Positions 1 through 55,721 of a stretch of 55,721 bases of DNA are shown in pieces; the first letter of the stretch is position 1, and every line of letters starts with the position of its first letter. The DNA is taken from IMG/VR virus record IMGVR_UViG_3300038958_000005, positions 1 through 55,721 of that record; one strand, given 5' to 3'. The notes under the pieces were generated by a model. It saw nothing but the letters and a program-made list of their open reading frames with translations. It searched no databases and was not told the DNA's origin. Both the position numbers and the translations under genes were made by a program. The DNA comes from a virus.

Positions 1-234
1 CCCGCCCCGCCCGGCCGCCTGTCCTTCACCGGACTGTCACCATTCTGCAACCGTCTCGTCATCGGTTCGTCACCGTTCACTTGATACGCCGGTCCGATGC
101 TGATGTCGTGCATGTTCGCCGTCCCTCTCTCTAGGTTATAGACCCGGTCGCCCGGTCATCGGGTGACCCGTTGCCCCGATACGCTGATGCGCCGATGCTT
201 CATCGATGCTGCACCGATGCCCCGGTCAACGCGG
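1..234. other. GC-rich non-coding end
   Basis: No convincing gene is seen. The DNA is GC-rich and low in complexity, with the word GATGC repeated about every ten bases between roughly 190 and 226. A phrase near 57-80 (tcatcggttcgtcaccgtt) recurs in varied form near 8570 and 9170. If the molecule is circular, this tract joins 55662-55721 to make about 290 bases of non-coding DNA between the left operon's last gene and the right-end tail-family gene. Confidence 0.6.
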
Positions 235-507
235 TTAACGACGGTTGAGCGCATCTAGCTTATCTTCCCAGATTCGTTCAACGAACGTCGGATACGGTGC
301 CGGGGGTCCGTTGCCCCTATCCTGCCAGTGTCTGACGATACCCGATTCGGTGATGCACGTACAACGTAGGCCGCCCGATATCTCGCAGGGTATCAGCGCC
401 CGGCGGCATGCGGTGCAATACCACCGGCCGCCGTAGCGGATACTGCGAGTGCGCCGGAATAGTGACAACGCGGCCTTGAGTTCACCGGCCATGTCAATCT
501 TTGGCAT
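235..507 (-). CDS. Cys-rich small protein, putative zinc binder
   Basis: This 90-aa protein has a CxxC pair at residues 31-34, further cysteines at 41, 49 and 51, and His60 after a short linker, so a zinc-binding knuckle is likely. It is the last gene of the left operon. The start is placed at the ATG at 507, just after the stop of the upstream gene at 546. The frame stays open to 678, but that extension overlaps a better Cys-rich gene in another frame and its sequence is arginine/glycine/proline low-complexity. No family is recognised. DNA or RNA binding is possible but not shown. Confidence 0.6.
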   Translation of the reverse strand: MPKIDMAGELKAALSLFRRTRSIRYGGRWYCTACRRALIPCEISGGLRCTCITESGIVRHWQDRGNGPPAPYPTFVERIWEDKLDALNRR

Positions 508-545
508 CCAGCGAACCTGCCACGGCCGATAGATGCCCGCGTCCC

Positions 546-734
546 TCAATTCTTGGGGCACTGATGCGCCCGGATTGCCCGGTCCACGCGTTCCCGGCGT
601 TCGGTGTGACGCTGATAATCCGAAACGTCTAGCACCGGTTCGTGATGCACGATTGCCTGGCATGCTTTGCACCTCCACCTATGGGCTATCAGTCTCTTGC
701 GCCGCCGGATAGGTTCGTAAACGATAGTCGGCAT
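546..734 (-). CDS. Cys/His small basic protein
   Basis: This 62-aa protein is basic. It has a CxxC pair (C22, C25) followed by a His pair (HH, 30-31), a later His and a C-terminal HQC, which could make a small zinc site. It starts at the ATG at 734 and overlaps the end of the upstream Cys-rich gene by 46 bases, an unusually long overlap with no good ribosome site, so the exact start is uncertain. No family is recognised. Position and cysteine pattern suggest it belongs with its neighbours as a set of small zinc proteins. Confidence 0.5.
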   Translation of the reverse strand: MPTIVYEPIRRRKRLIAHRWRCKACQAIVHHEPVLDVSDYQRHTERRERVDRAIRAHQCPKN

Positions 735-1069
735 GTAGTCAGTCCGTCGATAATGTCCGTTATCGCGCCCCTCACATGATCGATTAGTTGCTTGCGTAGA
801 TCATCATCGGTACGCCTGCCCGAAGGCATCCACCCGCAAGAACACTTGACCCGTACGCGTTCGAACAGCGGATGCTTGCGTAGGGTCACAACGTGACCGT
901 AACCGAGAAAGTAGGTGATGCGCTTGCGTGACCACCGGCGAGGAATGCGGGCCCTGTACCATCGCGGGAAGTACGCCCGGATATGACTTAACGCTTCGTT
1001 GCGGTCCACGAATCGATGACCGCATAGGCACCACTCGGTATTTAACGGCCAATGTTCATCCTTCGCCAT
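689..1069 (-). CDS. Putative zinc-binding protein, 126 aa
   Basis: The protein has an N-terminal CLCGH motif (residues 14-18) followed by a His, and a second CSCGW motif near residue 80 in a basic background, consistent with two half-sites of a zinc fold. Its middle is rich in Arg, Tyr and Trp. The start ATG at 1069 has only a weak GGGCGA site upstream. It lies between two other Cys-containing small genes in the same operon. I do not recognise a family. A nucleic-acid-binding role would fit the charge but is inference. Confidence 0.6.
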   Translation of the reverse strand: MAKDEHWPLNTEWCLCGHRFVDRNEALSHIRAYFPRWYRARIPRRWSRKRITYFLGYGHVVTLRKHPLFERVRVKCSCGWMPSGRRTDDDLRKQLIDHVRGAITDIIDGLTTCRLSFTNLSGGARD

Positions 1070-1118
1070 TCGCCCGGTCCACGCCTATCGCATGTACGCC
1101 TACGCCTAGACCTACAAC

Positions 1119-1268
1119 CTATCGTTTACGGTCACGTGATACGGCCGCCGTATGACCGCATGTTAGGAACACGGCGACGTATCCTGTTCGCAACATTCGA
1201 ACCTTCGGTTTTCCAGCCTCTAGCACGGGTTCGCGCTCATACCCGCAACGCCTACAGTACCACGTCAC
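1119..1268 (-). CDS. Mini zinc-ribbon protein (49 aa)
   Basis: A very short protein with CRRCGYE near the N-terminus and TCGH near the C-terminus, giving a CxxC...CxH pattern typical of a treble-clef or ribbon zinc site. The chosen start is a GTG at 1268, seven bases after a good GGGGGTGA ribosome site that begins right after the stop of the last tail-family gene. A longer open frame upstream would overlap that gene antiphase and has no supporting site. It ends in basic residues (RDRKR). It is the first of four small Cys-rich genes at the operon's end. Confidence 0.6.
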   Translation of the reverse strand: MTWYCRRCGYEREPVLEAGKPKVRMLRTGYVAVFLTCGHTAAVSRDRKR

Positions 1269-1285
1269 GGTTTCATCACCCCCTA

Positions 1286-1495
1286 CTACTTGATGCGTAT
1301 CCCGCAGTGCACAAGGCGTACGTCTACGTTGCGGGATAGGGTCATTACCACCGCCGGGCGTACTGTCGCGTCGGTGTACCAATACATCCAAAGGATGCGC
1401 CCGTTGGAAGTCCGTATCCCCCACTCGCAGATAGGTTCCCACTTGCCACTGCGCCAATTGATGTTGTTCGTCCAAAGCGGGAGTATGGCCTGCAT
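1286..1495 (-). CDS. hRhK-tail small protein, member 15
   Basis: This 69-aa protein has the family's aromatic core as WMYWY near residue 40 and the exact C-terminal tail GIRIK. The N-terminal half carries several Trp residues, more than most members. The start ATG at 1495 follows a GGGGCC site and lies 10 bases after the upstream member's stop. No cysteine motif, signal peptide or membrane segment is seen. It is the last member before the operon switches to Cys-rich genes. Function unknown. Confidence 0.75.
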   Translation of the reverse strand: MQAILPLWTNNINWRSGKWEPICEWGIRTSNGRILWMYWYTDATVRPAVVMTLSRNVDVRLVHCGIRIK

Positions 1496-1505
1496 TGTAC
1501 GGCCC

Positions 1506-1700
1506 CTATTTCAACCGCATCATACAAAGTTTCCTGTTGGTGAATAGGATACGCCCGGCATCATTGACGATTCGGCCCGGCGGCCCGGTATCGGAACGCC
1601 AATATGCCAGTGACGAATAGTAGCCGTCATGGTTGAGCACCACGAACACGTCGCCCCGTACGTTAACCCAGATAGGATTGTTCCAGCTTGAACCGCTCAT
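1506..1700 (-). CDS. hRhK-tail small protein, member 14
   Basis: This 64-aa protein begins MSGSSWNN, has a first hydrophobic strand GDVFVVLN, the core LAYWR near residue 37, and ends MMRLK. The ATG at 1700 was preferred over an upstream GTG at 1715 because GAGGGG sits at a good distance before it, and the GTG would place the site inside the gene. Between core and tail is a Gly/Pro-rich turn. It follows member 13 by 11 bases. Confidence 0.75.
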   Translation of the reverse strand: MSGSSWNNPIWVNVRGDVFVVLNHDGYYSSLAYWRSDTGPPGRIVNDAGRILFTNRKLCMMRLK

Positions 1701-1711
1701 GAACCGGCCCC

Positions 1712-1888
1712 TCACTTGAGGCGTAGGGCTAATCGGCCGTAGTACAGCATGATATCCTGATGCGTAATGCTTACTTCCGGGTCTACGGAATAATGACGTA
1801 GCCAGTACACCACGTTCAACAAATCATCGCCCATATCCCGGATATAGTACACGTCGCGCCTATCGTTCGAAGCGATGAATGTTCTCAT
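1712..1888 (-). CDS. hRhK-tail small protein, member 13
   Basis: At 58 aa it is too short for many gene callers. It is a clear paralogue of member 12: both have an R-D-[VI]-YY strand, a leucine-rich step, the core VVYWL (VLYML in member 12), an I-M/I-x-Y strand and the tail LRLK. Its start ATG overlaps the stop of member 12 in an ATGA arrangement, and the AGG in member 12's tail codons sits where a ribosome site would be, so translation is probably coupled. Confidence 0.78.
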   Translation of the reverse strand: MRTFIASNDRRDVYYIRDMGDDLLNVVYWLRHYSVDPEVSITHQDIMLYYGRLALRLK

Positions 1889-2064
1889 TTCAGCCTCAAT
1901 AGGCAACGGCCGCAGTCATACATGATAATCGGCCGCCGTACCGTCGGATATCGGAATTTCGGCGATACCGGTATTTCATACAGCATGTACAGCACGCCTA
2001 GCATTTCCGTATCTGTTACCAGATAGTAGATATCCCGGTTATCGGTGAATCCAACGCTAATCAT
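1885..2064 (-). CDS. hRhK-tail small protein, member 12
   Basis: This 59-aa protein starts MISVGFTDNRD and ends LLRLK. The shorter start at 2064 is preferred over a start at 2127 because it forms an ATGA overlap with member 11 and gives almost the same length as its paralogue member 13. The core motif is VLYML. Two cysteines (DCGRC) near the end are not in a family-wide position. Function unknown. Confidence 0.75.
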   Translation of the reverse strand: MISVGFTDNRDIYYLVTDTEMLGVLYMLYEIPVSPKFRYPTVRRPIIMYDCGRCLLRLK

Positions 2065-2312
2065 TTCAGCACTATCGAACGGACGAATTTCCCGGAAGGT
2101 ATCGTAATCAGCACCGCGATAGCGCACCTTGTTGTACCGTGCACCGACACGCGGGCCGTTTCCTGTTGTTCATGATTCGCGGCCAAGATATAAAAGTCAT
2201 AACATACGCCGGACTTACACTCTAGGTAGTAGATGCGCGGCCCGATGCACTTAACACGCATTTCCGGGGTCAGCGCCGCCGTGTTCGTGTCGCCCTTACT
2301 TGACGCGAACAT
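2061..2312 (-). CDS. hRhK-tail small protein, member 11 (divergent tail)
   Basis: This 83-aa protein has the family pattern RIYYL then YDFYI, but its C-terminus reads SIVLK. The usual Arg is replaced by Val while hydrophobic-Lys is kept, so it is the only member without a basic residue at the -3 position. The ATG at 2312 has a GGGGGC site six bases upstream and overlaps the end of member 10 by 17 bases. The N-terminal 20 residues are polar and probably flexible. Confidence 0.68.
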   Translation of the reverse strand: MFASSKGDTNTAALTPEMRVKCIGPRIYYLECKSGVCYDFYILAANHEQQETARVSVHGTTRCAIAVLITIPSGKFVRSIVLK

Positions 2313-2502
2313 AGATAGCCCCCACGAACGCGTTGTTTCGCATCGGGGAATAGACCAATACCGCGGACTCCGATAAACCTTGCCTTACACGCGGCCGGTT
2401 CACCGCGAACGAATGGCCGTAGATTGTGGTAGTCTTCCACCCGTACGTCATCAGATAGTCGCCGCGGTCACTGTAGATATCAGGTCTGACTTCGCTTTGC
2501 AT
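2296..2502 (-). CDS. hRhK-tail small protein, member 10
   Basis: This 68-aa protein has TTTIYGH as its core and ends AIYVRVK. The C-terminal third (AVLVYSPMRNN...YVRVK) resembles that of member 16 at the far right end of the window (AVVMG...MRNEAYVRVK), so these two form a subgroup although they lie in DNA of different composition. The start at 2502 is set by a GAGGGT site five bases upstream. A start further upstream would run into member 9. Confidence 0.75.
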   Translation of the reverse strand: MQSEVRPDIYSDRGDYLMTYGWKTTTIYGHSFAVNRPRVRQGLSESAVLVYSPMRNNAFVGAIYVRVK

Positions 2503-2509
2503 GGTACCC

Positions 2510-2728
2510 TCACTTGATGCGCAATGATGCCTGCCTATCATCATTCCCGGTACGGTGCAGGTTGATCCATACATAACCGATGTTATCGTTTAACTCTACT
2601 GACGGTCCAAAATCTGGAGCCGCATACACCGCCGGGTGGATCAACAAGTACACCACCAATGTTGACCCGTCAACGTCAAAATAGCATACGTCGCCCTTCG
2701 GTTCAATGCTGATAGATTGCTGACTCAT
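2510..2728 (-). CDS. hRhK-tail small protein, member 9
   Basis: This 72-aa protein is a close paralogue of member 8, of the same length: both share Y/F-x-V-D-G, a VVY or TVY core, then GYVW[IM]-x-L-x-R-x-x-N and the tail ASLRIK. The ATG at 2728 follows a GGGGGC site. Upstream in-frame starts exist but would overlap member 8's coding end in another frame. The whole protein alternates hydrophobic and polar residues as expected for beta strands. Confidence 0.8.
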   Translation of the reverse strand: MSQQSISIEPKGDVCYFDVDGSTLVVYLLIHPAVYAAPDFGPSVELNDNIGYVWINLHRTGNDDRQASLRIK

Positions 2729-2747
2729 CGCGTAAGCCCCCGCCCGG

Positions 2748-2966
2748 TCACTTGATGCGCAATGATGCCCGGCTAATGCCGTTCGCGTCACGGAATAGGT
2801 GCATCCATACGTAGCCTCTAGGCCATGTAATCCACGGCGGATTGTGTGGTCTGACGCTTGACGTGTAGACGGTGAACAACGCGCCGCCGTCCACTTGCAG
2901 ATAATAATCATTCGGGTATGCCACTATCGCCTGATGCATTGCCGCCGCCCGATTAGTCTGATTCAT
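2748..2966 (-). CDS. hRhK-tail small protein, member 8
   Basis: The start at 2966 gives 72 aa, exactly the length of its paralogue member 9. An ATG nine bases upstream is also possible. The core is FTVYT and the C-terminal half GYVWMHLFRD...ASLRIK is nearly that of member 9. The last 14 bases of the codirectional small membrane-protein gene overlap its 5' end. The last nine codons are almost base-identical in members 8 and 9, which points to a recent duplication. Confidence 0.78.
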   Translation of the reverse strand: MNQTNRAAAMHQAIVAYPNDYYLQVDGGALFTVYTSSVRPHNPPWITWPRGYVWMHLFRDANGISRASLRIK

Positions 2967-3138
2967 CGCGTTCATCCCGCGCCATTGTTGCATTGACCGC
3001 GCACGCTGTCAAGTACACCGCCGTCCACACGACCGAAACAGCGGCGATGATACGCATATCGCCCGTCATCACCGCGCCGCCCAATACCACCATGACTACC
3101 ATCCAGATAACCCACCGAATGAATGTTTCGTGTCGCAT
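2953..3138 (-). CDS. Small two-helix membrane protein
   Basis: This 61-aa protein has two hydrophobic segments (about residues 8-24 and 29-48), with a short GDMR link between them and an acidic tail RDERDESD. A hairpin in the inner membrane with both ends on the same side is likely. The start ATG at 3138 has a GAGGAAC site. It sits inside the tail-protein array, between members 7 and 8, and overlaps member 8 slightly. No family is recognised. It might anchor or regulate the small proteins, which is inference only. Confidence 0.65.
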   Translation of the reverse strand: MRHETFIRWVIWMVVMVVLGGAVMTGDMRIIAAVSVVWTAVYLTACAVNATMARDERDESD

Positions 3139-3148
3139 CGGTTGTTCC

Positions 3149-3400
3149 TCACTTGACCCGCAGGCCCGTTGTATCCAGTAGCAACATCACGGCGTTCGAT
3201 TTCTTCGGCGGATAGGTTCGATATTGCCGACGTTCACCGGTTAGCCAGTACAGCCAGAAGGCGTCATTGCGGTTTAGACACATAACGTATGTGACCCAAC
3301 AGGTTCCATTACACCGTCCAATATGTGATTCGATTCGCGGGTACCCGTCGTGGCTTAACGGTCCTAGGATATCGAACAGTGGCACATTCGCTGACTGCAT
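3149..3400 (-). CDS. hRhK-tail small protein, member 7
   Basis: This 83-aa protein is a clear paralogue of member 6: both have YPRI, a Cys about ten residues on, [ST]Y[VI]M, NR, WLYWL as the core, a Pro step, VML, and a terminal hydrophobic-R-[VI]-K. The start ATG at 3400 overlaps the stop of the zinc-ribbon gene (TGATG) and follows a GGGGGTGA site. It has about ten extra N-terminal residues compared with member 6. Confidence 0.8.
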   Translation of the reverse strand: MQSANVPLFDILGPLSHDGYPRIESHIGRCNGTCWVTYVMCLNRNDAFWLYWLTGERRQYRTYPPKKSNAVMLLLDTTGLRVK

Positions 3401-3855
3401 CAATTCACCCCCGCCGAATTGCTAGGCTTAGAGGCGTTACCTAGTACTGAGCGAAGGGCTTTATCCGCGTTACGTTCGCATTCGATAACATCGCCTTCGC
3501 TAAGTTCTACAGGTTTGACCGCTACAACATGGAATGTGAACACGCCCCACGGGGCGATGAGGCTAGTATTGCATTCAGGGCAAATAATATCGCCCCATTC
3601 CTCATCATAAGCCCCGTCGGTGTTACACGCGCTACAACGCACTGCGCTTTCCACCTTATCAATGAACCGGGCGAATTCTATGTCGCGCATGGCCTTTGCC
3701 CATCGGCTAGCCAAACGGTAGTTATCCGCCTTGACCAATAGGTCAAGGTCCGGTCGCGCAGATTCTGCCCGTCCGACTTGCACCCTAAACAGCATATTCC
3801 TTGAACCCCCTTTGTCTAGACTGTTTTCAGTCCGCGCATCATTGATTAACTGCAT
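3400..3855 (-). CDS. Zinc-ribbon protein, 151 aa
   Basis: The middle of this protein holds CSAC and CPEC pairs about 18 residues apart, a standard zinc-ribbon spacing, flanked by an alpha-helical N-terminal region rich in Arg and Asp and a beta-like C-terminal part ending in a Ser/Asn-rich tail. The start ATG at 3855 has a strong GGGGGTGA site. It interrupts the tail-protein array between members 6 and 7 and lacks the family's C-terminal tail. A nucleic-acid-binding role is plausible from the ribbon. No specific family is recognised. Confidence 0.7.
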   Translation of the reverse strand: MQLINDARTENSLDKGGSRNMLFRVQVGRAESARPDLDLLVKADNYRLASRWAKAMRDIEFARFIDKVESAVRCSACNTDGAYDEEWGDIICPECNTSLIAPWGVFTFHVVAVKPVELSEGDVIECERNADKALRSVLGNASKPSNSAGVN

Positions 3856-3874
3856 CGATTCACCCCCACCGGTT

Positions 3875-4096
3875 TTACTTTATGCGCATGGCCCGATACG
3901 GGGCCGATAGCATCACCGAATCGCTTTCCCTCAAAGGGCTTATCACGTGTTCCCGGCGGCCGTGTAGCCAGTACAGCCAGAGGGCGTAATCGCGGTTCAT
4001 CCACATGATGTATGACGCCCGGCAGATTCGGCTATGCCGGTCAATATCTACCGCGATTCGCGGATAGTCCGTCGCCTTATTCCTCGCCCGGTTCAT
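3875..4096 (-). CDS. hRhK-tail small protein, member 6
   Basis: This 73-aa protein ends AMRIK and has the core LWLYWL, almost the same as member 7. Other shared points are YPRI, a conserved Cys, SYIM, NRDYA and SVML. The start ATG at 4096 has a perfect GGGGGTGA site three bases upstream, the clearest example of this operon's ribosome site. A 120-base gap without a supported gene separates it from member 5. Confidence 0.8.
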   Translation of the reverse strand: MNRARNKATDYPRIAVDIDRHSRICRASYIMWMNRDYALWLYWLHGRREHVISPLRESDSVMLSAPYRAMRIK

Positions 4097-4218
4097 TGTT
4101 CACCCCCGGATACCCTAACCGATGCTAGCACCCCCAAAGCGTTCGCGCAACTGCCGGACAGTGAATTATCGGTTACAGGGTGTTCGATGCCCGGCGTCGC
4201 GCCGATTCGGCTGCCCGG

Positions 4219-4398
4219 CTACTTGAGTCTTAGGCATCCCCTGTTACTCCGAAACTCTACGCCGTACGGTTCCTGATGAATGTTAGGCCGGGGTTCGGAA
4301 CCGTTGCTTATCCAGTAGACCCACATATCGAACAACGTTCCCTTGAGTATCCATATCGCCCGTTCATCGCTAGGCCGAAATGTAAACCGGTTGACCAT
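4219..4398 (-). CDS. hRhK-tail small protein, member 5 (59 aa)
   Basis: I translated this gene directly from the minus strand because it is under 60 codons. It begins MVNRFTFRPSDERAIW, has the core MWVYWIS near residue 26, and ends NRGCLRLK followed by TAG. A GGGGGTT site lies upstream. The last 20 residues closely match a broken copy directly upstream at 4414-4476. The peptide is rich in Trp and Arg and has one Cys next to the tail. Confidence 0.75.
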   Translation of the reverse strand: MVNRFTFRPSDERAIWILKGTLFDMWVYWISNGSEPRPNIHQEPYGVEFRSNRGCLRLK

Positions 4399-4413
4399 CG
4401 CATTAACCCCCGG

Positions 4414-4476
4414 TCACTTTATCTTGATGCACCCCCTGTTACTCCGAAACTGTATGCCGCGCACTTCCCGATGCAC
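4414..4476 (-). pseudogene. Relic of a tail-family gene
   Basis: Only the last 20 codons of a family gene remain: VHREVRGIQF then RSNRGCIKIK and TGA. Compared with the end of member 5 (IHQEPYGVEF, RSNRGCLRLK) it is clearly a duplicate, with seven consecutive identical residues including the Cys before the tail. No ATG or aromatic core is in frame upstream, although a GTG exists at 4476 and a 20-aa peptide could be made. The most likely reading is a truncated tandem copy left by recombination. Confidence 0.65.
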
Positions 4477-4486
4477 CCGGCCCCGG

Positions 4487-4690
4487 TCATTTCAGCTTGA
4501 GTTCTAACGCGTGACCGCGCGGCCGCTTGACCGCCGTAGCGTACACGCTACCGTCGGCGTTGACCTTGAGCTGGCTAGACCCGTTCGTTTGCCAGAAACG
4601 GCAATAGACCCAGTAAGACTGCCCCCTATCCGGCAAGTACGCCCGAATCCAGCCCTCAACCGTAATTCGTATACCCATTTCCGGGTTCAT
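4487..4690 (-). CDS. hRhK-tail small protein, member 4
   Basis: This 67-aa protein ends ELKLK, so the basic residue in its tail is Lys rather than Arg. It is paralogous to member 3: W[IV]-x-AY-x-PD, the core WVY, then DGxVYA and a basic stretch. The ATG at 4690 follows GGGGTGA. Tail codons differ from those of member 3, so the match is at protein level. Confidence 0.78.
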   Translation of the reverse strand: MNPEMGIRITVEGWIRAYLPDRGQSYWVYCRFWQTNGSSQLKVNADGSVYATAVKRPRGHALELKLK

Positions 4691-4702
4691 CGGTCACCCC
4701 GC

Positions 4703-4912
4703 TTACTTTAGCTTTAGGCGTAGTAGCCGCAGTACCCGTGATTGTTTGGTCAACGCCGCGGCATACACGCCATCCTTGCCGATTTCAATGCCGCCTTCCC
4801 CCGGTGCCCCGCTGAAACATGTGTACACCCACCAAAACATTCCGTTCACGTCCGGGGCATACGCCAACACCCACTCGTGGATGACGATATTCAGTCCGGC
4901 GTTTCCGTTCAT
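4703..4912 (-). CDS. hRhK-tail small protein, member 3
   Basis: This 69-aa protein has the core FWWVYT and an extended tail LLRLLRLKLK in which the hydrophobic-basic alternation is repeated. Members 2, 3 and 4 form a subgroup with a G/E-W strand, an NG or DG turn and a Y-rich strand before the tail. The start at 4912 is chosen because a GGAG site lies eight bases upstream. A GTG further up (4930) would overlap member 2. Confidence 0.77.
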   Translation of the reverse strand: MNGNAGLNIVIHEWVLAYAPDVNGMFWWVYTCFSGAPGEGGIEIGKDGVYAAALTKQSRVLRLLRLKLK

Positions 4913-4926
4913 CGATGCGACTCCGG

Positions 4927-5154
4927 TCACTTTAGCCTGACGGCTATTTGACGGCCTGCCATACCTATGACGAAATCCACCGTACCGTTCGTGTATACCC
5001 TGAATTCCGTAGTGTTCCCGCGTACGGCCCGGTGGAAGTACAGCCAGTACCGGCCGTTGCCCGCCTTAGTCATCGCCCAGCCGTGCGAATAGCCGACGAT
5101 CTTCGATCCGAACGAATAGCTGATGGTGCCGCCAAAGATTCGTGGTTCGTTCAT
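4927..5154 (-). CDS. hRhK-tail small protein, member 2
   Basis: This 75-aa protein has the core RYWLYF and ends IAVRLK. Its start ATG overlaps the TGA of member 1 (AAAATGA), with no strong separate ribosome site, so it is probably translated by coupling. The body is Gly-rich with TEFRVYTNGTV, matching the DG/NG turn of members 3 and 4. Confidence 0.77.
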   Translation of the reverse strand: MNEPRIFGGTISYSFGSKIVGYSHGWAMTKAGNGRYWLYFHRAVRGNTTEFRVYTNGTVDFVIGMAGRQIAVRLK

Positions 5155-5411
5155 TTTATCCGCATCCAAACGTCCCTGCCCGTGTTCCCGGCGTATCGGG
5201 TGCGAATGCTGACCGTTGACCGGGGCCGGAGGCCTATCATGAGCACGTTCGGTGATTCAACCCATCGCCGGTACTGTACCCAGTTCGACCAATACACCCG
5301 GCTAATGTACACCCGTTCGGAGCCGTTCACCCGGTACAGGTTGAATTCGTCAACCGGTGGGACTGTAGACCATACCCCCGGATTACGCTTAACCTCTACG
5401 TCTCGGTACAT
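5151..5411 (-). CDS. hRhK-tail small protein, member 1
   Basis: This is the first and longest member (86 aa), directly downstream of the MoxR-type ATPase gene with a 13-base gap. It starts at the ATG at 5411 after an AGGGGCTGGGGTA stretch. The core reads RVYISRVYWSNW, and the protein ends DVWMRIK. Long in-frame extension upstream would overlap the ATPase gene antiphase and is rejected. Rich in Arg, Val and Trp, with no Cys. Confidence 0.77.
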   Translation of the reverse strand: MYRDVEVKRNPGVWSTVPPVDEFNLYRVNGSERVYISRVYWSNWVQYRRWVESPNVLMIGLRPRSTVSIRTRYAGNTGRDVWMRIK

Positions 5412-5424
5412 TACCCCAGCCCCT

Positions 5425-6675
5425 TTACTTTGTCCGCCGTGACCCGGACCGCTTGCCAGCGCGCCCGGTCGTGTACTTGCCCGGCACGGGAACAGCCACC
5501 GCATCCTTGACGGGTTCGTCGGTGACCGGGTCCACGTCATAGACCTTGACCGTCGGCGTTTCGCCTTTGCTAAGGGCGATGGACGCATCGATCAGTTCGC
5601 CCTTGAGTTCGCCGTTCTCCTCATAGTAGATGCCGTGGCGCTCAAGAATGCCCGCGAACCGTTCGGCAACGCTATCGCATGACCTAAAGAATGACTCAAG
5701 GCCTGCGGTCAGCGGCGCTTCGTACCACGCCCGGCGGAACGTCGGGTAGTACGCCTGAAACCGCGTAATGGCCAACAGTCCGCGAAGCCGGGCCGTATCG
5801 TCGGCCGTAGTCAGCGCCTGTAGTAGGCCTTCGAAGTAGCCCACCATTTCAAGGTCATTGTGGCCCACCTGTTCGTACACCTGAAACACAAAGTTCGGGT
5901 CAGCCAGCGCCCAACTGGGATCGATGCGTTGCATCATGGTATCCACGGCGGCCGCCGGCAAGAATGACCGCAGAATCAGCCGTTGGGCGTCAGCGCTCAA
6001 TCCGTAGAACGCCGGGTTGATGAGTTCGCGCGCGGCCGCGATTTCGGCGGCCGTCACCCATTCCGCATCAGGCGGCGGTTCGGGTGACCATTCGCGACTC
6101 GCCCACGTTTCCGTTGGTTCGACCGGGGCCGTGGTAGCCAGTAGGCGCGCCATGGCGTGGTCACCGGCCACTTCGATCAGGTCTTCGCGTTCGGGCACAA
6201 CGTGAAATGTGAGCACGCGGGTTCGGAGGCCGCCGTCCATATCGAACGGATTCGTCGCCCCGATGATGTACCACTCACTGCCCCGCGCGGGCATTTCCAC
6301 GTTGAGTAGCTTATTACCCCGAATCAGCCCGTACAACGTGGACACTACCGAACCCCCGGCGTTCGCCGCTTGCCCCACTTCGTCAAGGAACAGCACCGTG
6401 CGCTTGCCCTTCGCGGCGTTGTCAAGCACCGTACGTGCCCATTCGGGCAACGCCCAACGAATCTGCCCGTCTACTTCGATAGGGAAGCCGCAGATTTCGT
6501 GTGGATTCTGCGTTGCCAGATACAGGTAGAGGATATCGGCGTCCAATTCCCGCGCAATTTCCGTTGCTAGGTACGTCTTCCCTGCGCCCGTCGGCCCCCA
6601 CAACAGCGGGGCACGCGTTCGGGCGTGAGTCATTGCGTGCATCACGGCCTGTTTAATGGCGTCGCGTCGCGTCAT
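5425..6675 (-). CDS. MoxR-type AAA+ ATPase
   Basis: This 416-aa protein has Walker A GPTGAGKT at residues 27-34, Walker B TVLFLDEV at 93-100 and the sensor GATNP at 139-143, then a helical C-terminal lid. The short segment before Walker A and the spacing fit MoxR/dynein-like AAA+ ATPases. Such ATPases work with VWA-domain partners to remodel or mature protein complexes, and the gene next door encodes just such a partner. The ATG at 6675 follows a GGGGGTAAC site, two bases after the partner's stop. The C-terminal 30 residues are a basic extension (ending GSRRTK), unlike the tail family's hRhK end. Confidence 0.9.
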   Translation of the reverse strand: MTRRDAIKQAVMHAMTHARTRAPLLWGPTGAGKTYLATEIARELDADILYLYLATQNPHEICGFPIEVDGQIRWALPEWARTVLDNAAKGKRTVLFLDEVGQAANAGGSVVSTLYGLIRGNKLLNVEMPARGSEWYIIGATNPFDMDGGLRTRVLTFHVVPEREDLIEVAGDHAMARLLATTAPVEPTETWASREWSPEPPPDAEWVTAAEIAAARELINPAFYGLSADAQRLILRSFLPAAAVDTMMQRIDPSWALADPNFVFQVYEQVGHNDLEMVGYFEGLLQALTTADDTARLRGLLAITRFQAYYPTFRRAWYEAPLTAGLESFFRSCDSVAERFAGILERHGIYYEENGELKGELIDASIALSKGETPTVKVYDVDPVTDEPVKDAVAVPVPGKYTTGRAGKRSGSRRTK

Positions 6676-6676
6676 G

Positions 6677-7885
6677 TTAGTTACCCCCTGCGTCAACGAT
6701 TGTTACCGACTTCCACGGCGGCGTATTCCCGGCCCCGGTCCGAATCCAAAGCACCGGAACGCCCGGATCATCGGGCCAGTCAAGGTAGCCGTCCGTGATA
6801 AGTACCAGACCGTCCGGGCGGTATTGCATCGCCCGGTCAATCAGCGGCTTTATGTCAGTGCCGCCGCTACCCGTAAGTGTTCGGGGCACTGCGTGTGCCG
6901 CCGTAATCTCAACGTCAAGCGTGACTTCGGTATCGCCCGCGATAAGCCGAACCGGCGTCGCGCGCGATGCAATGGCCTTTACGGCCGCGATAGCCTGCGC
7001 TAGGTCTTCGGCCTGCATCGATCCTGACGTGTCAAGCACCATCACCAAATGCCGCCGCATCGGGGCCCACGTCAACCGCCGCGTTGGCAGAATCACGCCG
7101 TACCGACGCGGTACGCGCGCGGGCCGGTTGATAGCATCGGCCGTTTCAAGCGTGAACCGCCGGTACGCCGTCAGCCAGCGCCGGGTCAGTTTGACCCACG
7201 CAGGCGTCCGAGATTCGGGTATGTCAATCGTCGCGGCTCCGGCGGTCAGTCCGTGTCCGAATCCGGCGGCCGCCTGTTTGCCCGCCGCGTCGGCGTACTG
7301 CGACGCCGCGATGCTAGCCGCGATGCTTGCCATCGGGTCATCCGTCGGTTCGATGCCCCCACAGAGGCCATCGGGCAATAGCCCGCCGTCATTGCCCGGT
7401 TCACCGTTGCCCGATGCACCACTGCCGCCCGTTTGCTCATGCATGGCCCGGTGCACCGCGACATAGTGCGGCGTGTCAAGTTTCAAGGCCTCTAGATATT
7501 CCACGGGGTCAACCGGCCGGTGCACGGCCCGCTTGAGCGCCTCAAACCGTTCGCGCCCAATGGCGGCGTTCACGTGTACATCCGTTGCGATGAGCATGCA
7601 CTCGCGGCCATGATGCGCCGCTTCGTCGGCGTCTACCTGAAAGTGTCCGAGTAGCACGTGCCCTAGCTCATGCCAAAGCACCGCCCGGATCACTTCCGGG
7701 TCCTCAAATTCAGGGCTGATGTATACCGTCCAAAGGCGCTTTGTTTTATCCCATACCGTCGCGGCCTTCGCCGGAATGCCGAAGTCGGCGGGGTTACGCG
7801 CGACAAGCTCAATCTGCGCCGCTCCGGTCAGTAGGCGCTTTTGAATGTCATCAGCCGCGTTGAGAATATCGTTCACCGTCGCCAT
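6677..7885 (-). CDS. Metallopeptidase-like / VWA domain protein (DUF2201-type)
   Basis: This 402-aa protein has an N-terminal zinc-peptidase-like domain with HELGH at residues 72-76, a Gly/Ala-rich linker (about 150-215) and a C-terminal VWA domain. The VWA domain has a MIDAS motif DTSGS at 285-289, GGTD at 341-344 and ITDGY at 363-367. This order matches the DUF2201 putative metallopeptidase plus VWA-like pair that accompanies MoxR ATPases in bacteria and some phages. The start at 7885 is preferred because AGGGTC lies just upstream. A GTG at 7945 has no ribosome site. Both catalytic and metal-binding motifs look intact. Confidence 0.88.
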   Translation of the reverse strand: MATVNDILNAADDIQKRLLTGAAQIELVARNPADFGIPAKAATVWDKTKRLWTVYISPEFEDPEVIRAVLWHELGHVLLGHFQVDADEAAHHGRECMLIATDVHVNAAIGRERFEALKRAVHRPVDPVEYLEALKLDTPHYVAVHRAMHEQTGGSGASGNGEPGNDGGLLPDGLCGGIEPTDDPMASIAASIAASQYADAAGKQAAAGFGHGLTAGAATIDIPESRTPAWVKLTRRWLTAYRRFTLETADAINRPARVPRRYGVILPTRRLTWAPMRRHLVMVLDTSGSMQAEDLAQAIAAVKAIASRATPVRLIAGDTEVTLDVEITAAHAVPRTLTGSGGTDIKPLIDRAMQYRPDGLVLITDGYLDWPDDPGVPVLWIRTGAGNTPPWKSVTIVDAGGN

Positions 7886-7962
7886 GGTGACCCTATCGTC
7901 GCATAGCCGCCGGGGGAAGTCAAGGGCCCCGACGGGCTCATTCACCGAATCTTTACAATTTT

Positions 7963-8175
7963 CTACGCGTGGCGGTCACCGGTCCGACGCGCCGGGCGCG
8001 CCGCTACTACGGCATCCAGCCGCTCAATCAGCCGCAGTAGCGCGGCTAGCAACGGTTCGGGCCCGTTGCCGTCAAACTGCGCCTCTAGCGCGCCCTCGGA
8101 CGTTGCGAATTCCACCCAACGGTGCAACCCGGCCGCGATATCGGCCAATTCGCGATTCACGTTCGCGTTCGCCAT
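7963..8175 (-). CDS. Small helical protein, first gene of left operon
   Basis: This 70-aa protein begins MANANVNRELADIAAG and is mainly alpha-helical, with an amphipathic leucine-rich stretch (LLAALLRLIERL) and a basic C-terminus. The ATG at 8175 is five bases after a perfect GGGGGTGA site and about 30 bases after a promoter, so it is the leading gene of the operon that carries the VWA/MoxR pair. No family is recognised. It could be a regulator or accessory of that pair. Confidence 0.7.
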   Translation of the reverse strand: MANANVNRELADIAAGLHRWVEFATSEGALEAQFDGNGPEPLLAALLRLIERLDAVVAARPARRTGDRHA

Positions 8176-8204
8176 TGCATTCACCCCCTATGTTGTCCGT
8201 GCCT

Positions 8205-8233
8205 ACTCTAGCATGCCGGGTGCAGTAGGGCAA
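8205..8233 (-). promoter_or_regulatory. Extended -10 promoter for the left operon
   Basis: On the minus strand TTGCCC (-35, 4 of 6) and TAGAGT (-10, 4 of 6) are separated by exactly 17 bases, and the -10 is preceded by TGC, an extended -10. The expected start is about 20 bases upstream of the first gene's GGGGGTGA site. It faces away from the plus-strand gene at 9921. Confidence 0.55.
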
Positions 8234-9400
8234 GTATTTGGCCCCCGGCGCGGTCCATGATTCGGCGGCCCCGTGCATACGGCGGCGGTCTTCTCGGACG
8301 CCGGGCCCGGTATTCGCCCGTTGCCCGCGCGCGCCGGGCGTGCATTTCTGACCGCGTCGGCGTCCCCCTCTAGGCCCCGTTTCGGCCCGGTACCGGCGCA
8401 CGATTCGGCCCCGCTTTGGCCCCGCTTTTAGGCCCGCTTTAGCCCCCGCTTTGCCGCTACGTTGGCCCCCGCTTTAGCCCCGATACGGCCGTCCGATGCG
8501 TCGCCGATGCGTCTCCGTTGCGCCGCCGTTGCGCCGCCGTTGTTGCCCCGATGCATTGCCCCGATTTCGTCATCGATTCGTCACCATTTCGTCACTTTGG
8601 GTTCATGCGCGGGTTATCTTCGAACCCAAAGCCCCCCATCGCGCCCTATCGATGCCAAATTCGCCGATGCGTGCGCCGCCCCGCCGATGCGCCGCCAATG
8701 CATGCGCGCGCTACTGATTCGCCGCCGGGCCCGTCGATTCGCCGTCACGCTGATATGCGGCCGGTTCGCTATGCCGTATCGTGCCGCCGATGTAGTGCGT
8801 TAACGGTTCGCCCGGCGTCAGCGGTTCGCATCGGTTTCGTCGCGGGTACGTTGGCGGTTCATCATCAACGGCGCGGCCCCCGGTTCGTCGCCGATGCGAC
8901 GCCGCACTGGATGCATCCGCCGATTCGCCGGTTGCCCGATACGCGCCCGATGCGCCGCTACGCCGGTTCGGCCGCGATGCACCGCCCGGTTCACGGTGCA
9001 TGCCCACGCGCGCGTTGTCGGTTCGGCCCCCGGCTTTATCCCTATTCGGCCCGGCGCGTTCCCTCTATGCGCGGCCCGGCGGGCGCCGGGTAGTGCGTCA
9101 GCGGTTCGTCGGCGGTTCGGCGGTTCGGCGTGGGCGTGGGCGTGGGCGCCGCCCGCGCGCCCGTCACGTCATCGGTTCACCGTTGGCCGTTCGCCGATTA
9201 CGCGCCCGTGCATTACCGCCGCATTGCCGCCGCCCTTCGCCTTATGCCCCGACGCCCTCCCAAAGTGCCCTATCCCCTCCGAATCCCCGAATCGCTCGTG
9301 TTCGAAGTAACAACGCTACATACCCCCAGAAGTGCCCAAGCGAGCGGGGCCGGGGGCCAGCGCCCACGAGCGCCGGAGTGACGGTGACGGTCATATACCC
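8234..9400. other. Long GC-rich non-coding tract
   Basis: More than 1.1 kb with no supported gene. The sequence is a patchwork of short GC-rich words (GATGC, GCCGCC, GGTTCG, GCCCG) on the plus strand. Long open frames occur in several frames at once, as expected in DNA that is poor in TA and AT, and their products are Arg/Pro/Ala-rich low-complexity. No ribosome site precedes any of them. It lies between divergent units (left operon and plus-strand gene) and may hold an origin or control region. Confidence 0.55.
9326..9337 (+). repeat. Direct repeat at edge of the GC-rich island, left copy
   Basis: The 12-mer ccagaagtgccc here is repeated in the same orientation at 55688-55699. The two copies lie at the two edges of the GC-rich block if the molecule is circular. 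They could mark a recombination or attachment site, or be a coincidence. Confidence 0.4.
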
Positions 9401-9611
9401 CCGCGAAATTTTTTACAAAACCATACCTCCCTCATATCGCTCACATACGAACAAATGCAGGCATCAGCGCAGGTATAGGAAATGGCGGTTGCGGTGCGTG
9501 CGGAGCCTGAAATTACCGCCGACTTTCGATCAATCAATTCGACCAGATAGGTTTCTCAGCACTGCGGCGCAGCCGCCCCGGAGCACGTATAGGGCAGAGA
9601 GATGAACAGGT

Positions 9612-9640
9612 TTCGGCGGATGGTGTATATCGTATATAAT
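9612..9640 (+). promoter_or_regulatory. Possible promoter for the plus-strand gene
   Basis: A perfect TATAAT lies at 9635-9640 in an AT-rich patch. The -35 position holds only a weak match (TTCGGC, 17 bases upstream). A transcript starting here would have a leader of about 270 bases containing both 12-bp repeat arrays. Confidence 0.35.
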
Positions 9641-9686
9641 GTCATTAGGCCGCTAGACGGTCGATCGACGGCCAGGCGGCGGCCGC

Positions 9687-9746
9687 AGTATCGTGCAAAG
9701 TATCGTACAAAGCATCGTGCAAAGTATAGGAGTAAGTATAGTGCGT
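9687..9746 (+). repeat. 12-bp tandem repeat array A
   Basis: Five consecutive 12-bp units, AGTATCGTGCAA, AGTATCGTACAA, AGCATCGTGCAA and two more divergent copies beginning AGTATAG. The phase continues with small slips into array B. The units resemble binding-site iterons. Confidence 0.85.
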
Positions 9747-9769
9747 AGGTATGGATATCAGTATACTCT

Positions 9770-9877
9770 GGTCCAGACCGAGGTCTAGCGATAAGTCTAG
9801 CATTAGGTATAGACCACAGTCTAGACCTTGGTATAGACCTTGGTATAGACCTTAGTCTAGACCTTGGTATAGACCTA
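9770..9877 (+). repeat. 12-bp tandem repeat array B
   Basis: Nine exact-phase 12-bp units (108 bases) with consensus RGTMTAGACCTT. Two units contain the palindrome GTCTAGAC and four read GTATAGAC. The first three units are more divergent. It ends 29 bases before the ribosome site of the plus-strand zinc-finger gene, a natural place for an operator or an origin. Confidence 0.9.
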
Positions 9878-9920
9878 TCAATCCCTCAGTCCTACCCTTA
9901 GCACTAGAGGAGGCAGAACC

Positions 9921-10472
9921 ATGATGCAGATTTGCAAGAACGACCGATGCTCGAACATCGTCATGCCTAACGAGAAGGGTAGACCCAAGCTCTTCTGCTC
10001 CGCTCGATGCAGGAGGAGATATTACTCAAGACGCGAATACCAGACGCTTTTCGGTAACGGTCTGATGATGATCGATGAGAAGAACAGGCCGAAGATCAAC
10101 AGGACGCTCTCCAGAACAGCTGAGGAGGCTGCCAGGCGCTACAAGAAGCATCTGGACGACTGCCCACTGTATAGAGGACCATGCCCCGGCAGATATGACC
10201 CTCACGGCCAGCAGAAGCGTTGTCTGATCGCTGCTGTGCTCGCAGACGACTGGAGATACCTGCTTCAGCTAGAAGGAGGTGTCATGAAGCCCAGGAGGTC
10301 TTCTACGAGCGTTTCTGGCTACTGGCTGTCCGACCTCACTCCAGAAGAGATAAAGGAGGAAGAGAAACGATTTGGCAGGAGGTATTCGAGTTACTACAAC
10401 TTCACCGATACCCAGCTACAGAGACTTAGAGAGGTCGGCTTCTTCAACCCGGTAGAGGAGCTTCCGGAGTAG
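9921..10472 (+). CDS. Zinc-finger protein, sole plus-strand gene
   Basis: This 183-aa protein has an N-terminal zinc site C5-x4-C10...C26-x3-C30 followed by a very basic RRRYYSRR helix, the layout of small DNA-binding fingers. The rest is charged and helical with a further Cys/His group (CPLYRGPC) near residue 65. A strong GAGGAGG ribosome site lies seven bases before the ATG. It is divergent from the left operon, convergent with the membrane-protein genes, and directly downstream of two 12-bp repeat arrays, so it may bind them as a regulator or replication initiator. The same finger pattern heads the phosphoesterase at 39711-40940. Confidence 0.75.
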   Translation: MMQICKNDRCSNIVMPNEKGRPKLFCSARCRRRYYSRREYQTLFGNGLMMIDEKNRPKINRTLSRTAEEAARRYKKHLDDCPLYRGPCPGRYDPHGQQKRCLIAAVLADDWRYLLQLEGGVMKPRRSSTSVSGYWLSDLTPEEIKEEEKRFGRRYSSYYNFTDTQLQRLREVGFFNPVEELPE

Positions 10473-10563
10473 GCCGGACTCTCTTATATATTATTATCTA
10501 TAGGGGGATGACAGAGGACTGTCTATGGACGAATTGATTGATTAAAAGTCGAATCTGGGTTGG

Positions 10564-10881
10564 TCAAATAAAGGGGTGTTGAGACGAATAATTGATCAGT
10601 AGGCCCTTGATCAGGGGTAGCCAGCGCGGTGAACTCGCGATCAGGGATACGAGGGCCAGTGTAGCGGCCAGAATCGCGCGAGCAAGCGGCTGCTTCAGCA
10701 TCCTGAACATGACGCTCGTGAGTAGCTCCGACCTGTCCGCCTTGTTCCCTAAGGCGGTCCTCAACTCCAACAGGTTGGCCTCCATCAGGGACATACGGTG
10801 GTTGACATGATCCTTGAGGTCAACGACATCATGCTTGAGTTCCAGGAGTTTCTCGTAAATCTCATGGTTCGTGATTCGCAT
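10564..10881 (-). CDS. Coiled-coil membrane protein (holin-accessory-like)
   Basis: This 105-aa protein has an N-terminal coiled coil (about residues 1-60, heptad Leu/Met) and a C-terminal hydrophobic segment (about 70-95). This layout recalls XhlA-type lysis accessory proteins, but I see no diagnostic motif. The start ATG overlaps the upstream gene's stop (TGATG). It is the last gene of the morphogenesis operon, after the tail spike, a common place for a lysis gene. Confidence 0.6.
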   Translation of the reverse strand: MRITNHEIYEKLLELKHDVVDLKDHVNHRMSLMEANLLELRTALGNKADRSELLTSVMFRMLKQPLARAILAATLALVSLIASSPRWLPLIKGLLINYSSQHPFI

Positions 10882-11072
10882 CAGGAACCCCATTCAGGCC
10901 ATTTGCCTTCGAGCGCTTCTGCGGCCATGAATCCGCAGGCGATGGCAGCGAACAGCACAGGAATAGAACGAAAGTCGTTGCGCATCAGGAAGTACCTGAA
11001 ATGCGAGAACTCGACGATCGAAGCGAAACCGAGAACGGAAGTCCAGAAGATTCGAGCGAGGGTACCGGTCAT
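10881..11072 (-). CDS. Small membrane protein (63 aa)
   Basis: Two hydrophobic stretches (about residues 5-20 and 34-50) are separated by a basic Arg/Asn/Asp loop, and the end is polar (EGKWPEWGS). The start at 11072 follows an AAGGAGA site. A longer start at 11105 has none. Together with the downstream coiled-coil protein it could form a holin pair, although a second holin-like gene lies at 38382-38612. Confidence 0.6.
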   Translation of the reverse strand: MTGTLARIFWTSVLGFASIVEFSHFRYFLMRNDFRSIPVLFAAIACGFMAAEALEGKWPEWGS

Positions 11073-11106
11073 CTGATCTATCTCCTTATCCGTATTCCAA
11101 TCCATT

Positions 11107-13662
11107 CTATATCACGGTCCATTCGGTGTAGGTAGCGTTCCAGACGAATTCCACTACCTCTTTCGGTCCGATCACGACGTTCGCTCCTCCTTTCCCTCTC
11201 ACGTTGCTTCCTGGTAGTACTGACTCGTCCTGCAGCGTCAGCGTGTTCACGGCGCTGTCGTTGAGGATATAGAGGCGTTGTCCATCCGCTTCTCCGTCAC
11301 TAATCGATGGGGTGCTGGTCAGGGTGATGTTGGCGTTGGGAGTAACCTTGACCAATTCAGCAGTGGATACCACCGTATCGCCGGCAGCTGAGATAGTCTG
11401 AGTGACAGGCTGGAGGATCGCCTTCGCCGTATTGGTATATCCGCTAGGCTTCCAGATGAACTTGTCCGTATTCGCGATCTTGAGCGAAGCGGTGTCGTTC
11501 TGACGATTGTACGACAGGTAGTCGTTGATGTCGAACGTAATGTTGGAGGCTGTAACGGTCTCTACGGATAGGTAAGCGGAGAAGTCGTTGGTACTGGATG
11601 AGCCGCCGCTCCAGGGATTCTCCAGTCCGTCGCTGTACGTATCCGGATTGTTGATCCAGCTGCTTCCGGCGGCTCCTGCATCATAGGCCCAACTTACGGT
11701 TACTCCTGCGCCCACATTTGGTAATACGGCGATCCAGTATGTTCCTGGCGAAAGGATAATAGGATTAGGCAGATTGAGCGTCAACCAGCTGGCAGCTGTG
11801 GGCAGTGTTCCTGAGGTGCTGGCGAGCAGATTGTTAGGAGTACCTGCATTGTTGTCATAGATGCCGAAGTACACTCCTCTACCGGCAACATTAGCCCAGG
11901 TGTAGGCGCTAATTGCAGTAACCTTCGCCGTCGATGTGAGCACTACCTTGGCCGCCGACGAGTTATTTGCCGGGAAGGTATACGTGCTGCCGCCAACAGC
12001 CGTCTTCCCCACCGTGGTCACCACCGATCCCGTATCCAGTTTGAATGCCGTGTCCTTTACGTACAAAGATGAAGGCTTAGCGATGAAGTCGAAGTATCCG
12101 ATATCAAAGTTGCCGACGGTCCAGTTACCGCTGAGAGGAGTAGTACCGTCTCGTTTGATGAAGATACTTTCGTCTGAAGTTATCTGACTCGATCCATCCA
12201 CTTTGGTCGTGATCCGAACCGAGTGGTTAGGATCAAAAACTCCATTTATCGTGCTTCCAATACCACTGTTGATAAACTTTATGCCTATAGGAGAGTTGAT
12301 AAATTGATTGTTTGCAACAATAGCGCGAATATGAGCACTGGTAGTAGACTGTCCAGCGGCCTCCACCAATACAGACTGTGCCGATGAATTTACAATCTGA
12401 TTACTGGTGACAACATTCAACGTAAAGGTCCCGGCTCTTGCTCGCAAATGAACTCCTGTACTGAAATTCCTGATGATGTTACCAGTCGCTACTAGACCTG
12501 CTATATCGGCTGCAGTATCCGGATTTCCAGTCTTGTGCCAATCAGTATAGATGCCGGATCCGACATTAGCTCCAACAATGTAGTTGTTGGCAACGATGAA
12601 TTCCTGTTGCGAAAACCCGCTGTTTCCTACATATACTCCTCCGGCATTAGCCGAGCTAGAAGTCTGAATTATTAGGTTGTTGCGTATGTAGAATCTGCTT
12701 GCGGAAAGTGCCAGAATCGCTGGTCCATCTGATGCAACATTGATTATGTTGTTGTCTATCAGTGCAGTGTCAACGGAACCAACTGGTGCACGTATTGGTA
12801 TCGAGAAATAGTTCCTGTTGATCACAATTCTTAGATCATTGGATGACCCTCTTAGGATTAACTCACTACCCCCCTTAAAATAAGAATCAATGAACGTGCT
12901 ACCGCCCATGGAGCTAGTTTTTAGTGGGGATAGACCGTTATTAGACTGCTCTAGCAGACAGCTTTTTATGTATAGTTTAGTACCGCCTGCCGAAGTATCA
13001 ATGAGCTCTGAAGCGACTAAATTAGGCCTGTTCGTTAGATGAATATTAGACAGCACCAGACTCCATGAGGCGCCTATGTAACATTTTTTGCCTTCTGGGG
13101 CCTTCCACTTTACTCGTTGTATTACCCATTGACCTACAGCTGTATGAGACATGAAATGACCGTCTACACCCATACGAACGCCGACGATTACCAAGGTTGC
13201 ATTAGGTCCAGGGCTGACAGTAGGAATAACTTCTTCTTCGATATCATCTGCTAATAGTATGACCCAAGTTTTTTGGTTACTACTACTGACTACTGCCGCT
13301 CCTGCATCGATTGCTGCAGTTAGCGTAGTGAATCCTGTACCGAGTCTTCCCTTAGGATCGACGATTGCGTCGTATTCTAGCTTTCCTCCTCCACCATCGA
13401 TCTTAATGAACCCGGTGCCGGTACCCGACAGATTGGTCACATTGATCCCTGAACCGAACAGAAGCGCTCCCTGACCAATGAACGACGTATCCTCTCTCTT
13501 GGACGGATCGGAACCAATCAGCTTCCATACCGATGTACCCTGCTGCTCCATGAGCCCGCTATGACCCTGAACGCGCCACATGCGCGTATTAAGCTCGTTC
13601 AGTTGAGCTTTTAGTGCCTCGACTTCTTCCAGCAGCTGTTCGTACGGTTTGAATTCAGCCAT
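11107..13662 (-). CDS. Tail spike / fibre with beta-helix and carbohydrate-binding-like domain
   Basis: This 851-aa protein has an N-terminal coiled coil (about residues 5-30). A long parallel beta-helix (about 120-500) follows, with repeated N-N-x-I/F and Y-I-x-N-N strands like pectate-lyase-fold spikes. A beta-sandwich (about 560-720) with YFGIYDNN and GTYWIAV resembles carbohydrate-binding modules, and a C-terminal tip contains GQRLYILNDS. It probably binds or cuts the host surface polysaccharide. GAGGATG precedes the ATG. It is the last large structural gene, next to two tail proteins. Confidence 0.82.
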   Translation of the reverse strand: MAEFKPYEQLLEEVEALKAQLNELNTRMWRVQGHSGLMEQQGTSVWKLIGSDPSKREDTSFIGQGALLFGSGINVTNLSGTGTGFIKIDGGGGKLEYDAIVDPKGRLGTGFTTLTAAIDAGAAVVSSSNQKTWVILLADDIEEEVIPTVSPGPNATLVIVGVRMGVDGHFMSHTAVGQWVIQRVKWKAPEGKKCYIGASWSLVLSNIHLTNRPNLVASELIDTSAGGTKLYIKSCLLEQSNNGLSPLKTSSMGGSTFIDSYFKGGSELILRGSSNDLRIVINRNYFSIPIRAPVGSVDTALIDNNIINVASDGPAILALSASRFYIRNNLIIQTSSSANAGGVYVGNSGFSQQEFIVANNYIVGANVGSGIYTDWHKTGNPDTAADIAGLVATGNIIRNFSTGVHLRARAGTFTLNVVTSNQIVNSSAQSVLVEAAGQSTTSAHIRAIVANNQFINSPIGIKFINSGIGSTINGVFDPNHSVRITTKVDGSSQITSDESIFIKRDGTTPLSGNWTVGNFDIGYFDFIAKPSSLYVKDTAFKLDTGSVVTTVGKTAVGGSTYTFPANNSSAAKVVLTSTAKVTAISAYTWANVAGRGVYFGIYDNNAGTPNNLLASTSGTLPTAASWLTLNLPNPIILSPGTYWIAVLPNVGAGVTVSWAYDAGAAGSSWINNPDTYSDGLENPWSGGSSSTNDFSAYLSVETVTASNITFDINDYLSYNRQNDTASLKIANTDKFIWKPSGYTNTAKAILQPVTQTISAAGDTVVSTAELVKVTPNANITLTSTPSISDGEADGQRLYILNDSAVNTLTLQDESVLPGSNVRGKGGANVVIGPKEVVEFVWNATYTEWTVI

Positions 13663-13664
13663 GA

Positions 13665-15788
13665 TTACATCCTCGGCCGTTCACCGGATTTCTCCGGCAG
13701 TACTTCGAAGTCGGCTTCGATCGAGGTGATTACCGGCGTTCCTGGGCTCTGCTCGTTAGGATTATCGCGCTTGAATCCGATCGCCCAGCGGAATCGGTTG
13801 CCGACCGTCATGTATCCGGGCGCGCCTTCCTGTAGCGTTTCTGGGAATCTGGTGATCGCGGAACCAAAGCGGCTCCACTCACGCTCGTTGAACTGGTAGT
13901 AGAAGTACATCCTGATGTCTCTGGTACTGCCGTATCCGTTGATTCTCACCTCTTTCAATCGTACCGTTCTTCCTGGTACAGGCTCAAAAGCAGTACTCTC
14001 TACCAATCCATGACTGTGCAGCCACGGGTTTGGTTCTGTTCCAGGACGATCGTCGGCAGGAGTGGATAGACGCCATACCTTGAATCTTCCGGTGATGAAG
14101 AGGTTTCGCGTACGATTGATATTACTCCCGCCGGTATCGGAGAAGACAATCGCTCCAACCTCGTCCGGTTCAGGAAACGATACCATATCGTGCCAGACAG
14201 GCTCGTTATCGATTGCCCGTCCGTAGAGAAGATGCGGGTATACTCCGGCCTTGTCCAGACCATCGAGTGGAAAGTTCGTAGGATCGATCGATGATTCATA
14301 CGGAAGGATGGCGCAGGTGAGCCATGTCGTGTTCGCTGACAATGCACCTGAGAATGAGAGTTCCATCCAGTAGGCGGAAATGCCGTTGACCGTAGTCTTC
14401 GTCCATCCTAGTGCCAGGGGATCGGTCATGAGAGTGACATTAGCGGTCTGGCCCAGTGTCGCATTGTTCAGTTCCGTGAAGTCACGGAACCCGACGTTCT
14501 TCGCTCCTACCGTTACGAATCCGCTGGAGGTGCCTATCTTGATCGTCATCGACACGGCATTCGTATTGTTGCTACTGGTAGCGAAGTGGAATGCCAGGAA
14601 TGGGTATTTCCAACCTAGATAGATTTTCAGCCCGGCATTGGATGGAAGCGTAGTTCCGGTCGTCAGATTGAAATCATTGACCGCACTGCTCGCATCGGTG
14701 AACGAGACGCCATCCGTCGTATAGAGGAATTTCAGGTCCGGAGAAGATAGCATCTTCGGAGTGATCGTCACTCCTGACGGTCCCTGCGTTGATCCGATGA
14801 TCCAGTGCCTCATCGCGCCGATTGTAGTGAAGTTCGAAGATGTCGTGTGCCGATTAGGGCTGGCCATCAAACTGCCTGGATCGAACGGACGCACCGTGCT
14901 TCCATCGAACAGCACCGCACCGCCATCTCCCATAGGGACGACCAGCACATCTCCCAGGAAGAATGCGCCGATACCATTCCTGAGATGGAAGAAGCTTCTC
15001 CATGCCGGAGTGTAGTTCACCCACTGGTCGATCGTCTGGTTATAGGCAAAGATTCCCTCTGGCTTGATAGCGACTACGGCATTCCTCACTGCCGTGAGCA
15101 CATTGATATCGGTACCGGCGAAGCCCACGGTAGTACCAGCGCTCCAATTCGCAGCTACGAATCGGTCTCTACCGTACGGACAGACGGATACCTGGCAGGT
15201 AGCGGTTCCTCCTGCAGGCTTGATCGTACGATACGCTTTTCCGTTCAGGCTCAGGAGTAGACCAGCAACGACATCTGTGGAGGTCGTAACGGTACCGGCT
15301 ACGTTCATGCGCTTGATCTTTGGGCTTCCTGCGTCTCCTCCGAATGATGCGTATAAATACGGAACACCGGAACCATCGTCGTCGAACATGGCACCGGTAG
15401 CCGAATTACCCAGAGCGGCGGCCTGCGATACCTGACCAAACATCACCTTCATGATCTTGTCGTCAACCACATAGAAGACCGCAGGATAGATTCCGTTGGT
15501 ATCTGTCCACTGAATCGCGAAGATTGGCGGGCTGTTGTGATTCACGGAAGCGACGGCTTCTAGCTTCATTCCTGGACGAATTTCTCCCGGCCATCGGCAA
15601 TCTATCGAACCATGAATCCGATTGTATCGTGATGGAGCGCTGATGCGATTAGGAATCTGTCCAGATGGGGGCGTGCGTATCTCGTACGCGTCTCCGAAGC
15701 CTTTGTGCAGTGATGAAAAAAGGGAAACGGTAACCGTTTCCAGATCAGGCATTTGAAGCTGGTTCGGACCGGTACCTCTTCTCGCCAT
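13665..15788 (-). CDS. Large tail protein, possible nozzle
   Basis: This 707-aa protein is rich in short beta strands with repeated Gly-Asp turns, and the middle (about residues 100-320) has a propeller-like rhythm. In short-tailed phages a beta-propeller nozzle lies between adaptor and spike genes, and the position here, between another tail protein and the spike, fits. No catalytic motif is seen. The ATG has GAGGATATAG before it and the gene lies two bases from its neighbours on each side. Confidence 0.6.
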   Translation of the reverse strand: MARRGTGPNQLQMPDLETVTVSLFSSLHKGFGDAYEIRTPPSGQIPNRISAPSRYNRIHGSIDCRWPGEIRPGMKLEAVASVNHNSPPIFAIQWTDTNGIYPAVFYVVDDKIMKVMFGQVSQAAALGNSATGAMFDDDGSGVPYLYASFGGDAGSPKIKRMNVAGTVTTSTDVVAGLLLSLNGKAYRTIKPAGGTATCQVSVCPYGRDRFVAANWSAGTTVGFAGTDINVLTAVRNAVVAIKPEGIFAYNQTIDQWVNYTPAWRSFFHLRNGIGAFFLGDVLVVPMGDGGAVLFDGSTVRPFDPGSLMASPNRHTTSSNFTTIGAMRHWIIGSTQGPSGVTITPKMLSSPDLKFLYTTDGVSFTDASSAVNDFNLTTGTTLPSNAGLKIYLGWKYPFLAFHFATSSNNTNAVSMTIKIGTSSGFVTVGAKNVGFRDFTELNNATLGQTANVTLMTDPLALGWTKTTVNGISAYWMELSFSGALSANTTWLTCAILPYESSIDPTNFPLDGLDKAGVYPHLLYGRAIDNEPVWHDMVSFPEPDEVGAIVFSDTGGSNINRTRNLFITGRFKVWRLSTPADDRPGTEPNPWLHSHGLVESTAFEPVPGRTVRLKEVRINGYGSTRDIRMYFYYQFNEREWSRFGSAITRFPETLQEGAPGYMTVGNRFRWAIGFKRDNPNEQSPGTPVITSIEADFEVLPEKSGERPRM

Positions 15789-15789
15789 T

Positions 15790-17103
15790 CTATATCCTCA
15801 GAGTGAAGACTCCAATCGGCGTTTGCTGATCCATGACGTACCTTGGTTCAGCGCCGAATTCGCGCTCCCAGTGATTGAGTTCAGAAGAGTTGCGCACCCA
15901 GTCGTCCTGCCACTGCGGGCTATTCGTCATGTCCAGCATGTACTTCGAGAGCCTCTCAGCGAGCGTGGCCACGATGTATTCTTTAGGACAATCGGTGACC
16001 GCAGCATCACCGGCGACACGTCCGGACACTGTATAGTAATCAGTCTGCAACCGTTTGTAGAATCCGCGCTCATAGTAGTACACGCCGTACTCCGATAGAG
16101 GCGGACTGAACCCTAGCTCTACTTGCGATCCAACCTGCACACGTTCTACGGCGATCGTGGAGAACTTGTAGTAGAAATTCGCCTGCTCGGACGTTGCCGG
16201 ATTGATGTTCGACATGATGAACACATTGCCCACACGATTCCTCGAACGGATGCGCGCAGGTAGAATATGCCTGGTCTTCTGCCTCCTGTGACAGGCAAAC
16301 GGACCCCAGATCGTGCTGGAATTGTCGCTGTTCGTGTGTAATCGCAGCCTGATGCGATAGCAGCCGGAAGGAATCGTGAAGAGCAGACTGATCCATCCGA
16401 GTCCAGGTCCTGTTTGCTGCGTTTTCAGACCTCCAATTGGAACGTTGACGTTATTCGTGTAGTCACGCACGACGATTGTTGCTGTCGCAGGATTGTACGT
16501 ACCGTTGACATATGCTCTTACCGGCACCTGTAACATGAATCGCTCGTTCGGGTTGACGAAGATATCATCGCTTTCGGCATAGGCTGCGCTGGTAGGATGA
16601 TTGACGACCAGTTCTCGACGCCAGAATGCATCACTGATGGAAGGAAATGCGATCGACACTGTTGCGCCACTCACACCTGTCCAGCCATCGTCATCCTGCA
16701 GGTCACCGTTCGGGATGACCGTGATAGGATTGATGCGCCAGGTGGAGCACATCGACTCCAGCGCGTCGTCCCTGATTCGGTCAGCGATATCGGGGTCGAT
16801 TCCCCTGAGCCATACCTCGTATTCGGTGCCGGACGGTATCGCCTGAGACAGCGTGGGAGTGACGTACAGTTTTCCGTTGAGTGGATCGAGTCGATCGACG
16901 TACACCTTATTGCCGGCGAGAGGGCCGGACGATATCCTAACGATTCCATTATCGAAGAGGGAACCGGGAAGATTCGCGCCCTTGAGCCGTGCAGTATCGA
17001 CGAGGAAGTCGGTAGAGCCATTATCAGTGGATGTTCCCAGGAAGCACCAGCTGAGGTTGACCAGAGACTGCCGTATCTGCTTCCCGGTGATCGTTGTCGG
17101 CAT
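15790..17103 (-). CDS. Tail or head-tail connector protein
   Basis: This 437-aa protein has an N-terminal helix-turn region, a jelly-roll-like middle (about residues 130-270, with TWRINPITVIPNGD and later YRIRLRLHT) and a helical C-terminus (YIVATLAERLSKYML). The helix-sandwich-helix pattern resembles adaptor or tail proteins that bind a carbohydrate or the spike. A GGAGG site precedes the ATG. Exact identity is not known. Its place between the virion protein genes and the 707-aa tail protein supports a virion role. Confidence 0.55.
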   Translation of the reverse strand: MPTTITGKQIRQSLVNLSWCFLGTSTDNGSTDFLVDTARLKGANLPGSLFDNGIVRISSGPLAGNKVYVDRLDPLNGKLYVTPTLSQAIPSGTEYEVWLRGIDPDIADRIRDDALESMCSTWRINPITVIPNGDLQDDDGWTGVSGATVSIAFPSISDAFWRRELVVNHPTSAAYAESDDIFVNPNERFMLQVPVRAYVNGTYNPATATIVVRDYTNNVNVPIGGLKTQQTGPGLGWISLLFTIPSGCYRIRLRLHTNSDNSSTIWGPFACHRRQKTRHILPARIRSRNRVGNVFIMSNINPATSEQANFYYKFSTIAVERVQVGSQVELGFSPPLSEYGVYYYERGFYKRLQTDYYTVSGRVAGDAAVTDCPKEYIVATLAERLSKYMLDMTNSPQWQDDWVRNSSELNHWEREFGAEPRYVMDQQTPIGVFTLRI

Positions 17104-17119
17104 CCTTTACCTCCAGTAG

Positions 17120-17626
17120 TTACTGTCTGGCAAAGCAGGCTACATACAATGTACCGGATGCCGCATCTGTCGTTTTGATACGAAGCCGTGCTCCAATGCC
17201 CAACGGTAGCGTTACGGAAGAATTCGCGGGGATCGCTCCGTCCGTATAGTTGACTCCGCCATGTTTGCCGACAATCGTCGAAGACGAGTTGAGATCGAAC
17301 ATCACCATCGTCACTGCCGGCGATGGGAGTTCAGGGTCTCCGACCGAGAAACGAACGTTGCGAACGTCATACCAGTTCGTACCATCGAATGTCGTTTGCG
17401 CGTACAGGTCCATTCTGGTGTTCAAACTCACCTGATCTCCTCTGATGAACCAGATCAGGTGACGAACGCTATCGATGAACAGTTGTGGCACCGTGCAGGT
17501 GTCGTCCATGTTCGCGCTCAGAGTGACCGGAGCGAACCGGATGAAGATACCGTTGGCATGACCGGTGCGAACGGAAGAGCCTGGAATCTTCGTAGAAGTT
17601 TCGGCTGCAATCGCAATCTCTGCCAT
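17120..17626 (-). CDS. Small virion protein, beta-rich
   Basis: This 168-aa protein is almost entirely beta-strand in pattern, with no Cys in the core and few charged clusters, as for a decoration or tail protein. GGGAGAATGTC precedes the ATG. It is the first gene after the terminator-like hairpin at 17643-17678. No family is recognised. Confidence 0.6.
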   Translation of the reverse strand: MAEIAIAAETSTKIPGSSVRTGHANGIFIRFAPVTLSANMDDTCTVPQLFIDSVRHLIWFIRGDQVSLNTRMDLYAQTTFDGTNWYDVRNVRFSVGDPELPSPAVTMVMFDLNSSSTIVGKHGGVNYTDGAIPANSSVTLPLGIGARLRIKTTDAASGTLYVACFARQ

Positions 17627-17642
17627 GACATTCTCCCTGAAA

Positions 17643-17678
17643 GGGCGGGGGTTGCTCCCTACCGGGAGGCCCCCGCCC
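17643..17678 (-). terminator. Strong hairpin after the 273-aa virion protein gene
   Basis: On the minus strand GGGCGGGGG pairs with CCCCCGCCC, with an inner CTCCC/GGGAG stem and a GGTA loop, followed by a short TTTC. The stem is very GC-rich but the T-tract is short, so it may be a leaky terminator or an mRNA end protector. Confidence 0.65.
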
Positions 17679-17686
17679 GTACGATC

Positions 17687-18508
17687 TTACGCGATGGTGT
17701 TGGCGACGCGCTCCTGACCGAATTCGATGTAATCGACATCGATCTGAAGATCGGAGGCCGCGCGCGTTCCGAACAGGAAGACCGGGCTGAGAAGCTGGCC
17801 GGTCCTGACGGCGTTATCGACCGACTCGGCCACCTTGCCGCCGTTGACGAACGCGTACGCTTTGCCGTTCCGCAGTTCCACTCTCCAGATGACGAATTCG
17901 TTAGCCGCGCCGAGACCGTTGGACGTAAGGTTGACTTTCCTCGTCGTCACGCCGTCACGGGTCACCAGAGCGGCAACCTGCAGCGTTTCGGCCGTGTCCA
18001 GACCGATCACGGCAGCATCAGCAATACCGCCAGCAAGGGAAGGAACATCGATGTCAGCTAGGATATCTCCAGCACTGGCAAGAACGCTACTGACAAGGCC
18101 GACCGTGATCTCCAGATCGGTCACACGGCTGGGCGCGAAACAGATTTCGACCCAGCAGTGTTGTTCAGCAAGAAGCATGGCCGACGTTGCTACCAGTTCG
18201 ACGTTCACGTTGTTGGTAGCCGACGTACTAAGCCTGACCGCACTGGTCCTGGTAGCCGTAGGAGTCAGCTTGGTAATGAAGGCGTTAACATTACTCTCAG
18301 CATAGTTGAGAACCTTGGTCGCACCGACCACATCTGCTGAATCAGCTACCAGGAAATCTTCCCTGAATCGCTCGAAGTCGGATATGCTGTTGAGCGCTAC
18401 CGCTTCGAACAGCGGAGAGCCAGGGCCGTGAGGACCGGCCTTGATTCCCTTTACTTTGCCTGCGACACCGCTGGGGATGACGCGAAGAATCGACGCTCTG
18501 TTAGGCAT
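17687..18508 (-). CDS. Abundant-type virion protein, lectin-like fold
   Basis: This 273-aa protein has a C-terminal half with regular strands (WVEICFAP, WRVELRNGKAY, LQIDVDYIEF) like concanavalin-type beta sandwiches used in phage decoration proteins. The gene has its own extended -10 promoter, a strong AAAGGAG site and a hairpin after its stop. This suggests a separate high-level transcript, as for a capsid decoration or other high-copy protein. Codon choice resembles the major capsid gene. It could also be a tail tube-like protein, but a short tail is expected. Confidence 0.6.
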   Translation of the reverse strand: MPNRASILRVIPSGVAGKVKGIKAGPHGPGSPLFEAVALNSISDFERFREDFLVADSADVVGATKVLNYAESNVNAFITKLTPTATRTSAVRLSTSATNNVNVELVATSAMLLAEQHCWVEICFAPSRVTDLEITVGLVSSVLASAGDILADIDVPSLAGGIADAAVIGLDTAETLQVAALVTRDGVTTRKVNLTSNGLGAANEFVIWRVELRNGKAYAFVNGGKVAESVDNAVRTGQLLSPVFLFGTRAASDLQIDVDYIEFGQERVANTIA

Positions 18509-18560
18509 GATACACGCTCCTTTCTGCGTTCACAGGTAATCCTGTACACCACGCTACAGC

Positions 18561-18589
18561 AGTATAGCATGTCAGGATATGCGAATGAA
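18561..18589 (-). promoter_or_regulatory. Extended -10 promoter for the 273-aa virion gene
   Basis: TATACT (5 of 6) is preceded by TGC, with a weak -35 (TTCATT) 17 bases upstream. It lies in the 98-base gap before the AAAGGAG site of the 17687-18508 gene. Confidence 0.5.
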
Positions 18590-18606
18590 CAGTTCGCAGG
18601 ACGTAC

Positions 18607-19425
18607 CTACACGACCGTGGCAGCCTCGGTCTCAATCGGCTTGGAGGCCCGGTAGTGCCGCAGCGACAGTCCGGCAGCCCTGACCGCCTCGGCAGCCTCT
18701 CTGAACGGATATCCGTGACCGGACATGAGATGTGCACGGTAGGACTCGCCGGCCTGAGCCTTCTGTTCCGGCATGAAGAACAGTTGGTGACCACAGGCTT
18801 CGCACACGAAGCTGAGCACGTTACTCTTGATCGCCTCGTACTGCGGGAACTTCAGGCCGGGAATAGGCGGCCGGATGTGCCACTGGTAAGCGATGACCTG
18901 CGAGGCCGGGAACTCTACCGCTCCGCCTTTGCGTAGCATAGGCAGGAACATATGCACTGCATTCGGCTGTACCGGCGGTTCTACGTATCCGTATTTGGTA
19001 ATCGGCGTAAACCCTTTCCTGAGATACGTCGTGTATGCACCGACATCACGGTTTCCCTTGGGAGTCGCTCCACCGGGACCGACCGTAATCCAGTGACTCT
19101 CGACACCGTTAGCCCAGCCTTCGGGCTTTCTCCAGTACATCCAAGGGTATCCGCCGACGCTCGCTTGCTCATCGAACAGAGTACCGTCCGGTCTCGCCTG
19201 TCTCACCGTTTCGAGTTCGGCGCGCAGCGCCTGAATTTCCGCATCCCTGGCGGCCATTGCCTGATTGATGAGCGCCTTGACGGCGTCGATATCATTGGCA
19301 CCCATCTTTCTGGCGATGGCTTCCGCAGCTTCTTCCGTTGCTTCGATATCAGCCCCCAGCGATTCGAATGCGGTCGGTACCAGTCCGCCTTCGAACTCTT
19401 CCATCTCTGGTCTCTTTCTAGCCAT
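18607..19425 (-). CDS. Virion-cluster protein with C2H2-like zinc finger
   Basis: This 272-aa protein has a coiled coil (about residues 20-75), a beta-rich middle (WMYWRKPEGW, GYVEPPVQPN) and a C-terminal zinc site with CEACGH near residue 212 and H-x5-H after it (HLMSGHGY). The AGGAGG site precedes the ATG. It lies two genes after the major capsid gene. The finger and its final basic helix could contact DNA or another head protein. No named family is recognised. Confidence 0.6.
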   Translation of the reverse strand: MARKRPEMEEFEGGLVPTAFESLGADIEATEEAAEAIARKMGANDIDAVKALINQAMAARDAEIQALRAELETVRQARPDGTLFDEQASVGGYPWMYWRKPEGWANGVESHWITVGPGGATPKGNRDVGAYTTYLRKGFTPITKYGYVEPPVQPNAVHMFLPMLRKGGAVEFPASQVIAYQWHIRPPIPGLKFPQYEAIKSNVLSFVCEACGHQLFFMPEQKAQAGESYRAHLMSGHGYPFREAAEAVRAAGLSLRHYRASKPIETEAATVV

Positions 19426-19436
19426 GACTGTGCCTC

Positions 19437-19988
19437 CTATTCATGTACTGATGGCGTATTCGGAGTCGTTCGACCAAACCCCCAGGTGCGCGGATGTCTG
19501 GCAGCGCGCTCTTCTTCGATGATCTGTTCACGCTTCTTGAGAATCTCGATCGTGACCTGGGGTGCCCAGAATACTCCTACGATTCGATAATCAACGTATC
19601 CGCGTGAATCTTCGAGGGACATTGGCTGCTTCAGTGTCGGTACTCCCTTGCCCTGGAGATCGAGCAACTCGTCAGGTTGCTGCTTGGTCAGGTCGTGAGT
19701 GATCGAATAGGTGGCATATGGCCTCCCATCTTCGTACGTCACGACCTTCGGATTCCCGTCCGGTAGAGGAATCAGCGTGAGCCCTTGAAGCTCCATCGCG
19801 TGAATGAATTTTTCAGTAGCTTCGATCAGTTTCTTGCGTAGTTCCGATCCGCGGACTCCGTATTCCACGGGAAACGCCGCTTCTCTCGCAACGATCATCT
19901 TCGGCAGGTCCTGCTGCACAGCGATCAAAGGACCGCCAGGACCCTTGCTGGAAGCGATATATCTCATGACGATTCGCGGATCACCCAT
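19437..19988 (-). CDS. Virion-cluster protein, 183 aa
   Basis: The protein has an N-terminal beta part (IVMRYIASSKGPGGP), a Gln/Glu-rich helix in the middle and a basic helical C-terminus (EILKKREQIIEEERAARHPRTW). It lies directly downstream of the major capsid gene, behind a hairpin. No good ribosome site lies close to the ATG at 19988, while AAAGGAGA is 50 bases upstream on the far side of the hairpin. Low or regulated translation is possible. Function unknown, probably head-related. Confidence 0.55.
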   Translation of the reverse strand: MGDPRIVMRYIASSKGPGGPLIAVQQDLPKMIVAREAAFPVEYGVRGSELRKKLIEATEKFIHAMELQGLTLIPLPDGNPKVVTYEDGRPYATYSITHDLTKQQPDELLDLQGKGVPTLKQPMSLEDSRGYVDYRIVGVFWAPQVTIEILKKREQIIEEERAARHPRTWGFGRTTPNTPSVHE

Positions 19989-19997
19989 CGTTCGAAA

Positions 19998-20027
19998 GGC
20001 GGACCGGAGCGTATGCCCCGGCCCGCC
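19998..20027 (-). terminator. Hairpin after the major capsid gene
   Basis: Minus-strand GGCGGGCCGGGG and CTCCGGTCCGCC form a long imperfect stem around a short loop, followed by TTTCG. It lies between the capsid gene's stop and the next gene, which could reduce read-through and raise the capsid ratio. Confidence 0.5.
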
Positions 20028-20039
20028 CTATCTCCTTTC

Positions 20040-20954
20040 TCACTGGCCTCTGATCAGAACGGCACCGTAGTCACCGATTGTCTCAGTAGCCGAACTCTGC
20101 GGACCACCGCTGTCCGTAGGCGGAGTCTCGGCGGGCTGCTCGGCCTCAGCGACGGCGTACAGGTCGAACATCAACATCGCATCGGCGTTGTACTCGATCC
20201 TGTACTGCGTCTTCGGTGTCGGCTTCACCTGCCTGACCAGGATCACGGACGACCGGTGAATCAGCGCGTTGTCGTGCTGACCGGCAGCCGGGGACCGCAG
20301 GAGGTTACTGACGAACGCCGGGTGGCCGAGAATCATTGGCAGCCTGGCCGTTTCGATCGCTGAACGGGCACCGGACTGGAAGTCCTTCGAGATGAAGTGG
20401 TCCTGACCGAAGATGCTCTGAGCAGCGCCAGGGCTGAACACCCACGAAGCGTCGTCATAGAAACCAGCGTCGGCCAGGTACTGCCAGGCCCTGCGGAGCA
20501 CGGAACTGTCCGTGTCACCGCCGTACGTACCTACCACCTGGGAGAAGTTCTGGAACAGGTTGGCCAGAGACACTTCCATACCCCTGACCAGCGCGTACCC
20601 CATCTTCCCGGCCAGAGCGGCGCGGTCGTTGTACTTCGACTGGGCCTGAACGACCGCGTTCAGGAGACACGCAGCGTACTCGTACGTGGACACCGTAATG
20701 TCCTGATTGGTCTGCGTGATCGCATTGAACACGATCGTGTTGCTGATGCCCTCGGTCTTCGTCTGAGTGGCCAGGTTTGACCGGTGCGGGATGTGCAGCA
20801 CGCGGCCAATCGCCATCTCGTCCTCGAACGAGGTGTTCACCAGCTTGGACAACACCTCCTTGAACTCAATAGCATCCTGCGTGTCATCAGCCCAGATTTC
20901 GGGCAGGAACGCAGCATGCGTGGTCGATGTAATTTCTGCTGAAGTAAGTGGCAT
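20040..20954 (-). CDS. Major capsid protein
   Basis: This 304-aa protein fits the HK97 fold. It starts with a helical arm, continues with an E-loop-like strand region (IVFNAITQTNQDITV), an alpha-helix rich spine around residues 100-150 and an alternating strand/helix A domain, and has a short acidic, Pro-rich C-terminus. It has no delta-domain-sized N-terminal extension, and a separate scaffold gene is directly upstream. GGAGGG precedes the ATG. The gene order terminase-portal-scaffold-capsid confirms the call. Confidence 0.85.
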   Translation of the reverse strand: MPLTSAEITSTTHAAFLPEIWADDTQDAIEFKEVLSKLVNTSFEDEMAIGRVLHIPHRSNLATQTKTEGISNTIVFNAITQTNQDITVSTYEYAACLLNAVVQAQSKYNDRAALAGKMGYALVRGMEVSLANLFQNFSQVVGTYGGDTDSSVLRRAWQYLADAGFYDDASWVFSPGAAQSIFGQDHFISKDFQSGARSAIETARLPMILGHPAFVSNLLRSPAAGQHDNALIHRSSVILVRQVKPTPKTQYRIEYNADAMLMFDLYAVAEAEQPAETPPTDSGGPQSSATETIGDYGAVLIRGQ

Positions 20955-20974
20955 CTCTTATCCCTCCCTGACTG

Positions 20975-22042
20975 TTATGGTCTGGCCATAGCAGCCAGAA
21001 TCGCATCGGCTCGTTCATAATCACCCGCTGCCTTGGCTGCCCGGTAGTCTTCCAGCGTTGGCTTCGCAGGAATCGACTGCGACTGCGGGGCCTGTCCAGG
21101 AGTCCGGGGCGGTAGCTTCTTTCGCGTACTCGCCACCCTCGCGACTGCAGCCTTGAGCGCGTTTTCGGACGTGATCCGCTTCAGCGCCTCCTGCTTCTTC
21201 TTCACTTCCGCCAACGCTTCCTTTCTGCCTGCCTCCTTCGCACGCTGAACCAGGAGCTTCACCGATTCGGTGAACAGGAACTCGGTCGCCTTGTCCTGCC
21301 CCTGACGGGGATCGTTGGCGATCCGTTGCGCTGTCTGGACGATCTTCACAACTTCATTCTTTTCCTCCTCGGTGAGAGGCATGACTGATGTCACTCCCTC
21401 ACGAAAGGCGATAGAAAAGGCATTGTCGATCGTCCTGCGCGTTTCAGCTACTGCGGCTGCACCGAACGCTCCCAGATGTTGCATCAGTTCGTTCGGGTCT
21501 ACCTGCAGATCGCTTTCGTTGACCTCCTCACCTTCGGCAAGTTTGCTCGCTGCATCACGTAGGCGGTTGAACACGTTATAGATGCTCTCGACCGCCTGCC
21601 TTCCCTGGCTGATGATGAGTTCAGTTTCCTTACTCGTCTGTTCAGCGCGCAGTCGCTCTTCGAATCTCCGTTCGGCTTCCTGTCTGGCCCGCTCTTCCAG
21701 TTTCTTCTGAATCTTCGGGCTGTTCAGTAGCCGCTCTTCGAAGGCTTCGAGGAAGAGTTCCAGGTCTTCGTCCGAGAGGTCTTCCAGTGGCAGACTCTCT
21801 TCCTCTTCTTCAGCTTCCTCTTCTTCTTCCTCCGGTTCCTCTTCTACTTCCTCTTCGGATTCTTCTTCGCCGGCACCTTCCTCTTCAGTGTCCTCGGACT
21901 CGACATCGTCGTCACCGGCCTGTTCCTCTGAAGTATTCAGGAATTGACGGATCGTTTCCTCATCCCGCTCTTCAGGGGTAGGTGCGGTTTCGGAAGAGTC
22001 GGTGAGCGGCTCATCCGGAGTGAATTTCTTACTACCTGCCAT
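20975..22042 (-). CDS. Scaffolding protein
   Basis: This 355-aa protein has a very acidic Glu-rich stretch (about residues 35-90) followed by long helices and a coiled coil (about 100-300), then a basic Pro/Gln-rich C-terminus that could bind the capsid protein. Acid start, helical body and basic end are the usual scaffold pattern, and it precedes the major capsid gene. A strong AGGAGG site is present. No protease domain is seen. Confidence 0.8.
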   Translation of the reverse strand: MAGSKKFTPDEPLTDSSETAPTPEERDEETIRQFLNTSEEQAGDDDVESEDTEEEGAGEEESEEEVEEEPEEEEEEAEEEEESLPLEDLSDEDLELFLEAFEERLLNSPKIQKKLEERARQEAERRFEERLRAEQTSKETELIISQGRQAVESIYNVFNRLRDAASKLAEGEEVNESDLQVDPNELMQHLGAFGAAAVAETRRTIDNAFSIAFREGVTSVMPLTEEEKNEVVKIVQTAQRIANDPRQGQDKATEFLFTESVKLLVQRAKEAGRKEALAEVKKKQEALKRITSENALKAAVARVASTRKKLPPRTPGQAPQSQSIPAKPTLEDYRAAKAAGDYERADAILAAMARP

Positions 22043-22079
22043 GACCTGCCTCCTAACGTATCTATACCCTTTATCAATT

Positions 22080-25000
22080 TTATCTTGAAGTCGAGGTTAC
22101 TGCCAGACGGTACTCCTGCAGACTGGTCTGGTTGTATCCCCATTTGGACAGCAATCTGGTAAGCTCAGGGTCTTTGTACTGCATGAGAAGCCGTTCCCTG
22201 GCGCGCAGCTTCTGGAACGCCTTGACGATCGGATCGCGCTGAAGAGCAACTTCAGCGAGGAGTTCGGGGAATCGCTTGCCAGTCTTCGTATACTGATCGA
22301 CGTATTCATAGTACCGCTTCAGCCGGTAGTCGTAGTAATCCTTGTAGCGATCCAGCTTGATACGAGATACACCAGCCCTGGATCTGATGATGTCCTTGAG
22401 CGTATTCCAGGCGATTTCGTCAGCGTCCCACCAACCGCTATCGGCGATATACTTGCGGTCCCGGCGAAGCTCCGTTTCCATCGGCGTTTCACCGATCGTT
22501 TCCGCCGGTTCGATAAGTCGTTCGTATTCTCCTGGGTGCGCTCTCTTCCACTCTTCCTGAACCAGTTCCAGACCGTCAGGATTGATACCTCCGGTGATCG
22601 GGTCGATTGCCCTGGGATCGTCATAGGTCTCGTACCAGGACTGTACTAGCTTCCTGTCACCCTTGCTCTGGACCGTGCCGAGGTGGAGAAGTTCCAGCTG
22701 AGTTCTCGCTTGCGCTCTGATCTGGTTGACCTGATTACGGTACCGGTAGTAATCGCGGGTCTTCTTGAATTCTTCCTCAGCCGCCTCCAGTCTGGCGGCG
22801 CGCTCGTCCAATACGACCTGGATCGCCTTGCTCTTACCTCCTCTCGTCAATCGTTCGCGCTCGTACTGTTCCTTCAGGGCTTTAGCGATGGGATCGTACT
22901 GTATGAATTCCTTGAACCCATTCTGTCTGGTATGTACGGTATTCGCTCCGTCCGGAAATCGCTGTTCACCATTCGGATATGTGATTGACTTCAGGTATTC
23001 GTCATATATCTGATAGGCAGTGAGTGGAGTGGTATTCAGACCGAATCCGGCAGCCATCAGCGATGCAACTTTGTTGCCGGTACCACCTCTGGCTTCGAGA
23101 GCAGCCTGCACCGCGAAAGGAAGCGTGCGCTCCCTGACCAGGGAAACCCAGTCGTTACCGTCTTCTAGAGCCGTTCCTGTGAACGTCTCGCCGGACCAGA
23201 TATCGAGAACGGTTCCGGAGAGAGGCGCAGCCCTGGATCGCCAGAATGATAGGAACGGATTCGAATGAGCACCGCTGAAATCAGGGCTGATGAATCGCGT
23301 AGGATCAGTCTTCGCCGATTCATACGACTCAGCGAACAGCCTGGCCAGAGCGCGCATTCCACCACCGATACCAATCCGGTTATTCCCTATACGTACGGAG
23401 AAGAAGTCCGGATTGAACCGGCCGTTCTTGAGTGGTTCCAGATCAGGTTTCTGTCCTAAAGCATATGAGGTTGTGAGATACAGGGCGGTGGCGGCAGCTG
23501 CCAACCCTCCGAGAGCGAGTCGTGCTTCGTTTCCCGCTTTGTCCGTCTTGAATATGGTTGCTACGGTAGCGAACAGGGAACGAGTGAAGCGGGGAGAGAA
23601 GAAGAGCCAGGTCGCTTCGATATCCTGTTGCCTGGGAGAGACTCCTAGCCTGGCGGTGGAGGTAACGCCGGTCACGTTCCTCACCCACGCGCCCAACGCT
23701 TCTTTCTCAGCAGCAGGGATATCGGTACCGAGAATCCGCTCAAGCGATTTGACATATTCTATCTTGGCTACGTCGAGAGAGGCCTCGAATGCTCTGGCAA
23801 AACGCTTCATACCGGGAATTCGCATGACGAAGGACTGCTCCGGTTCCCTGAGGAGCGCCGATACGTACTCCGTATTCCTAAGCCCACCCAGATATGGAGC
23901 CCAGCGTTCGATCACTTCCTTGTTGGCCGCGTAGTATCGGGACAGATTGGTCGGAGAGAACCAACTCTTGAATCCGTTCCATACGGCGATAGGGAAGATT
24001 GCGGAAGGCCTGGATTTCCTTCCTAATGTGGCTCCCGCCATCAGGAGATGTCCAGTATCAGCGCCCAGCGCACCCAGTAGCTGCACCCCGGTAGTACCGA
24101 AGTCCATCGATGCGATTGCCGCACGGCTTTCCTGAACCAACCAGGTGACCGCTCCGATCGCTGGCTTCGATTTCACTGCCAGAAGTTCGTTGATGTACTT
24201 CACGACATCGGGCGGAGCGTAGTATCCCTTGAGGGCAGGAGTGAGAGATGCATCGAATCCCTGCATACCCCATCGTTCGGGTGATACTCCGGTTCGCGCA
24301 CCTGGACCGAGAATGGCAGCCTTTCTCTTGACGATTCCCGTGGAGATTAGCCATCGCTGGAACTGTGCATCAGCGGTTCTCCTCGATATTTCCAGCGCCT
24401 TGCTGTGCAGTGCAGCATCGGGATCGACGTAGCGCCAGCCTTCTTCTACCATTTCCTTGGCCGAGCGAATCGAGCCGTCCGGATTCATCGCTCTCGATCT
24501 GGTGAACGATCCGCCGGTAGCCAGGGCACCAGCCTTTCTACCCTTCGCTTTACCGAGGATCAGTTCGGCCGGAGAGAGTTCGAATTCGTCTCCTTTGTGC
24601 AGACGCTTACCGTCGAACCATCCCAGTGTCTTCCTGGGAAACATGTCGTCACGTGACCGTAGACGACTACGACCGACCGCTTTGTTGTAGTATCTCCTGA
24701 GATCGCCCCATATATTCTTGCGCAGAAGGAGAGCGTCCCTCTGCTCAGCAGTAAGGTTAAATTGCTTATACAGTTTACCTTCTAGTAGATCGTTGATATG
24801 AACTTTCTCTGTCTGGCCGTCCAACCGTCTCAGTACGGTGAATCCGAGATCGTCAAGGTTGAAGACTTCCTTCAGTGGCTTGCTCTTCGCTACCAACGAC
24901 AACGCTGCCATCGTCGCTGCCTGGCGCTCTTCCCGCAATACCTGATGAGCGATTACATGCCTGGCGATCGGCTCGTTGGTCATATCGGCAGCCGGATTGA

Positions 25001-25130
25001 TGGCGCGGATGAGGAAGCCAATCTGAGGAAACCGGCGAATGACAGCGTTGACCGTTTCCGATTTCTGCAGATTGGCAGCGATGTCGTCGATATTCTCTGG
25101 AGGCTTGACAATTGGACATGTTCCGGCCAT
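22080..25130 (-). CDS. Large virion protein 1 (1016 aa)
   Basis: A mostly helical protein with long charged stretches. Around residues 480-660 is a segment with FFSPRFTRSLFATV, a hydrophobic stretch (LGGLAAAATALYLTT) and VRIGNNRIGIGGG that I associate with proteins of the large polyvalent or internal virion type in other phages. The C-terminus has many YYRYR and KDYYDYR motifs. It is probably packed in the head and ejected with DNA, or binds the portal. The gene lies between another giant protein and the scaffold, with AAGGAGA before the ATG. Confidence 0.65.
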   Translation of the reverse strand: MAGTCPIVKPPENIDDIAANLQKSETVNAVIRRFPQIGFLIRAINPAADMTNEPIARHVIAHQVLREERQAATMAALSLVAKSKPLKEVFNLDDLGFTVLRRLDGQTEKVHINDLLEGKLYKQFNLTAEQRDALLLRKNIWGDLRRYYNKAVGRSRLRSRDDMFPRKTLGWFDGKRLHKGDEFELSPAELILGKAKGRKAGALATGGSFTRSRAMNPDGSIRSAKEMVEEGWRYVDPDAALHSKALEISRRTADAQFQRWLISTGIVKRKAAILGPGARTGVSPERWGMQGFDASLTPALKGYYAPPDVVKYINELLAVKSKPAIGAVTWLVQESRAAIASMDFGTTGVQLLGALGADTGHLLMAGATLGRKSRPSAIFPIAVWNGFKSWFSPTNLSRYYAANKEVIERWAPYLGGLRNTEYVSALLREPEQSFVMRIPGMKRFARAFEASLDVAKIEYVKSLERILGTDIPAAEKEALGAWVRNVTGVTSTARLGVSPRQQDIEATWLFFSPRFTRSLFATVATIFKTDKAGNEARLALGGLAAAATALYLTTSYALGQKPDLEPLKNGRFNPDFFSVRIGNNRIGIGGGMRALARLFAESYESAKTDPTRFISPDFSGAHSNPFLSFWRSRAAPLSGTVLDIWSGETFTGTALEDGNDWVSLVRERTLPFAVQAALEARGGTGNKVASLMAAGFGLNTTPLTAYQIYDEYLKSITYPNGEQRFPDGANTVHTRQNGFKEFIQYDPIAKALKEQYERERLTRGGKSKAIQVVLDERAARLEAAEEEFKKTRDYYRYRNQVNQIRAQARTQLELLHLGTVQSKGDRKLVQSWYETYDDPRAIDPITGGINPDGLELVQEEWKRAHPGEYERLIEPAETIGETPMETELRRDRKYIADSGWWDADEIAWNTLKDIIRSRAGVSRIKLDRYKDYYDYRLKRYYEYVDQYTKTGKRFPELLAEVALQRDPIVKAFQKLRARERLLMQYKDPELTRLLSKWGYNQTSLQEYRLAVTSTSR

Positions 25131-25139
25131 TCTCTCTCC

Positions 25140-28100
25140 TTAGAAGATATTCGTGACGATCCTGGAACCGCATTCACCGAGAACCGAACGATTCTTCGGT
25201 GAAATTGTATTCGCTACCGGACGCTCCACTCCAGCCAACTCCCTCTTGGGATACCGGCTTAGAATTTCATGCTTGATTCGTTCTACATTGAGTTTACGAC
25301 GCGCTTCGAAGAACGGAGTGGCTTCCCAGTACGGTGACGTTCTCGTCGCTCGCTGTAGTCTTCCGCCACGCTCGTAGACTCTTTCTGTTGGTATCTTCTT
25401 CCCTACCCATGCCTGAATGTCGGGTCCAGCGATATCCTTGTTTCTACGCAACCATGCTTTCAGTTGCTCTGGACTCCTGACTTTCTTCAGTTGCTCCAGC
25501 CTGGCTTCGACTCTCGCAATCTCTACAGGATTGTCCGGTATCCGTTGCCAGCCTAGGGATTCTAGGCGGGCCTGTTCGGACCTGGGCAGTTTCTCCCAGG
25601 ACTTTTCCACAATTTTCTCTCCTCGCTGGCGCATCTCCAGTTCCCTCTGGATTTCTCTCTTCTGCCATTCGGGGACGCGCTTGATGGACTTTAGCGTTTC
25701 CTCATCGGCATTGCTGATCCTGGCTCGGAACGATTCGAGCGCTTCATCAGCCATTCTCCTGACTTCCCTGATCACTCCGGGAGATCGAAGATAGGATGGT
25801 AGTTCTCCTGTATCCAGTAGTTGCGCAGCAGCCATTTTCGCGTTGAACTGAAGCATGGCCGCGTCGTTGAGTCTCTGCATAGCCTGCTGAGGCGTTTCTC
25901 CCGGACGGGCATTCAACAGTTTCCTGGCGTGATCCAGTTGCCATGATTCCACTTCGGCCAGAACCGGATCGTCAGCGAACAGGTCGGCTCCCTTGACCTT
26001 TCCCTTCGTCCGTATCTTATATTTCCTGAAGGTTCTTTCGAGAATTTCCTCGAACGTCTCGGCCGTTGTTCCCTGTGGCTTTTCGCCGGCTGCTTTGAGC
26101 AGGTTATCAACCTCTTTCCTGAAGCCGCCCCAGACAGCAGCCTGGAACTTCGCGGGAGGAAGACCGGCCTCTTCTGCAGCTTCCCGGAATACGTGCTGCA
26201 GGAATGCGATCTTTCTCGGATTGTTTTGCCACTTCTTCCACAGGCTTTCCTTGATACCGGCGGCTCCAATGCCCCAGCGGTCAATCGCAATTGCATTACG
26301 TCCACGCTCTCTGTGGATATAGCGGAGTGCTTCGAAGAACGGGGAAATCTTCGGACCGGATGGTTCCAGTCCCATAATGGCAGCTTCCATCTGCTCCGCG
26401 ATCGTACGTGTAGCCAGGCCTCCAGGTATCGGCTCTCCCAGTTTCCACCTCGTGAATGCTCTGAGTGCCATCGGCACGCCGGTAGCCGGACTGGCGTCCA
26501 TCTGAGTAACGGCCAGGAATCGCAGCAGCATCTCCGCGTCTTCCTTGCCGAATTCGTTCACCAAGTAACTCCAGGTTTTGTCGTACCATTTCGATACGTC
26601 CTTTACTGATCCGCGCTCCTTAAGACGCATGCCTTCTTCGGCGAGTGAGATAAGACGCTCGTAGCGAGAAGGCGCGACTTCCGGACCGATTTCGATTCCC
26701 TTGGTCGTAGCGATGAGTTGCTTACCGGTTCCGATTCCAGAAACTTGCTTCTCCAGTAAGTCGAGGACTTCTTTCTTTCTCGATAGCCAGTATTCGGTAT
26801 CTCCGACTTTCTTCGAGAGTGCCCTGGCCCACTCTTCCCAGGTCTCTTCGGGGAAGAGCCAGCGTCTCGCCGCACCGGCCATAATGATGTCTTCATCGGT
26901 CAGGTCCTGTGGCCTCTTGCCCAGTTTCATCGCTCCGAGTTCATCCTTGTGAATCTTTCGTCCTAACGCTTTTACCCGATCATTAATCTTCCGGATTATG
27001 CCCGCAGCCGAACGGAGCAATCTACGTCCCACGTTTCCGGCCGCGACATAATCTACGTATCTTTCTTCTCCGTCCTCGATCAGCCGATTCCGCGATTCGT
27101 CGAACGGAAGTTTCGTGACAGGAATTTCTCTCTGCGCAACGCCCGGTACCTCGATCGATTCGCTCTTACCCAGGTCCCAGATACGCTGCTCTCCGTGCTT
27201 TTGTGCTTCAGCGATTGCCTCTTCTAGAGAATCGAACCGTCGAGAAGCGTCAATATTGACCCACTTCTCTCCGTCACGGACAACGACTTCTGTACCGAGG
27301 ATGAGGTCCTCGTTATCCAGGAATGCATCAGCGTTCTTCCGGATATAGTCGAGTAGTTCCTGAGCGTCAAGATCGCTCAGTCTTACCGACTTCGTTGGCG
27401 CATACCCACCGACGATGTATCCGCTGTCCGCTTCGACGAACGCATGCTTCCTTGGTAGATACGAGGCACCGCCTTCCCGTCGTGTCCTACTGATGAGTGG
27501 CTGGAATTCTTGAGCGGCCCTGGCAACTTCGAGCGCTTCCCGGTACGGACGCTGGCCGTATCGGAGAGTAGCGCGAAATTCTTCCCGCTCCTTGAGTTTC
27601 TCTTCGGCTTCGGAGGCGATCTTCTTTGCTTCCTTGACGATAGGCGTTTCTGGTACCTTCGGCTCTTTACGTTCCGTAACCGCTCTGAAGATTCTCCGCA
27701 ACGCCTCATCCGATAGACCCTCTAGCTCTTCTGGCAGTTCTCCTCTTGCTTCGAGGTCGATTTCCTTGAGCCGCTTGTTCAACGCATTGCGGAATAGTTT
27801 TGCTTCGTTGTACGTGTCGAACCCGCCATAGATGGCCTGATGTGGTGCTTTAGGATCGACTCCGTCTTCGAGCGAGAAGTAGTTGAAGTCGATGACCTCG
27901 AACTTTCCGTCATCCACTCTCTGCCAGATTTCGACACCGGTCTTGCCTTCGTAGACCATCCGTCTGGGGCGGCCATCGAACGTCTCCCTCACGACGGGAC
28001 CGACGGTCTTTCTCCTGGTCTTGGGAATCGCTTCGTCGAATTCTGGAGGAACCTCCTGCCTGAATGCTCGGCCAGCGATTTCTCCGGCCTCACGAACGAT

Positions 28101-30065
28101 TTCGGGCTCAGGCTCCTCTCTACCGTAAGGCTTACCCCTTCTCAGAAGCTCTTCCAGATCGTCAAGCTCCTTCGAAGTCATTCCTCCCGGCGTCTGCAAG
28201 CGATCGAATGCATTGGCTGCACGAACCGCTTCGTCCAGATCGTCAAAAACCATTAGCGCTTCGGGAAGACCGCTCGTTGGCCCATACTTTACGTGGAAGT
28301 AGCGCTTGTCTCCTAGTTCGTACTTATTATCGTCCAGTCGTTGCCAGACTTCGGTGATTCGGCCACGATAGATGAGCCTGCGTGGACGCTTGTCGAATGT
28401 ATCAGTAACCATCTCTGGAGAGACCGGTTTCGCCTCTTCCGGCAGGCGTACTTCTTCTGGCGGCCTTACTTCTTCTGGCGGACGTGCTTCGACTGGCTCC
28501 CGGATTTTCTCTCGTGCCGCAGGAGGCGCTGCTGGAGGAGGCGCAGGAGCAGCCGCTTCCCCTTCGGGCACGAGTTCTACCCTGGGACCTTTACGTTGCC
28601 GGGCAAGCTCGATAGCCTCTTCCCTGGTAATCGGATTGCCGCGATCATCGAAGAATCGGGCTTCCGGACGGCGGGCGAAGAGCCTGGCTCCACCTTCGGT
28701 ATTGAGATCGGCAGTGATCACCGCATCAGGATTCTCGGAATGAACCCTCTCGATGACGGCATCGAGGAGTGCGCTACCTCGTCCCTCTCGCTCCCTGACT
28801 ACGGTGATGTCCATGACGTGTGCGCCTTCGGGAGTCATTCGGACATCGGCACGGTCACCTTCGGGAAGCATGAACCTGCGGATGCCACGTTCGGCTGCGG
28901 ACGGTGGCATAGGCTCTTCGAAGACCTTGAGCTTCAGGGACTCGACCGGATCGAGTCTGATTCCACGGTACTGATTGATCTCATCGATCGCTTTCGCCAG
29001 TTCTCTCCTGCTCTTCCATCCTCTCACGCTCCGTCCGACGATGTGACCACCGACCGGGCCGACGATGTTGAGCGAAGCCATACCCGATCCGAGCAGGAAC
29101 GTCTTCGTATCGATTGCCCCCTGACGATATGCCGAATAGAGATTCTTGATGTCATCGGATGCGCTTAGGGCGAATGCGATATCAGCGGAAGTGAGAATCC
29201 TGGCAGCTGTGGCCGGTCCGGCGATTTCCGGTACCAGGGCAGCGAGAACGATATATGGAGCGATCTGCCCGGCGACATCCAGTGCGGTGATGACCTTCTT
29301 CGATACTGCATCCGGCAATGTCTTGTTGAGGATCGGGTCGATCGTACGATCGGTCACGTAGTCAACAGCCCTACCCGGAGCGGAAGCAACCGGAATGAAT
29401 CCGTATTGATTCAGCGCGCTGAGCGCGGTTTCCAGGTTCAACGGCTGGCCGGTCTTCAGCTGGAACTCGCGACCGAATTCCTTCTTGAATACCGTCGCGG
29501 CCAGAGGAACACTCTCGATAGCAGTACCGACGCGTTCGGCTCCAGGCACAGGTACGCGCTGGATCACCCGGCCAGTCGTCTCGATTCCTGTCTCGATCGT
29601 CTTTCCGATTGGGGATAGTGCGATCTCCGCGATATCTCCCAGCTTCGAGAAGAATCCACCGGCGGCGCGATCAAGAACTGGAGGCGGAAGCTGTTCGAAC
29701 TGCGGGTGCGTTGCAGGCGGTTGCACCGGCGATGGCGCGACGGGAGCAGGCTGAGTTGGCGCAGCGGGAATCATCGTGCCTTCCGGTATCGCTCCCGTAT
29801 CGGTCATGCCGAGTTCTGGCAGACCGGTCTCTACCGGGGCCGCCACCGCTGCGACACGATTCTGTAGTTCCTGTTGCTGCGCTTTTCTTATCGCTTCGTA
29901 TTGAGCGATCTGCTCAGCCGCGGAACGAAAGAATTCCGGCACGCGCTGATTGAAGACAATACGATCCAGTTCATCCAGATAGGCATCTGGAGGAGCGGGC
30001 GGCTGAGGAGGCCTCGCCGAAAGATCATATACAAACTTCAGAGGAAGAGTAGGGATATCAGCCAT
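25140..30065 (-). CDS. Giant polyvalent-type virion protein (1641 aa)
   Basis: This is the longest gene. The N-terminus is Pro/Gln-rich (about residues 85-125), and residues about 400-460 look like a GNAT acetyltransferase core (VVREREGRGSALLDA). Two copies of a roughly 70-residue module (TFDKRPRRLIY near 555, TFDGRPRRMVY near 695) follow, then long Glu/Lys helices. A domain near 1180-1280 resembles a DNA-glycosylase-like helical fold seen in some phage proteins. It is probably an ejected multi-domain protein. No single catalytic residue can be proven here. Confidence 0.6.
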   Translation of the reverse strand: MADIPTLPLKFVYDLSARPPQPPAPPDAYLDELDRIVFNQRVPEFFRSAAEQIAQYEAIRKAQQQELQNRVAAVAAPVETGLPELGMTDTGAIPEGTMIPAAPTQPAPVAPSPVQPPATHPQFEQLPPPVLDRAAGGFFSKLGDIAEIALSPIGKTIETGIETTGRVIQRVPVPGAERVGTAIESVPLAATVFKKEFGREFQLKTGQPLNLETALSALNQYGFIPVASAPGRAVDYVTDRTIDPILNKTLPDAVSKKVITALDVAGQIAPYIVLAALVPEIAGPATAARILTSADIAFALSASDDIKNLYSAYRQGAIDTKTFLLGSGMASLNIVGPVGGHIVGRSVRGWKSRRELAKAIDEINQYRGIRLDPVESLKLKVFEEPMPPSAAERGIRRFMLPEGDRADVRMTPEGAHVMDITVVREREGRGSALLDAVIERVHSENPDAVITADLNTEGGARLFARRPEARFFDDRGNPITREEAIELARQRKGPRVELVPEGEAAAPAPPPAAPPAAREKIREPVEARPPEEVRPPEEVRLPEEAKPVSPEMVTDTFDKRPRRLIYRGRITEVWQRLDDNKYELGDKRYFHVKYGPTSGLPEALMVFDDLDEAVRAANAFDRLQTPGGMTSKELDDLEELLRRGKPYGREEPEPEIVREAGEIAGRAFRQEVPPEFDEAIPKTRRKTVGPVVRETFDGRPRRMVYEGKTGVEIWQRVDDGKFEVIDFNYFSLEDGVDPKAPHQAIYGGFDTYNEAKLFRNALNKRLKEIDLEARGELPEELEGLSDEALRRIFRAVTERKEPKVPETPIVKEAKKIASEAEEKLKEREEFRATLRYGQRPYREALEVARAAQEFQPLISRTRREGGASYLPRKHAFVEADSGYIVGGYAPTKSVRLSDLDAQELLDYIRKNADAFLDNEDLILGTEVVVRDGEKWVNIDASRRFDSLEEAIAEAQKHGEQRIWDLGKSESIEVPGVAQREIPVTKLPFDESRNRLIEDGEERYVDYVAAGNVGRRLLRSAAGIIRKINDRVKALGRKIHKDELGAMKLGKRPQDLTDEDIIMAGAARRWLFPEETWEEWARALSKKVGDTEYWLSRKKEVLDLLEKQVSGIGTGKQLIATTKGIEIGPEVAPSRYERLISLAEEGMRLKERGSVKDVSKWYDKTWSYLVNEFGKEDAEMLLRFLAVTQMDASPATGVPMALRAFTRWKLGEPIPGGLATRTIAEQMEAAIMGLEPSGPKISPFFEALRYIHRERGRNAIAIDRWGIGAAGIKESLWKKWQNNPRKIAFLQHVFREAAEEAGLPPAKFQAAVWGGFRKEVDNLLKAAGEKPQGTTAETFEEILERTFRKYKIRTKGKVKGADLFADDPVLAEVESWQLDHARKLLNARPGETPQQAMQRLNDAAMLQFNAKMAAAQLLDTGELPSYLRSPGVIREVRRMADEALESFRARISNADEETLKSIKRVPEWQKREIQRELEMRQRGEKIVEKSWEKLPRSEQARLESLGWQRIPDNPVEIARVEARLEQLKKVRSPEQLKAWLRRNKDIAGPDIQAWVGKKIPTERVYERGGRLQRATRTSPYWEATPFFEARRKLNVERIKHEILSRYPKRELAGVERPVANTISPKNRSVLGECGSRIVTNIF

Positions 30066-30071
30066 TGGCCA

Positions 30072-30521
30072 TTACCCTGTCTTTCTCTTCCGGCCCTTTG
30101 CTGCGAGTTCCTGGAATCGCTTCTTACCGTACTTCTTCCTACCGATGTACGCGGCGAGCGCGGCCGGGTCGGTGACTCCCTTACGTCCGGCAAGTTTGGC
30201 CTTCAGCTGAGCGAATCGCTCGCCGGTACCGAGAGGCGGCTTCTTTTCCATCACCTTGCCGCCTTTCTTCAGCTGCCTGACCGGCACTCTCCGGCCATCG
30301 ACGAACACATCCGTGATCGGCCTGGGCGTGTACGTGTCATCCAGCATCATCCGTCCACCATGAGCCATCGCGCCCGGAGTAGCTGCCGGCCGATAGTTGG
30401 CGTACAGCGCTCGCAATTGTCGTTCCGCCTTGTCCCGGCTCTTGTGCTTACCTACGACTTCGCCGGTTGTCTGAGACACAACCAGGTATTCGCTATCTCG
30501 TTTTCTGATATCCCAGGGCAT
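30072..30521 (-). CDS. Basic virion-cluster protein, 149 aa
   Basis: The N-terminal part (EYLVVSQTTGEVVGKH) looks like a small beta domain. The C-terminus is a Lys/Arg-rich helix with DPAALAAYIGRKKYG, a phrase I recall from small basic phage proteins. The AGGAGG site precedes the ATG. It sits between the giant protein and a 566-aa protein, so a head or DNA-packaging role is likely. Function unknown. Confidence 0.6.
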   Translation of the reverse strand: MPWDIRKRDSEYLVVSQTTGEVVGKHKSRDKAERQLRALYANYRPAATPGAMAHGGRMMLDDTYTPRPITDVFVDGRRVPVRQLKKGGKVMEKKPPLGTGERFAQLKAKLAGRKGVTDPAALAAYIGRKKYGKKRFQELAAKGRKRKTG

Positions 30522-30532
30522 AATTCTTCCTC

Positions 30533-32233
30533 CTATGAAAGGCTATCTGGTCTGAACTGGCGGATATAGTGTAACAGGTCTTCCGGAGACGAGATGATTC
30601 CAGTCTGCATGAGCAGTGATGTCAAGGCGCTTCTCTCGAACGGCGACATGGTCGACCACTGCTGCGAGGTAGGCAATGTTCCCGGCACTCGCCCTTCGTT
30701 CAGCGCTCTCGCCGCTTCCCTCATCGTTTGATTACCGGATAGGACGCCACCCAACAGACGGGCATAGCGTTCCTGGTATGTGGAACCCGGTGCCTGCTGC
30801 ACCATGCGCATCAGGTCTTCGATCGACTTCGGTCGGGAAGCAGCGCCATATACCTGCCCTATAGGCAGTGGCTCAGCAGGACCGCCCCATGTCGGAATCA
30901 TGTTCGTACCCGGAAGAGGTGACGTATCTACCTTGGAGCCGGGAACGTCCTTGGGGAAGAGGAACTTCGAGCCGGTAGCGGCATGCGGCATCCGGTTATT
31001 GAGCATGGAGGACATATGCACCTGCATTTTAGCGAGCATTCGCGCCCACTCTTCTCCAGGCCTTTTACCCGTATATGCTTCGTACCGATCCGGTTTCAGG
31101 GGAACGACTTCCACTCCCTTGCCGCGAATGTGTTCCGGCTGACCATCTTCGGTAATGACCGCCACCGGGTATCCGTTGTCATCGACGATCCAGTGTGGCC
31201 TTCCGGCGAGCGTCACGCCACCGCCTTTCTGGAATCTGCCCTGCCATGTGGGAGAAGGCATGAATGTCCAGTAGCCTACCCTGGGTCTGTTCCATGGTTG
31301 ATACCGGTTAATCAGATCGGAGACGAACGACGCGTAATCGATGTTCGAGACCGATGTCTGCTTCTTCGCCTGGATCAGGTCATTGAGCAGTTTCCTGAAT
31401 TCGGGCGTATCCGCTCCAATATTGAGCATCCTGGCTACTTGCTCAGCCTGCTTCGTCTTCTGCGGCAGCTTACCGTACTTCAACAGTTCAGAACGCAGTG
31501 CTTCTCTCGTCGTTTCGATCAGGTTGCCAAGTCTCCTGATTTGCGTCCAGTAATCGGCTTCACTGCCTCCGGCTTCTACCCACTTCCTGGCTCCCTGAGC
31601 GAGTTGCATCAGGCCAATTGGCGGTACGGTTTCGGTCGCCGGCGTCGTACGTTGCGCCGATACTGCCGGTGTCGGTGTAGGTGTCGGTATCGGTGTAGGT
31701 GTCGGTGTCGGTGTGGGCGTTGTCATAGGAACATATCCACCCTGTTGCAGTCCAAACTGCGATCGTTGCGGGTGCAGTTGTCCTGGATGGTAGGCTTCCC
31801 ATGCCTTGATCCATTCCTGAGCGACATTAGGGGCCTTGGCTGCATTCTCCGGACTGAGAGCAGGAGCTTTGTACGGATCGACGAACGGCACTTCCGATGT
31901 CTTGCGGCCAAGATTTCGAGTATAGTCCATCAGGGTATCGAGCAACGATTCGAACCTGCTCGTCATCTGAGAAGTGTCAAATCCTCTGCCCTGGGTAGCC
32001 TGAGCTACTCCCTGCGGGCTTCCGTATGCCGCTAGCGCGGCCAGGCCCAGAGGGCCAGATGTAGGACTGGTGAGGAATTGCGTCAGCGTGTCCAGAACGC
32101 CCTTCCCGGTCGTCGCCTGGGTTGCCTGAGACTGGGCAAGAAGTTGAGCCAGGAGATTCTGGTAATCGTACCAGCCGAGACCGAGCGGATATTCTATCGG
32201 ACCAAGATTGAGCCCTGAGACCTGTTCAGCCAT
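30533..32233 (-). CDS. Virion-cluster protein with PT-repeat linker (566 aa)
   Basis: The protein is helical in its first 150 residues, then has a Pro-Thr repeat linker (about residues 172-190) encoded by a simple DNA repeat. A second domain follows with a beta part (VGYWTFMPSPTWQGR) and a helical end. The repeated linker is typical of a protein that joins two domains on the particle. GGAGGG lies before the ATG, which follows the upstream stop directly. No family is recognised. Confidence 0.6.
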   Translation of the reverse strand: MAEQVSGLNLGPIEYPLGLGWYDYQNLLAQLLAQSQATQATTGKGVLDTLTQFLTSPTSGPLGLAALAAYGSPQGVAQATQGRGFDTSQMTSRFESLLDTLMDYTRNLGRKTSEVPFVDPYKAPALSPENAAKAPNVAQEWIKAWEAYHPGQLHPQRSQFGLQQGGYVPMTTPTPTPTPTPIPTPTPTPAVSAQRTTPATETVPPIGLMQLAQGARKWVEAGGSEADYWTQIRRLGNLIETTREALRSELLKYGKLPQKTKQAEQVARMLNIGADTPEFRKLLNDLIQAKKQTSVSNIDYASFVSDLINRYQPWNRPRVGYWTFMPSPTWQGRFQKGGGVTLAGRPHWIVDDNGYPVAVITEDGQPEHIRGKGVEVVPLKPDRYEAYTGKRPGEEWARMLAKMQVHMSSMLNNRMPHAATGSKFLFPKDVPGSKVDTSPLPGTNMIPTWGGPAEPLPIGQVYGAASRPKSIEDLMRMVQQAPGSTYQERYARLLGGVLSGNQTMREAARALNEGRVPGTLPTSQQWSTMSPFERSALTSLLMQTGIISSPEDLLHYIRQFRPDSLS

Positions 32234-32797
32234 TTAACCTAACCCTCCGGCCCTACGCACATCACCGATCATCTGCATGACTTCAGGAGGAATCTGCCCC
32301 GGCTGCATGAGCACTTCCGGACTGATCGTCCTGGTCTGCATAGGAGGAACATGATACTCTTCGAGACCGAGACTGGCAGCAAGCTGATGTGCCAGTCCAC
32401 CGGGTTCGTATCCTGGAGCATACTGAGTTCCGGGCGGAACGGCGTACTTCGCCAGGTTCATGAACGTTTCGATTGCCGCCGCTTTCCTCGCATCGGCCAG
32501 TGACTGTGCCTGGAGGAATGACGATAGTGCCGCCTGCGCGGCATCCAGAGCGTCGTTACGTCCTGTACCGCCTCCTTCTGCTCCTACCGGAGTCGCGCGG
32601 GCAGGTCCGATCAGTACCCATCCTGGAGGATTGAGGGGGTCGTTCGGGTCTCCAGGATTCCACATGAACGTGTAGTTGCCGACGACCTTCAGCTGCGGCC
32701 CTTCGGTAGTGTCAGGAGTGGGGGGCGGCGGCTCTCGTTTCGGAATCGGGTCCAGGAACAGTCCGTATGCGGGGTTGACATCATTGTACTGATTCAT
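32234..32797 (-). CDS. Virion-cluster protein, 187 aa
   Basis: The N-terminal third is Pro-rich (KREPPPPTPDTTEG), the centre holds a short beta segment (VVGNYTFMWNPG), and an Ala/Gln-rich helix follows. The C-terminus has a Met-rich end (VLMQPGQIPPEVMQM). It lies three genes after the portal. A linker or head-filling role is possible. The ribosome site is AGGTG with long spacing. Confidence 0.55.
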   Translation of the reverse strand: MNQYNDVNPAYGLFLDPIPKREPPPPTPDTTEGPQLKVVGNYTFMWNPGDPNDPLNPPGWVLIGPARATPVGAEGGGTGRNDALDAAQAALSSFLQAQSLADARKAAAIETFMNLAKYAVPPGTQYAPGYEPGGLAHQLAASLGLEEYHVPPMQTRTISPEVLMQPGQIPPEVMQMIGDVRRAGGLG

Positions 32798-32828
32798 GTG
32801 CGCACACCTGATAAACTGATCACTCTCA

Positions 32829-33158
32829 TTATCCTAACTTCAATGCCTGCATCCGGGCAAGCAGTTCGGCTTTCTGCTGCAAACTGGTGAGAGAATTGAA
32901 CAGAGCGACGAACTCCTCAGGAGTCATTCGCTTGAGCATTTCATCAGTTACAGGATACTCGAATGGCGGATATCCTGCACTGAGAAGACCATAATCGATG
33001 AGACGTGTGAGCAATTCTTCCACACGCCTGGTCACGTTGAGCACCCTGCGGTTGACCCAGTCGGCATTGAGAAACGAAAGGCGCTCGGAAGCGCCTCCTC
33101 CTCCCCCGTACGAAACACCTTCGATCGGTATCGCGCCTTCAGTGGAACTGAACGGCAT
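32829..33158 (-). CDS. Small virion-cluster protein, 109 aa
   Basis: A helical protein with an N-terminal Gly stretch (SYGGGGGAS), a basic segment (VNRRVLNVTRRVEELL) and a C-terminal helix. It directly follows the portal gene and has the strong AGGAGGTG site. A head-completion or connector role would fit the place but no motif confirms it. Confidence 0.55.
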   Translation of the reverse strand: MPFSSTEGAIPIEGVSYGGGGGASERLSFLNADWVNRRVLNVTRRVEELLTRLIDYGLLSAGYPPFEYPVTDEMLKRMTPEEFVALFNSLTSLQQKAELLARMQALKLG

Positions 33159-33169
33159 GGATACACCTC

Positions 33170-35296
33170 CTAGATTTCCACATTGGTTTCCAGTTCACCA
33201 GAACCCTCATGAACTCGTGGACCGTAGGTATCCACGGTAGGACCGGCCGGACTCATTCCCACTCCAGGCATCCGTCCTAGAGACGCGATCGGCGTGCTGG
33301 CTGACGCTCCTGGCATTCCGCCGCCACTCTCATTTCCGCCCTGTCCGGGAATAGGAGTGAGTCCAGGAGAAGGAAGCGCGCCGAGTTTGGCCAGGGCCCT
33401 GTCGGCGATCATGCGCACAATGACAGGAATCGCCTGCTGCATCACGGCAACCAGCGTCTGGCCTTCGAAGATTCTCGCGATCTCATCTCCCACGTTCTCG
33501 ACATCGCTTTGCTCCATGAGCGTTTCGAACGAGAGCGTTCCAGCCTTGAACCGTTGTTCGAGTGCTGCCCACTTCGCGAACTTGGTGACCGGAGTCTCCG
33601 AACCGATCGTCACGACCAGGTTGAAGTCCATATCGCACATATCGGGCGTCAGCGCGCGTACCGGTTGCACCTTGCTGACCTTGTTCATCATGATGAGGTG
33701 CTGATCCGGTATCTCCTTGATGTACACCGGTTGCCCGAACTTCTTTACAGCGTAGAGACAACTGAGCAATACTTCGGCGATAGCGGACGCTCTGGCATTC
33801 TGATAGGGAACCAGCTGCGTGTCGGCCTGGGATACCTGGATCGCGAGCTTATGTCCGCTGTCGGAACTCTGCGCATCGCCGGCCAGGACCTCATTGAACC
33901 GGTACGACGCCATCATCTGGTTGAGGAACAGTTCCGCTTTGTCCAGGTCGATGTTAACTGTTTCCTCACGCCTGACCTCTCCCGGTATGACCGGGACCGG
34001 CGTTCCGTCCTTCACTTCGGGAGTCTTCTCCGATTGCTGCTGGGATAGAGCAGGAGGTGGAGAGACATCCTCCGACTTGATGTATTTGCCCGCCAGAGCC
34101 TTATCCACGGCGGCGCTGGTTCTGATCGTCGTGAGGATATTGAGATGCTGGGCAACGGACAGCGTTCCCAGTACCGGAGGTTGGAACTCTTCCGCCGGAT
34201 CGGGGCTTCCTGTCGCATCAGCGGGAACCGGGATATATCCTGTGCTGTATGGACCGAACGGGTTCTCGAATTTGATGCACACGTAATCGTCTTCTTCCTT
34301 CTCTTCCCGTCTGATCCGTCTCGATTTCATGAGCGTTGGATGCCGGATCAGGATGACGATTTCCTTGCGCGTGCGAATTTCGATGTAGTCACACAAATCA
34401 GAGTATTCGCCGGAAAAGACCTTCTGTTCCGAAATCGTCGGACTGGATACGGCATCCGATTCGGTAGACAGCATGACGAAACGGTTATTGATGAATTTCA
34501 GCCCATGATCCCCGAAGGCTTCGAGCAGGGCGTTGATCTGACGCTTACCCTTTTCGATCACGATATCCAGCGCGTCTCCGTCCCATCGGTAATAGATCGT
34601 CCTGGGATCGGGCGCTGAAAGCCTGAATGGCGGATCGGTACGACGGAGATACTTGTCCGTTACCTCCTTGTACGCCCTGGCATCGATATCGATCTCGTCC
34701 GGGAACTGCTCGGACAAGCGATTCCTGACGGAGATGAATTCCATGCGAGCGGAAACGTACCGGTCACGCTCGTCCTCCGGGAATTCCTGTATCAACGGTT
34801 CGAACTCTTCGTCGGAAATGAGAAGATAGTCGAGATTGAACGGAGCCAGGACATCATCGGCGTAGGACGGGATGAAGTCGAGCTTGAACCAACCGAGTCC
34901 GTCTCCCTGCTGGAATTCGGTCGCCAGTTGTTCGGCCGGTACCTTGCCACGGTTCATCCACTTCCACAGCGCTTTGAGACCGTCTTCGATATCCTGTGCG
35001 CGACGCTTCGATTCTTCGTCGGCATCGTAGACGATCACTTCGATCCTCGGCTTGTTCGCAATGAGGCGCTTCACCCGGCGGTGTACTTCCTGATTGACTT
35101 CTTCCGTCTGGAAGACGAGTAACGCCTGATTGGTTCCTGCCCGGTTGGACAGAGGGAGCGAACGAAGCTCGGCGTCCATCTTCCGGAAACGGATTTTTCT
35201 CCGGTTATCGTAGATCGTATCCCGGTTATCGAACGGTTTGGAGACGGCCTTTACTAGCTTGAGCAGATCGGATACCGTAGCTTCGCGAAGATTCAT
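33170..35296 (-). CDS. Portal protein
   Basis: This 708-aa protein lies directly downstream of the large terminase, as portals do. Long helical segments, an RIR/EEKEEDDYVC region in the middle, a helix-rich crown part (NQALLVFQTEEVNQEVHRR, NLLTTIRTSAAVDKAL) and a Gly/Pro-rich C-terminus fit a portal barrel and crown. Its length is near that of podovirus portals. AAGGGG precedes the ATG. I assign it by position and overall pattern rather than a single motif. Confidence 0.75.
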   Translation of the reverse strand: MNLREATVSDLLKLVKAVSKPFDNRDTIYDNRRKIRFRKMDAELRSLPLSNRAGTNQALLVFQTEEVNQEVHRRVKRLIANKPRIEVIVYDADEESKRRAQDIEDGLKALWKWMNRGKVPAEQLATEFQQGDGLGWFKLDFIPSYADDVLAPFNLDYLLISDEEFEPLIQEFPEDERDRYVSARMEFISVRNRLSEQFPDEIDIDARAYKEVTDKYLRRTDPPFRLSAPDPRTIYYRWDGDALDIVIEKGKRQINALLEAFGDHGLKFINNRFVMLSTESDAVSSPTISEQKVFSGEYSDLCDYIEIRTRKEIVILIRHPTLMKSRRIRREEKEEDDYVCIKFENPFGPYSTGYIPVPADATGSPDPAEEFQPPVLGTLSVAQHLNILTTIRTSAAVDKALAGKYIKSEDVSPPPALSQQQSEKTPEVKDGTPVPVIPGEVRREETVNIDLDKAELFLNQMMASYRFNEVLAGDAQSSDSGHKLAIQVSQADTQLVPYQNARASAIAEVLLSCLYAVKKFGQPVYIKEIPDQHLIMMNKVSKVQPVRALTPDMCDMDFNLVVTIGSETPVTKFAKWAALEQRFKAGTLSFETLMEQSDVENVGDEIARIFEGQTLVAVMQQAIPVIVRMIADRALAKLGALPSPGLTPIPGQGGNESGGGMPGASASTPIASLGRMPGVGMSPAGPTVDTYGPRVHEGSGELETNVEI

Positions 35297-35308
35297 ACTC
35301 TTTACCCC

Positions 35309-36745
35309 TTACGCGCTCACCGCGATGATTCCCTGCGGAGTATCGATATACCTGACTCTGGATAGCTTCGGATCGTTCCGAAGACCGAACAGGTATCGGA
35401 GACCGTATCGCAGAGCGTCGTAGCAGTGATCCTCTCCAGATGTATCTACGTCCTCTACGTTCTGCGTGGAGTGAACGAGCGCAGGGAGCGTGCGGATGGT
35501 GTTCTGGCAGGACCGCATGATGCGAAGTCTCGGAGGGACGTGTACATGAATCGTCCCATCAGGGTCCTCGATTCCCTGCCAGTCCAGACACTCACGCACG
35601 ATACTCGCTCCCTGTATTCGCTCATTATTCCCCTTGATTATATCGGCTATGCCCGCAAATTCGTCCTTCCACACATCAGCGGCGGAAAGCAGGTATTCGC
35701 CCTCTGCATCGCGCTCTCGTGACCACATGGCAGGATCAGTGATGATCGCCTGGATTTTCTCTCCGGATGCCTTCACGGCCTGAGCCGCGCGCCTTGCCTG
35801 TTCTCTGGTAGGTACCTGCACTCCGTACTGTTCTCGATAAATCCATACGAAATTCGTACCTGGAGGACGGGCGGCCCACAGTGCGGCATATGGAGCGGCA
35901 AGACCCCAGTCCACGAAGATGTAGCGTTCCCAGTCCTGAGGCGGTGAGAAATCATCGACGACGTGAACCTGATCCCGCCAGCGGGAGAAGAACTGTCCTG
36001 AGAAGACTTCCCAGTCTCCGTACAGCTTGGCCCGTTTCTCCTCTTCGGGCAGTCCTTGCAGCAATGCGACGTATCCTGGGTCTCGCTTCATGAGCGTCGG
36101 GTTATCGGTCACGCGAGCCGGTATGAACTGACGTACCAGCCCGCCTTCCTCTAGGGGAGCGCGCTTCTTCTCGTAAGGTTTGGCGAAGTCGATCCATCTC
36201 CGCTTGACCCATAGATGTCCGATATTTCCTGGATTCGTCGCCGAACAAATCTTCCTGCCCGGCCACCATGGTTTGGTAGACCGGCATCTGGTCGTGAGAT
36301 AGACGTACTGGAATTCGCTGAAGGCGGTAAGCTCATCGAACAGCATCAGGTCTGCCTCGAACGTGTCGTAACTGCGAACATCGGTTTCCTTTTCGCAGAA
36401 TCGACACATGAGGATTGATCCGTTCGTGAAGACGAAGTCATGAGTCGTAGCTTTGTACGTCGCCAGGTACGACGGAAGCTCGCTCTGTAGCCTAAGGATG
36501 TGCGTATCTTCCAATTCCCTGAAGGTGCGGCGGAAAAGGACGACAGTCGCGCCAGGATATTGCAGGCAGTAGGATACGGCAAGCGCCCGAAGTGCATAAC
36601 TCTTTCCACCTCCTGCCGCGCCACCATACAACACTTCTTCCGCGTCCGTCAGCATGAATTCTGTTTGCGGACCGGAATGAACCGGATAGAGCAGTTTTCT
36701 CTGTGACGAAGGCGGAAGGCCTTGAGGTCTTACTCTTCTGCCCAA
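35309..36745 (-). CDS. terL: Terminase large subunit
   Basis: This 478-aa ATPase-nuclease packages the genome. A Q-motif-like GPQTEF (25-30) is followed by Walker A GAAGGGKS (42-49), Walker B LMLFDE (133-138) and the coupling TTR (151-153). The RNase H-like nuclease half starts with YIFVDWG (about 270), then has IITDPAMW and EDHCYDALRY. The start is a TTG at 36745, four bases after GAGGAATC and overlapping the small subunit by 16 bases. No ATG upstream of the Q motif exists, so a TTG is needed. Confidence 0.9.
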   Translation of the reverse strand: MGRRVRPQGLPPSSQRKLLYPVHSGPQTEFMLTDAEEVLYGGAAGGGKSYALRALAVSYCLQYPGATVVLFRRTFRELEDTHILRLQSELPSYLATYKATTHDFVFTNGSILMCRFCEKETDVRSYDTFEADLMLFDELTAFSEFQYVYLTTRCRSTKPWWPGRKICSATNPGNIGHLWVKRRWIDFAKPYEKKRAPLEEGGLVRQFIPARVTDNPTLMKRDPGYVALLQGLPEEEKRAKLYGDWEVFSGQFFSRWRDQVHVVDDFSPPQDWERYIFVDWGLAAPYAALWAARPPGTNFVWIYREQYGVQVPTREQARRAAQAVKASGEKIQAIITDPAMWSRERDAEGEYLLSAADVWKDEFAGIADIIKGNNERIQGASIVRECLDWQGIEDPDGTIHVHVPPRLRIMRSCQNTIRTLPALVHSTQNVEDVDTSGEDHCYDALRYGLRYLFGLRNDPKLSRVRYIDTPQGIIAVSA

Positions 36746-37137
36746 GATTCCTCACTCACTTCCCGCACACTCGGTGCCTTGAGCCGCGGACGTTCGTTCT
36801 CCTCCAGTAGTCCCTCCGATACTGCATTGGCTGTGGGCATCCAGGGGATGATTTCTACCGGATTTCCGTCTCGTCCCGTAAGCTCGATGCGTTGCGGCGT
36901 TTTCCCGATCACGTTCTCAATGAGGAATTGTAACGCCTGCCGGTCAGGCGGTTGCCGGTAGACTCTGGCTACCATCTCCCCGGATTCCTTATCGAGACGC
37001 ACTTCCTGTACCAGCACGCCTTCGGCGAGATCGAACATTCGTTGAATCAGAATGGGAAGCCGTTTCCTGATTTCTTCCTCGACCTCAGGAATTCCCATCA
37101 ACTCTTTCATCTCTCTACGGCTCAGGCTCTTTCCCAT
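36730..37137 (-). CDS. Terminase small subunit (putative)
   Basis: This 135-aa protein is helical in its first half (KSLSRREMKELMGIPEVEEEIRK) with a basic, DNA-binding-like face, then a beta segment and a C-terminus rich in Glu. Its length, its place directly before the large subunit and its overlap with it support the call. The AGGAGG site lies 9 bases before the ATG, and it is the first gene after the 230-base leader at 37138-37368. Confidence 0.7.
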   Translation of the reverse strand: MGKSLSRREMKELMGIPEVEEEIRKRLPILIQRMFDLAEGVLVQEVRLDKESGEMVARVYRQPPDRQALQFLIENVIGKTPQRIELTGRDGNPVEIIPWMPTANAVSEGLLEENERPRLKAPSVREVSEESWAEE

Positions 37138-37368
37138 ACACGATGCCTCCTATATGCTGTCCTCTATCTAGTGTATAACAGTCTTCAGGCGGCCCGCCTT
37201 CGTTCCGGTCAGCGAGGCCGCCTGTTCGTTGTGGAGGCTGGATGGCGGGAGGCAGCACCGAAATCCAGCACATGCAGGGGGTGACGCTTCATCCTATCAT
37301 TTGTTCAATCGCATATGCTAATGACTTATACATGGTTATGACCACAATTTCTGGTCAAAAGTGCTGCC
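37138..37368 (-). promoter_or_regulatory. Structured leader and promoter region of the morphogenesis operon
   Basis: No gene is seen. On the minus strand an extended -10 TGTTATACA lies at 37172-37180, just before the terminase genes, with a poor -35. Three inverted repeats are present: CAGGCGGCC at 37186-37194 with GGCCGCCTG at 37216-37224, a 10-base repeat GAGGCAGCAC (37249-37258) and its complement (37361-37370), and a palindrome GACCA-7-TGGTC at 37340-37356. These could make a hairpin, a longer RNA fold and an operator. Confidence 0.5.
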
Positions 37369-37806
37369 TCATGACAGATATTTCCGTACGTATCCGACGA
37401 GTTCGTCGATATCCCTGGCGACCCTGGTTGCCAGTCCATACATCACGTCCCAGCGTTCAGGTTGTTCGTGGAACAGAACGAACGTGTTCTTGCCCTGACC
37501 GATGAGATATCCGAGTTCGATGTGCGCCGACCTTCCGGCAGGAAGCACCAGGATGCCGGCGGCGGAATCGTCGAGATGTTTTCGATCGAAGAGGAGAATG
37601 TTCCTGGGATGTGGCGCATACAGTGCATCCCAGTACTCCCTGCCGCGTTCTTCCTCGTATCGCTGCCAGCAATCGTCCGCTTCCGGTCCTGCGCCGAACC
37701 AGTCATCGAACGCGTTGAATCCTTCCGCTCGTATTCTCCGAGCGACCTCGGTCACTCTTGGATTTCGCAGCGATCCAATGATATAGATTTTCTTCGGATC
37801 AGGCAT
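37369..37806 (-). CDS. Nucleoside 2-deoxyribosyltransferase-like protein
   Basis: The 145-aa protein begins with KKIYIIGSLRNP and has VLPAGRSAHIELGYLIGQ. These are the glycine-rich first strand and the G-x-SAH-x-E-x-GY region typical of nucleoside deoxyribosyltransferase-fold proteins, where the Glu is the catalytic nucleophile. It could salvage or exchange bases of nucleotides, fitting with the kinase gene upstream. The start at 37806 is set by AGGAGG five bases upstream. A long upstream extension would overlap the kinase. Confidence 0.65.
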   Translation of the reverse strand: MPDPKKIYIIGSLRNPRVTEVARRIRAEGFNAFDDWFGAGPEADDCWQRYEEERGREYWDALYAPHPRNILLFDRKHLDDSAAGILVLPAGRSAHIELGYLIGQGKNTFVLFHEQPERWDVMYGLATRVARDIDELVGYVRKYLS

Positions 37807-38341
37807 CATATCCTCCTGCAAGACGCTGCAATAATCGGTCAACCTGTTCGAATAATGATTCCGGTGATCCGTACGACACGCAAAACCGGACATCCTCAGG
37901 ATAGTCGAGCAGTTCCGTATCACTACGATGCGACGTGATTGGAACATCCCAGTCGGGAACGATGCGAATTACCAGGAACCCATGTCTTCGGAGCAGTCTG
38001 ATCTCGTTGTAGAACCGGGCATCGGGAACGACGACAGGCTTACCGGAGAGCCGGTTGAGACCGGCCTTCATCTTATGGTTCCAGTATTCGCGATCGTAGG
38101 CACGCCTGAATTCCGTACCCCAGACCTGGAGCAGAGGGCGTAGTTGCTGCTTGTCCCTCTCCAAACGTTCCAGGGACCATACTCCTTCGCCATCGAGGAA
38201 CGAAAGCGCGGCGACGATCTCTTCCTTCAGAGGATCGGCGAACGCCAGCCTGGTATAGCCATAGTTCTTCACGAGATATTCGGCCAGGGTGTCCTTGCCC
38301 GAACGGGAAGGACCGATAATCGCGAGATTCGGGACCATCAT
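37799..38341 (-). CDS. Deoxynucleoside monophosphate kinase-like
   Basis: This 180-aa P-loop protein has GPSRSGKDT at residues 10-18, followed by a helix and FADPLKEEI, as in phage dNMP kinases such as T4 gp1-type enzymes. The lid region and a DAR/RxxNEI segment are present. It would phosphorylate deoxynucleoside monophosphates for DNA synthesis. AGGATAG precedes the ATG. It overlaps the downstream salvage-like gene by eight bases. Confidence 0.75.
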   Translation of the reverse strand: MMVPNLAIIGPSRSGKDTLAEYLVKNYGYTRLAFADPLKEEIVAALSFLDGEGVWSLERLERDKQQLRPLLQVWGTEFRRAYDREYWNHKMKAGLNRLSGKPVVVPDARFYNEIRLLRRHGFLVIRIVPDWDVPITSHRSDTELLDYPEDVRFCVSYGSPESLFEQVDRLLQRLAGGYDA

Positions 38342-38381
38342 CCAGCTATCCTGTGGTGATTATTCGCTTATGCGTCTATAC

Positions 38382-38612
38382 CTATTGCTGATGATCCGGT
38401 CTGTCCCGATTATCCTGGCTGAAGAAGCGACCGGCCGCAGCGAATGCGAGAGCGGCCCCCTGAGCCAGAACCGTGACCAGCGTCGTCGTGATCTCTTTCT
38501 CGGCACCGCGAATGACCGCGTATGCGGCCAGAGCGCTGACCGTAATCACGTTGATGATCACGACCAGTCCAATGACGCTGAGTTTGCCGATTGCCCCTAG
38601 GCGATCATTCAT
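38382..38612 (-). CDS. Putative holin
   Basis: This 76-aa protein has two membrane segments (about residues 11-31 and 43-60), with a charged turn RGAEKEIT between them and a polar tail. This is the usual class II holin pattern. It follows a smaller membrane peptide and the GH25-like lysin in the same operon. The AGGAGCT site precedes the ATG. Confidence 0.7.
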   Translation of the reverse strand: MNDRLGAIGKLSVIGLVVIINVITVSALAAYAVIRGAEKEITTTLVTVLAQGAALAFAAAGRFFSQDNRDRPDHQQ

Positions 38613-38614
38613 CG

Positions 38615-38722
38615 CTACCAGCTCCTCATGATGATCCTGAAGATGATCAGAGCGATCGTCGCTCCTAACGTACCTACCGCAGCGTTGATCAACGCTGGAA
38701 TCACGACTTCATTCCACATCAT
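38615..38722 (-). CDS. 35-aa single-span membrane peptide
   Basis: This short gene lies between the lysin and the holin gene. The product begins MMWNEVVIPALINAAVG and has one hydrophobic helix (about residues 7-30) with a basic Arg end. An AGGATAG site is upstream of the two ATGs. It could act with the holin as an antiholin or co-holin. It is shorter than most gene callers accept, but the site, overlap-free spacing and helix support it. Confidence 0.55.
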   Translation of the reverse strand: MMWNEVVIPALINAAVGTLGATIALIIFRIIMRSW

Positions 38723-38747
38723 GTTCTATCCTGTTCGTTTCGTTCGC

Positions 38748-39581
38748 CTACGTCTTGCGATTAGCGGACCGTATGAGACTGGACCAGCGTTTCGCTTTGT
38801 CCGTCTGATAGATTCCGAATAGCGCCAGAGCGGCAGGATTGATACCCATCTGATACAGGGAAACCGCACCCCTGATCGTATCAGCCATATCTTCCTGCCA
38901 GGCCTTTTGCAGAATCCTCAGTCCCTCCGCCCCTGATGCAGGACCGATAGCGAGCCAGTCTGCATCGAATACAGAGAAGTCGAAATCGACTCCCTTCACT
39001 CTCGTACTGCCGGTATACTGCTCGCCGACGAGACGGACGTTGGAACCGCCGTAACGATTGGAATGGAAGTCGATATCCGGATTCTGATCATAGAATGCGT
39101 TGATGAGAGGCAGGTCGTCTGGTATCGTCGGGTTACCGAGACGATCGACCCACCACCATCTAGCCGTGTAGAGCGCCGGCCGCTGCCTGAGTTCGATAAT
39201 CCGCTGCGCCGCTTTCTTCAGATCGTCGAGACCGGCGACCGAAGAATCGCTCTTCGGATTTCCCCATTCCATGTCTATGGCAACGAAGGAGAGTTTCGAC
39301 CATTCTTCGTCACCGATCAGGCGATGGGCTGCATTCACGTCTTCCACCGCTGTACCACGACGCGTGAGCGCAACGTAGGTACCGGTCATGAGTCCGTGGT
39401 TCCTGGCTCTCCTGAGTGTTTCCGCGACAGCGTCGTATCCGGAGACACCATGCCAGGCACCGGGCCAGAGGAGTTTCACGCGATAGACGCGCTTGAGTTC
39501 CTCGATGACCTCATCGGGAACCGGCTGATTGTTCGTTGCGAATTTGCTGGTATCAGCGGCGAACACGGCGAAGTTGCTCAT
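38748..39581 (-). CDS. GH25-like endolysin
   Basis: The 277-aa protein starts FAVFAADTSKF, has FVAIDMEW near residue 97, PALYTARWWW near 135, and VKGVDFDFSVFD near residue 215. These are the D-S, D-x-E, Y-T-x-x-W and D-x-D positions of GH25 lysozyme barrels. The acid pair in IDMEW is the likely catalytic set. The C-terminus adds a helical part. It would degrade peptidoglycan, working with the holin downstream. No signal peptide is seen. Confidence 0.75.
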   Translation of the reverse strand: MSNFAVFAADTSKFATNNQPVPDEVIEELKRVYRVKLLWPGAWHGVSGYDAVAETLRRARNHGLMTGTYVALTRRGTAVEDVNAAHRLIGDEEWSKLSFVAIDMEWGNPKSDSSVAGLDDLKKAAQRIIELRQRPALYTARWWWVDRLGNPTIPDDLPLINAFYDQNPDIDFHSNRYGGSNVRLVGEQYTGSTRVKGVDFDFSVFDADWLAIGPASGAEGLRILQKAWQEDMADTIRGAVSLYQMGINPAALALFGIYQTDKAKRWSSLIRSANRKT

Positions 39582-39714
39582 TCACGCTCTCCTGATCTTC
39601 CCGATTACTAGACTTCATTCTCGCGTTCAGTTCCATTTCTTCGAGAGCCCGTGCCGCCCGGAGATCACCCTGTAGATACTGCCTGAGATACTGACGGACT
39701 CTCGAACGCTTCAC
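39553..39714 (-). CDS. Small basic helical protein (53 aa), GTG start
   Basis: The gene starts at a GTG that overlaps the TGA of the phosphoesterase (GTGA) after AAGGAAACCA, so it is probably translated by coupling. It is short and highly charged (VKRSRVRQYLRQYLQG...), ends VRR, and overlaps the start of the lysin by 29 bases. The overlap is larger than usual, so a second-frame coincidence cannot be excluded. Function unknown. Confidence 0.45.
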   Translation of the reverse strand: MKRSRVRQYLRQYLQGDLRAARALEEMELNARMKSSNREDQESVNEQLRRVRR

Positions 39715-40940
39715 TGGTTTCCTTCGCGCCATACTGAACCTGCCGGTGCTACCTGACCCACGTTAGCATACAGAGGAAGGAACTGAGTGACTCCATGTTC
39801 CTCATGGAATTCTACCAACCACTGCAACGGTTGGCGAACCGCCTTGAACGAAGACTGGATGAACTGGGAACTGGCGGTGAGGGAACCGTTCATGATGATC
39901 CAGCCATCCTGTCCGAGCGGAAGAATGGCCGGTTGATGGAAATGACCGAACCAGACGACTTCCGCACCGCCCAGCATCTGGATCAGCCCTTTCGCCGCAT
40001 TGACGATCGGATACCAGGGAACGCCGCCGTAACTGGAACCACTGGTGCGGAACGAGGCTCCGTGTTCGAAGACGTGGCGCATACCGGCGAACTTCCGATA
40101 GCCGAAAAATGTCTCCCAGTTCTTGATTTCCACGCGAGGATCGTTCTCGAACAGGCGCTGGAGAAGAGAGCCGATGAGCCATGCATAGGTATCAACGTAG
40201 TCCACTTCTCCGAGACTGGCATTTCCTGGCCTGGACGATGTCCGATCGTGATTGCCGCCCACGAAGTCGGCGATGACCTGTTCGACTCCGGGCAAGCTGA
40301 GGATATACCGGATGAATAGCGCACACAGATCGAAGACCTCGATCACCTGCTTCATGACGACGCGGTCAACCTGGGCCGCATGCGCCGGTCGCAGACAATC
40401 GCCGTCCACGAGATCACCCAGAAAGTTGAGCCAGATTCTGCGAACGCGCTTTCTTCCGCGCTCTACCTCGACGAAGTGAATGTCTTTGATCGCTTTGTAG
40501 AGCGTATCGATCTGCAAACGGGTGAGTGCCGTGGTCTGCTCGTAGACACCGCCAGTGCTCTGCAACGGCGTGGACTGACCTACCTGCCAGTCAGACAGGG
40601 CGATCGCCCACTCGACTTCTACCGATCCGGGGAGTTCGCGCACCGGGATCGGTTCCGACGGACTCCATGCCTCCAGCGTTTCCCTGATTGCTGAGAGATA
40701 CTCCTGACGTTTGGCCTCTCCTCTCTGGAGTTCCATGAGCGTCTTGGCCAGCTGTTGCTGCTTCAGCCGTTCCCGTTCGGCTTCGATCTTCTCTTCCATC
40801 GAGAGGTTCAGCGTGCCCAGAACCTTGCGCCGCTGATATGACGATCGAGCGGCATCACGCTGATGAGCCAGGGAGCAGTACTTCTTCCGGTTACTGGGAA
40901 CGACTTCACTGCATCCTTCCAGCGCACAGATTCTCTCCAT
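39711..40940 (-). CDS. Calcineurin-like phosphoesterase with N-terminal zinc finger
   Basis: This 409-aa protein has a zinc-finger pattern C5-x4-C10...C22-x3-H26 followed by a basic helix, then a metallophosphoesterase core: SDWQVG, GDLVDGD, GGNHD, FEHG and GHFHQP. Those are the five metal-binding blocks of calcineurin-like enzymes. It might be a nuclease or phosphatase in recombination, since an ERCC4 nuclease lies directly upstream. The finger is like that of the plus-strand protein at 9921-10472. GGAAGTTAGC precedes the ATG. Confidence 0.8.
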   Translation of the reverse strand: MERICALEGCSEVVPSNRKKYCSLAHQRDAARSSYQRRKVLGTLNLSMEEKIEAERERLKQQQLAKTLMELQRGEAKRQEYLSAIRETLEAWSPSEPIPVRELPGSVEVEWAIALSDWQVGQSTPLQSTGGVYEQTTALTRLQIDTLYKAIKDIHFVEVERGRKRVRRIWLNFLGDLVDGDCLRPAHAAQVDRVVMKQVIEVFDLCALFIRYILSLPGVEQVIADFVGGNHDRTSSRPGNASLGEVDYVDTYAWLIGSLLQRLFENDPRVEIKNWETFFGYRKFAGMRHVFEHGASFRTSGSSYGGVPWYPIVNAAKGLIQMLGGAEVVWFGHFHQPAILPLGQDGWIIMNGSLTASSQFIQSSFKAVRQPLQWLVEFHEEHGVTQFLPLYANVGQVAPAGSVWREGNQ

Positions 40941-40941
40941 G

Positions 40942-41694
40942 CTAACTTCCTTTCCAATCACTGGTCACCGCCGCTCGCGCTTTTCTCAGTCTGGAACCGA
41001 GCTTTCGACCATTGACGGATACGGATTCCGCCGAACCATCAGCGATCGCTTCGATCGTTGCTATCAGTGTACCGTACGTATCGAGAAGCGCCGAAGCAGT
41101 TTCCGGACCGATACCCGGCAGCGCGCACAGGGACCACAGGACATCGCTGTACAGTTCCCCGCCAAGCACCGTCGATACCGGCAATTCCGGCCGTTGCCGT
41201 TCTCGTATGAATCTCCTGTGCGTATCCGCTGTATTGCCTACGATCGAGGCGATCTTGCGCGCGGCGTCGTACAGCTTGCAACGTACGATATGGACGCCGA
41301 GGAGACCGAGTTCGAATAGCATGCCATCGACGGCTTCGTACTGCCAGCCACTCTGTACCCAGCCGGATGCATCAGCTTCGGGATGATTAGGATAGTGATA
41401 TTCGAGCCGTCCGGTAGTGGCCTGCCGATATTCTCCCTCGATGAGCAGGATGTAGTGGTCGAACATCGATACGCCGCGATGCGCCTGTTCAACGAGTTGC
41501 CGGTCTCGCAGCGACTGGAGCAAGTTGGTGATGGTCTTGCGCTCAATTCCGAATCGCAGCGTATGAACGAACCATACATAATCGGTTCCCGCTTCTCCAG
41601 ATACCGCATTGAGCCCATAGGTATTGAGGCGGGCGATCATCTCCTCTGGTTCCGATGGAGAGACGATGACCAGATGGCGGCCAATATCAGTCAT
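40942..41694 (-). CDS. ERCC4-type nuclease with helix-hairpin-helix
   Basis: The 250-aa protein carries an XPF/ERCC4-type motif: TDYVW with Asp38, then GIERKTITNLLQSL and RDRQLVEQ (about 49-70), which match the E-R-K...D-G-x-L block of this nuclease family, though the usual D-G reads D-R here. The C-terminal part has a helix-hairpin-helix segment (LPGIGPETASALL), normally used to bind branched DNA. It probably cuts replication or recombination junctions. The start at 41694 is one of two possible ATGs. Confidence 0.75.
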   Translation of the reverse strand: MTDIGRHLVIVSPSEPEEMIARLNTYGLNAVSGEAGTDYVWFVHTLRFGIERKTITNLLQSLRDRQLVEQAHRGVSMFDHYILLIEGEYRQATTGRLEYHYPNHPEADASGWVQSGWQYEAVDGMLFELGLLGVHIVRCKLYDAARKIASIVGNTADTHRRFIRERQRPELPVSTVLGGELYSDVLWSLCALPGIGPETASALLDTYGTLIATIEAIADGSAESVSVNGRKLGSRLRKARAAVTSDWKGS

Positions 41695-42541
41695 CGATGC
41701 GCTGTTCCGCATCACCCTTCTTCCCCGGATAGGGCCTTCCGGTCTGCATCGTGTAGAGCGTTTCGAATGTCAGATTCTCAACGACAAGTCCTTCCAGACC
41801 CGTATTGCCGGACAGTTTCTTGATCCTGGCCAGATGCTTCCTGCCGATGTGTTCCGGATTCGTGCAGGCTGGAGCGCTACAGGACCGGCACACCTTGGAT
41901 AACTCGACTTCCACTTCGACCAGGTAGGGAGTTTGCGAGTTCTTCCGCGGGCTGTAGCTACCTGGGATCGGGCCATCGCTATCCCAGTTCTGCTTGAGTT
42001 GATGTGTGAGTACCAGGAAGCAGCCGCAGGCCTTGATGTAGCTGATGATACCCCTGACCCGGTTATTCGCTTCTTCGTAGATGATTCCGCCGATCGACTT
42101 CTTGCCAGCAGCGATCCGTTCCTTTTCCTTGGGCTCGACGAATACCTGCTGCATCACGGACCACCATGAGGAGCCGCCGTCCAGTACGAACGTTCCGTTC
42201 TTCAGGCGGGGAGCCGCTTCCCGGATCACCTGATTCAGTGTGAGCAGAGACTGCACTGCTTCCTGATACGTCCATCCTTCGGGGGAAGCAGGCTGGATGT
42301 CACATATGTACACGTCACGTCGCTTTTCTTCCGGAAGATCGTACAGCAAGAGGTTGGCCGACCGGTCACCGAAGTTGACGAGGATCAGCGGCCGTGGGAA
42401 TCCGAGCGCGAACGTCGTCTTTCCCGTTCCTTCGAGACCATCTACGGAGACGGAGAATGGCGTAATCTCATCCGGATGTAGCTCTTCGGCACTGGTGAGG
42501 ATGATTCCCTTACTCTGTAGTTCCCTCTGCACGTCTTTCAT
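41687..42541 (-). CDS. Sak4-like RecA/AAA ATPase
   Basis: This 284-aa P-loop protein has GLEGTGKT at residues 35-42, Walker B-like TFVLDGG near 120, a helical middle and a C-terminus with a small Cys/His cluster (CRSCSAPACTNPEH). The layout fits Sak4-type single-strand annealing recombination ATPases of phages. Its neighbours, a Cas4-like nuclease and an ERCC4 nuclease, support a recombination role. GAGG lies upstream at a long spacing and the gene overlaps the nuclease's end. Confidence 0.72.
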   Translation of the reverse strand: MKDVQRELQSKGIILTSAEELHPDEITPFSVSVDGLEGTGKTTFALGFPRPLILVNFGDRSANLLLYDLPEEKRRDVYICDIQPASPEGWTYQEAVQSLLTLNQVIREAAPRLKNGTFVLDGGSSWWSVMQQVFVEPKEKERIAAGKKSIGGIIYEEANNRVRGIISYIKACGCFLVLTHQLKQNWDSDGPIPGSYSPRKNSQTPYLVEVEVELSKVCRSCSAPACTNPEHIGRKHLARIKKLSGNTGLEGLVVENLTFETLYTMQTGRPYPGKKGDAEQRIDD

Positions 42542-43367
42542 GTTCGGACAGCCTCGCTTTCAGCCATTGTTCCAGTTCCTCCAATGATTGTTCGGGAGTC
42601 GATGGCGGATGGGCCTGTAACCATCGCTCGCAGACACTGCCATCCGGCAGCTTCTCTCCGATCATACAGTACTTGCATTGATAGTCGTAGATCGGCGAAT
42701 CCGGACCGAGAGGTGGTAGCTCATCACCTTCTACGATCATCTTACGTCGCTGCATTTCCTTGAGCCATCCTACACGTTCCTGTTCGCTGTTCCATCTGAT
42801 TTCAGCCGCCTGCAAATCTGCCCTGGTTCCATTGGTGTTCCGGTAATTCCCGTTGACGTGGAAGATGACCAGGTATCCATAATCGGCTCCATGAATCGCG
42901 AGATACGTCTTTAGCTGATCCAGGTACCAGGGGAACGATTCCACAGCCCGGTTCGAAGAATACTGCGTCGATTTCATCTCGACCAGCACCGGCCGATCGC
43001 CTTCGAATTCGCACCAATCCACCGTCCCGATCATAAGTGTGTCCTCGCATTCGGGGCAGCGTTGCGTGCGTTCGAGTTCGGCGCTCCAAGGGTGCAGCGT
43101 AGAGCACCGGAAGCAGTATCCGGCTCGCACCTGCTGGAAATCACCGGCGAGAAGGTCTTCATGAGAAAGGCCACGGAGCCAGTCGAGAATCGTCGAATCG
43201 GGAACGTCGGAGGCGAAGTTGCTGACTCTTTCTGCCCAGGCCTTGCGCAGGCAGAAGAGCAGATCGCTGACGTGGATTCCAGACCGTCGCTCTCCGATTT
43301 TCAATCGCTTACGGAACCGCTCCAGAAGCTTCTTGCGAAACTTCGGAGCGAGCGTCACCGTAATCAT
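42510..43367 (-). CDS. Cas4/RecB-like nuclease with Fe-S cysteines and zinc ribbon
   Basis: This 285-aa protein has the PD-(D/E)xK core GTVDWCEF (Asp117) and LVEMKS (Glu130, Lys132). Cys39 near the N-terminus plus C231, C234 and C246 near the C-terminus form the Cas4/AddB-type Fe-S cysteine set. A zinc ribbon (C85, C88, C104, C107) is inserted before the catalytic Asp. It may resect DNA ends as part of the recombination module. A structured intergenic region lies upstream. Confidence 0.75.
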   Translation of the reverse strand: MITVTLAPKFRKKLLERFRKRLKIGERRSGIHVSDLLFCLRKAWAERVSNFASDVPDSTILDWLRGLSHEDLLAGDFQQVRAGYCFRCSTLHPWSAELERTQRCPECEDTLMIGTVDWCEFEGDRPVLVEMKSTQYSSNRAVESFPWYLDQLKTYLAIHGADYGYLVIFHVNGNYRNTNGTRADLQAAEIRWNSEQERVGWLKEMQRRKMIVEGDELPPLGPDSPIYDYQCKYCMIGEKLPDGSVCERWLQAHPPSTPEQSLEELEQWLKARLSEHERRAEGTTE

Positions 43368-43522
43368 CGTTCTCTTCTTTCGTCTCCTCTGGCTCCTAGA
43401 GAGGGCAGGTACCCGGAAAGGGGGTGACGGCGACGGTTTGCGGCTAGCTCAAGGAAGGGTGACAACAAGGATACCTGCCCTCTGTAGGAGGGGCTATCGG
43501 AAGACGATAGCCCTATGAATGA
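43368..43522 (-). promoter_or_regulatory. Structured leader of the recombination genes
   Basis: No gene is seen in these 155 bases. A perfect 12-base inverted repeat, agagggcaggta at 43400-43411 and tacctgccctct at 43472-43483, can pair across 60 bases. A separate nine-base-pair hairpin lies at 43491-43513, with GGGCTATCG and CGATAGCCC around a five-base loop. On the minus strand this is the untranslated leader of the Cas4-like gene, and GAGGAGACG follows the long stem. It could be a regulatory RNA fold or an attenuator. Confidence 0.5.
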
Positions 43523-43819
43523 TCACTTACCGGACACCGGCTTTTTGCGCACCTTTTCGTTTCCCTCTCGCTTCCCAGTTTTGCTCCCTGTCGCACGCAC
43601 TGTCTCCATACTCTGATTCGGGACCGTGACTTCGTTCTCTTCCAGCAGCGCCCGGTAAGCATCTTCCCGCGCGGGGTCGAAGAGAAGTAGGAGTCCTTCG
43701 ACCAGCACTACGGCTCCACCGTATCGCGGGTCTACAGGATATTTTAGCAGCTGATTCCTGATGCGTTCCAGCATCGACCTCCAGCTTTCCAGCTGCGTCG
43801 AAGGAATCATTCCATCCAT
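43523..43819 (-). CDS. Small basic protein (98 aa)
   Basis: The first two thirds are helical with a Leu/Val-rich stretch (AVVLVEGLLLLF) and the last third is strongly basic (KTGKREGNEKVRKKPVSGK). It starts at an ATG that overlaps the previous stop (TGATG) with no strong site, although an ATG nine bases on is also possible. It lies between the possible single-strand-binding-type protein and the Cas4-like nuclease, so a DNA-related role is plausible but not shown. Confidence 0.55.
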   Translation of the reverse strand: MDGMIPSTQLESWRSMLERIRNQLLKYPVDPRYGGAVVLVEGLLLLFDPAREDAYRALLEENEVTVPNQSMETVRATGSKTGKREGNEKVRKKPVSGK

Positions 43820-44607
43820 CAGGACTTGAATCCGTCCAGAACCTCGGCGAGACCGCCGGTCGCGATGGCCGTCAGGAACGGCTCGATTCTGGCAGCCGCC
43901 GGGAATTCAGGGTCGGCCAGGATCGAAACAGGAGCCTTCTCGGCGGAAATGCCTCTGGACGCCAGGAACTGCCTGATGAGAGAGGCCGCCTGTTCGACAC
44001 TGACCTCACCGGCCTTCGACTCAGTGGCGTTGGAGACCGACTCAGTCGCCGGTTCCGTCGCGCGAACCCGGAACTTCTGCACCGGCCCGGTGTACCTGTA
44101 GTCCGGAGGCAGCACCTCGATCGGGACGATCACGTTCTTGGCGTAGAAGCCAGGAGCGATCTCCTTTTCGCGGTACCGCTCGACCAACAGATTCATCCCT
44201 TCGATCCGGGACGGGTCAGGAACCAGGGAACCGACGACACGCGTCCATGCGGTAATGATGAACTGCTCCTTACCGCGCGTCCTCATAATCGGCTTGAGCA
44301 CGCCGCTGGAGTCCAGCTTCTCCAGATCGACACCGGCGTAGAGCGTGGCGGGAACCTCAGTGCCGTCAGGCCGCACGAAGACGGCGTCGTAGCGTTCCAG
44401 CTGCAGGTCCCACTGTTGAATCGAATTCCCTTCCGGACCGTAGCCTTCGCCCCGATAGGGGAACGCCTGACGGAACGACGTAGCCCGGTTGTACTCCGGC
44501 GCGCTCCACCGGAACCTGGAGACCTTGACCCGTACCGGGATGGTCTCCCTCGGCTCTTCCCAACTGGACGGGTCGAGCAACGAGACATTGAAGTTCTGAT
44601 TGTCCAT
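43819..44607 (-). CDS. Unknown protein, possible single-strand-binding type (262 aa)
   Basis: A beta-rich N-terminal domain of about 180 residues (VRVKVSRFRW, WDLQLERYDAVFVRPDG, TRGKEQFIITAWTRVV) leads into a linker and a helical C-terminus that ends in EVLDGFKS. The strand-rich start could be an OB-like fold. Its place between the helicase and recombination genes is where a single-strand-binding protein would be expected. The usual acidic C-terminal tip of SSB is absent. The GGGAGG site seven bases before the ATG at 44607 sets the start, and a longer frame upstream crosses a repeat. Confidence 0.45.
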   Translation of the reverse strand: MDNQNFNVSLLDPSSWEEPRETIPVRVKVSRFRWSAPEYNRATSFRQAFPYRGEGYGPEGNSIQQWDLQLERYDAVFVRPDGTEVPATLYAGVDLEKLDSSGVLKPIMRTRGKEQFIITAWTRVVGSLVPDPSRIEGMNLLVERYREKEIAPGFYAKNVIVPIEVLPPDYRYTGPVQKFRVRATEPATESVSNATESKAGEVSVEQAASLIRQFLASRGISAEKAPVSILADPEFPAAARIEPFLTAIATGGLAEVLDGFKS

Positions 44608-44754
44608 ATTAGCCTCCCAACGTATAAGGTCTATTCTGCTGCTTATCCTGCTGCTTATCCTGCTGCTTATCCTGCGATGTGCTATGCACTGCTCACTGCT
44701 GCATGCATGCCGTACCTGCGTGCTACCGCCCGCTAGAGCAGATTTCACCCCCTT
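44608..44754 (-). other. Repeat-bearing intergenic region
   Basis: No gene is supported. It lies between the helicase's stop and the GGGAGG site of the 262-aa gene and is largely made of short repeats. The words gctatgcactgctcactgc and gcatgc give further short repeats beside the array at 44636-44671. Confidence 0.5.
44636..44671 (+). repeat. Three perfect 12-bp repeats
   Basis: The unit ctgctgcttatc occurs three times without change and a fourth begins. The unit length matches the arrays near 9700-9877, but the sequence does not. Confidence 0.9.
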
Positions 44755-46575
44755 TCATTCGATGATGAGTTCCCTGAACGCTTCCCGGAAGAATCGCGGG
44801 CTCCATGTCCGTTTGTACAGACGGGCATAGTTCGCGTCGAGGATGAACGTCACTCCAGCGTCATCCACACTCCTGACGGCCCGGCCAGCAGCCTGAATGA
44901 CCGCGTTCTGAGCTTCGCTGTCATACAGTTCCTGGCCGATAGGATATCCGTTCTCCAGCCTGAATGCTCGCCTTGCCGCAACGATTTCGTCTCCGAGAGA
45001 AGCATACGGAACTTTCGCTATCACCTGCCATCCTATCAGATACGGAATGTCCACGCCAGTCGTCATGCTCGCTGTGACCATGACCAGTGGCTCTTTGGAT
45101 GTGATGAATGTCTTGAGCGCGCGAGAGACTTCGGTGGTCGACTCTCCATGCGTGAAAAACCTGCCCGGTATCAAGGCATTGAGCATCTCCGTGAGCTTGC
45201 GAGCGTTGCGATGCGATGCGGTATGCACCAGACCTTTGCGATACTTCCAGTGTCCAGATTGAGCAATGTGTGCAATCGCTTTCGCAATTGCCTGCCAGTC
45301 TTCGTCGGTACTCCGGTGAGACAGGCTGCGAACGGGCCAGAAGTATACCGGACGCCGTTCGGGCGGGAAGATACTCGGTACCTCGATGAAGTAGTGCTGA
45401 TCTTCCGGGATATCGAGCCGGATGCTCTCCAGCTTCGGGTCACCGGGAGTCGCGCTCATGAGCAGGACACGATCGAAATGACGCCACAATAGACGGTTTG
45501 TCTCCGTACGGCCAAACAGCGGCCGGGCAGTGATCCCAGACTCCTTCCCATACACGATGTCTCTGCGAATGATCCACTCTTCGGGAGAAGAGAGTTCCGC
45601 CAGAATACTCATTCCATCGCGCAGCGCTGTCAGTTGCCGATGCTTCATCCTGATTTCCGCCAGTAGTTTCTGATTCCGCGCGGACGGGTCTTCGAGACAG
45701 AGACCAATGATCGATGTCTGTTCGGCCCGTATGCGCTCCAGTGCGGATATGACAGAGGGAAGGGACTGGCGAGCCCATTCCGACCACTTCACGCTAGACT
45801 CACGCGTTCTCACCGTACGCGGACCATAACGGACAACTTCCTGCGTTTCATCGGCCGGCGGCAGTCTGACGCCGCAGAGGTACAGGAGCCGGTTGTGGAT
45901 ACGCAGGCTCACCGATTCAAGGACTGCCTGCTCTAGAAGATGGCTCTCATCGGCGATCAGGAGCGGTCTGCGGAATGGATTGGCAATCTGTCGGTATCCT
46001 TGTGCCGATGAGATACGCATGACCGGTAGCTGGAGAATACGAAGCGCGTAGGCGTAGTTGGTCACGACCATCGGCGCGTACGCCGCCGTCCAGTATTGCC
46101 GGTAATAACCGCAACCGCCGGGGCCATCCAGTTTCGCATCGCATGCCTGTCCGTCAGCGCATGGTGCTGTTTCGGCTGTCATCTCTTCCAGAAAGCCGAG
46201 ACGGGCCGGATGCTCTGCCGGTAACTCACAGAGAAAATTCCTGCGGCCTTTGAGCACGACAGCGTCTGGTAAGAATTGCCGGTATTGTTCCTGTAACTGA
46301 ATCGTGTGCGTGAGAACCAGCGAATTCCCCGAACCTGAGAACGACAGGAGTTTCTGCACAGCGGCGGCGATGAGACTCTTGCCGGAGCCTGTCGGCGCCG
46401 CCAGAGAGACGAACTTGATGCCGCTGTCGAACGCGTCGAGAATCTCCTGTATTACCTCTCTCTGATTCGGACGCCAGGATTCCTTGGGGAGTCCGAGTTC
46501 CAACGGCGAATCAGGAACGGAAATCGGAGAGCGGCGGATTACGTGGTCTCCAGGTCCAGGTACCATTCTCTCCAT
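44755..46575 (-). CDS. DinG/XPD-like superfamily 2 helicase
   Basis: This 606-aa helicase has Walker A APTGSGKS at residues 60-67, DESH at 209-212, MSATPGDP, and C-terminal motifs ASMTTGVDIPY and QAAGRAVRS. Cysteines at 116, 139, 145 and 155 form the Fe-S cluster typical of XPD/DinG family 5'-3' helicases. It probably unwinds forked DNA or R-loops during phage replication. The start at 46575 is not certain because an ATG nine bases downstream is also possible. It overlaps the end of the 235-aa gene by 37 bases. Confidence 0.85.
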   Translation of the reverse strand: MERMVPGPGDHVIRRSPISVPDSPLELGLPKESWRPNQREVIQEILDAFDSGIKFVSLAAPTGSGKSLIAAAVQKLLSFSGSGNSLVLTHTIQLQEQYRQFLPDAVVLKGRRNFLCELPAEHPARLGFLEEMTAETAPCADGQACDAKLDGPGGCGYYRQYWTAAYAPMVVTNYAYALRILQLPVMRISSAQGYRQIANPFRRPLLIADESHLLEQAVLESVSLRIHNRLLYLCGVRLPPADETQEVVRYGPRTVRTRESSVKWSEWARQSLPSVISALERIRAEQTSIIGLCLEDPSARNQKLLAEIRMKHRQLTALRDGMSILAELSSPEEWIIRRDIVYGKESGITARPLFGRTETNRLLWRHFDRVLLMSATPGDPKLESIRLDIPEDQHYFIEVPSIFPPERRPVYFWPVRSLSHRSTDEDWQAIAKAIAHIAQSGHWKYRKGLVHTASHRNARKLTEMLNALIPGRFFTHGESTTEVSRALKTFITSKEPLVMVTASMTTGVDIPYLIGWQVIAKVPYASLGDEIVAARRAFRLENGYPIGQELYDSEAQNAVIQAAGRAVRSVDDAGVTFILDANYARLYKRTWSPRFFREAFRELIIE

Positions 46576-47246
46576 TCTTCTGCTAGTCGCGGCCAGTCCG
46601 GGTCCCATTCTTCGGTCGGAACCCGGTGCGGATCGCTGATCCACTTCGCGAACGCCAGGGCAGCGCTGCGTGTAGGAATACTTTCGGCCAGCACGCTGCG
46701 TAGCATCTTTCTCTGAGCTTCGGATTCACAGCTATCCAGCATTTCGGTGTATCGCTTCAGACGACGACCGATCGCTTCCCAGTCTCCGATCCGACGTGCC
46801 TGATCCAGTTCCGCTTCATGTTGAGCGATATTTTCCACGAATTCACGACGAATGCGCGCCCGATCGGCGTCGAGACGGGCTTCGTGCTGAATCCTGAGGG
46901 CATCGTTCACGAATCCTTCGATATGGCCCGGCATCATCTTCTGTTCCGCGAAATACTTGATAAGCATTTCGACCGCGTGCCTGATGATATTCGATACCGA
47001 ACCCTGATAGCCGAACCGATTGTCGTTTGCCATTTCTTGCAGGATCGCATCCGTGTACCGGGTGAGACGGACCGTGCGATTGACAGTATTCCTGACTTCA
47101 GACTCCGTCAGTGCGCCCAGATAGGTCGTATTCTCGGCGTGTTCCATGACCTCCATCGGGGACAGGACTGCCTCGATCGGAGTCGCTACGGGAATCTCAG
47201 CAGGAACTCGTACGCTGGAGTCATCTTTCCTCCACCGTTGTTGCAT
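46539..47246 (-). CDS. Helical protein with ribbon-helix-helix-like start (235 aa)
   Basis: Residues about 55-95 (TVRLTRYTDAILQEMA...SVSNIIRHAVEML) look like a ribbon-helix-helix DNA-binding motif with one strand and two helices. The rest is a long charged helical region with Arg/Glu repeats. It may be a regulator or a scaffold for the replication proteins. The strong AGGAGGT site lies before the ATG. Directly downstream is the helicase, which it overlaps. Confidence 0.55.
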   Translation of the reverse strand: MQQRWRKDDSSVRVPAEIPVATPIEAVLSPMEVMEHAENTTYLGALTESEVRNTVNRTVRLTRYTDAILQEMANDNRFGYQGSVSNIIRHAVEMLIKYFAEQKMMPGHIEGFVNDALRIQHEARLDADRARIRREFVENIAQHEAELDQARRIGDWEAIGRRLKRYTEMLDSCESEAQRKMLRSVLAESIPTRSAALAFAKWISDPHRVPTEEWDPDWPRLAEEWREWYLDLETT

Positions 47247-47262
47247 GCTTACCTCCTATGAG

Positions 47263-47682
47263 CTACGAACAGTCGATCAGCCAGGTACCGTCTACCTTCG
47301 TGAAGAGGCCGAACGTCGGCCCCGCTACCTTCGTATCGAGTAAGATGATGGCCTGACTTCCTGATGCATTGATGAAGACATCACGAACAGAGAATGCTTC
47401 ACTCCATGTATAACCGGAATCGCGAAGATACTTCGATGACATACGCATGGAGACACGTGCTGCATCCATATTACCACGGCAGTTCTCGGCCGTGAGTTGC
47501 CATACCCGGTCGTAGTTTCCCTCATCGAGTAGTGCGAGCTGATAACGGAATGCCTGCGCGACATCGTCGTATGGATCGTCAGTACTGTTTAATTGAGTAT
47601 ACAGATATGCTCCCAGTAGCAGGATCGCGCTCGCGATGAGCGCGAATCCGTGCCATGTGGAATCCAGCCTCGGTAATGACAT
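47263..47682 (-). CDS. Membrane-anchored NTF2-like protein (139 aa)
   Basis: The N-terminus has one hydrophobic helix (about residues 12-30), followed by a domain with AFRYQLALLDEGNYDRVWQL and LFTKVDGTWLIDC. This helix-then-strand cone pattern is seen in NTF2-like or DUF4878-type extracytoplasmic domains. It is probably on the outer face of the cell membrane and may act in superinfection exclusion or membrane change, which is inference. AGGGGG precedes the ATG. Confidence 0.6.
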   Translation of the reverse strand: MSLPRLDSTWHGFALIASAILLLGAYLYTQLNSTDDPYDDVAQAFRYQLALLDEGNYDRVWQLTAENCRGNMDAARVSMRMSSKYLRDSGYTWSEAFSVRDVFINASGSQAIILLDTKVAGPTFGLFTKVDGTWLIDCS

Positions 47683-47700
47683 CGGTACCCCCTGTAGTTT

Positions 47701-47802
47701 CTACTTCTTCTTATTCTTCTGCTTGCCACCGCCCTTCTTCTGAGGTTTCCGTTGCTCCGTAACGACTACGGTCTTCTTCTTGTTCTTTTTCTTCTTCGCC
47801 AT
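47701..47802 (-). CDS. Lysine-rich 33-aa peptide
   Basis: The reading begins MAKKKKNKKKTVVV and ends KKGGGKQKNKKK, so about half its residues are Lys. AGGATCAACGTGCA lies before the ATG at 47802. It sits between a membrane protein and a Cys-containing small protein. It would be a strong nucleic-acid binder or a DNA-condensing or ribosome-binding peptide if made. The frame is too short for default gene callers and could be non-coding by chance, but the Lys bias favours a real peptide. Confidence 0.5.
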   Translation of the reverse strand: MAKKKKNKKKTVVVTEQRKPQKKGGGKQKNKKK

Positions 47803-47820
47803 TGCACGTTGATCCTGGAT

Positions 47821-48126
47821 TCAGTGCGGAGTGCCGACCGTCAGACTACCCAGACCGTAGACGGTGAGAGAGACGTGCAGGTCCGTCGGGAACGAGTAGA
47901 AGAGTCGAAGCTCTACTCCCAATACGCAGACGCTGATGCCCATGCACGCGAAGACGCCCCTCAGACCTGAACCACTCGATGCCCCGGCTGAGGTGTGCAC
48001 ATCAACACCGATCAGAGCGGAGAAACGTTGAGCAATGAAGTTCGAAAGACCGTACCATTGGAGTTCGAGAGAGACGCATCGCTTCACCAGCGATACCAGC
48101 GAACACAGAATACAGCGCTCTTTCAT
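47821..48126 (-). CDS. Small Cys-containing hydrophobic protein (101 aa)
   Basis: It has an N-terminal CILC pair and two hydrophobic stretches, with the C-terminal stretch GVFACMGISVCVLG carrying two more cysteines. A membrane link is possible. The GGGAGGAG site lies before the ATG. It is the gene next to PolA. No family is recognised. Confidence 0.5.
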   Translation of the reverse strand: MKERCILCSLVSLVKRCVSLELQWYGLSNFIAQRFSALIGVDVHTSAGASSGSGLRGVFACMGISVCVLGVELRLFYSFPTDLHVSLTVYGLGSLTVGTPH

Positions 48127-48137
48127 GATGCTCCTCC

Positions 48138-50138
48138 CTATTTGTGGGCCTCGGCCCAGTTATGTCCCCATGCGACATCAACGCGCAAGGGCACATACGG
48201 TTCGAACGGTTGCTGAAGCTCCATGTGCTGCTTCAGCTTTTGACCGTACACCTCACTGTACCGCCTGTCTACCAGACAGACAAGTTCATCGTGTACCTGC
48301 AGGACGACTCGGCCCCAGGCGGACATTTCGGTATCTAGGCTGATCGAACGCATCGCCAGTTTCATGAGGTCCGCTGCTGTTCCCTGGATCACGTGGTTCA
48401 CGCATGCTCGTTCCGCTTCCTTACGCTTCTGTTCGTCTCGACTGTCGATATCCGGGAAGTATCGGGGGCGGCCGAAGACCGTTTCGCTGTATCCTAGTTG
48501 TCTTGTCTTCTCGATCGTATGATAGACCCAACTCCAGTACGTACTGTACAGGCGCTTATGCGCTTTGAGGAATTCCATGCACTCTTCCCGACTCGGTACC
48601 GGAATACCGGCAGCCATATTGCTCAATGCGAGTTTCTCAAGTTGTTCGCGGAGAAGTTCATGCTGACCGCCATAATTGCTAAGGTAGTTAACCATTTTAG
48701 CGATGACTCGCATCGTCGATTCCTTTGGGATTTCCTGCCACGGAATCCCGTAGATAGCAGACGCCGTGATGCGATGCAGGTCCCAATCGTTTCGTATCGC
48801 TTCGCAAAGTTTCGGATCACGGCTGACGAATGCTGCAATCGTGAGTTCCAGCTGGGACATATCGCCGCTCACGATTACCGTGTCCGGATCGGCGATGAAA
48901 AGATGACGGAATTTCTGCGTGACCTGTTGTAGATTGGGCGAACGGCTGGATAGGCGTCCGGATACGACTGTCGTATTCGTGAATTCGGTATGCAACCTGC
49001 CGTCCTTCTCTGACAGCGTGATCCATTGCTTCAGGAATCCGGTGTCCTTGGACAGCCGGGAACGGATGATGAACAACGGCACGATTGGATGTTTGTCTCG
49101 AAGCTGGAGAAGCGCGAGAGAATCGGTAGAGCCAGGCCCTTGCTCATCCTCGACTTCCCATTCTTTCTTGCCGCCAGCGAAGCGTTTCTTGGGAAGCTTC
49201 AGGACATCGTACAGGAGTCTTTCCTTCTGCTGCCATGAAGCAGGATTGAACGGTACGGGTACAGGTGGTAGACGGCCCGCTCCCGAACAGCGCTCGCACG
49301 AGACACGCTTGTTCTTACCGTTGCGGCAGGAAGGACATACCGGATACCAGATCGTACCATTGCGTTTCTCGTATTCGCGATAACCCAGACGTTCCGCCTG
49401 TTCCACGATGATTCGGTCGATCGCTTCCAGACCACGCTGGTATTCTTCCAGCATCGGATACGCCCGATTCCGGTCGAACCTGATACCGGTCAGCGTCATT
49501 TCGGCGAGCATTGGTACGACCGGAAGTTCGATTTCAGAATAGATGCGCAACGCTTTCGGGTTGCTGTCAGCTAGCTCCGAGCGCATGATCCGTTCCAGGC
49601 GCACGACCTGTTCGGCATCCTGAGAAGCGCAGTACCGGGCCACTTCTTCCAGAGGTACTTCGCCGATATGCCTTGCCCTGTATGTGCGCAGGAGTTCCGT
49701 ATATTCCAGCGTGTCGATCCGAAGGTAGCGTTGCAGCAACGGTTTCAATGATGCTTCCGGTTCACCTAGAAGGTAGGCGAGAATTCGCGGATCGCCAGCG
49801 AGTGGACCCGGCGGTCCTAACCGGTACCGCAACAGATAGGTGAGATCGAACAACGCGTTGTGCGCATACCAGGGACGATTCCGTATCAACGAAGAGACGC
49901 GCTGCAGTAACGATTCCGTTTCCGGTATCTCCGGGTAGACGCGAACGTAGACGGTAATCGGCGTATCGCCTTCTGGTGGATAGAACGATAGACCGATACC
50001 GGCGAGAAGGTCGATCCAGGGTCGTGGTTGTTTTCTGTTACTATCGATGGGAATACTCTCGATGTCGATGCCCACGACCCAGTCTTCAGGAATATCCGGT
50101 AGATCGTCCGGTCGATCGGCAATGATGCAGTTCATCAT
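48138..50138 (-). CDS. polA: DNA polymerase family A with zinc-finger insertion
   Basis: This 666-aa enzyme has a 3'-5' exonuclease domain (D25 and E27 in GIDIES, D98 in HNALFD, D174 in YCASQD) and a polymerase domain with motif A DMSQLELT (D426), motif B R477...K481-M-V-N-Y485 and motif C HDE (616-618). Motif B has Tyr where E. coli Pol I has Phe, as in T7 polymerase. A Cys4 insertion CPSC...CERC (268-284), like a DnaJ or ribbon zinc knuckle, sits between exonuclease and polymerase, which is unusual. No 5' nuclease domain. The start overlaps the UDG stop. Confidence 0.92.
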   Translation of the reverse strand: MMNCIIADRPDDLPDIPEDWVVGIDIESIPIDSNRKQPRPWIDLLAGIGLSFYPPEGDTPITVYVRVYPEIPETESLLQRVSSLIRNRPWYAHNALFDLTYLLRYRLGPPGPLAGDPRILAYLLGEPEASLKPLLQRYLRIDTLEYTELLRTYRARHIGEVPLEEVARYCASQDAEQVVRLERIMRSELADSNPKALRIYSEIELPVVPMLAEMTLTGIRFDRNRAYPMLEEYQRGLEAIDRIIVEQAERLGYREYEKRNGTIWYPVCPSCRNGKNKRVSCERCSGAGRLPPVPVPFNPASWQQKERLLYDVLKLPKKRFAGGKKEWEVEDEQGPGSTDSLALLQLRDKHPIVPLFIIRSRLSKDTGFLKQWITLSEKDGRLHTEFTNTTVVSGRLSSRSPNLQQVTQKFRHLFIADPDTVIVSGDMSQLELTIAAFVSRDPKLCEAIRNDWDLHRITASAIYGIPWQEIPKESTMRVIAKMVNYLSNYGGQHELLREQLEKLALSNMAAGIPVPSREECMEFLKAHKRLYSTYWSWVYHTIEKTRQLGYSETVFGRPRYFPDIDSRDEQKRKEAERACVNHVIQGTAADLMKLAMRSISLDTEMSAWGRVVLQVHDELVCLVDRRYSEVYGQKLKQHMELQQPFEPYVPLRVDVAWGHNWAEAHK

Positions 50139-50683
50139 GATGACGTATGCGCCTGACCACTATACCTGATTGCTCGCGCCAGTGACCTGTCGATGGCTTC
50201 TATGATCTGCTCTGATGAACCGCGCAGTGCAGCACTCGGATGATAGGAACCAACGACCCAGAAGTGATGGAATCGGACATCTTGCGCGGCGAGAATCCGC
50301 ACCGGTATCTGTTCTGTTCCCGGACGGAAGAACGTGAGCGCAGTCCGTCCCAGCGCTACCACAACACGCAGCGAAGGAAGCCGGTAGAGTTCCGTGAGCA
50401 AGTGGATATAGGGACACGGAGAACCGGCCGCTAATGCAATACGATTATCGGGCGGACGACAATGATACGTATTGGTGATCCATAGGTCATCGGGCGATAG
50501 GCCAGATGACAAGATTCGTTCGCGCAGAAGCTGCCCGGCCCTGCCGATGAACGGAACGCCGATACGGTCCTCATCAGCACCGGGCGCTTCTCCCACCAGC
50601 GCGATTCGCGCATTCACGTTTCCCGTACCGTGCACGACTTGCGTGCAGGTAGCGCGTAGATGGCAGAGATGACAGTCACCCAT
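50135..50683 (-). CDS. Family 4-type uracil-DNA glycosylase
   Basis: The 182-aa protein has the motif GEAPGADED (31-39), PFIGRAGQLL and HPSAAL, and Fe-S cysteines C4, C7, C75 and C90 in the spacing of family 4 enzymes. It removes uracil from DNA. Its last codons overlap the polymerase start, so the two are co-translated. No strong ribosome site precedes the ATG at 50683, and a 7-bp tandem repeat lies just upstream. Confidence 0.85.
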   Translation of the reverse strand: MGDCHLCHLRATCTQVVHGTGNVNARIALVGEAPGADEDRIGVPFIGRAGQLLRERILSSGLSPDDLWITNTYHCRPPDNRIALAAGSPCPYIHLLTELYRLPSLRVVVALGRTALTFFRPGTEQIPVRILAAQDVRFHHFWVVGSYHPSAALRGSSEQIIEAIDRSLARAIRYSGQAHTSS

Positions 50684-50700
50684 CCGCAGTTCATCTAGTT

Positions 50701-50749
50701 ACGATGCACGATGCACGATGCACGATGCACGATGCACGATGCACGATGC
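50701..50749 (+). repeat. Seven perfect copies of a 7-bp repeat
   Basis: The unit acgatgc (gcatcgt on the coding strand) occurs seven times and a mutated eighth follows. It lies in the gap between the 155-aa gene and the UDG gene and contains the GATGC word that is common in the GC-rich tract at 8234-9400. It may be a slippage microsatellite or protein-binding array. Confidence 0.92.
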
Positions 50750-50750
50750 A

Positions 50751-51218
50751 CTATGTACTGGCTCCCGACCAGTCACCTAGTTGCTGCAGATACGTCTGGA
50801 TTTCGGATACGTTCATGGCCTTATCCGGGCCTTCAGAGTTGATCGTTTCTAATCGTACCGGGATTCCGTTCTCGTGTTCCCAGATGACGGTAAAGACCTG
50901 AATCAACAGCGTTCTCGCTCCCTTGTACGATTCGGCGTTGATGACGGAGTCGATGTACCACGCTTCATCATAATCGAGAGGAAGGGTTAACCATTCGAGT
51001 TCTGGCTCCTGTTCGAATCGGCAGAGAAGCGCATTGACCTTCGAGCGAAGGCGTAGTGCTGTGTGTTCACCGGCTTCTACCGGAAAGCTCACCGGCTTCA
51101 TCGTTTGTGGGTCCATCATGAATGTGTTGTACTTGATGGCCTTCTGGATTGCCCATAGGTCGATACGGTCTACGATGACAGTCTTGGGTTCCCGTACTGA
51201 CAGGCGGTTCTCTGACAT
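50751..51218 (-). CDS. Unknown protein, 155 aa
   Basis: It is mixed alpha/beta, with a helical N-terminus (AIQKAIKYNTFMM) and a beta-rich part (WLTLPLDYDEAWYI, LLIQVFTVIW). The AGGAGGGATC site lies before the ATG. It is the gene before the UDG and may belong to the replication group. No family is recognised. Confidence 0.6.
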   Translation of the reverse strand: MSENRLSVREPKTVIVDRIDLWAIQKAIKYNTFMMDPQTMKPVSFPVEAGEHTALRLRSKVNALLCRFEQEPELEWLTLPLDYDEAWYIDSVINAESYKGARTLLIQVFTVIWEHENGIPVRLETINSEGPDKAMNVSEIQTYLQQLGDWSGAST

Positions 51219-51246
51219 TGTGTACGATCCCTCCTGATCTATTGTA

Positions 51247-52329
51247 CTACGACCAGAGGAACCCAGAATATCCGGTAAGCGATGCTGAAGAATACGGGTA
51301 GCTGCGTGTTTGCTTCATACAGGGGCCGCCGAGACGTTCGGTCCAGACCACGAAGTACCTGCCTTTCGCGTATGAGTATCTTGGGTCTTCCTGCATCCAG
51401 TCTCTCACCACATGATTCCATTCAATGCACATCTTGTACTTGAGGTGAAACGGAAGATAGATGAGTGGAGCCGGGATGAGGCTCTTCGCGTCCTTAAATA
51501 ACTCGGCGACTTTTCGGCGGCCTTCAGGTGATTCGTCACCTTGCTGGGACAGTGCGTTGTTCGCTTCCCGGTCCATCTGCCACTGGAATCCAGCGACTCT
51601 ACGTTCGATAGATTCTTCGGTCATCGTGCGACAGAACAGACAATCATCCTCGATTACGAACGGTTCTTCCCAGTCGCCGACGATCTCCACGGTATTGTCC
51701 CTCTTGTATCCGTCGTCGTCGATGAACGTACGGCCCATCTGGCTCACTCTCACCTTCTTGCCGATCAGCGCACCGGCGTAGACCTGGGCGACACGCGCGT
51801 ATTCGTCGACGAGAGGAATCGGCAATTCGGTGTGAAAGCGAAGGATGAAGACGTTGACGAAGACGTGAGGATGCGGCGAATCCTCTGGCGACGTGAGCTT
51901 GAAGTTCCGGTCGTTCGCTGCAGGTAGCGAAGGGGATACGCCTGCCAAAGGCGGGTAGAAGTTGGAGTCATGGATATTGGATTCTGAATGGTATTCCAGT
52001 TTGCCGAACGAGATGAAGGGACGGATACGCGGGTCCTGCGCGATGCCGTGGTCATCGAGCCACCTGATGGCTGCCTGACGCAGGTCCCAGTCGATGACCA
52101 GATCACTAGAGTCTTCCAGATGTTTCGATGCGATCGCTATGACGCGTCCATGTGGTCCGATACCTACGATAATGTTGCGATCAATTCCGCCGGGGTATGT
52201 ACTCGTGAATTCAGAAAACTCGCCGTTCTCCAGATCATGCAGCGTTCTGCAGACCTGACACTCTGCCATTGTACCGTCTCCATCCATGGCTTCTGCATCC
52301 ACGGTTCCCATTACGGGAGTGAACGCCAT
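51247..52329 (-). CDS. Unknown protein with two Cys pairs (360 aa)
   Basis: It begins with an acidic and Cys-containing region (CQVC near residue 25), then has an alpha/beta core with a segment FVIEDDCLFCRTMTEES near residue 225 that adds a second CxxC. This gives a possible zinc site from two distant pairs. A His-rich stretch (HSESNIHDSN) lies near residue 115. The start has only a weak AGAAGAG site. Function unknown. Confidence 0.5.
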   Translation of the reverse strand: MAFTPVMGTVDAEAMDGDGTMAECQVCRTLHDLENGEFSEFTSTYPGGIDRNIIVGIGPHGRVIAIASKHLEDSSDLVIDWDLRQAAIRWLDDHGIAQDPRIRPFISFGKLEYHSESNIHDSNFYPPLAGVSPSLPAANDRNFKLTSPEDSPHPHVFVNVFILRFHTELPIPLVDEYARVAQVYAGALIGKKVRVSQMGRTFIDDDGYKRDNTVEIVGDWEEPFVIEDDCLFCRTMTEESIERRVAGFQWQMDREANNALSQQGDESPEGRRKVAELFKDAKSLIPAPLIYLPFHLKYKMCIEWNHVVRDWMQEDPRYSYAKGRYFVVWTERLGGPCMKQTRSYPYSSASLTGYSGFLWS

Positions 52330-52460
52330 GTACTCTTCTGGGTCTGGTCAGGACAGAGTCGCTCCGGCCAGTAGAACCGGTCCGGGTCTTCCTTTACCGG
52401 CCGTTCCGTTTCCGGTCCTGGAACGTTCGTCTTCACCGGGGTTTCAGTTGGAGCGGGCAT
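52311..52460 (-). CDS. Proline-rich small protein (49 aa)
   Basis: It begins MPAPTETPVKTNVPG and has a Trp/Pro end region (RFYWPERLCPDQ). The AAAGGAG site sets the ATG at 52460. It overlaps the next gene by 19 bases. It is probably disordered. Function unknown. Confidence 0.5.
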   Translation of the reverse strand: MPAPTETPVKTNVPGPETERPVKEDPDRFYWPERLCPDQTQKSTWRSLP

Positions 52461-52492
52461 GATGGCTACTCCTTTGCTGGACTGCGCACTCA

Positions 52493-53236
52493 TTATATCA
52501 GATACCGGCGATAGGCTCTGGAACCGATCGTCTTCAGTAACCTTTTGCGACCTACTGTTGTACTACCGCCGCCACCGCCGCCACCGCCGCCACCACCGCC
52601 ACCGGCGGCCGGTTTTACAGCCAGTGTCGTTAGCAAATGTTTGTTTCCGGCTGACCAGGAAGAGCTGAACGCAAATGATCCTGGGTCTTCACTGGTAGCT
52701 CTCAGGTTTCTGAACACCAATCGCTGCATCCATGAGTTGACACCATTGGTGATTGTTGAAGGACTACCATAGTTAGGAGGATCACTCACCGCGGTAATGG
52801 CAGCTGAAGAAACAAGTCCTGCTGATCCTATCCATAGATAATCATCTTCACCTCCAGAAGGCGTATGTGCAGGCAAGTTCCAGTCAGAAATAACTCCTAC
52901 CAATACCAAGGGAGTTCCTGATATTGCAGTTGCATTACTAATACGCAGTGCATGATTTACCGATCCAACATTAAAGTTAGCTGTTACTGTAACCGAACTT
53001 CCCTCAGTACCATCTGCAATCCGATACATACAGTACCCGTAACTGTTATACGTACTATCAGTGATTACTCTTGTCCATCCGCTTGGAATCGTAATTGTTA
53101 AGGTGTTGTCTGTACCCGCTCTTCCCATTACCAGTAATAGTTCACCGGACTGAATACCAGCAGGTAAATTAACAACCCAGGTAGCAGTATTTCCAACAGC
53201 GGTGGTTACGATGCTTTGAACTACGGGAAATGCCAT
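52493..53236 (-). CDS. Beta-sandwich protein with poly-Gly linker and basic tail
   Basis: The 247-aa protein has about 210 residues of beta-strand pattern (LLLVMGRAG, WTRVITDSTYNSYGY, NHALRISNATAISG), then a run of 13 Gly, then a basic end GRKRLLKTIGSRAYRRYLI. The poly-Gly hinge and basic tail could attach an adhesin-like or decoration domain to the capsid. AGGGAAAAGAG precedes the ATG. The gene lies apart from the morphogenesis operon, with other small genes. Confidence 0.55.
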   Translation of the reverse strand: MAFPVVQSIVTTAVGNTATWVVNLPAGIQSGELLLVMGRAGTDNTLTITIPSGWTRVITDSTYNSYGYCMYRIADGTEGSSVTVTANFNVGSVNHALRISNATAISGTPLVLVGVISDWNLPAHTPSGGEDDYLWIGSAGLVSSAAITAVSDPPNYGSPSTITNGVNSWMQRLVFRNLRATSEDPGSFAFSSSWSAGNKHLLTTLAVKPAAGGGGGGGGGGGGGSTTVGRKRLLKTIGSRAYRRYLI

Positions 53237-53264
53237 CGTCTCTTTTCCCTAACCCGCCTCTGTT

Positions 53265-53600
53265 CTATACGAGGGCAAAGATCAGAACCACATCTCTCTG
53301 CTGCACCTGGTTCACGGGAGCCGAAGAAGTGCCCGAACGCACCTTCAACTGCTTGCTTCCAGCAATTCCCAGTTCGCTCACCAGTACGTACTTCCCGGCC
53401 GATACCGTGAGCGCCACTTCGGTTCCCGCCTTGTCCGTCACGACCCGGTCCACGTTGTCATACCCGACCGCAACGAACGTCATCGACGCGGCAGTCCAGT
53501 CGCTCGGCATCTGCACTGCGACCAGCGTGAGTTCGCTAGAATCTATAGCATTGGAGAGTGACCCACCAGCAGAGATTGTTGCAGTACGAATCACGAACAT
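53265..53600 (-). CDS. Small beta protein, possible decoration protein (111 aa)
   Basis: The protein is beta-strand in pattern (MTFVAVGYDNVDRVV, ALTVSAGKYVLV), without Cys. An internal GGAG site sets the ATG at 53600, while an upstream in-frame ATG lies too close to it. It pairs with the poly-Gly protein downstream and may be part of the particle. Not recognised. Confidence 0.5.
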   Translation of the reverse strand: MFVIRTATISAGGSLSNAIDSSELTLVAVQMPSDWTAASMTFVAVGYDNVDRVVTDKAGTEVALTVSAGKYVLVSELGIAGSKQLKVRSGTSSAPVNQVQQRDVVLIFALV

Positions 53601-53614
53601 CGGCATACTCCTCG

Positions 53615-53776
53615 TCAGTCTGCTTCAAGTATATACTTAAACTCATAGTCGAAGTCCTGAAGGAATCTCCTTTGATCTTCAGTCAGTCTCGCCCATCGCT
53701 CATCCGCCGTCGTCTTCTGCAGATAGCGGTCCAGAAGCGCATCGGTATCGAGCTTCTTGCCGATCTCCTTATCCAT
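53615..53776 (-). CDS. Small charged helical protein (53 aa)
   Basis: It is highly charged and helical (DKEIGKKLDTDALLDRYL), with an aromatic C-terminus FDYEFKYILEAD. GGAAGAG precedes the ATG at 53776. A longer form starting 45 bases up is possible but overlaps the upstream gene. Function unknown. Confidence 0.5.
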   Translation of the reverse strand: MDKEIGKKLDTDALLDRYLQKTTADERWARLTEDQRRFLQDFDYEFKYILEAD

Positions 53777-53789
53777 CTTCACTCTTCCG

Positions 53790-54242
53790 TTAGATGATGC
53801 TGAACCCGGCATTGTTCCCACCTTCTTCCACCATGATCGTTTCGCTGCCCTCGTTGATGCTGTTGTAGATTTTTATCAACAATTCCCGCTCCCTCTTGGT
53901 GCGCGGAATCTGCTTCGTCAGCACATAGAGCAGCGCGTAGAGGAGCGAGAGTGCACCGGATGCAGTGAGCCACATGACGTTCAGGTCTTCCGGCTGGACG
54001 TTCTCTTTTTCTGCGGGCCCGGCGATGAGCGAAACCCCATTCAGGATCGCATTCCCCGGTGCATAGACGATGATCTCCACCGGCTTCCCATTATCGACGC
54101 ACGGTCCCGAATGCTGACCGGAACACTTGGGGGTACCATCAGGATATACCGCCTCTAGGTCTTCCTGATGCTCCCGCCGTTCCCGCTGTTCCTGCTGTGC
54201 ATACTCCTGCTGTGCGTCTTCCTGCTGCCCGTACTCGTTCAT
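53790..54242 (-). CDS. Membrane protein with Gln-rich N-terminus (150 aa)
   Basis: It starts with a Gln/Glu repeat region (residues 1-30), has a short Cys/His segment (KCSGQHSGPC), and one hydrophobic helix near residues 90-108 (MWLTASGALSLLYALLY). The last third is charged. The start overlaps the upstream gene by four bases and has AAAGGAAC before it. Possible membrane scaffold. Not recognised. Confidence 0.55.
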   Translation of the reverse strand: MNEYGQQEDAQQEYAQQEQRERREHQEDLEAVYPDGTPKCSGQHSGPCVDNGKPVEIIVYAPGNAILNGVSLIAGPAEKENVQPEDLNVMWLTASGALSLLYALLYVLTKQIPRTKRERELLIKIYNSINEGSETIMVEEGGNNAGFSII

Positions 54243-54652
54243 GAACGTTCCTTTCTCGCTGCCGGTACCACTGCCACCCTGGCCGGCAATCGGTCATTGA
54301 CCGTTACGATGAACGGCTCCAACACCCTGAACACTTCTTCCTTCTGCAGTATATCCGGCGGGATTCGATCCAGGTTACGAAAAGCCGGAACGAATATCTT
54401 CCACGTGTATTCCGGTATCGTATCCTCGACGATCGAGAACGCTTCCTCTGCCCGATTCTGGTCGAACCTTACCGGATGTGACGGTCGAGGGAAGGATACG
54501 GTGATGCGATATCCATTCTTCTCGAATTCGGCCGGTTCGTTAACGATCGACAGCAGGGCATTCCGCGCTTCCTCACGTAGCTTCGCCGCCTGCTTTTCTA
54601 GCGTATCGGCCCGGATGAGCGTGTCCAGAATTTCGTCAAGCTTCTTATCCAT
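54239..54652 (-). CDS. Unknown helical protein, 137 aa
   Basis: The N-terminus is a coiled-coil-like helix (KLDEILDTLIRADTLEKQAAKLREEA), followed by an alpha/beta part (YRITVSFPRP, WKIFVPAFRNL) and a basic end. GAGGAGA lies before the ATG. It overlaps the next gene by four bases. Function unknown. Confidence 0.6.
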   Translation of the reverse strand: MDKKLDEILDTLIRADTLEKQAAKLREEARNALLSIVNEPAEFEKNGYRITVSFPRPSHPVRFDQNRAEEAFSIVEDTIPEYTWKIFVPAFRNLDRIPPDILQKEEVFRVLEPFIVTVNDRLPARVAVVPAARKERS

Positions 54653-54663
54653 TTCCTATCTCC

Positions 54664-54975
54664 TCAGGTAGTGTTTGGCATCATCAGCCAGTAGCGTAGC
54701 AGCTTACCTCTAGCGGCCTGCTTATCTGTGAAGAGCATAATGAACGTACACGGAACGAGGCGGATGCAGAACAGGAACGAGAATCCTAGCAACAGGAACA
54801 CTACTCCATTGCCGAGAATGTAGAATTCCACGCGAGCACAGGGATGTTCCGACAGATCGATCCACAGTCCGAATTTCAGGAATCGAGAACGAAACTGACG
54901 TATCGCCTGTCTCCAGTGGTGAAGAAAGCCTTCGACAACGAATGTGCGCTCCAATTTCCTGATGGTAAGCTTCAC
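54664..54975 (-). CDS. Small membrane protein with two spans (103 aa), GTG start
   Basis: The protein has basic N-terminal strands, then a long hydrophobic region (about residues 52-85: EFYILGNGVVFLLLGFSFLFCI) that could form one or two helices. The GTG at 54975 follows GGGAGATAAG at a usual distance, and no ATG fits. Function unknown. Confidence 0.55.
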   Translation of the reverse strand: MKLTIRKLERTFVVEGFLHHWRQAIRQFRSRFLKFGLWIDLSEHPCARVEFYILGNGVVFLLLGFSFLFCIRLVPCTFIMLFTDKQAARGKLLRYWLMMPNTT

Positions 54976-54994
54976 TGTCTTATCTCCCTTCGAT

Positions 54995-55336
54995 CTATAG
55001 ATTGCCGCTTCTCAATTCGAGTACTATATCTTCGTTGACATACACCATCCTCGCTCTCTCAATCCTATCGGCCAGTGACGGCGAAATCGTCACGACCTCT
55101 TCGAACAGGTTGATATCCGATCGAGATAGAAGACGACGACCGCAACTGATGCAGAAGATCGTTCCATCTCTATCGATACCCCCTGATCCACACAACGGGC
55201 ACACCATTCCAAATTCCAGCATGGTGAAGACATCATCTAATGCCTGATTCTTCGTGATCTCATTGTGTATTAGCCATCGACCGATTGGTTGTTCATCATC
55301 TACAGTTGTTAACGTGATAAGTCTGGCGGTGTTCAT
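54995..55336 (-). CDS. Zinc-ribbon protein, 113 aa
   Basis: It has a clear CPLC (residues 46-49) and CISC (62-65) pair, a standard zinc ribbon. The N-terminus is helical with a Trp-rich segment, and the C-terminus is a helix with SPSLADRIERA. GGAGATTCGAG precedes the ATG. The gene lies directly after the tRNA and might be a transcription or replication factor of the phage. Confidence 0.65.
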   Translation of the reverse strand: MNTARLITLTTVDDEQPIGRWLIHNEITKNQALDDVFTMLEFGMVCPLCGSGGIDRDGTIFCISCGRRLLSRSDINLFEEVVTISPSLADRIERARMVYVNEDIVLELRSGNL

Positions 55337-55357
55337 CTCGAATCTCCGTTTCCTCAG

Positions 55358-55432
55358 TGGTGGGCCCGGCAGGATTCGAACCTGCGACCGATCGGTTATG
55401 AGCCGACTGCTCTGCCCCTGAGCTACGGGCCC
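55358..55432 (-). tRNA. tRNA with CAT anticodon (elongator Met or Ile2)
   Basis: The cloverleaf is complete: acceptor GGGCCCG/CGGGCCC, D-stem GCTC/GAGC, anticodon stem GTCGG/CCGAT around loop CTCATAA (anticodon CAT), T-stem GCAGG/CCTGC with loop TTCGAAT, and an encoded ACCA 3' end. The lack of GGG/CCC pairs in the anticodon stem and the G1-C72 pair rule out initiator fMet. It could be Met or an Ile2 tRNA modified at the wobble C. It lies just after the tail-family gene at 55437. Confidence 0.9.
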
Positions 55433-55436
55433 CTGA

Positions 55437-55661
55437 TTACTTCACGCGAACGTACGCTTCATTGCGCATCCTGCCCGTAATGAAACCCATGACGACTGCG
55501 CCACTCGTCAGGTCTTCACTTTCTGGATGAATAACGATCTTGGCCGCATCGGGAATTGATGGACTGTATGGAAGGTTCATCGACTTCGAACGCCAATATA
55601 CCATTTTCATCCATCCGCCCAACGATCGTTGTTTGACGAAGGATGAGGGCTTGACAACCAT
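55437..55661 (-). CDS. hRhK-tail small protein, member 16 (outlying)
   Basis: This 74-aa protein carries the same two family marks: the core MVYWRS near residue 20 and the tail AYVRVK. Its last third resembles member 10. The start at 55661 gives a core position like other members, but a closer ATG at 55610 cannot be ruled out and no strong ribosome site is seen. Unlike the other members it lies in DNA with the composition of the right-hand genome, next to the tRNA. Confidence 0.65.
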   Translation of the reverse strand: MVVKPSSFVKQRSLGGWMKMVYWRSKSMNLPYSPSIPDAAKIVIHPESEDLTSGAVVMGFITGRMRNEAYVRVK

Positions 55662-55721
55662 CCTCGCGCTACGCGGCCCCGGAGACTCCAGAAGTGCCCG
55701 CGCCCGCGCCCCGCGCCCGCG
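55662..55721. other. GC-rich non-coding window end
   Basis: After the tail-family gene the DNA turns suddenly GC-rich and ends in a repeated cccgcg stretch. No gene is seen. The window end looks like a low-complexity break rather than a biological end. Confidence 0.5.
55688..55699 (+). repeat. Direct repeat at edge of the GC-rich island, right copy
   Basis: The same 12-mer, ccagaagtgccc, as at 9326-9337 and in the same orientation. It lies where the composition changes to GC-rich. Confidence 0.4.

Follow-up and report, generated by a model that had tools for sequence, protein, structure and literature searches.

Dense runs of tiny genes are common in phages and mostly unexplained. Phage host-takeover modules, such as that of SPO1, are, as far as is known, collections of different proteins. 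The anti-defence clusters of archaeal viruses are thought to act early on the host and have a common upstream regulatory sequence (PMC11065993). In group 2.2 jumbo phages, MoxR-vWA gene pairs that include a metallopeptidase domain have been described as chaperone-cochaperone systems, and functions in peptidolytic processing and virion assembly have been proposed for them (PMC7824862).

The window analyzed here is the whole 55,721-nucleotide stretch of IMG/VR virus record IMGVR_UViG_3300038958_000005, and all coordinates refer to it. At positions 1286-5411 it holds 15 small genes that very probably make up a genuine array of paralogues with a strict C-terminal tail; elsewhere the window is that of a tailed phage, encoding a terminase, a capsid protein, a polymerase, a helicase and an exonuclease.

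The array and its C-terminal tail

The 15 family genes all lie on the minus strand, measure 58-86 codons and are numbered in the order g1 to g15 (coordinates, product length and last five residues in parentheses). The ATG of g2 (4927-5154; 75 aa, AVRLK) overlaps the stop codon of g1 (5151-5411; 86 aa, WMRIK) as ATGA. These are followed by the sisters g3 (4703-4912; 69 aa, RLKLK) and g4 (4487-4690; 67 aa, ELKLK), and by g5 (4219-4398; 59 aa, CLRLK). The next sisters, g6 (3875-4096; 73 aa, AMRIK) and g7 (3149-3400; 83 aa, GLRVK), flank a zinc-ribbon gene (3400-3855, minus strand; weak Pfam and PHROG hits), and between g7 and g8 (2748-2975; 75 aa, SLRIK) lies a gene read from its sequence as encoding a two-helix membrane protein (2953-3138, minus strand). 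The sister of g8 is g9 (2510-2728; 72 aa, SLRIK), followed by g10 (2296-2502; 68 aa, YVRVK) and g11 (2061-2312; 83 aa, or 66 if translated from Met18; SIVLK), the weakest member. ATGA overlaps join g11 to g12 (1885-2064; 59 aa, LLRLK) and g12 to its sister g13 (1712-1888; 58 aa, ALRLK), and the array ends with g14 (1506-1700; 64 aa, MMRLK) and g15 (1286-1495; 69 aa, GIRIK). Some starts are set too early by the mechanical ORF finder; given the ATGA overlap, the start of g12 is more likely at 2064. The genes are tightly packed, and most of the gaps between them are too small to hold promoters of their own. This layout, including the zinc-ribbon and membrane genes as its only interruptions, agrees with an earlier note on this DNA. 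The suggestion made there that the genes had been overlooked through their small size was not supported: genes of 58-86 codons are within reach of ordinary gene callers, so their size does not by itself account for the family being unfamiliar.

The tail, hydrophobic-[R/K]-hydrophobic-K, ends 14 of the 15 array products, the exception being g11 with IVLK. A further candidate, g16 (55437-55661, minus strand; 74 aa, or 57 aa from an internal ATG; YVRVK), lies beside a tRNA-Met gene at the other end of the window. When the 16 products were aligned, the final Lys and the Tyr of a core with the pattern hydrophobic-Tyr-[W/hydrophobic] were invariant, bearing out the earlier description of both elements. 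The tail was present in 15 of 16 proteins, compared with a mean of 0.016 and a maximum of 2 of 16 in 20,000 trials in which each protein was shuffled. When the whole window was scanned in six frames for a tail directly before a stop codon, 16 sites emerged (14 array genes, g16 and a relic at 4414-4428), every one of them on the minus strand, with no background site beyond these in 55.7 kb. Lys, encoded by either AAA or AAG, immediately precedes the stop in 16 of 16 members, and no member has residues beyond it. All three stop codons follow the tail, the basic position is encoded by CGG, CGC, AGG, AGA or AAG, and the hydrophobic positions by many codons. With codons and stops varying and residues constant, the tail is held at the protein level. 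The family is mostly basic, with a pI of 8.9 or above in 12 of the 16 proteins.

The tail is absent from non-family genes of the same operon, namely the zinc-ribbon gene (ending SAGVN), the membrane gene (ending RDESD) and the neighboring MoxR gene, and is retained by family members regardless of what comes next: another family gene, an unrelated one, a tRNA or 122 nt of non-coding DNA. Because non-members lack it and members keep it in every downstream setting, and since its codons vary, a role as a translational-coupling signal or ribosome site was ruled out.

The core of g16 reads MVYWRS (VYW within the core pattern) and aligns with the family at the Tyr and tail columns. Its body alone was not recovered by a leave-one-out profile with tails removed, and in a genome this large an isolated hydrophobic-R-hydrophobic-K end is in itself not particularly rare; g16 is therefore regarded as a probable sixteenth member. 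The relic tail site at 4414-4428 ends a decayed copy of the 3′ portion of g5 (4414-4473, minus strand; HREVRGIQFRSNRGCIKIK followed by a stop), which is 75% identical to g5 over 65 nt (repeat D4), retains the tail and is possibly a 20-codon GTG minigene.

Genes next to the array and the rest of the contig

Directly upstream of g1, across a gap of 13 nt, is a gene for a MoxR-type AAA+ ATPase (5425-6696, minus strand; PF00004, 5.9e-10), adjoined by one for a VWA-like DUF2201 protein of the metallopeptidase-VWA type (6677-7945, minus strand; PF09967, 4.1e-20; phrog_1314, 6e-27). The latter may have an N-terminal metallopeptidase domain: it carries an HELGH motif, has weak M48 and SprT matches and matches the phrog_87 metallo-protease (0.0012). 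As adjacent AAA+ ATPase and DUF2201 genes, the two make up a MoxR-vWA phage pair, and together with the array they apparently form one operon. The tail might be imagined as a tag read by the MoxR and VWA/metallopeptidase proteins, the small proteins being interchangeable adaptors or substrates that deliver host proteins to them. The spacing of 13 nt from the MoxR stop to g1 and the chaperone-cochaperone character and proposed peptidolytic processing of the jumbo-phage pairs (PMC7824862) would fit this tagging, which we nevertheless consider improbable: the role proposed in the literature is virion assembly rather than adaptor-guided host attack, g16 lies far off in window coordinates, and none of 77 annotated small genes near the MoxR/DUF2201 pair in five other phages encodes a tailed protein. 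A general tie between the tail and such pairs was rejected on the last count, and since those five phages carry the pair without tailed small genes, the link between array and pair is one of adjacency.

The tetranucleotide signature changes sharply near 9.5 kb, the first 9.4 kb, which hold the array, differing from the rest (dinucleotide contrasts AG 0.63 vs 1.00 and TA 1.09 vs 0.72). The array block may have been recently acquired, or the contig may be chimeric. A capsid-based search for kin turned up a single relative, a fragment of 36 kb in synteny with 10.5-51 kb of the window, and none in genomes; an alignment of the internal virion protein recovered only the same fragment. It contains no tailed ORFs and ends before the array region. 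Its end point and the compositional shift are what would be expected had an assembly error fused the first 9.4 kb to the phage contig, the array then belonging to another element. We judge this rather unlikely: g16, with the same core and tail, lies at the opposite end of the contig in core-type DNA, as does a second zinc-ribbon gene weakly similar to that of the array (E 0.004), and a 12-mer is common to both edges. Were the genome circular, g16 would adjoin the array block. An assembly error would concern location only and is compatible with any mechanism.

Duplication, divergence and the search for relatives

With tails removed, four sister pairs were evident from Smith-Waterman z scores (g6/g7, 21.3; g3/g4, 15.7; g12/g13, 6.3; g8/g9, 5.5), and 18 of 120 pairs reached p<0.05, compared with 6 expected. 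DNA repeats of 73-75% nucleotide identity reveal two sister pairs and the relic. The ratio pN/pS was 0.61-0.70 in the four sister pairs (uncorrected), in the direction of purifying selection; the array has grown by duplication and selection acts on the protein. In leave-one-out profiling, with the tails taken off and the alignment rebuilt, 9 of the 16 members scored better than 95% of shuffled bodies (p<0.05; about 1 expected). Clearly unrecovered were g1, g9, g11 and g16, for each of which, taken alone, body homology appears weak; g9 is nonetheless a plain sister of g8. The bodies are distantly related and have drifted far apart, and the tail is nearly constant. A single family that expanded by tandem duplication, with decay of copies, is well supported, and our confidence in it is high. 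The single paralogous family put forward in the earlier note stands on the sister pairs, the DNA duplicates, the recovery of 9 of 16 members and two all-beta models (below); it is weak for 2061-2312 (g11, the tail exception) and 5151-5411 (g1), which the profile did not recover.

Relatives of the family were not found in Pfam, PHROGs, PDB sequences, 50,697 phages, 72,556 plasmids, IMG/VR or 84,980 genomes. The best profile E-values, 0.18 (Pfam-A) and 0.028 (PHROGs), came from single members only, and no match reached its family threshold. Searching phages and plasmids with the joined small proteins by tblastn gave only chance matches (E 2-8). Nothing was returned from IMG/VR when it was scanned with the g8/g9 and g6/g7 alignments or with the MoxR and VWA proteins as queries; these scans could miss distant relatives because exact matches of 7-8 residues were required. 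A three-tail DNA pattern, limited to a single spacing range and to AAGTGA as the start word, was found in 55 stretches among 84,980 genomes, none with two or more tailed ORFs per strand. Literature searches did not find a described family of this kind. To the extent searched, the family is undescribed.

Predicted fold, possible roles and known systems

The AlphaFold2 model of g13, built from the 16-row alignment, is an all-beta meander (mean pLDDT 80.9, pTM 0.41) of six strands at residues 3-7, 13-18, 23-29 (holding the VVYW core), 38-41, 46-50 and 53-57, the last being the tail. That of g4, from three rows, has five strands (pLDDT 66), one of them near the tail and of low local confidence; pTM was 0.41-0.46 for the two models. 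An all-beta fold with the tail as last strand is therefore predicted, and the models are credible at the level of secondary structure and tentative in three-dimensional arrangement. The structure prediction called for in the earlier note gave an all-beta meander for both members, with the position of the tail strand less certain in g4. No Foldseek match to a solved structure reached E<=0.001 for either model (best PDB E at least 0.38), and VIA comparison gave Z of at most 2.4 for g13 and 3.0 for g4, with no solved or viral structure significant. Likeness to designed Pizza propellers (PDB profile match, E 0.4), to a propeller fold by Foldseek (E at least 0.38) and to the Mpa interdomain (Z 2.4) was dismissed as insignificant.

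The members might co-assemble into donor-strand or propeller-like hetero-oligomers, with tail and Tyr core as the interface and variable faces exposed. The all-beta meanders are in keeping with such assemblies, as are the best Foldseek matches, which are insignificant and are to the oligomeric or propeller beta proteins Ph1500 and Bagel2; since every PDB E value was 0.38 or higher and VIA Z never exceeded 3.0, we think co-assembly improbable. Somewhat better placed, though still doubtful, is the possibility that the tail is a closing beta-strand needed for folding and stability, the final Lys aiding expression and the array being a dosage or diversification cluster without a common partner. 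The tail is the last strand in the g13 model, and across bacteria Lys shows a 2.3-fold enrichment at the C-terminus, where it raises expression (PMC7246954). A 2.3-fold bias, however, does not yield Lys in 16 of 16 members or the strict hydrophobic-R/K-hydrophobic pattern before it, and a closing strand would normally tolerate extra residues after it. Folding would explain the strand pattern, and less easily the exact C-terminus of all members.

A frozen tail on drifting bodies suggests a shared docking end with interchangeable bodies, and our tentative proposal is a constant docking strand on variable bodies, in a host-interaction family that is recently expanded and phage-specific. Small, mostly basic, all-beta proteins specific to this lineage would have been multiplied by tandem duplication within one operon, with some copies decaying, behind the MoxR/VWA-metallopeptidase pair. 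Their bodies would diverge, contacting different and changing host or counter-defence targets; the last beta-strand, ending in the terminal Lys, would stay constant, and this strand and its free end would dock through beta-strand addition, either to one shared partner or between members. We infer docking, the common partner and a host-takeover or counter-defence role from the fit of short, duplicating, decaying, mostly basic orphan genes to proteins under changing selection, as for host-takeover and counter-defence proteins. It is conceivable, but a long shot, that about 16 interchangeable small beta adaptors, whose bodies bind different targets, share one C-terminal docking strand recognized by a single machine of the phage, which may be the neighboring MoxR/VWA-metallopeptidase; new host targets would then be gained by duplicating and diverging bodies with the tag fixed. 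The contrast between a frozen short end and a drifting remainder separates constant from variable function, both of which can be tested with short peptides, and the tail, if a docking tag, would give a portable sequence signature by which the same logic could be sought in other phages.

Ubiquitin is a small protein whose C-terminus, LRLRGG, is an alternating hydrophobic/basic strand, and the array proteins resemble it in ending in such a strand. They lack its terminal Gly-Gly, and both models, which are moderate-confidence predictions, are all-beta and without a helix, in contrast to the helix-bearing beta-grasp fold; with every member ending in Lys and none in Gly, a ubiquitin-like modifier was rejected. 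Host-takeover or early modules of the SPO1 type are, like the array, dense co-directional runs of tiny unannotated genes; unlike theirs, the array genes are paralogues that share a nearly invariant C-terminal strand. Adjacent MoxR and DUF2201 genes with an HExxH motif are likewise present in group 2.2 jumbo phages (PMC7824862) and in N4-like phages, which differ in that no tailed small-gene array stood alongside the pair in the five phages checked. The archaeal-virus anti-defence clusters (PMC11065993) are likewise clusters of small variable viral genes, and where those have an upstream sequence in common, the shared feature of the array is the protein C-terminus.

DNA signature and edges of the left block

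The DNA signature changes sharply between the left block, the first ~9.4 kb of the window that holds the array of small paralogous genes, and the phage core. AG/CT was 0.63 in positions 1-9400 and 1.00 in 10500-55400, TA was 1.09 versus 0.72, and both GAG/CTC and GATC were strongly depleted in 1-9400 relative to 10500-55400. From this change, the left block is possibly acquired DNA or, alternatively, part of a chimeric contig.

The 12-mer CCAGAAGTGCCC occurs identically at 9326-9337 and 55688-55699; on a circular genome, its two copies would mark both left-block edges. When one mismatch was allowed, 3 of 100 shuffles reached two matches.

GCATCGG-like repeats are abundant in a long GC-rich stretch without clear genes (8200-9340 and 100-230), close to both sides of the block. 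Just past its edge, at 9687-9876, lie 12-bp tandem iteron-like repeats, GGTATAGACC alternating with GGTCTAGACC.

Neighboring genes and family naming

A gene with a cysteine-rich, zinc-finger-like start (9921-10472) lies on the plus strand, amid almost only minus-strand genes. A zinc-ribbon gene (54995-55336), which adjoins tRNA-Met and g16, the probable sixteenth family member, is weakly similar to the array's zinc-ribbon gene (E 0.004). The name 'HNH endonuclease', under which PHROGs and several GenBank entries list the DUF2201/VWA family (6677-7945), is apparently mistaken.

A related phage fragment

The 36-kb fragment IMGVR_UViG_3300032163_000061 (L007 and L011), which stops short of the array region, is related to the phage core of the window, at 81% for the capsid and 59% for the internal protein, with largely syntenic gene order.
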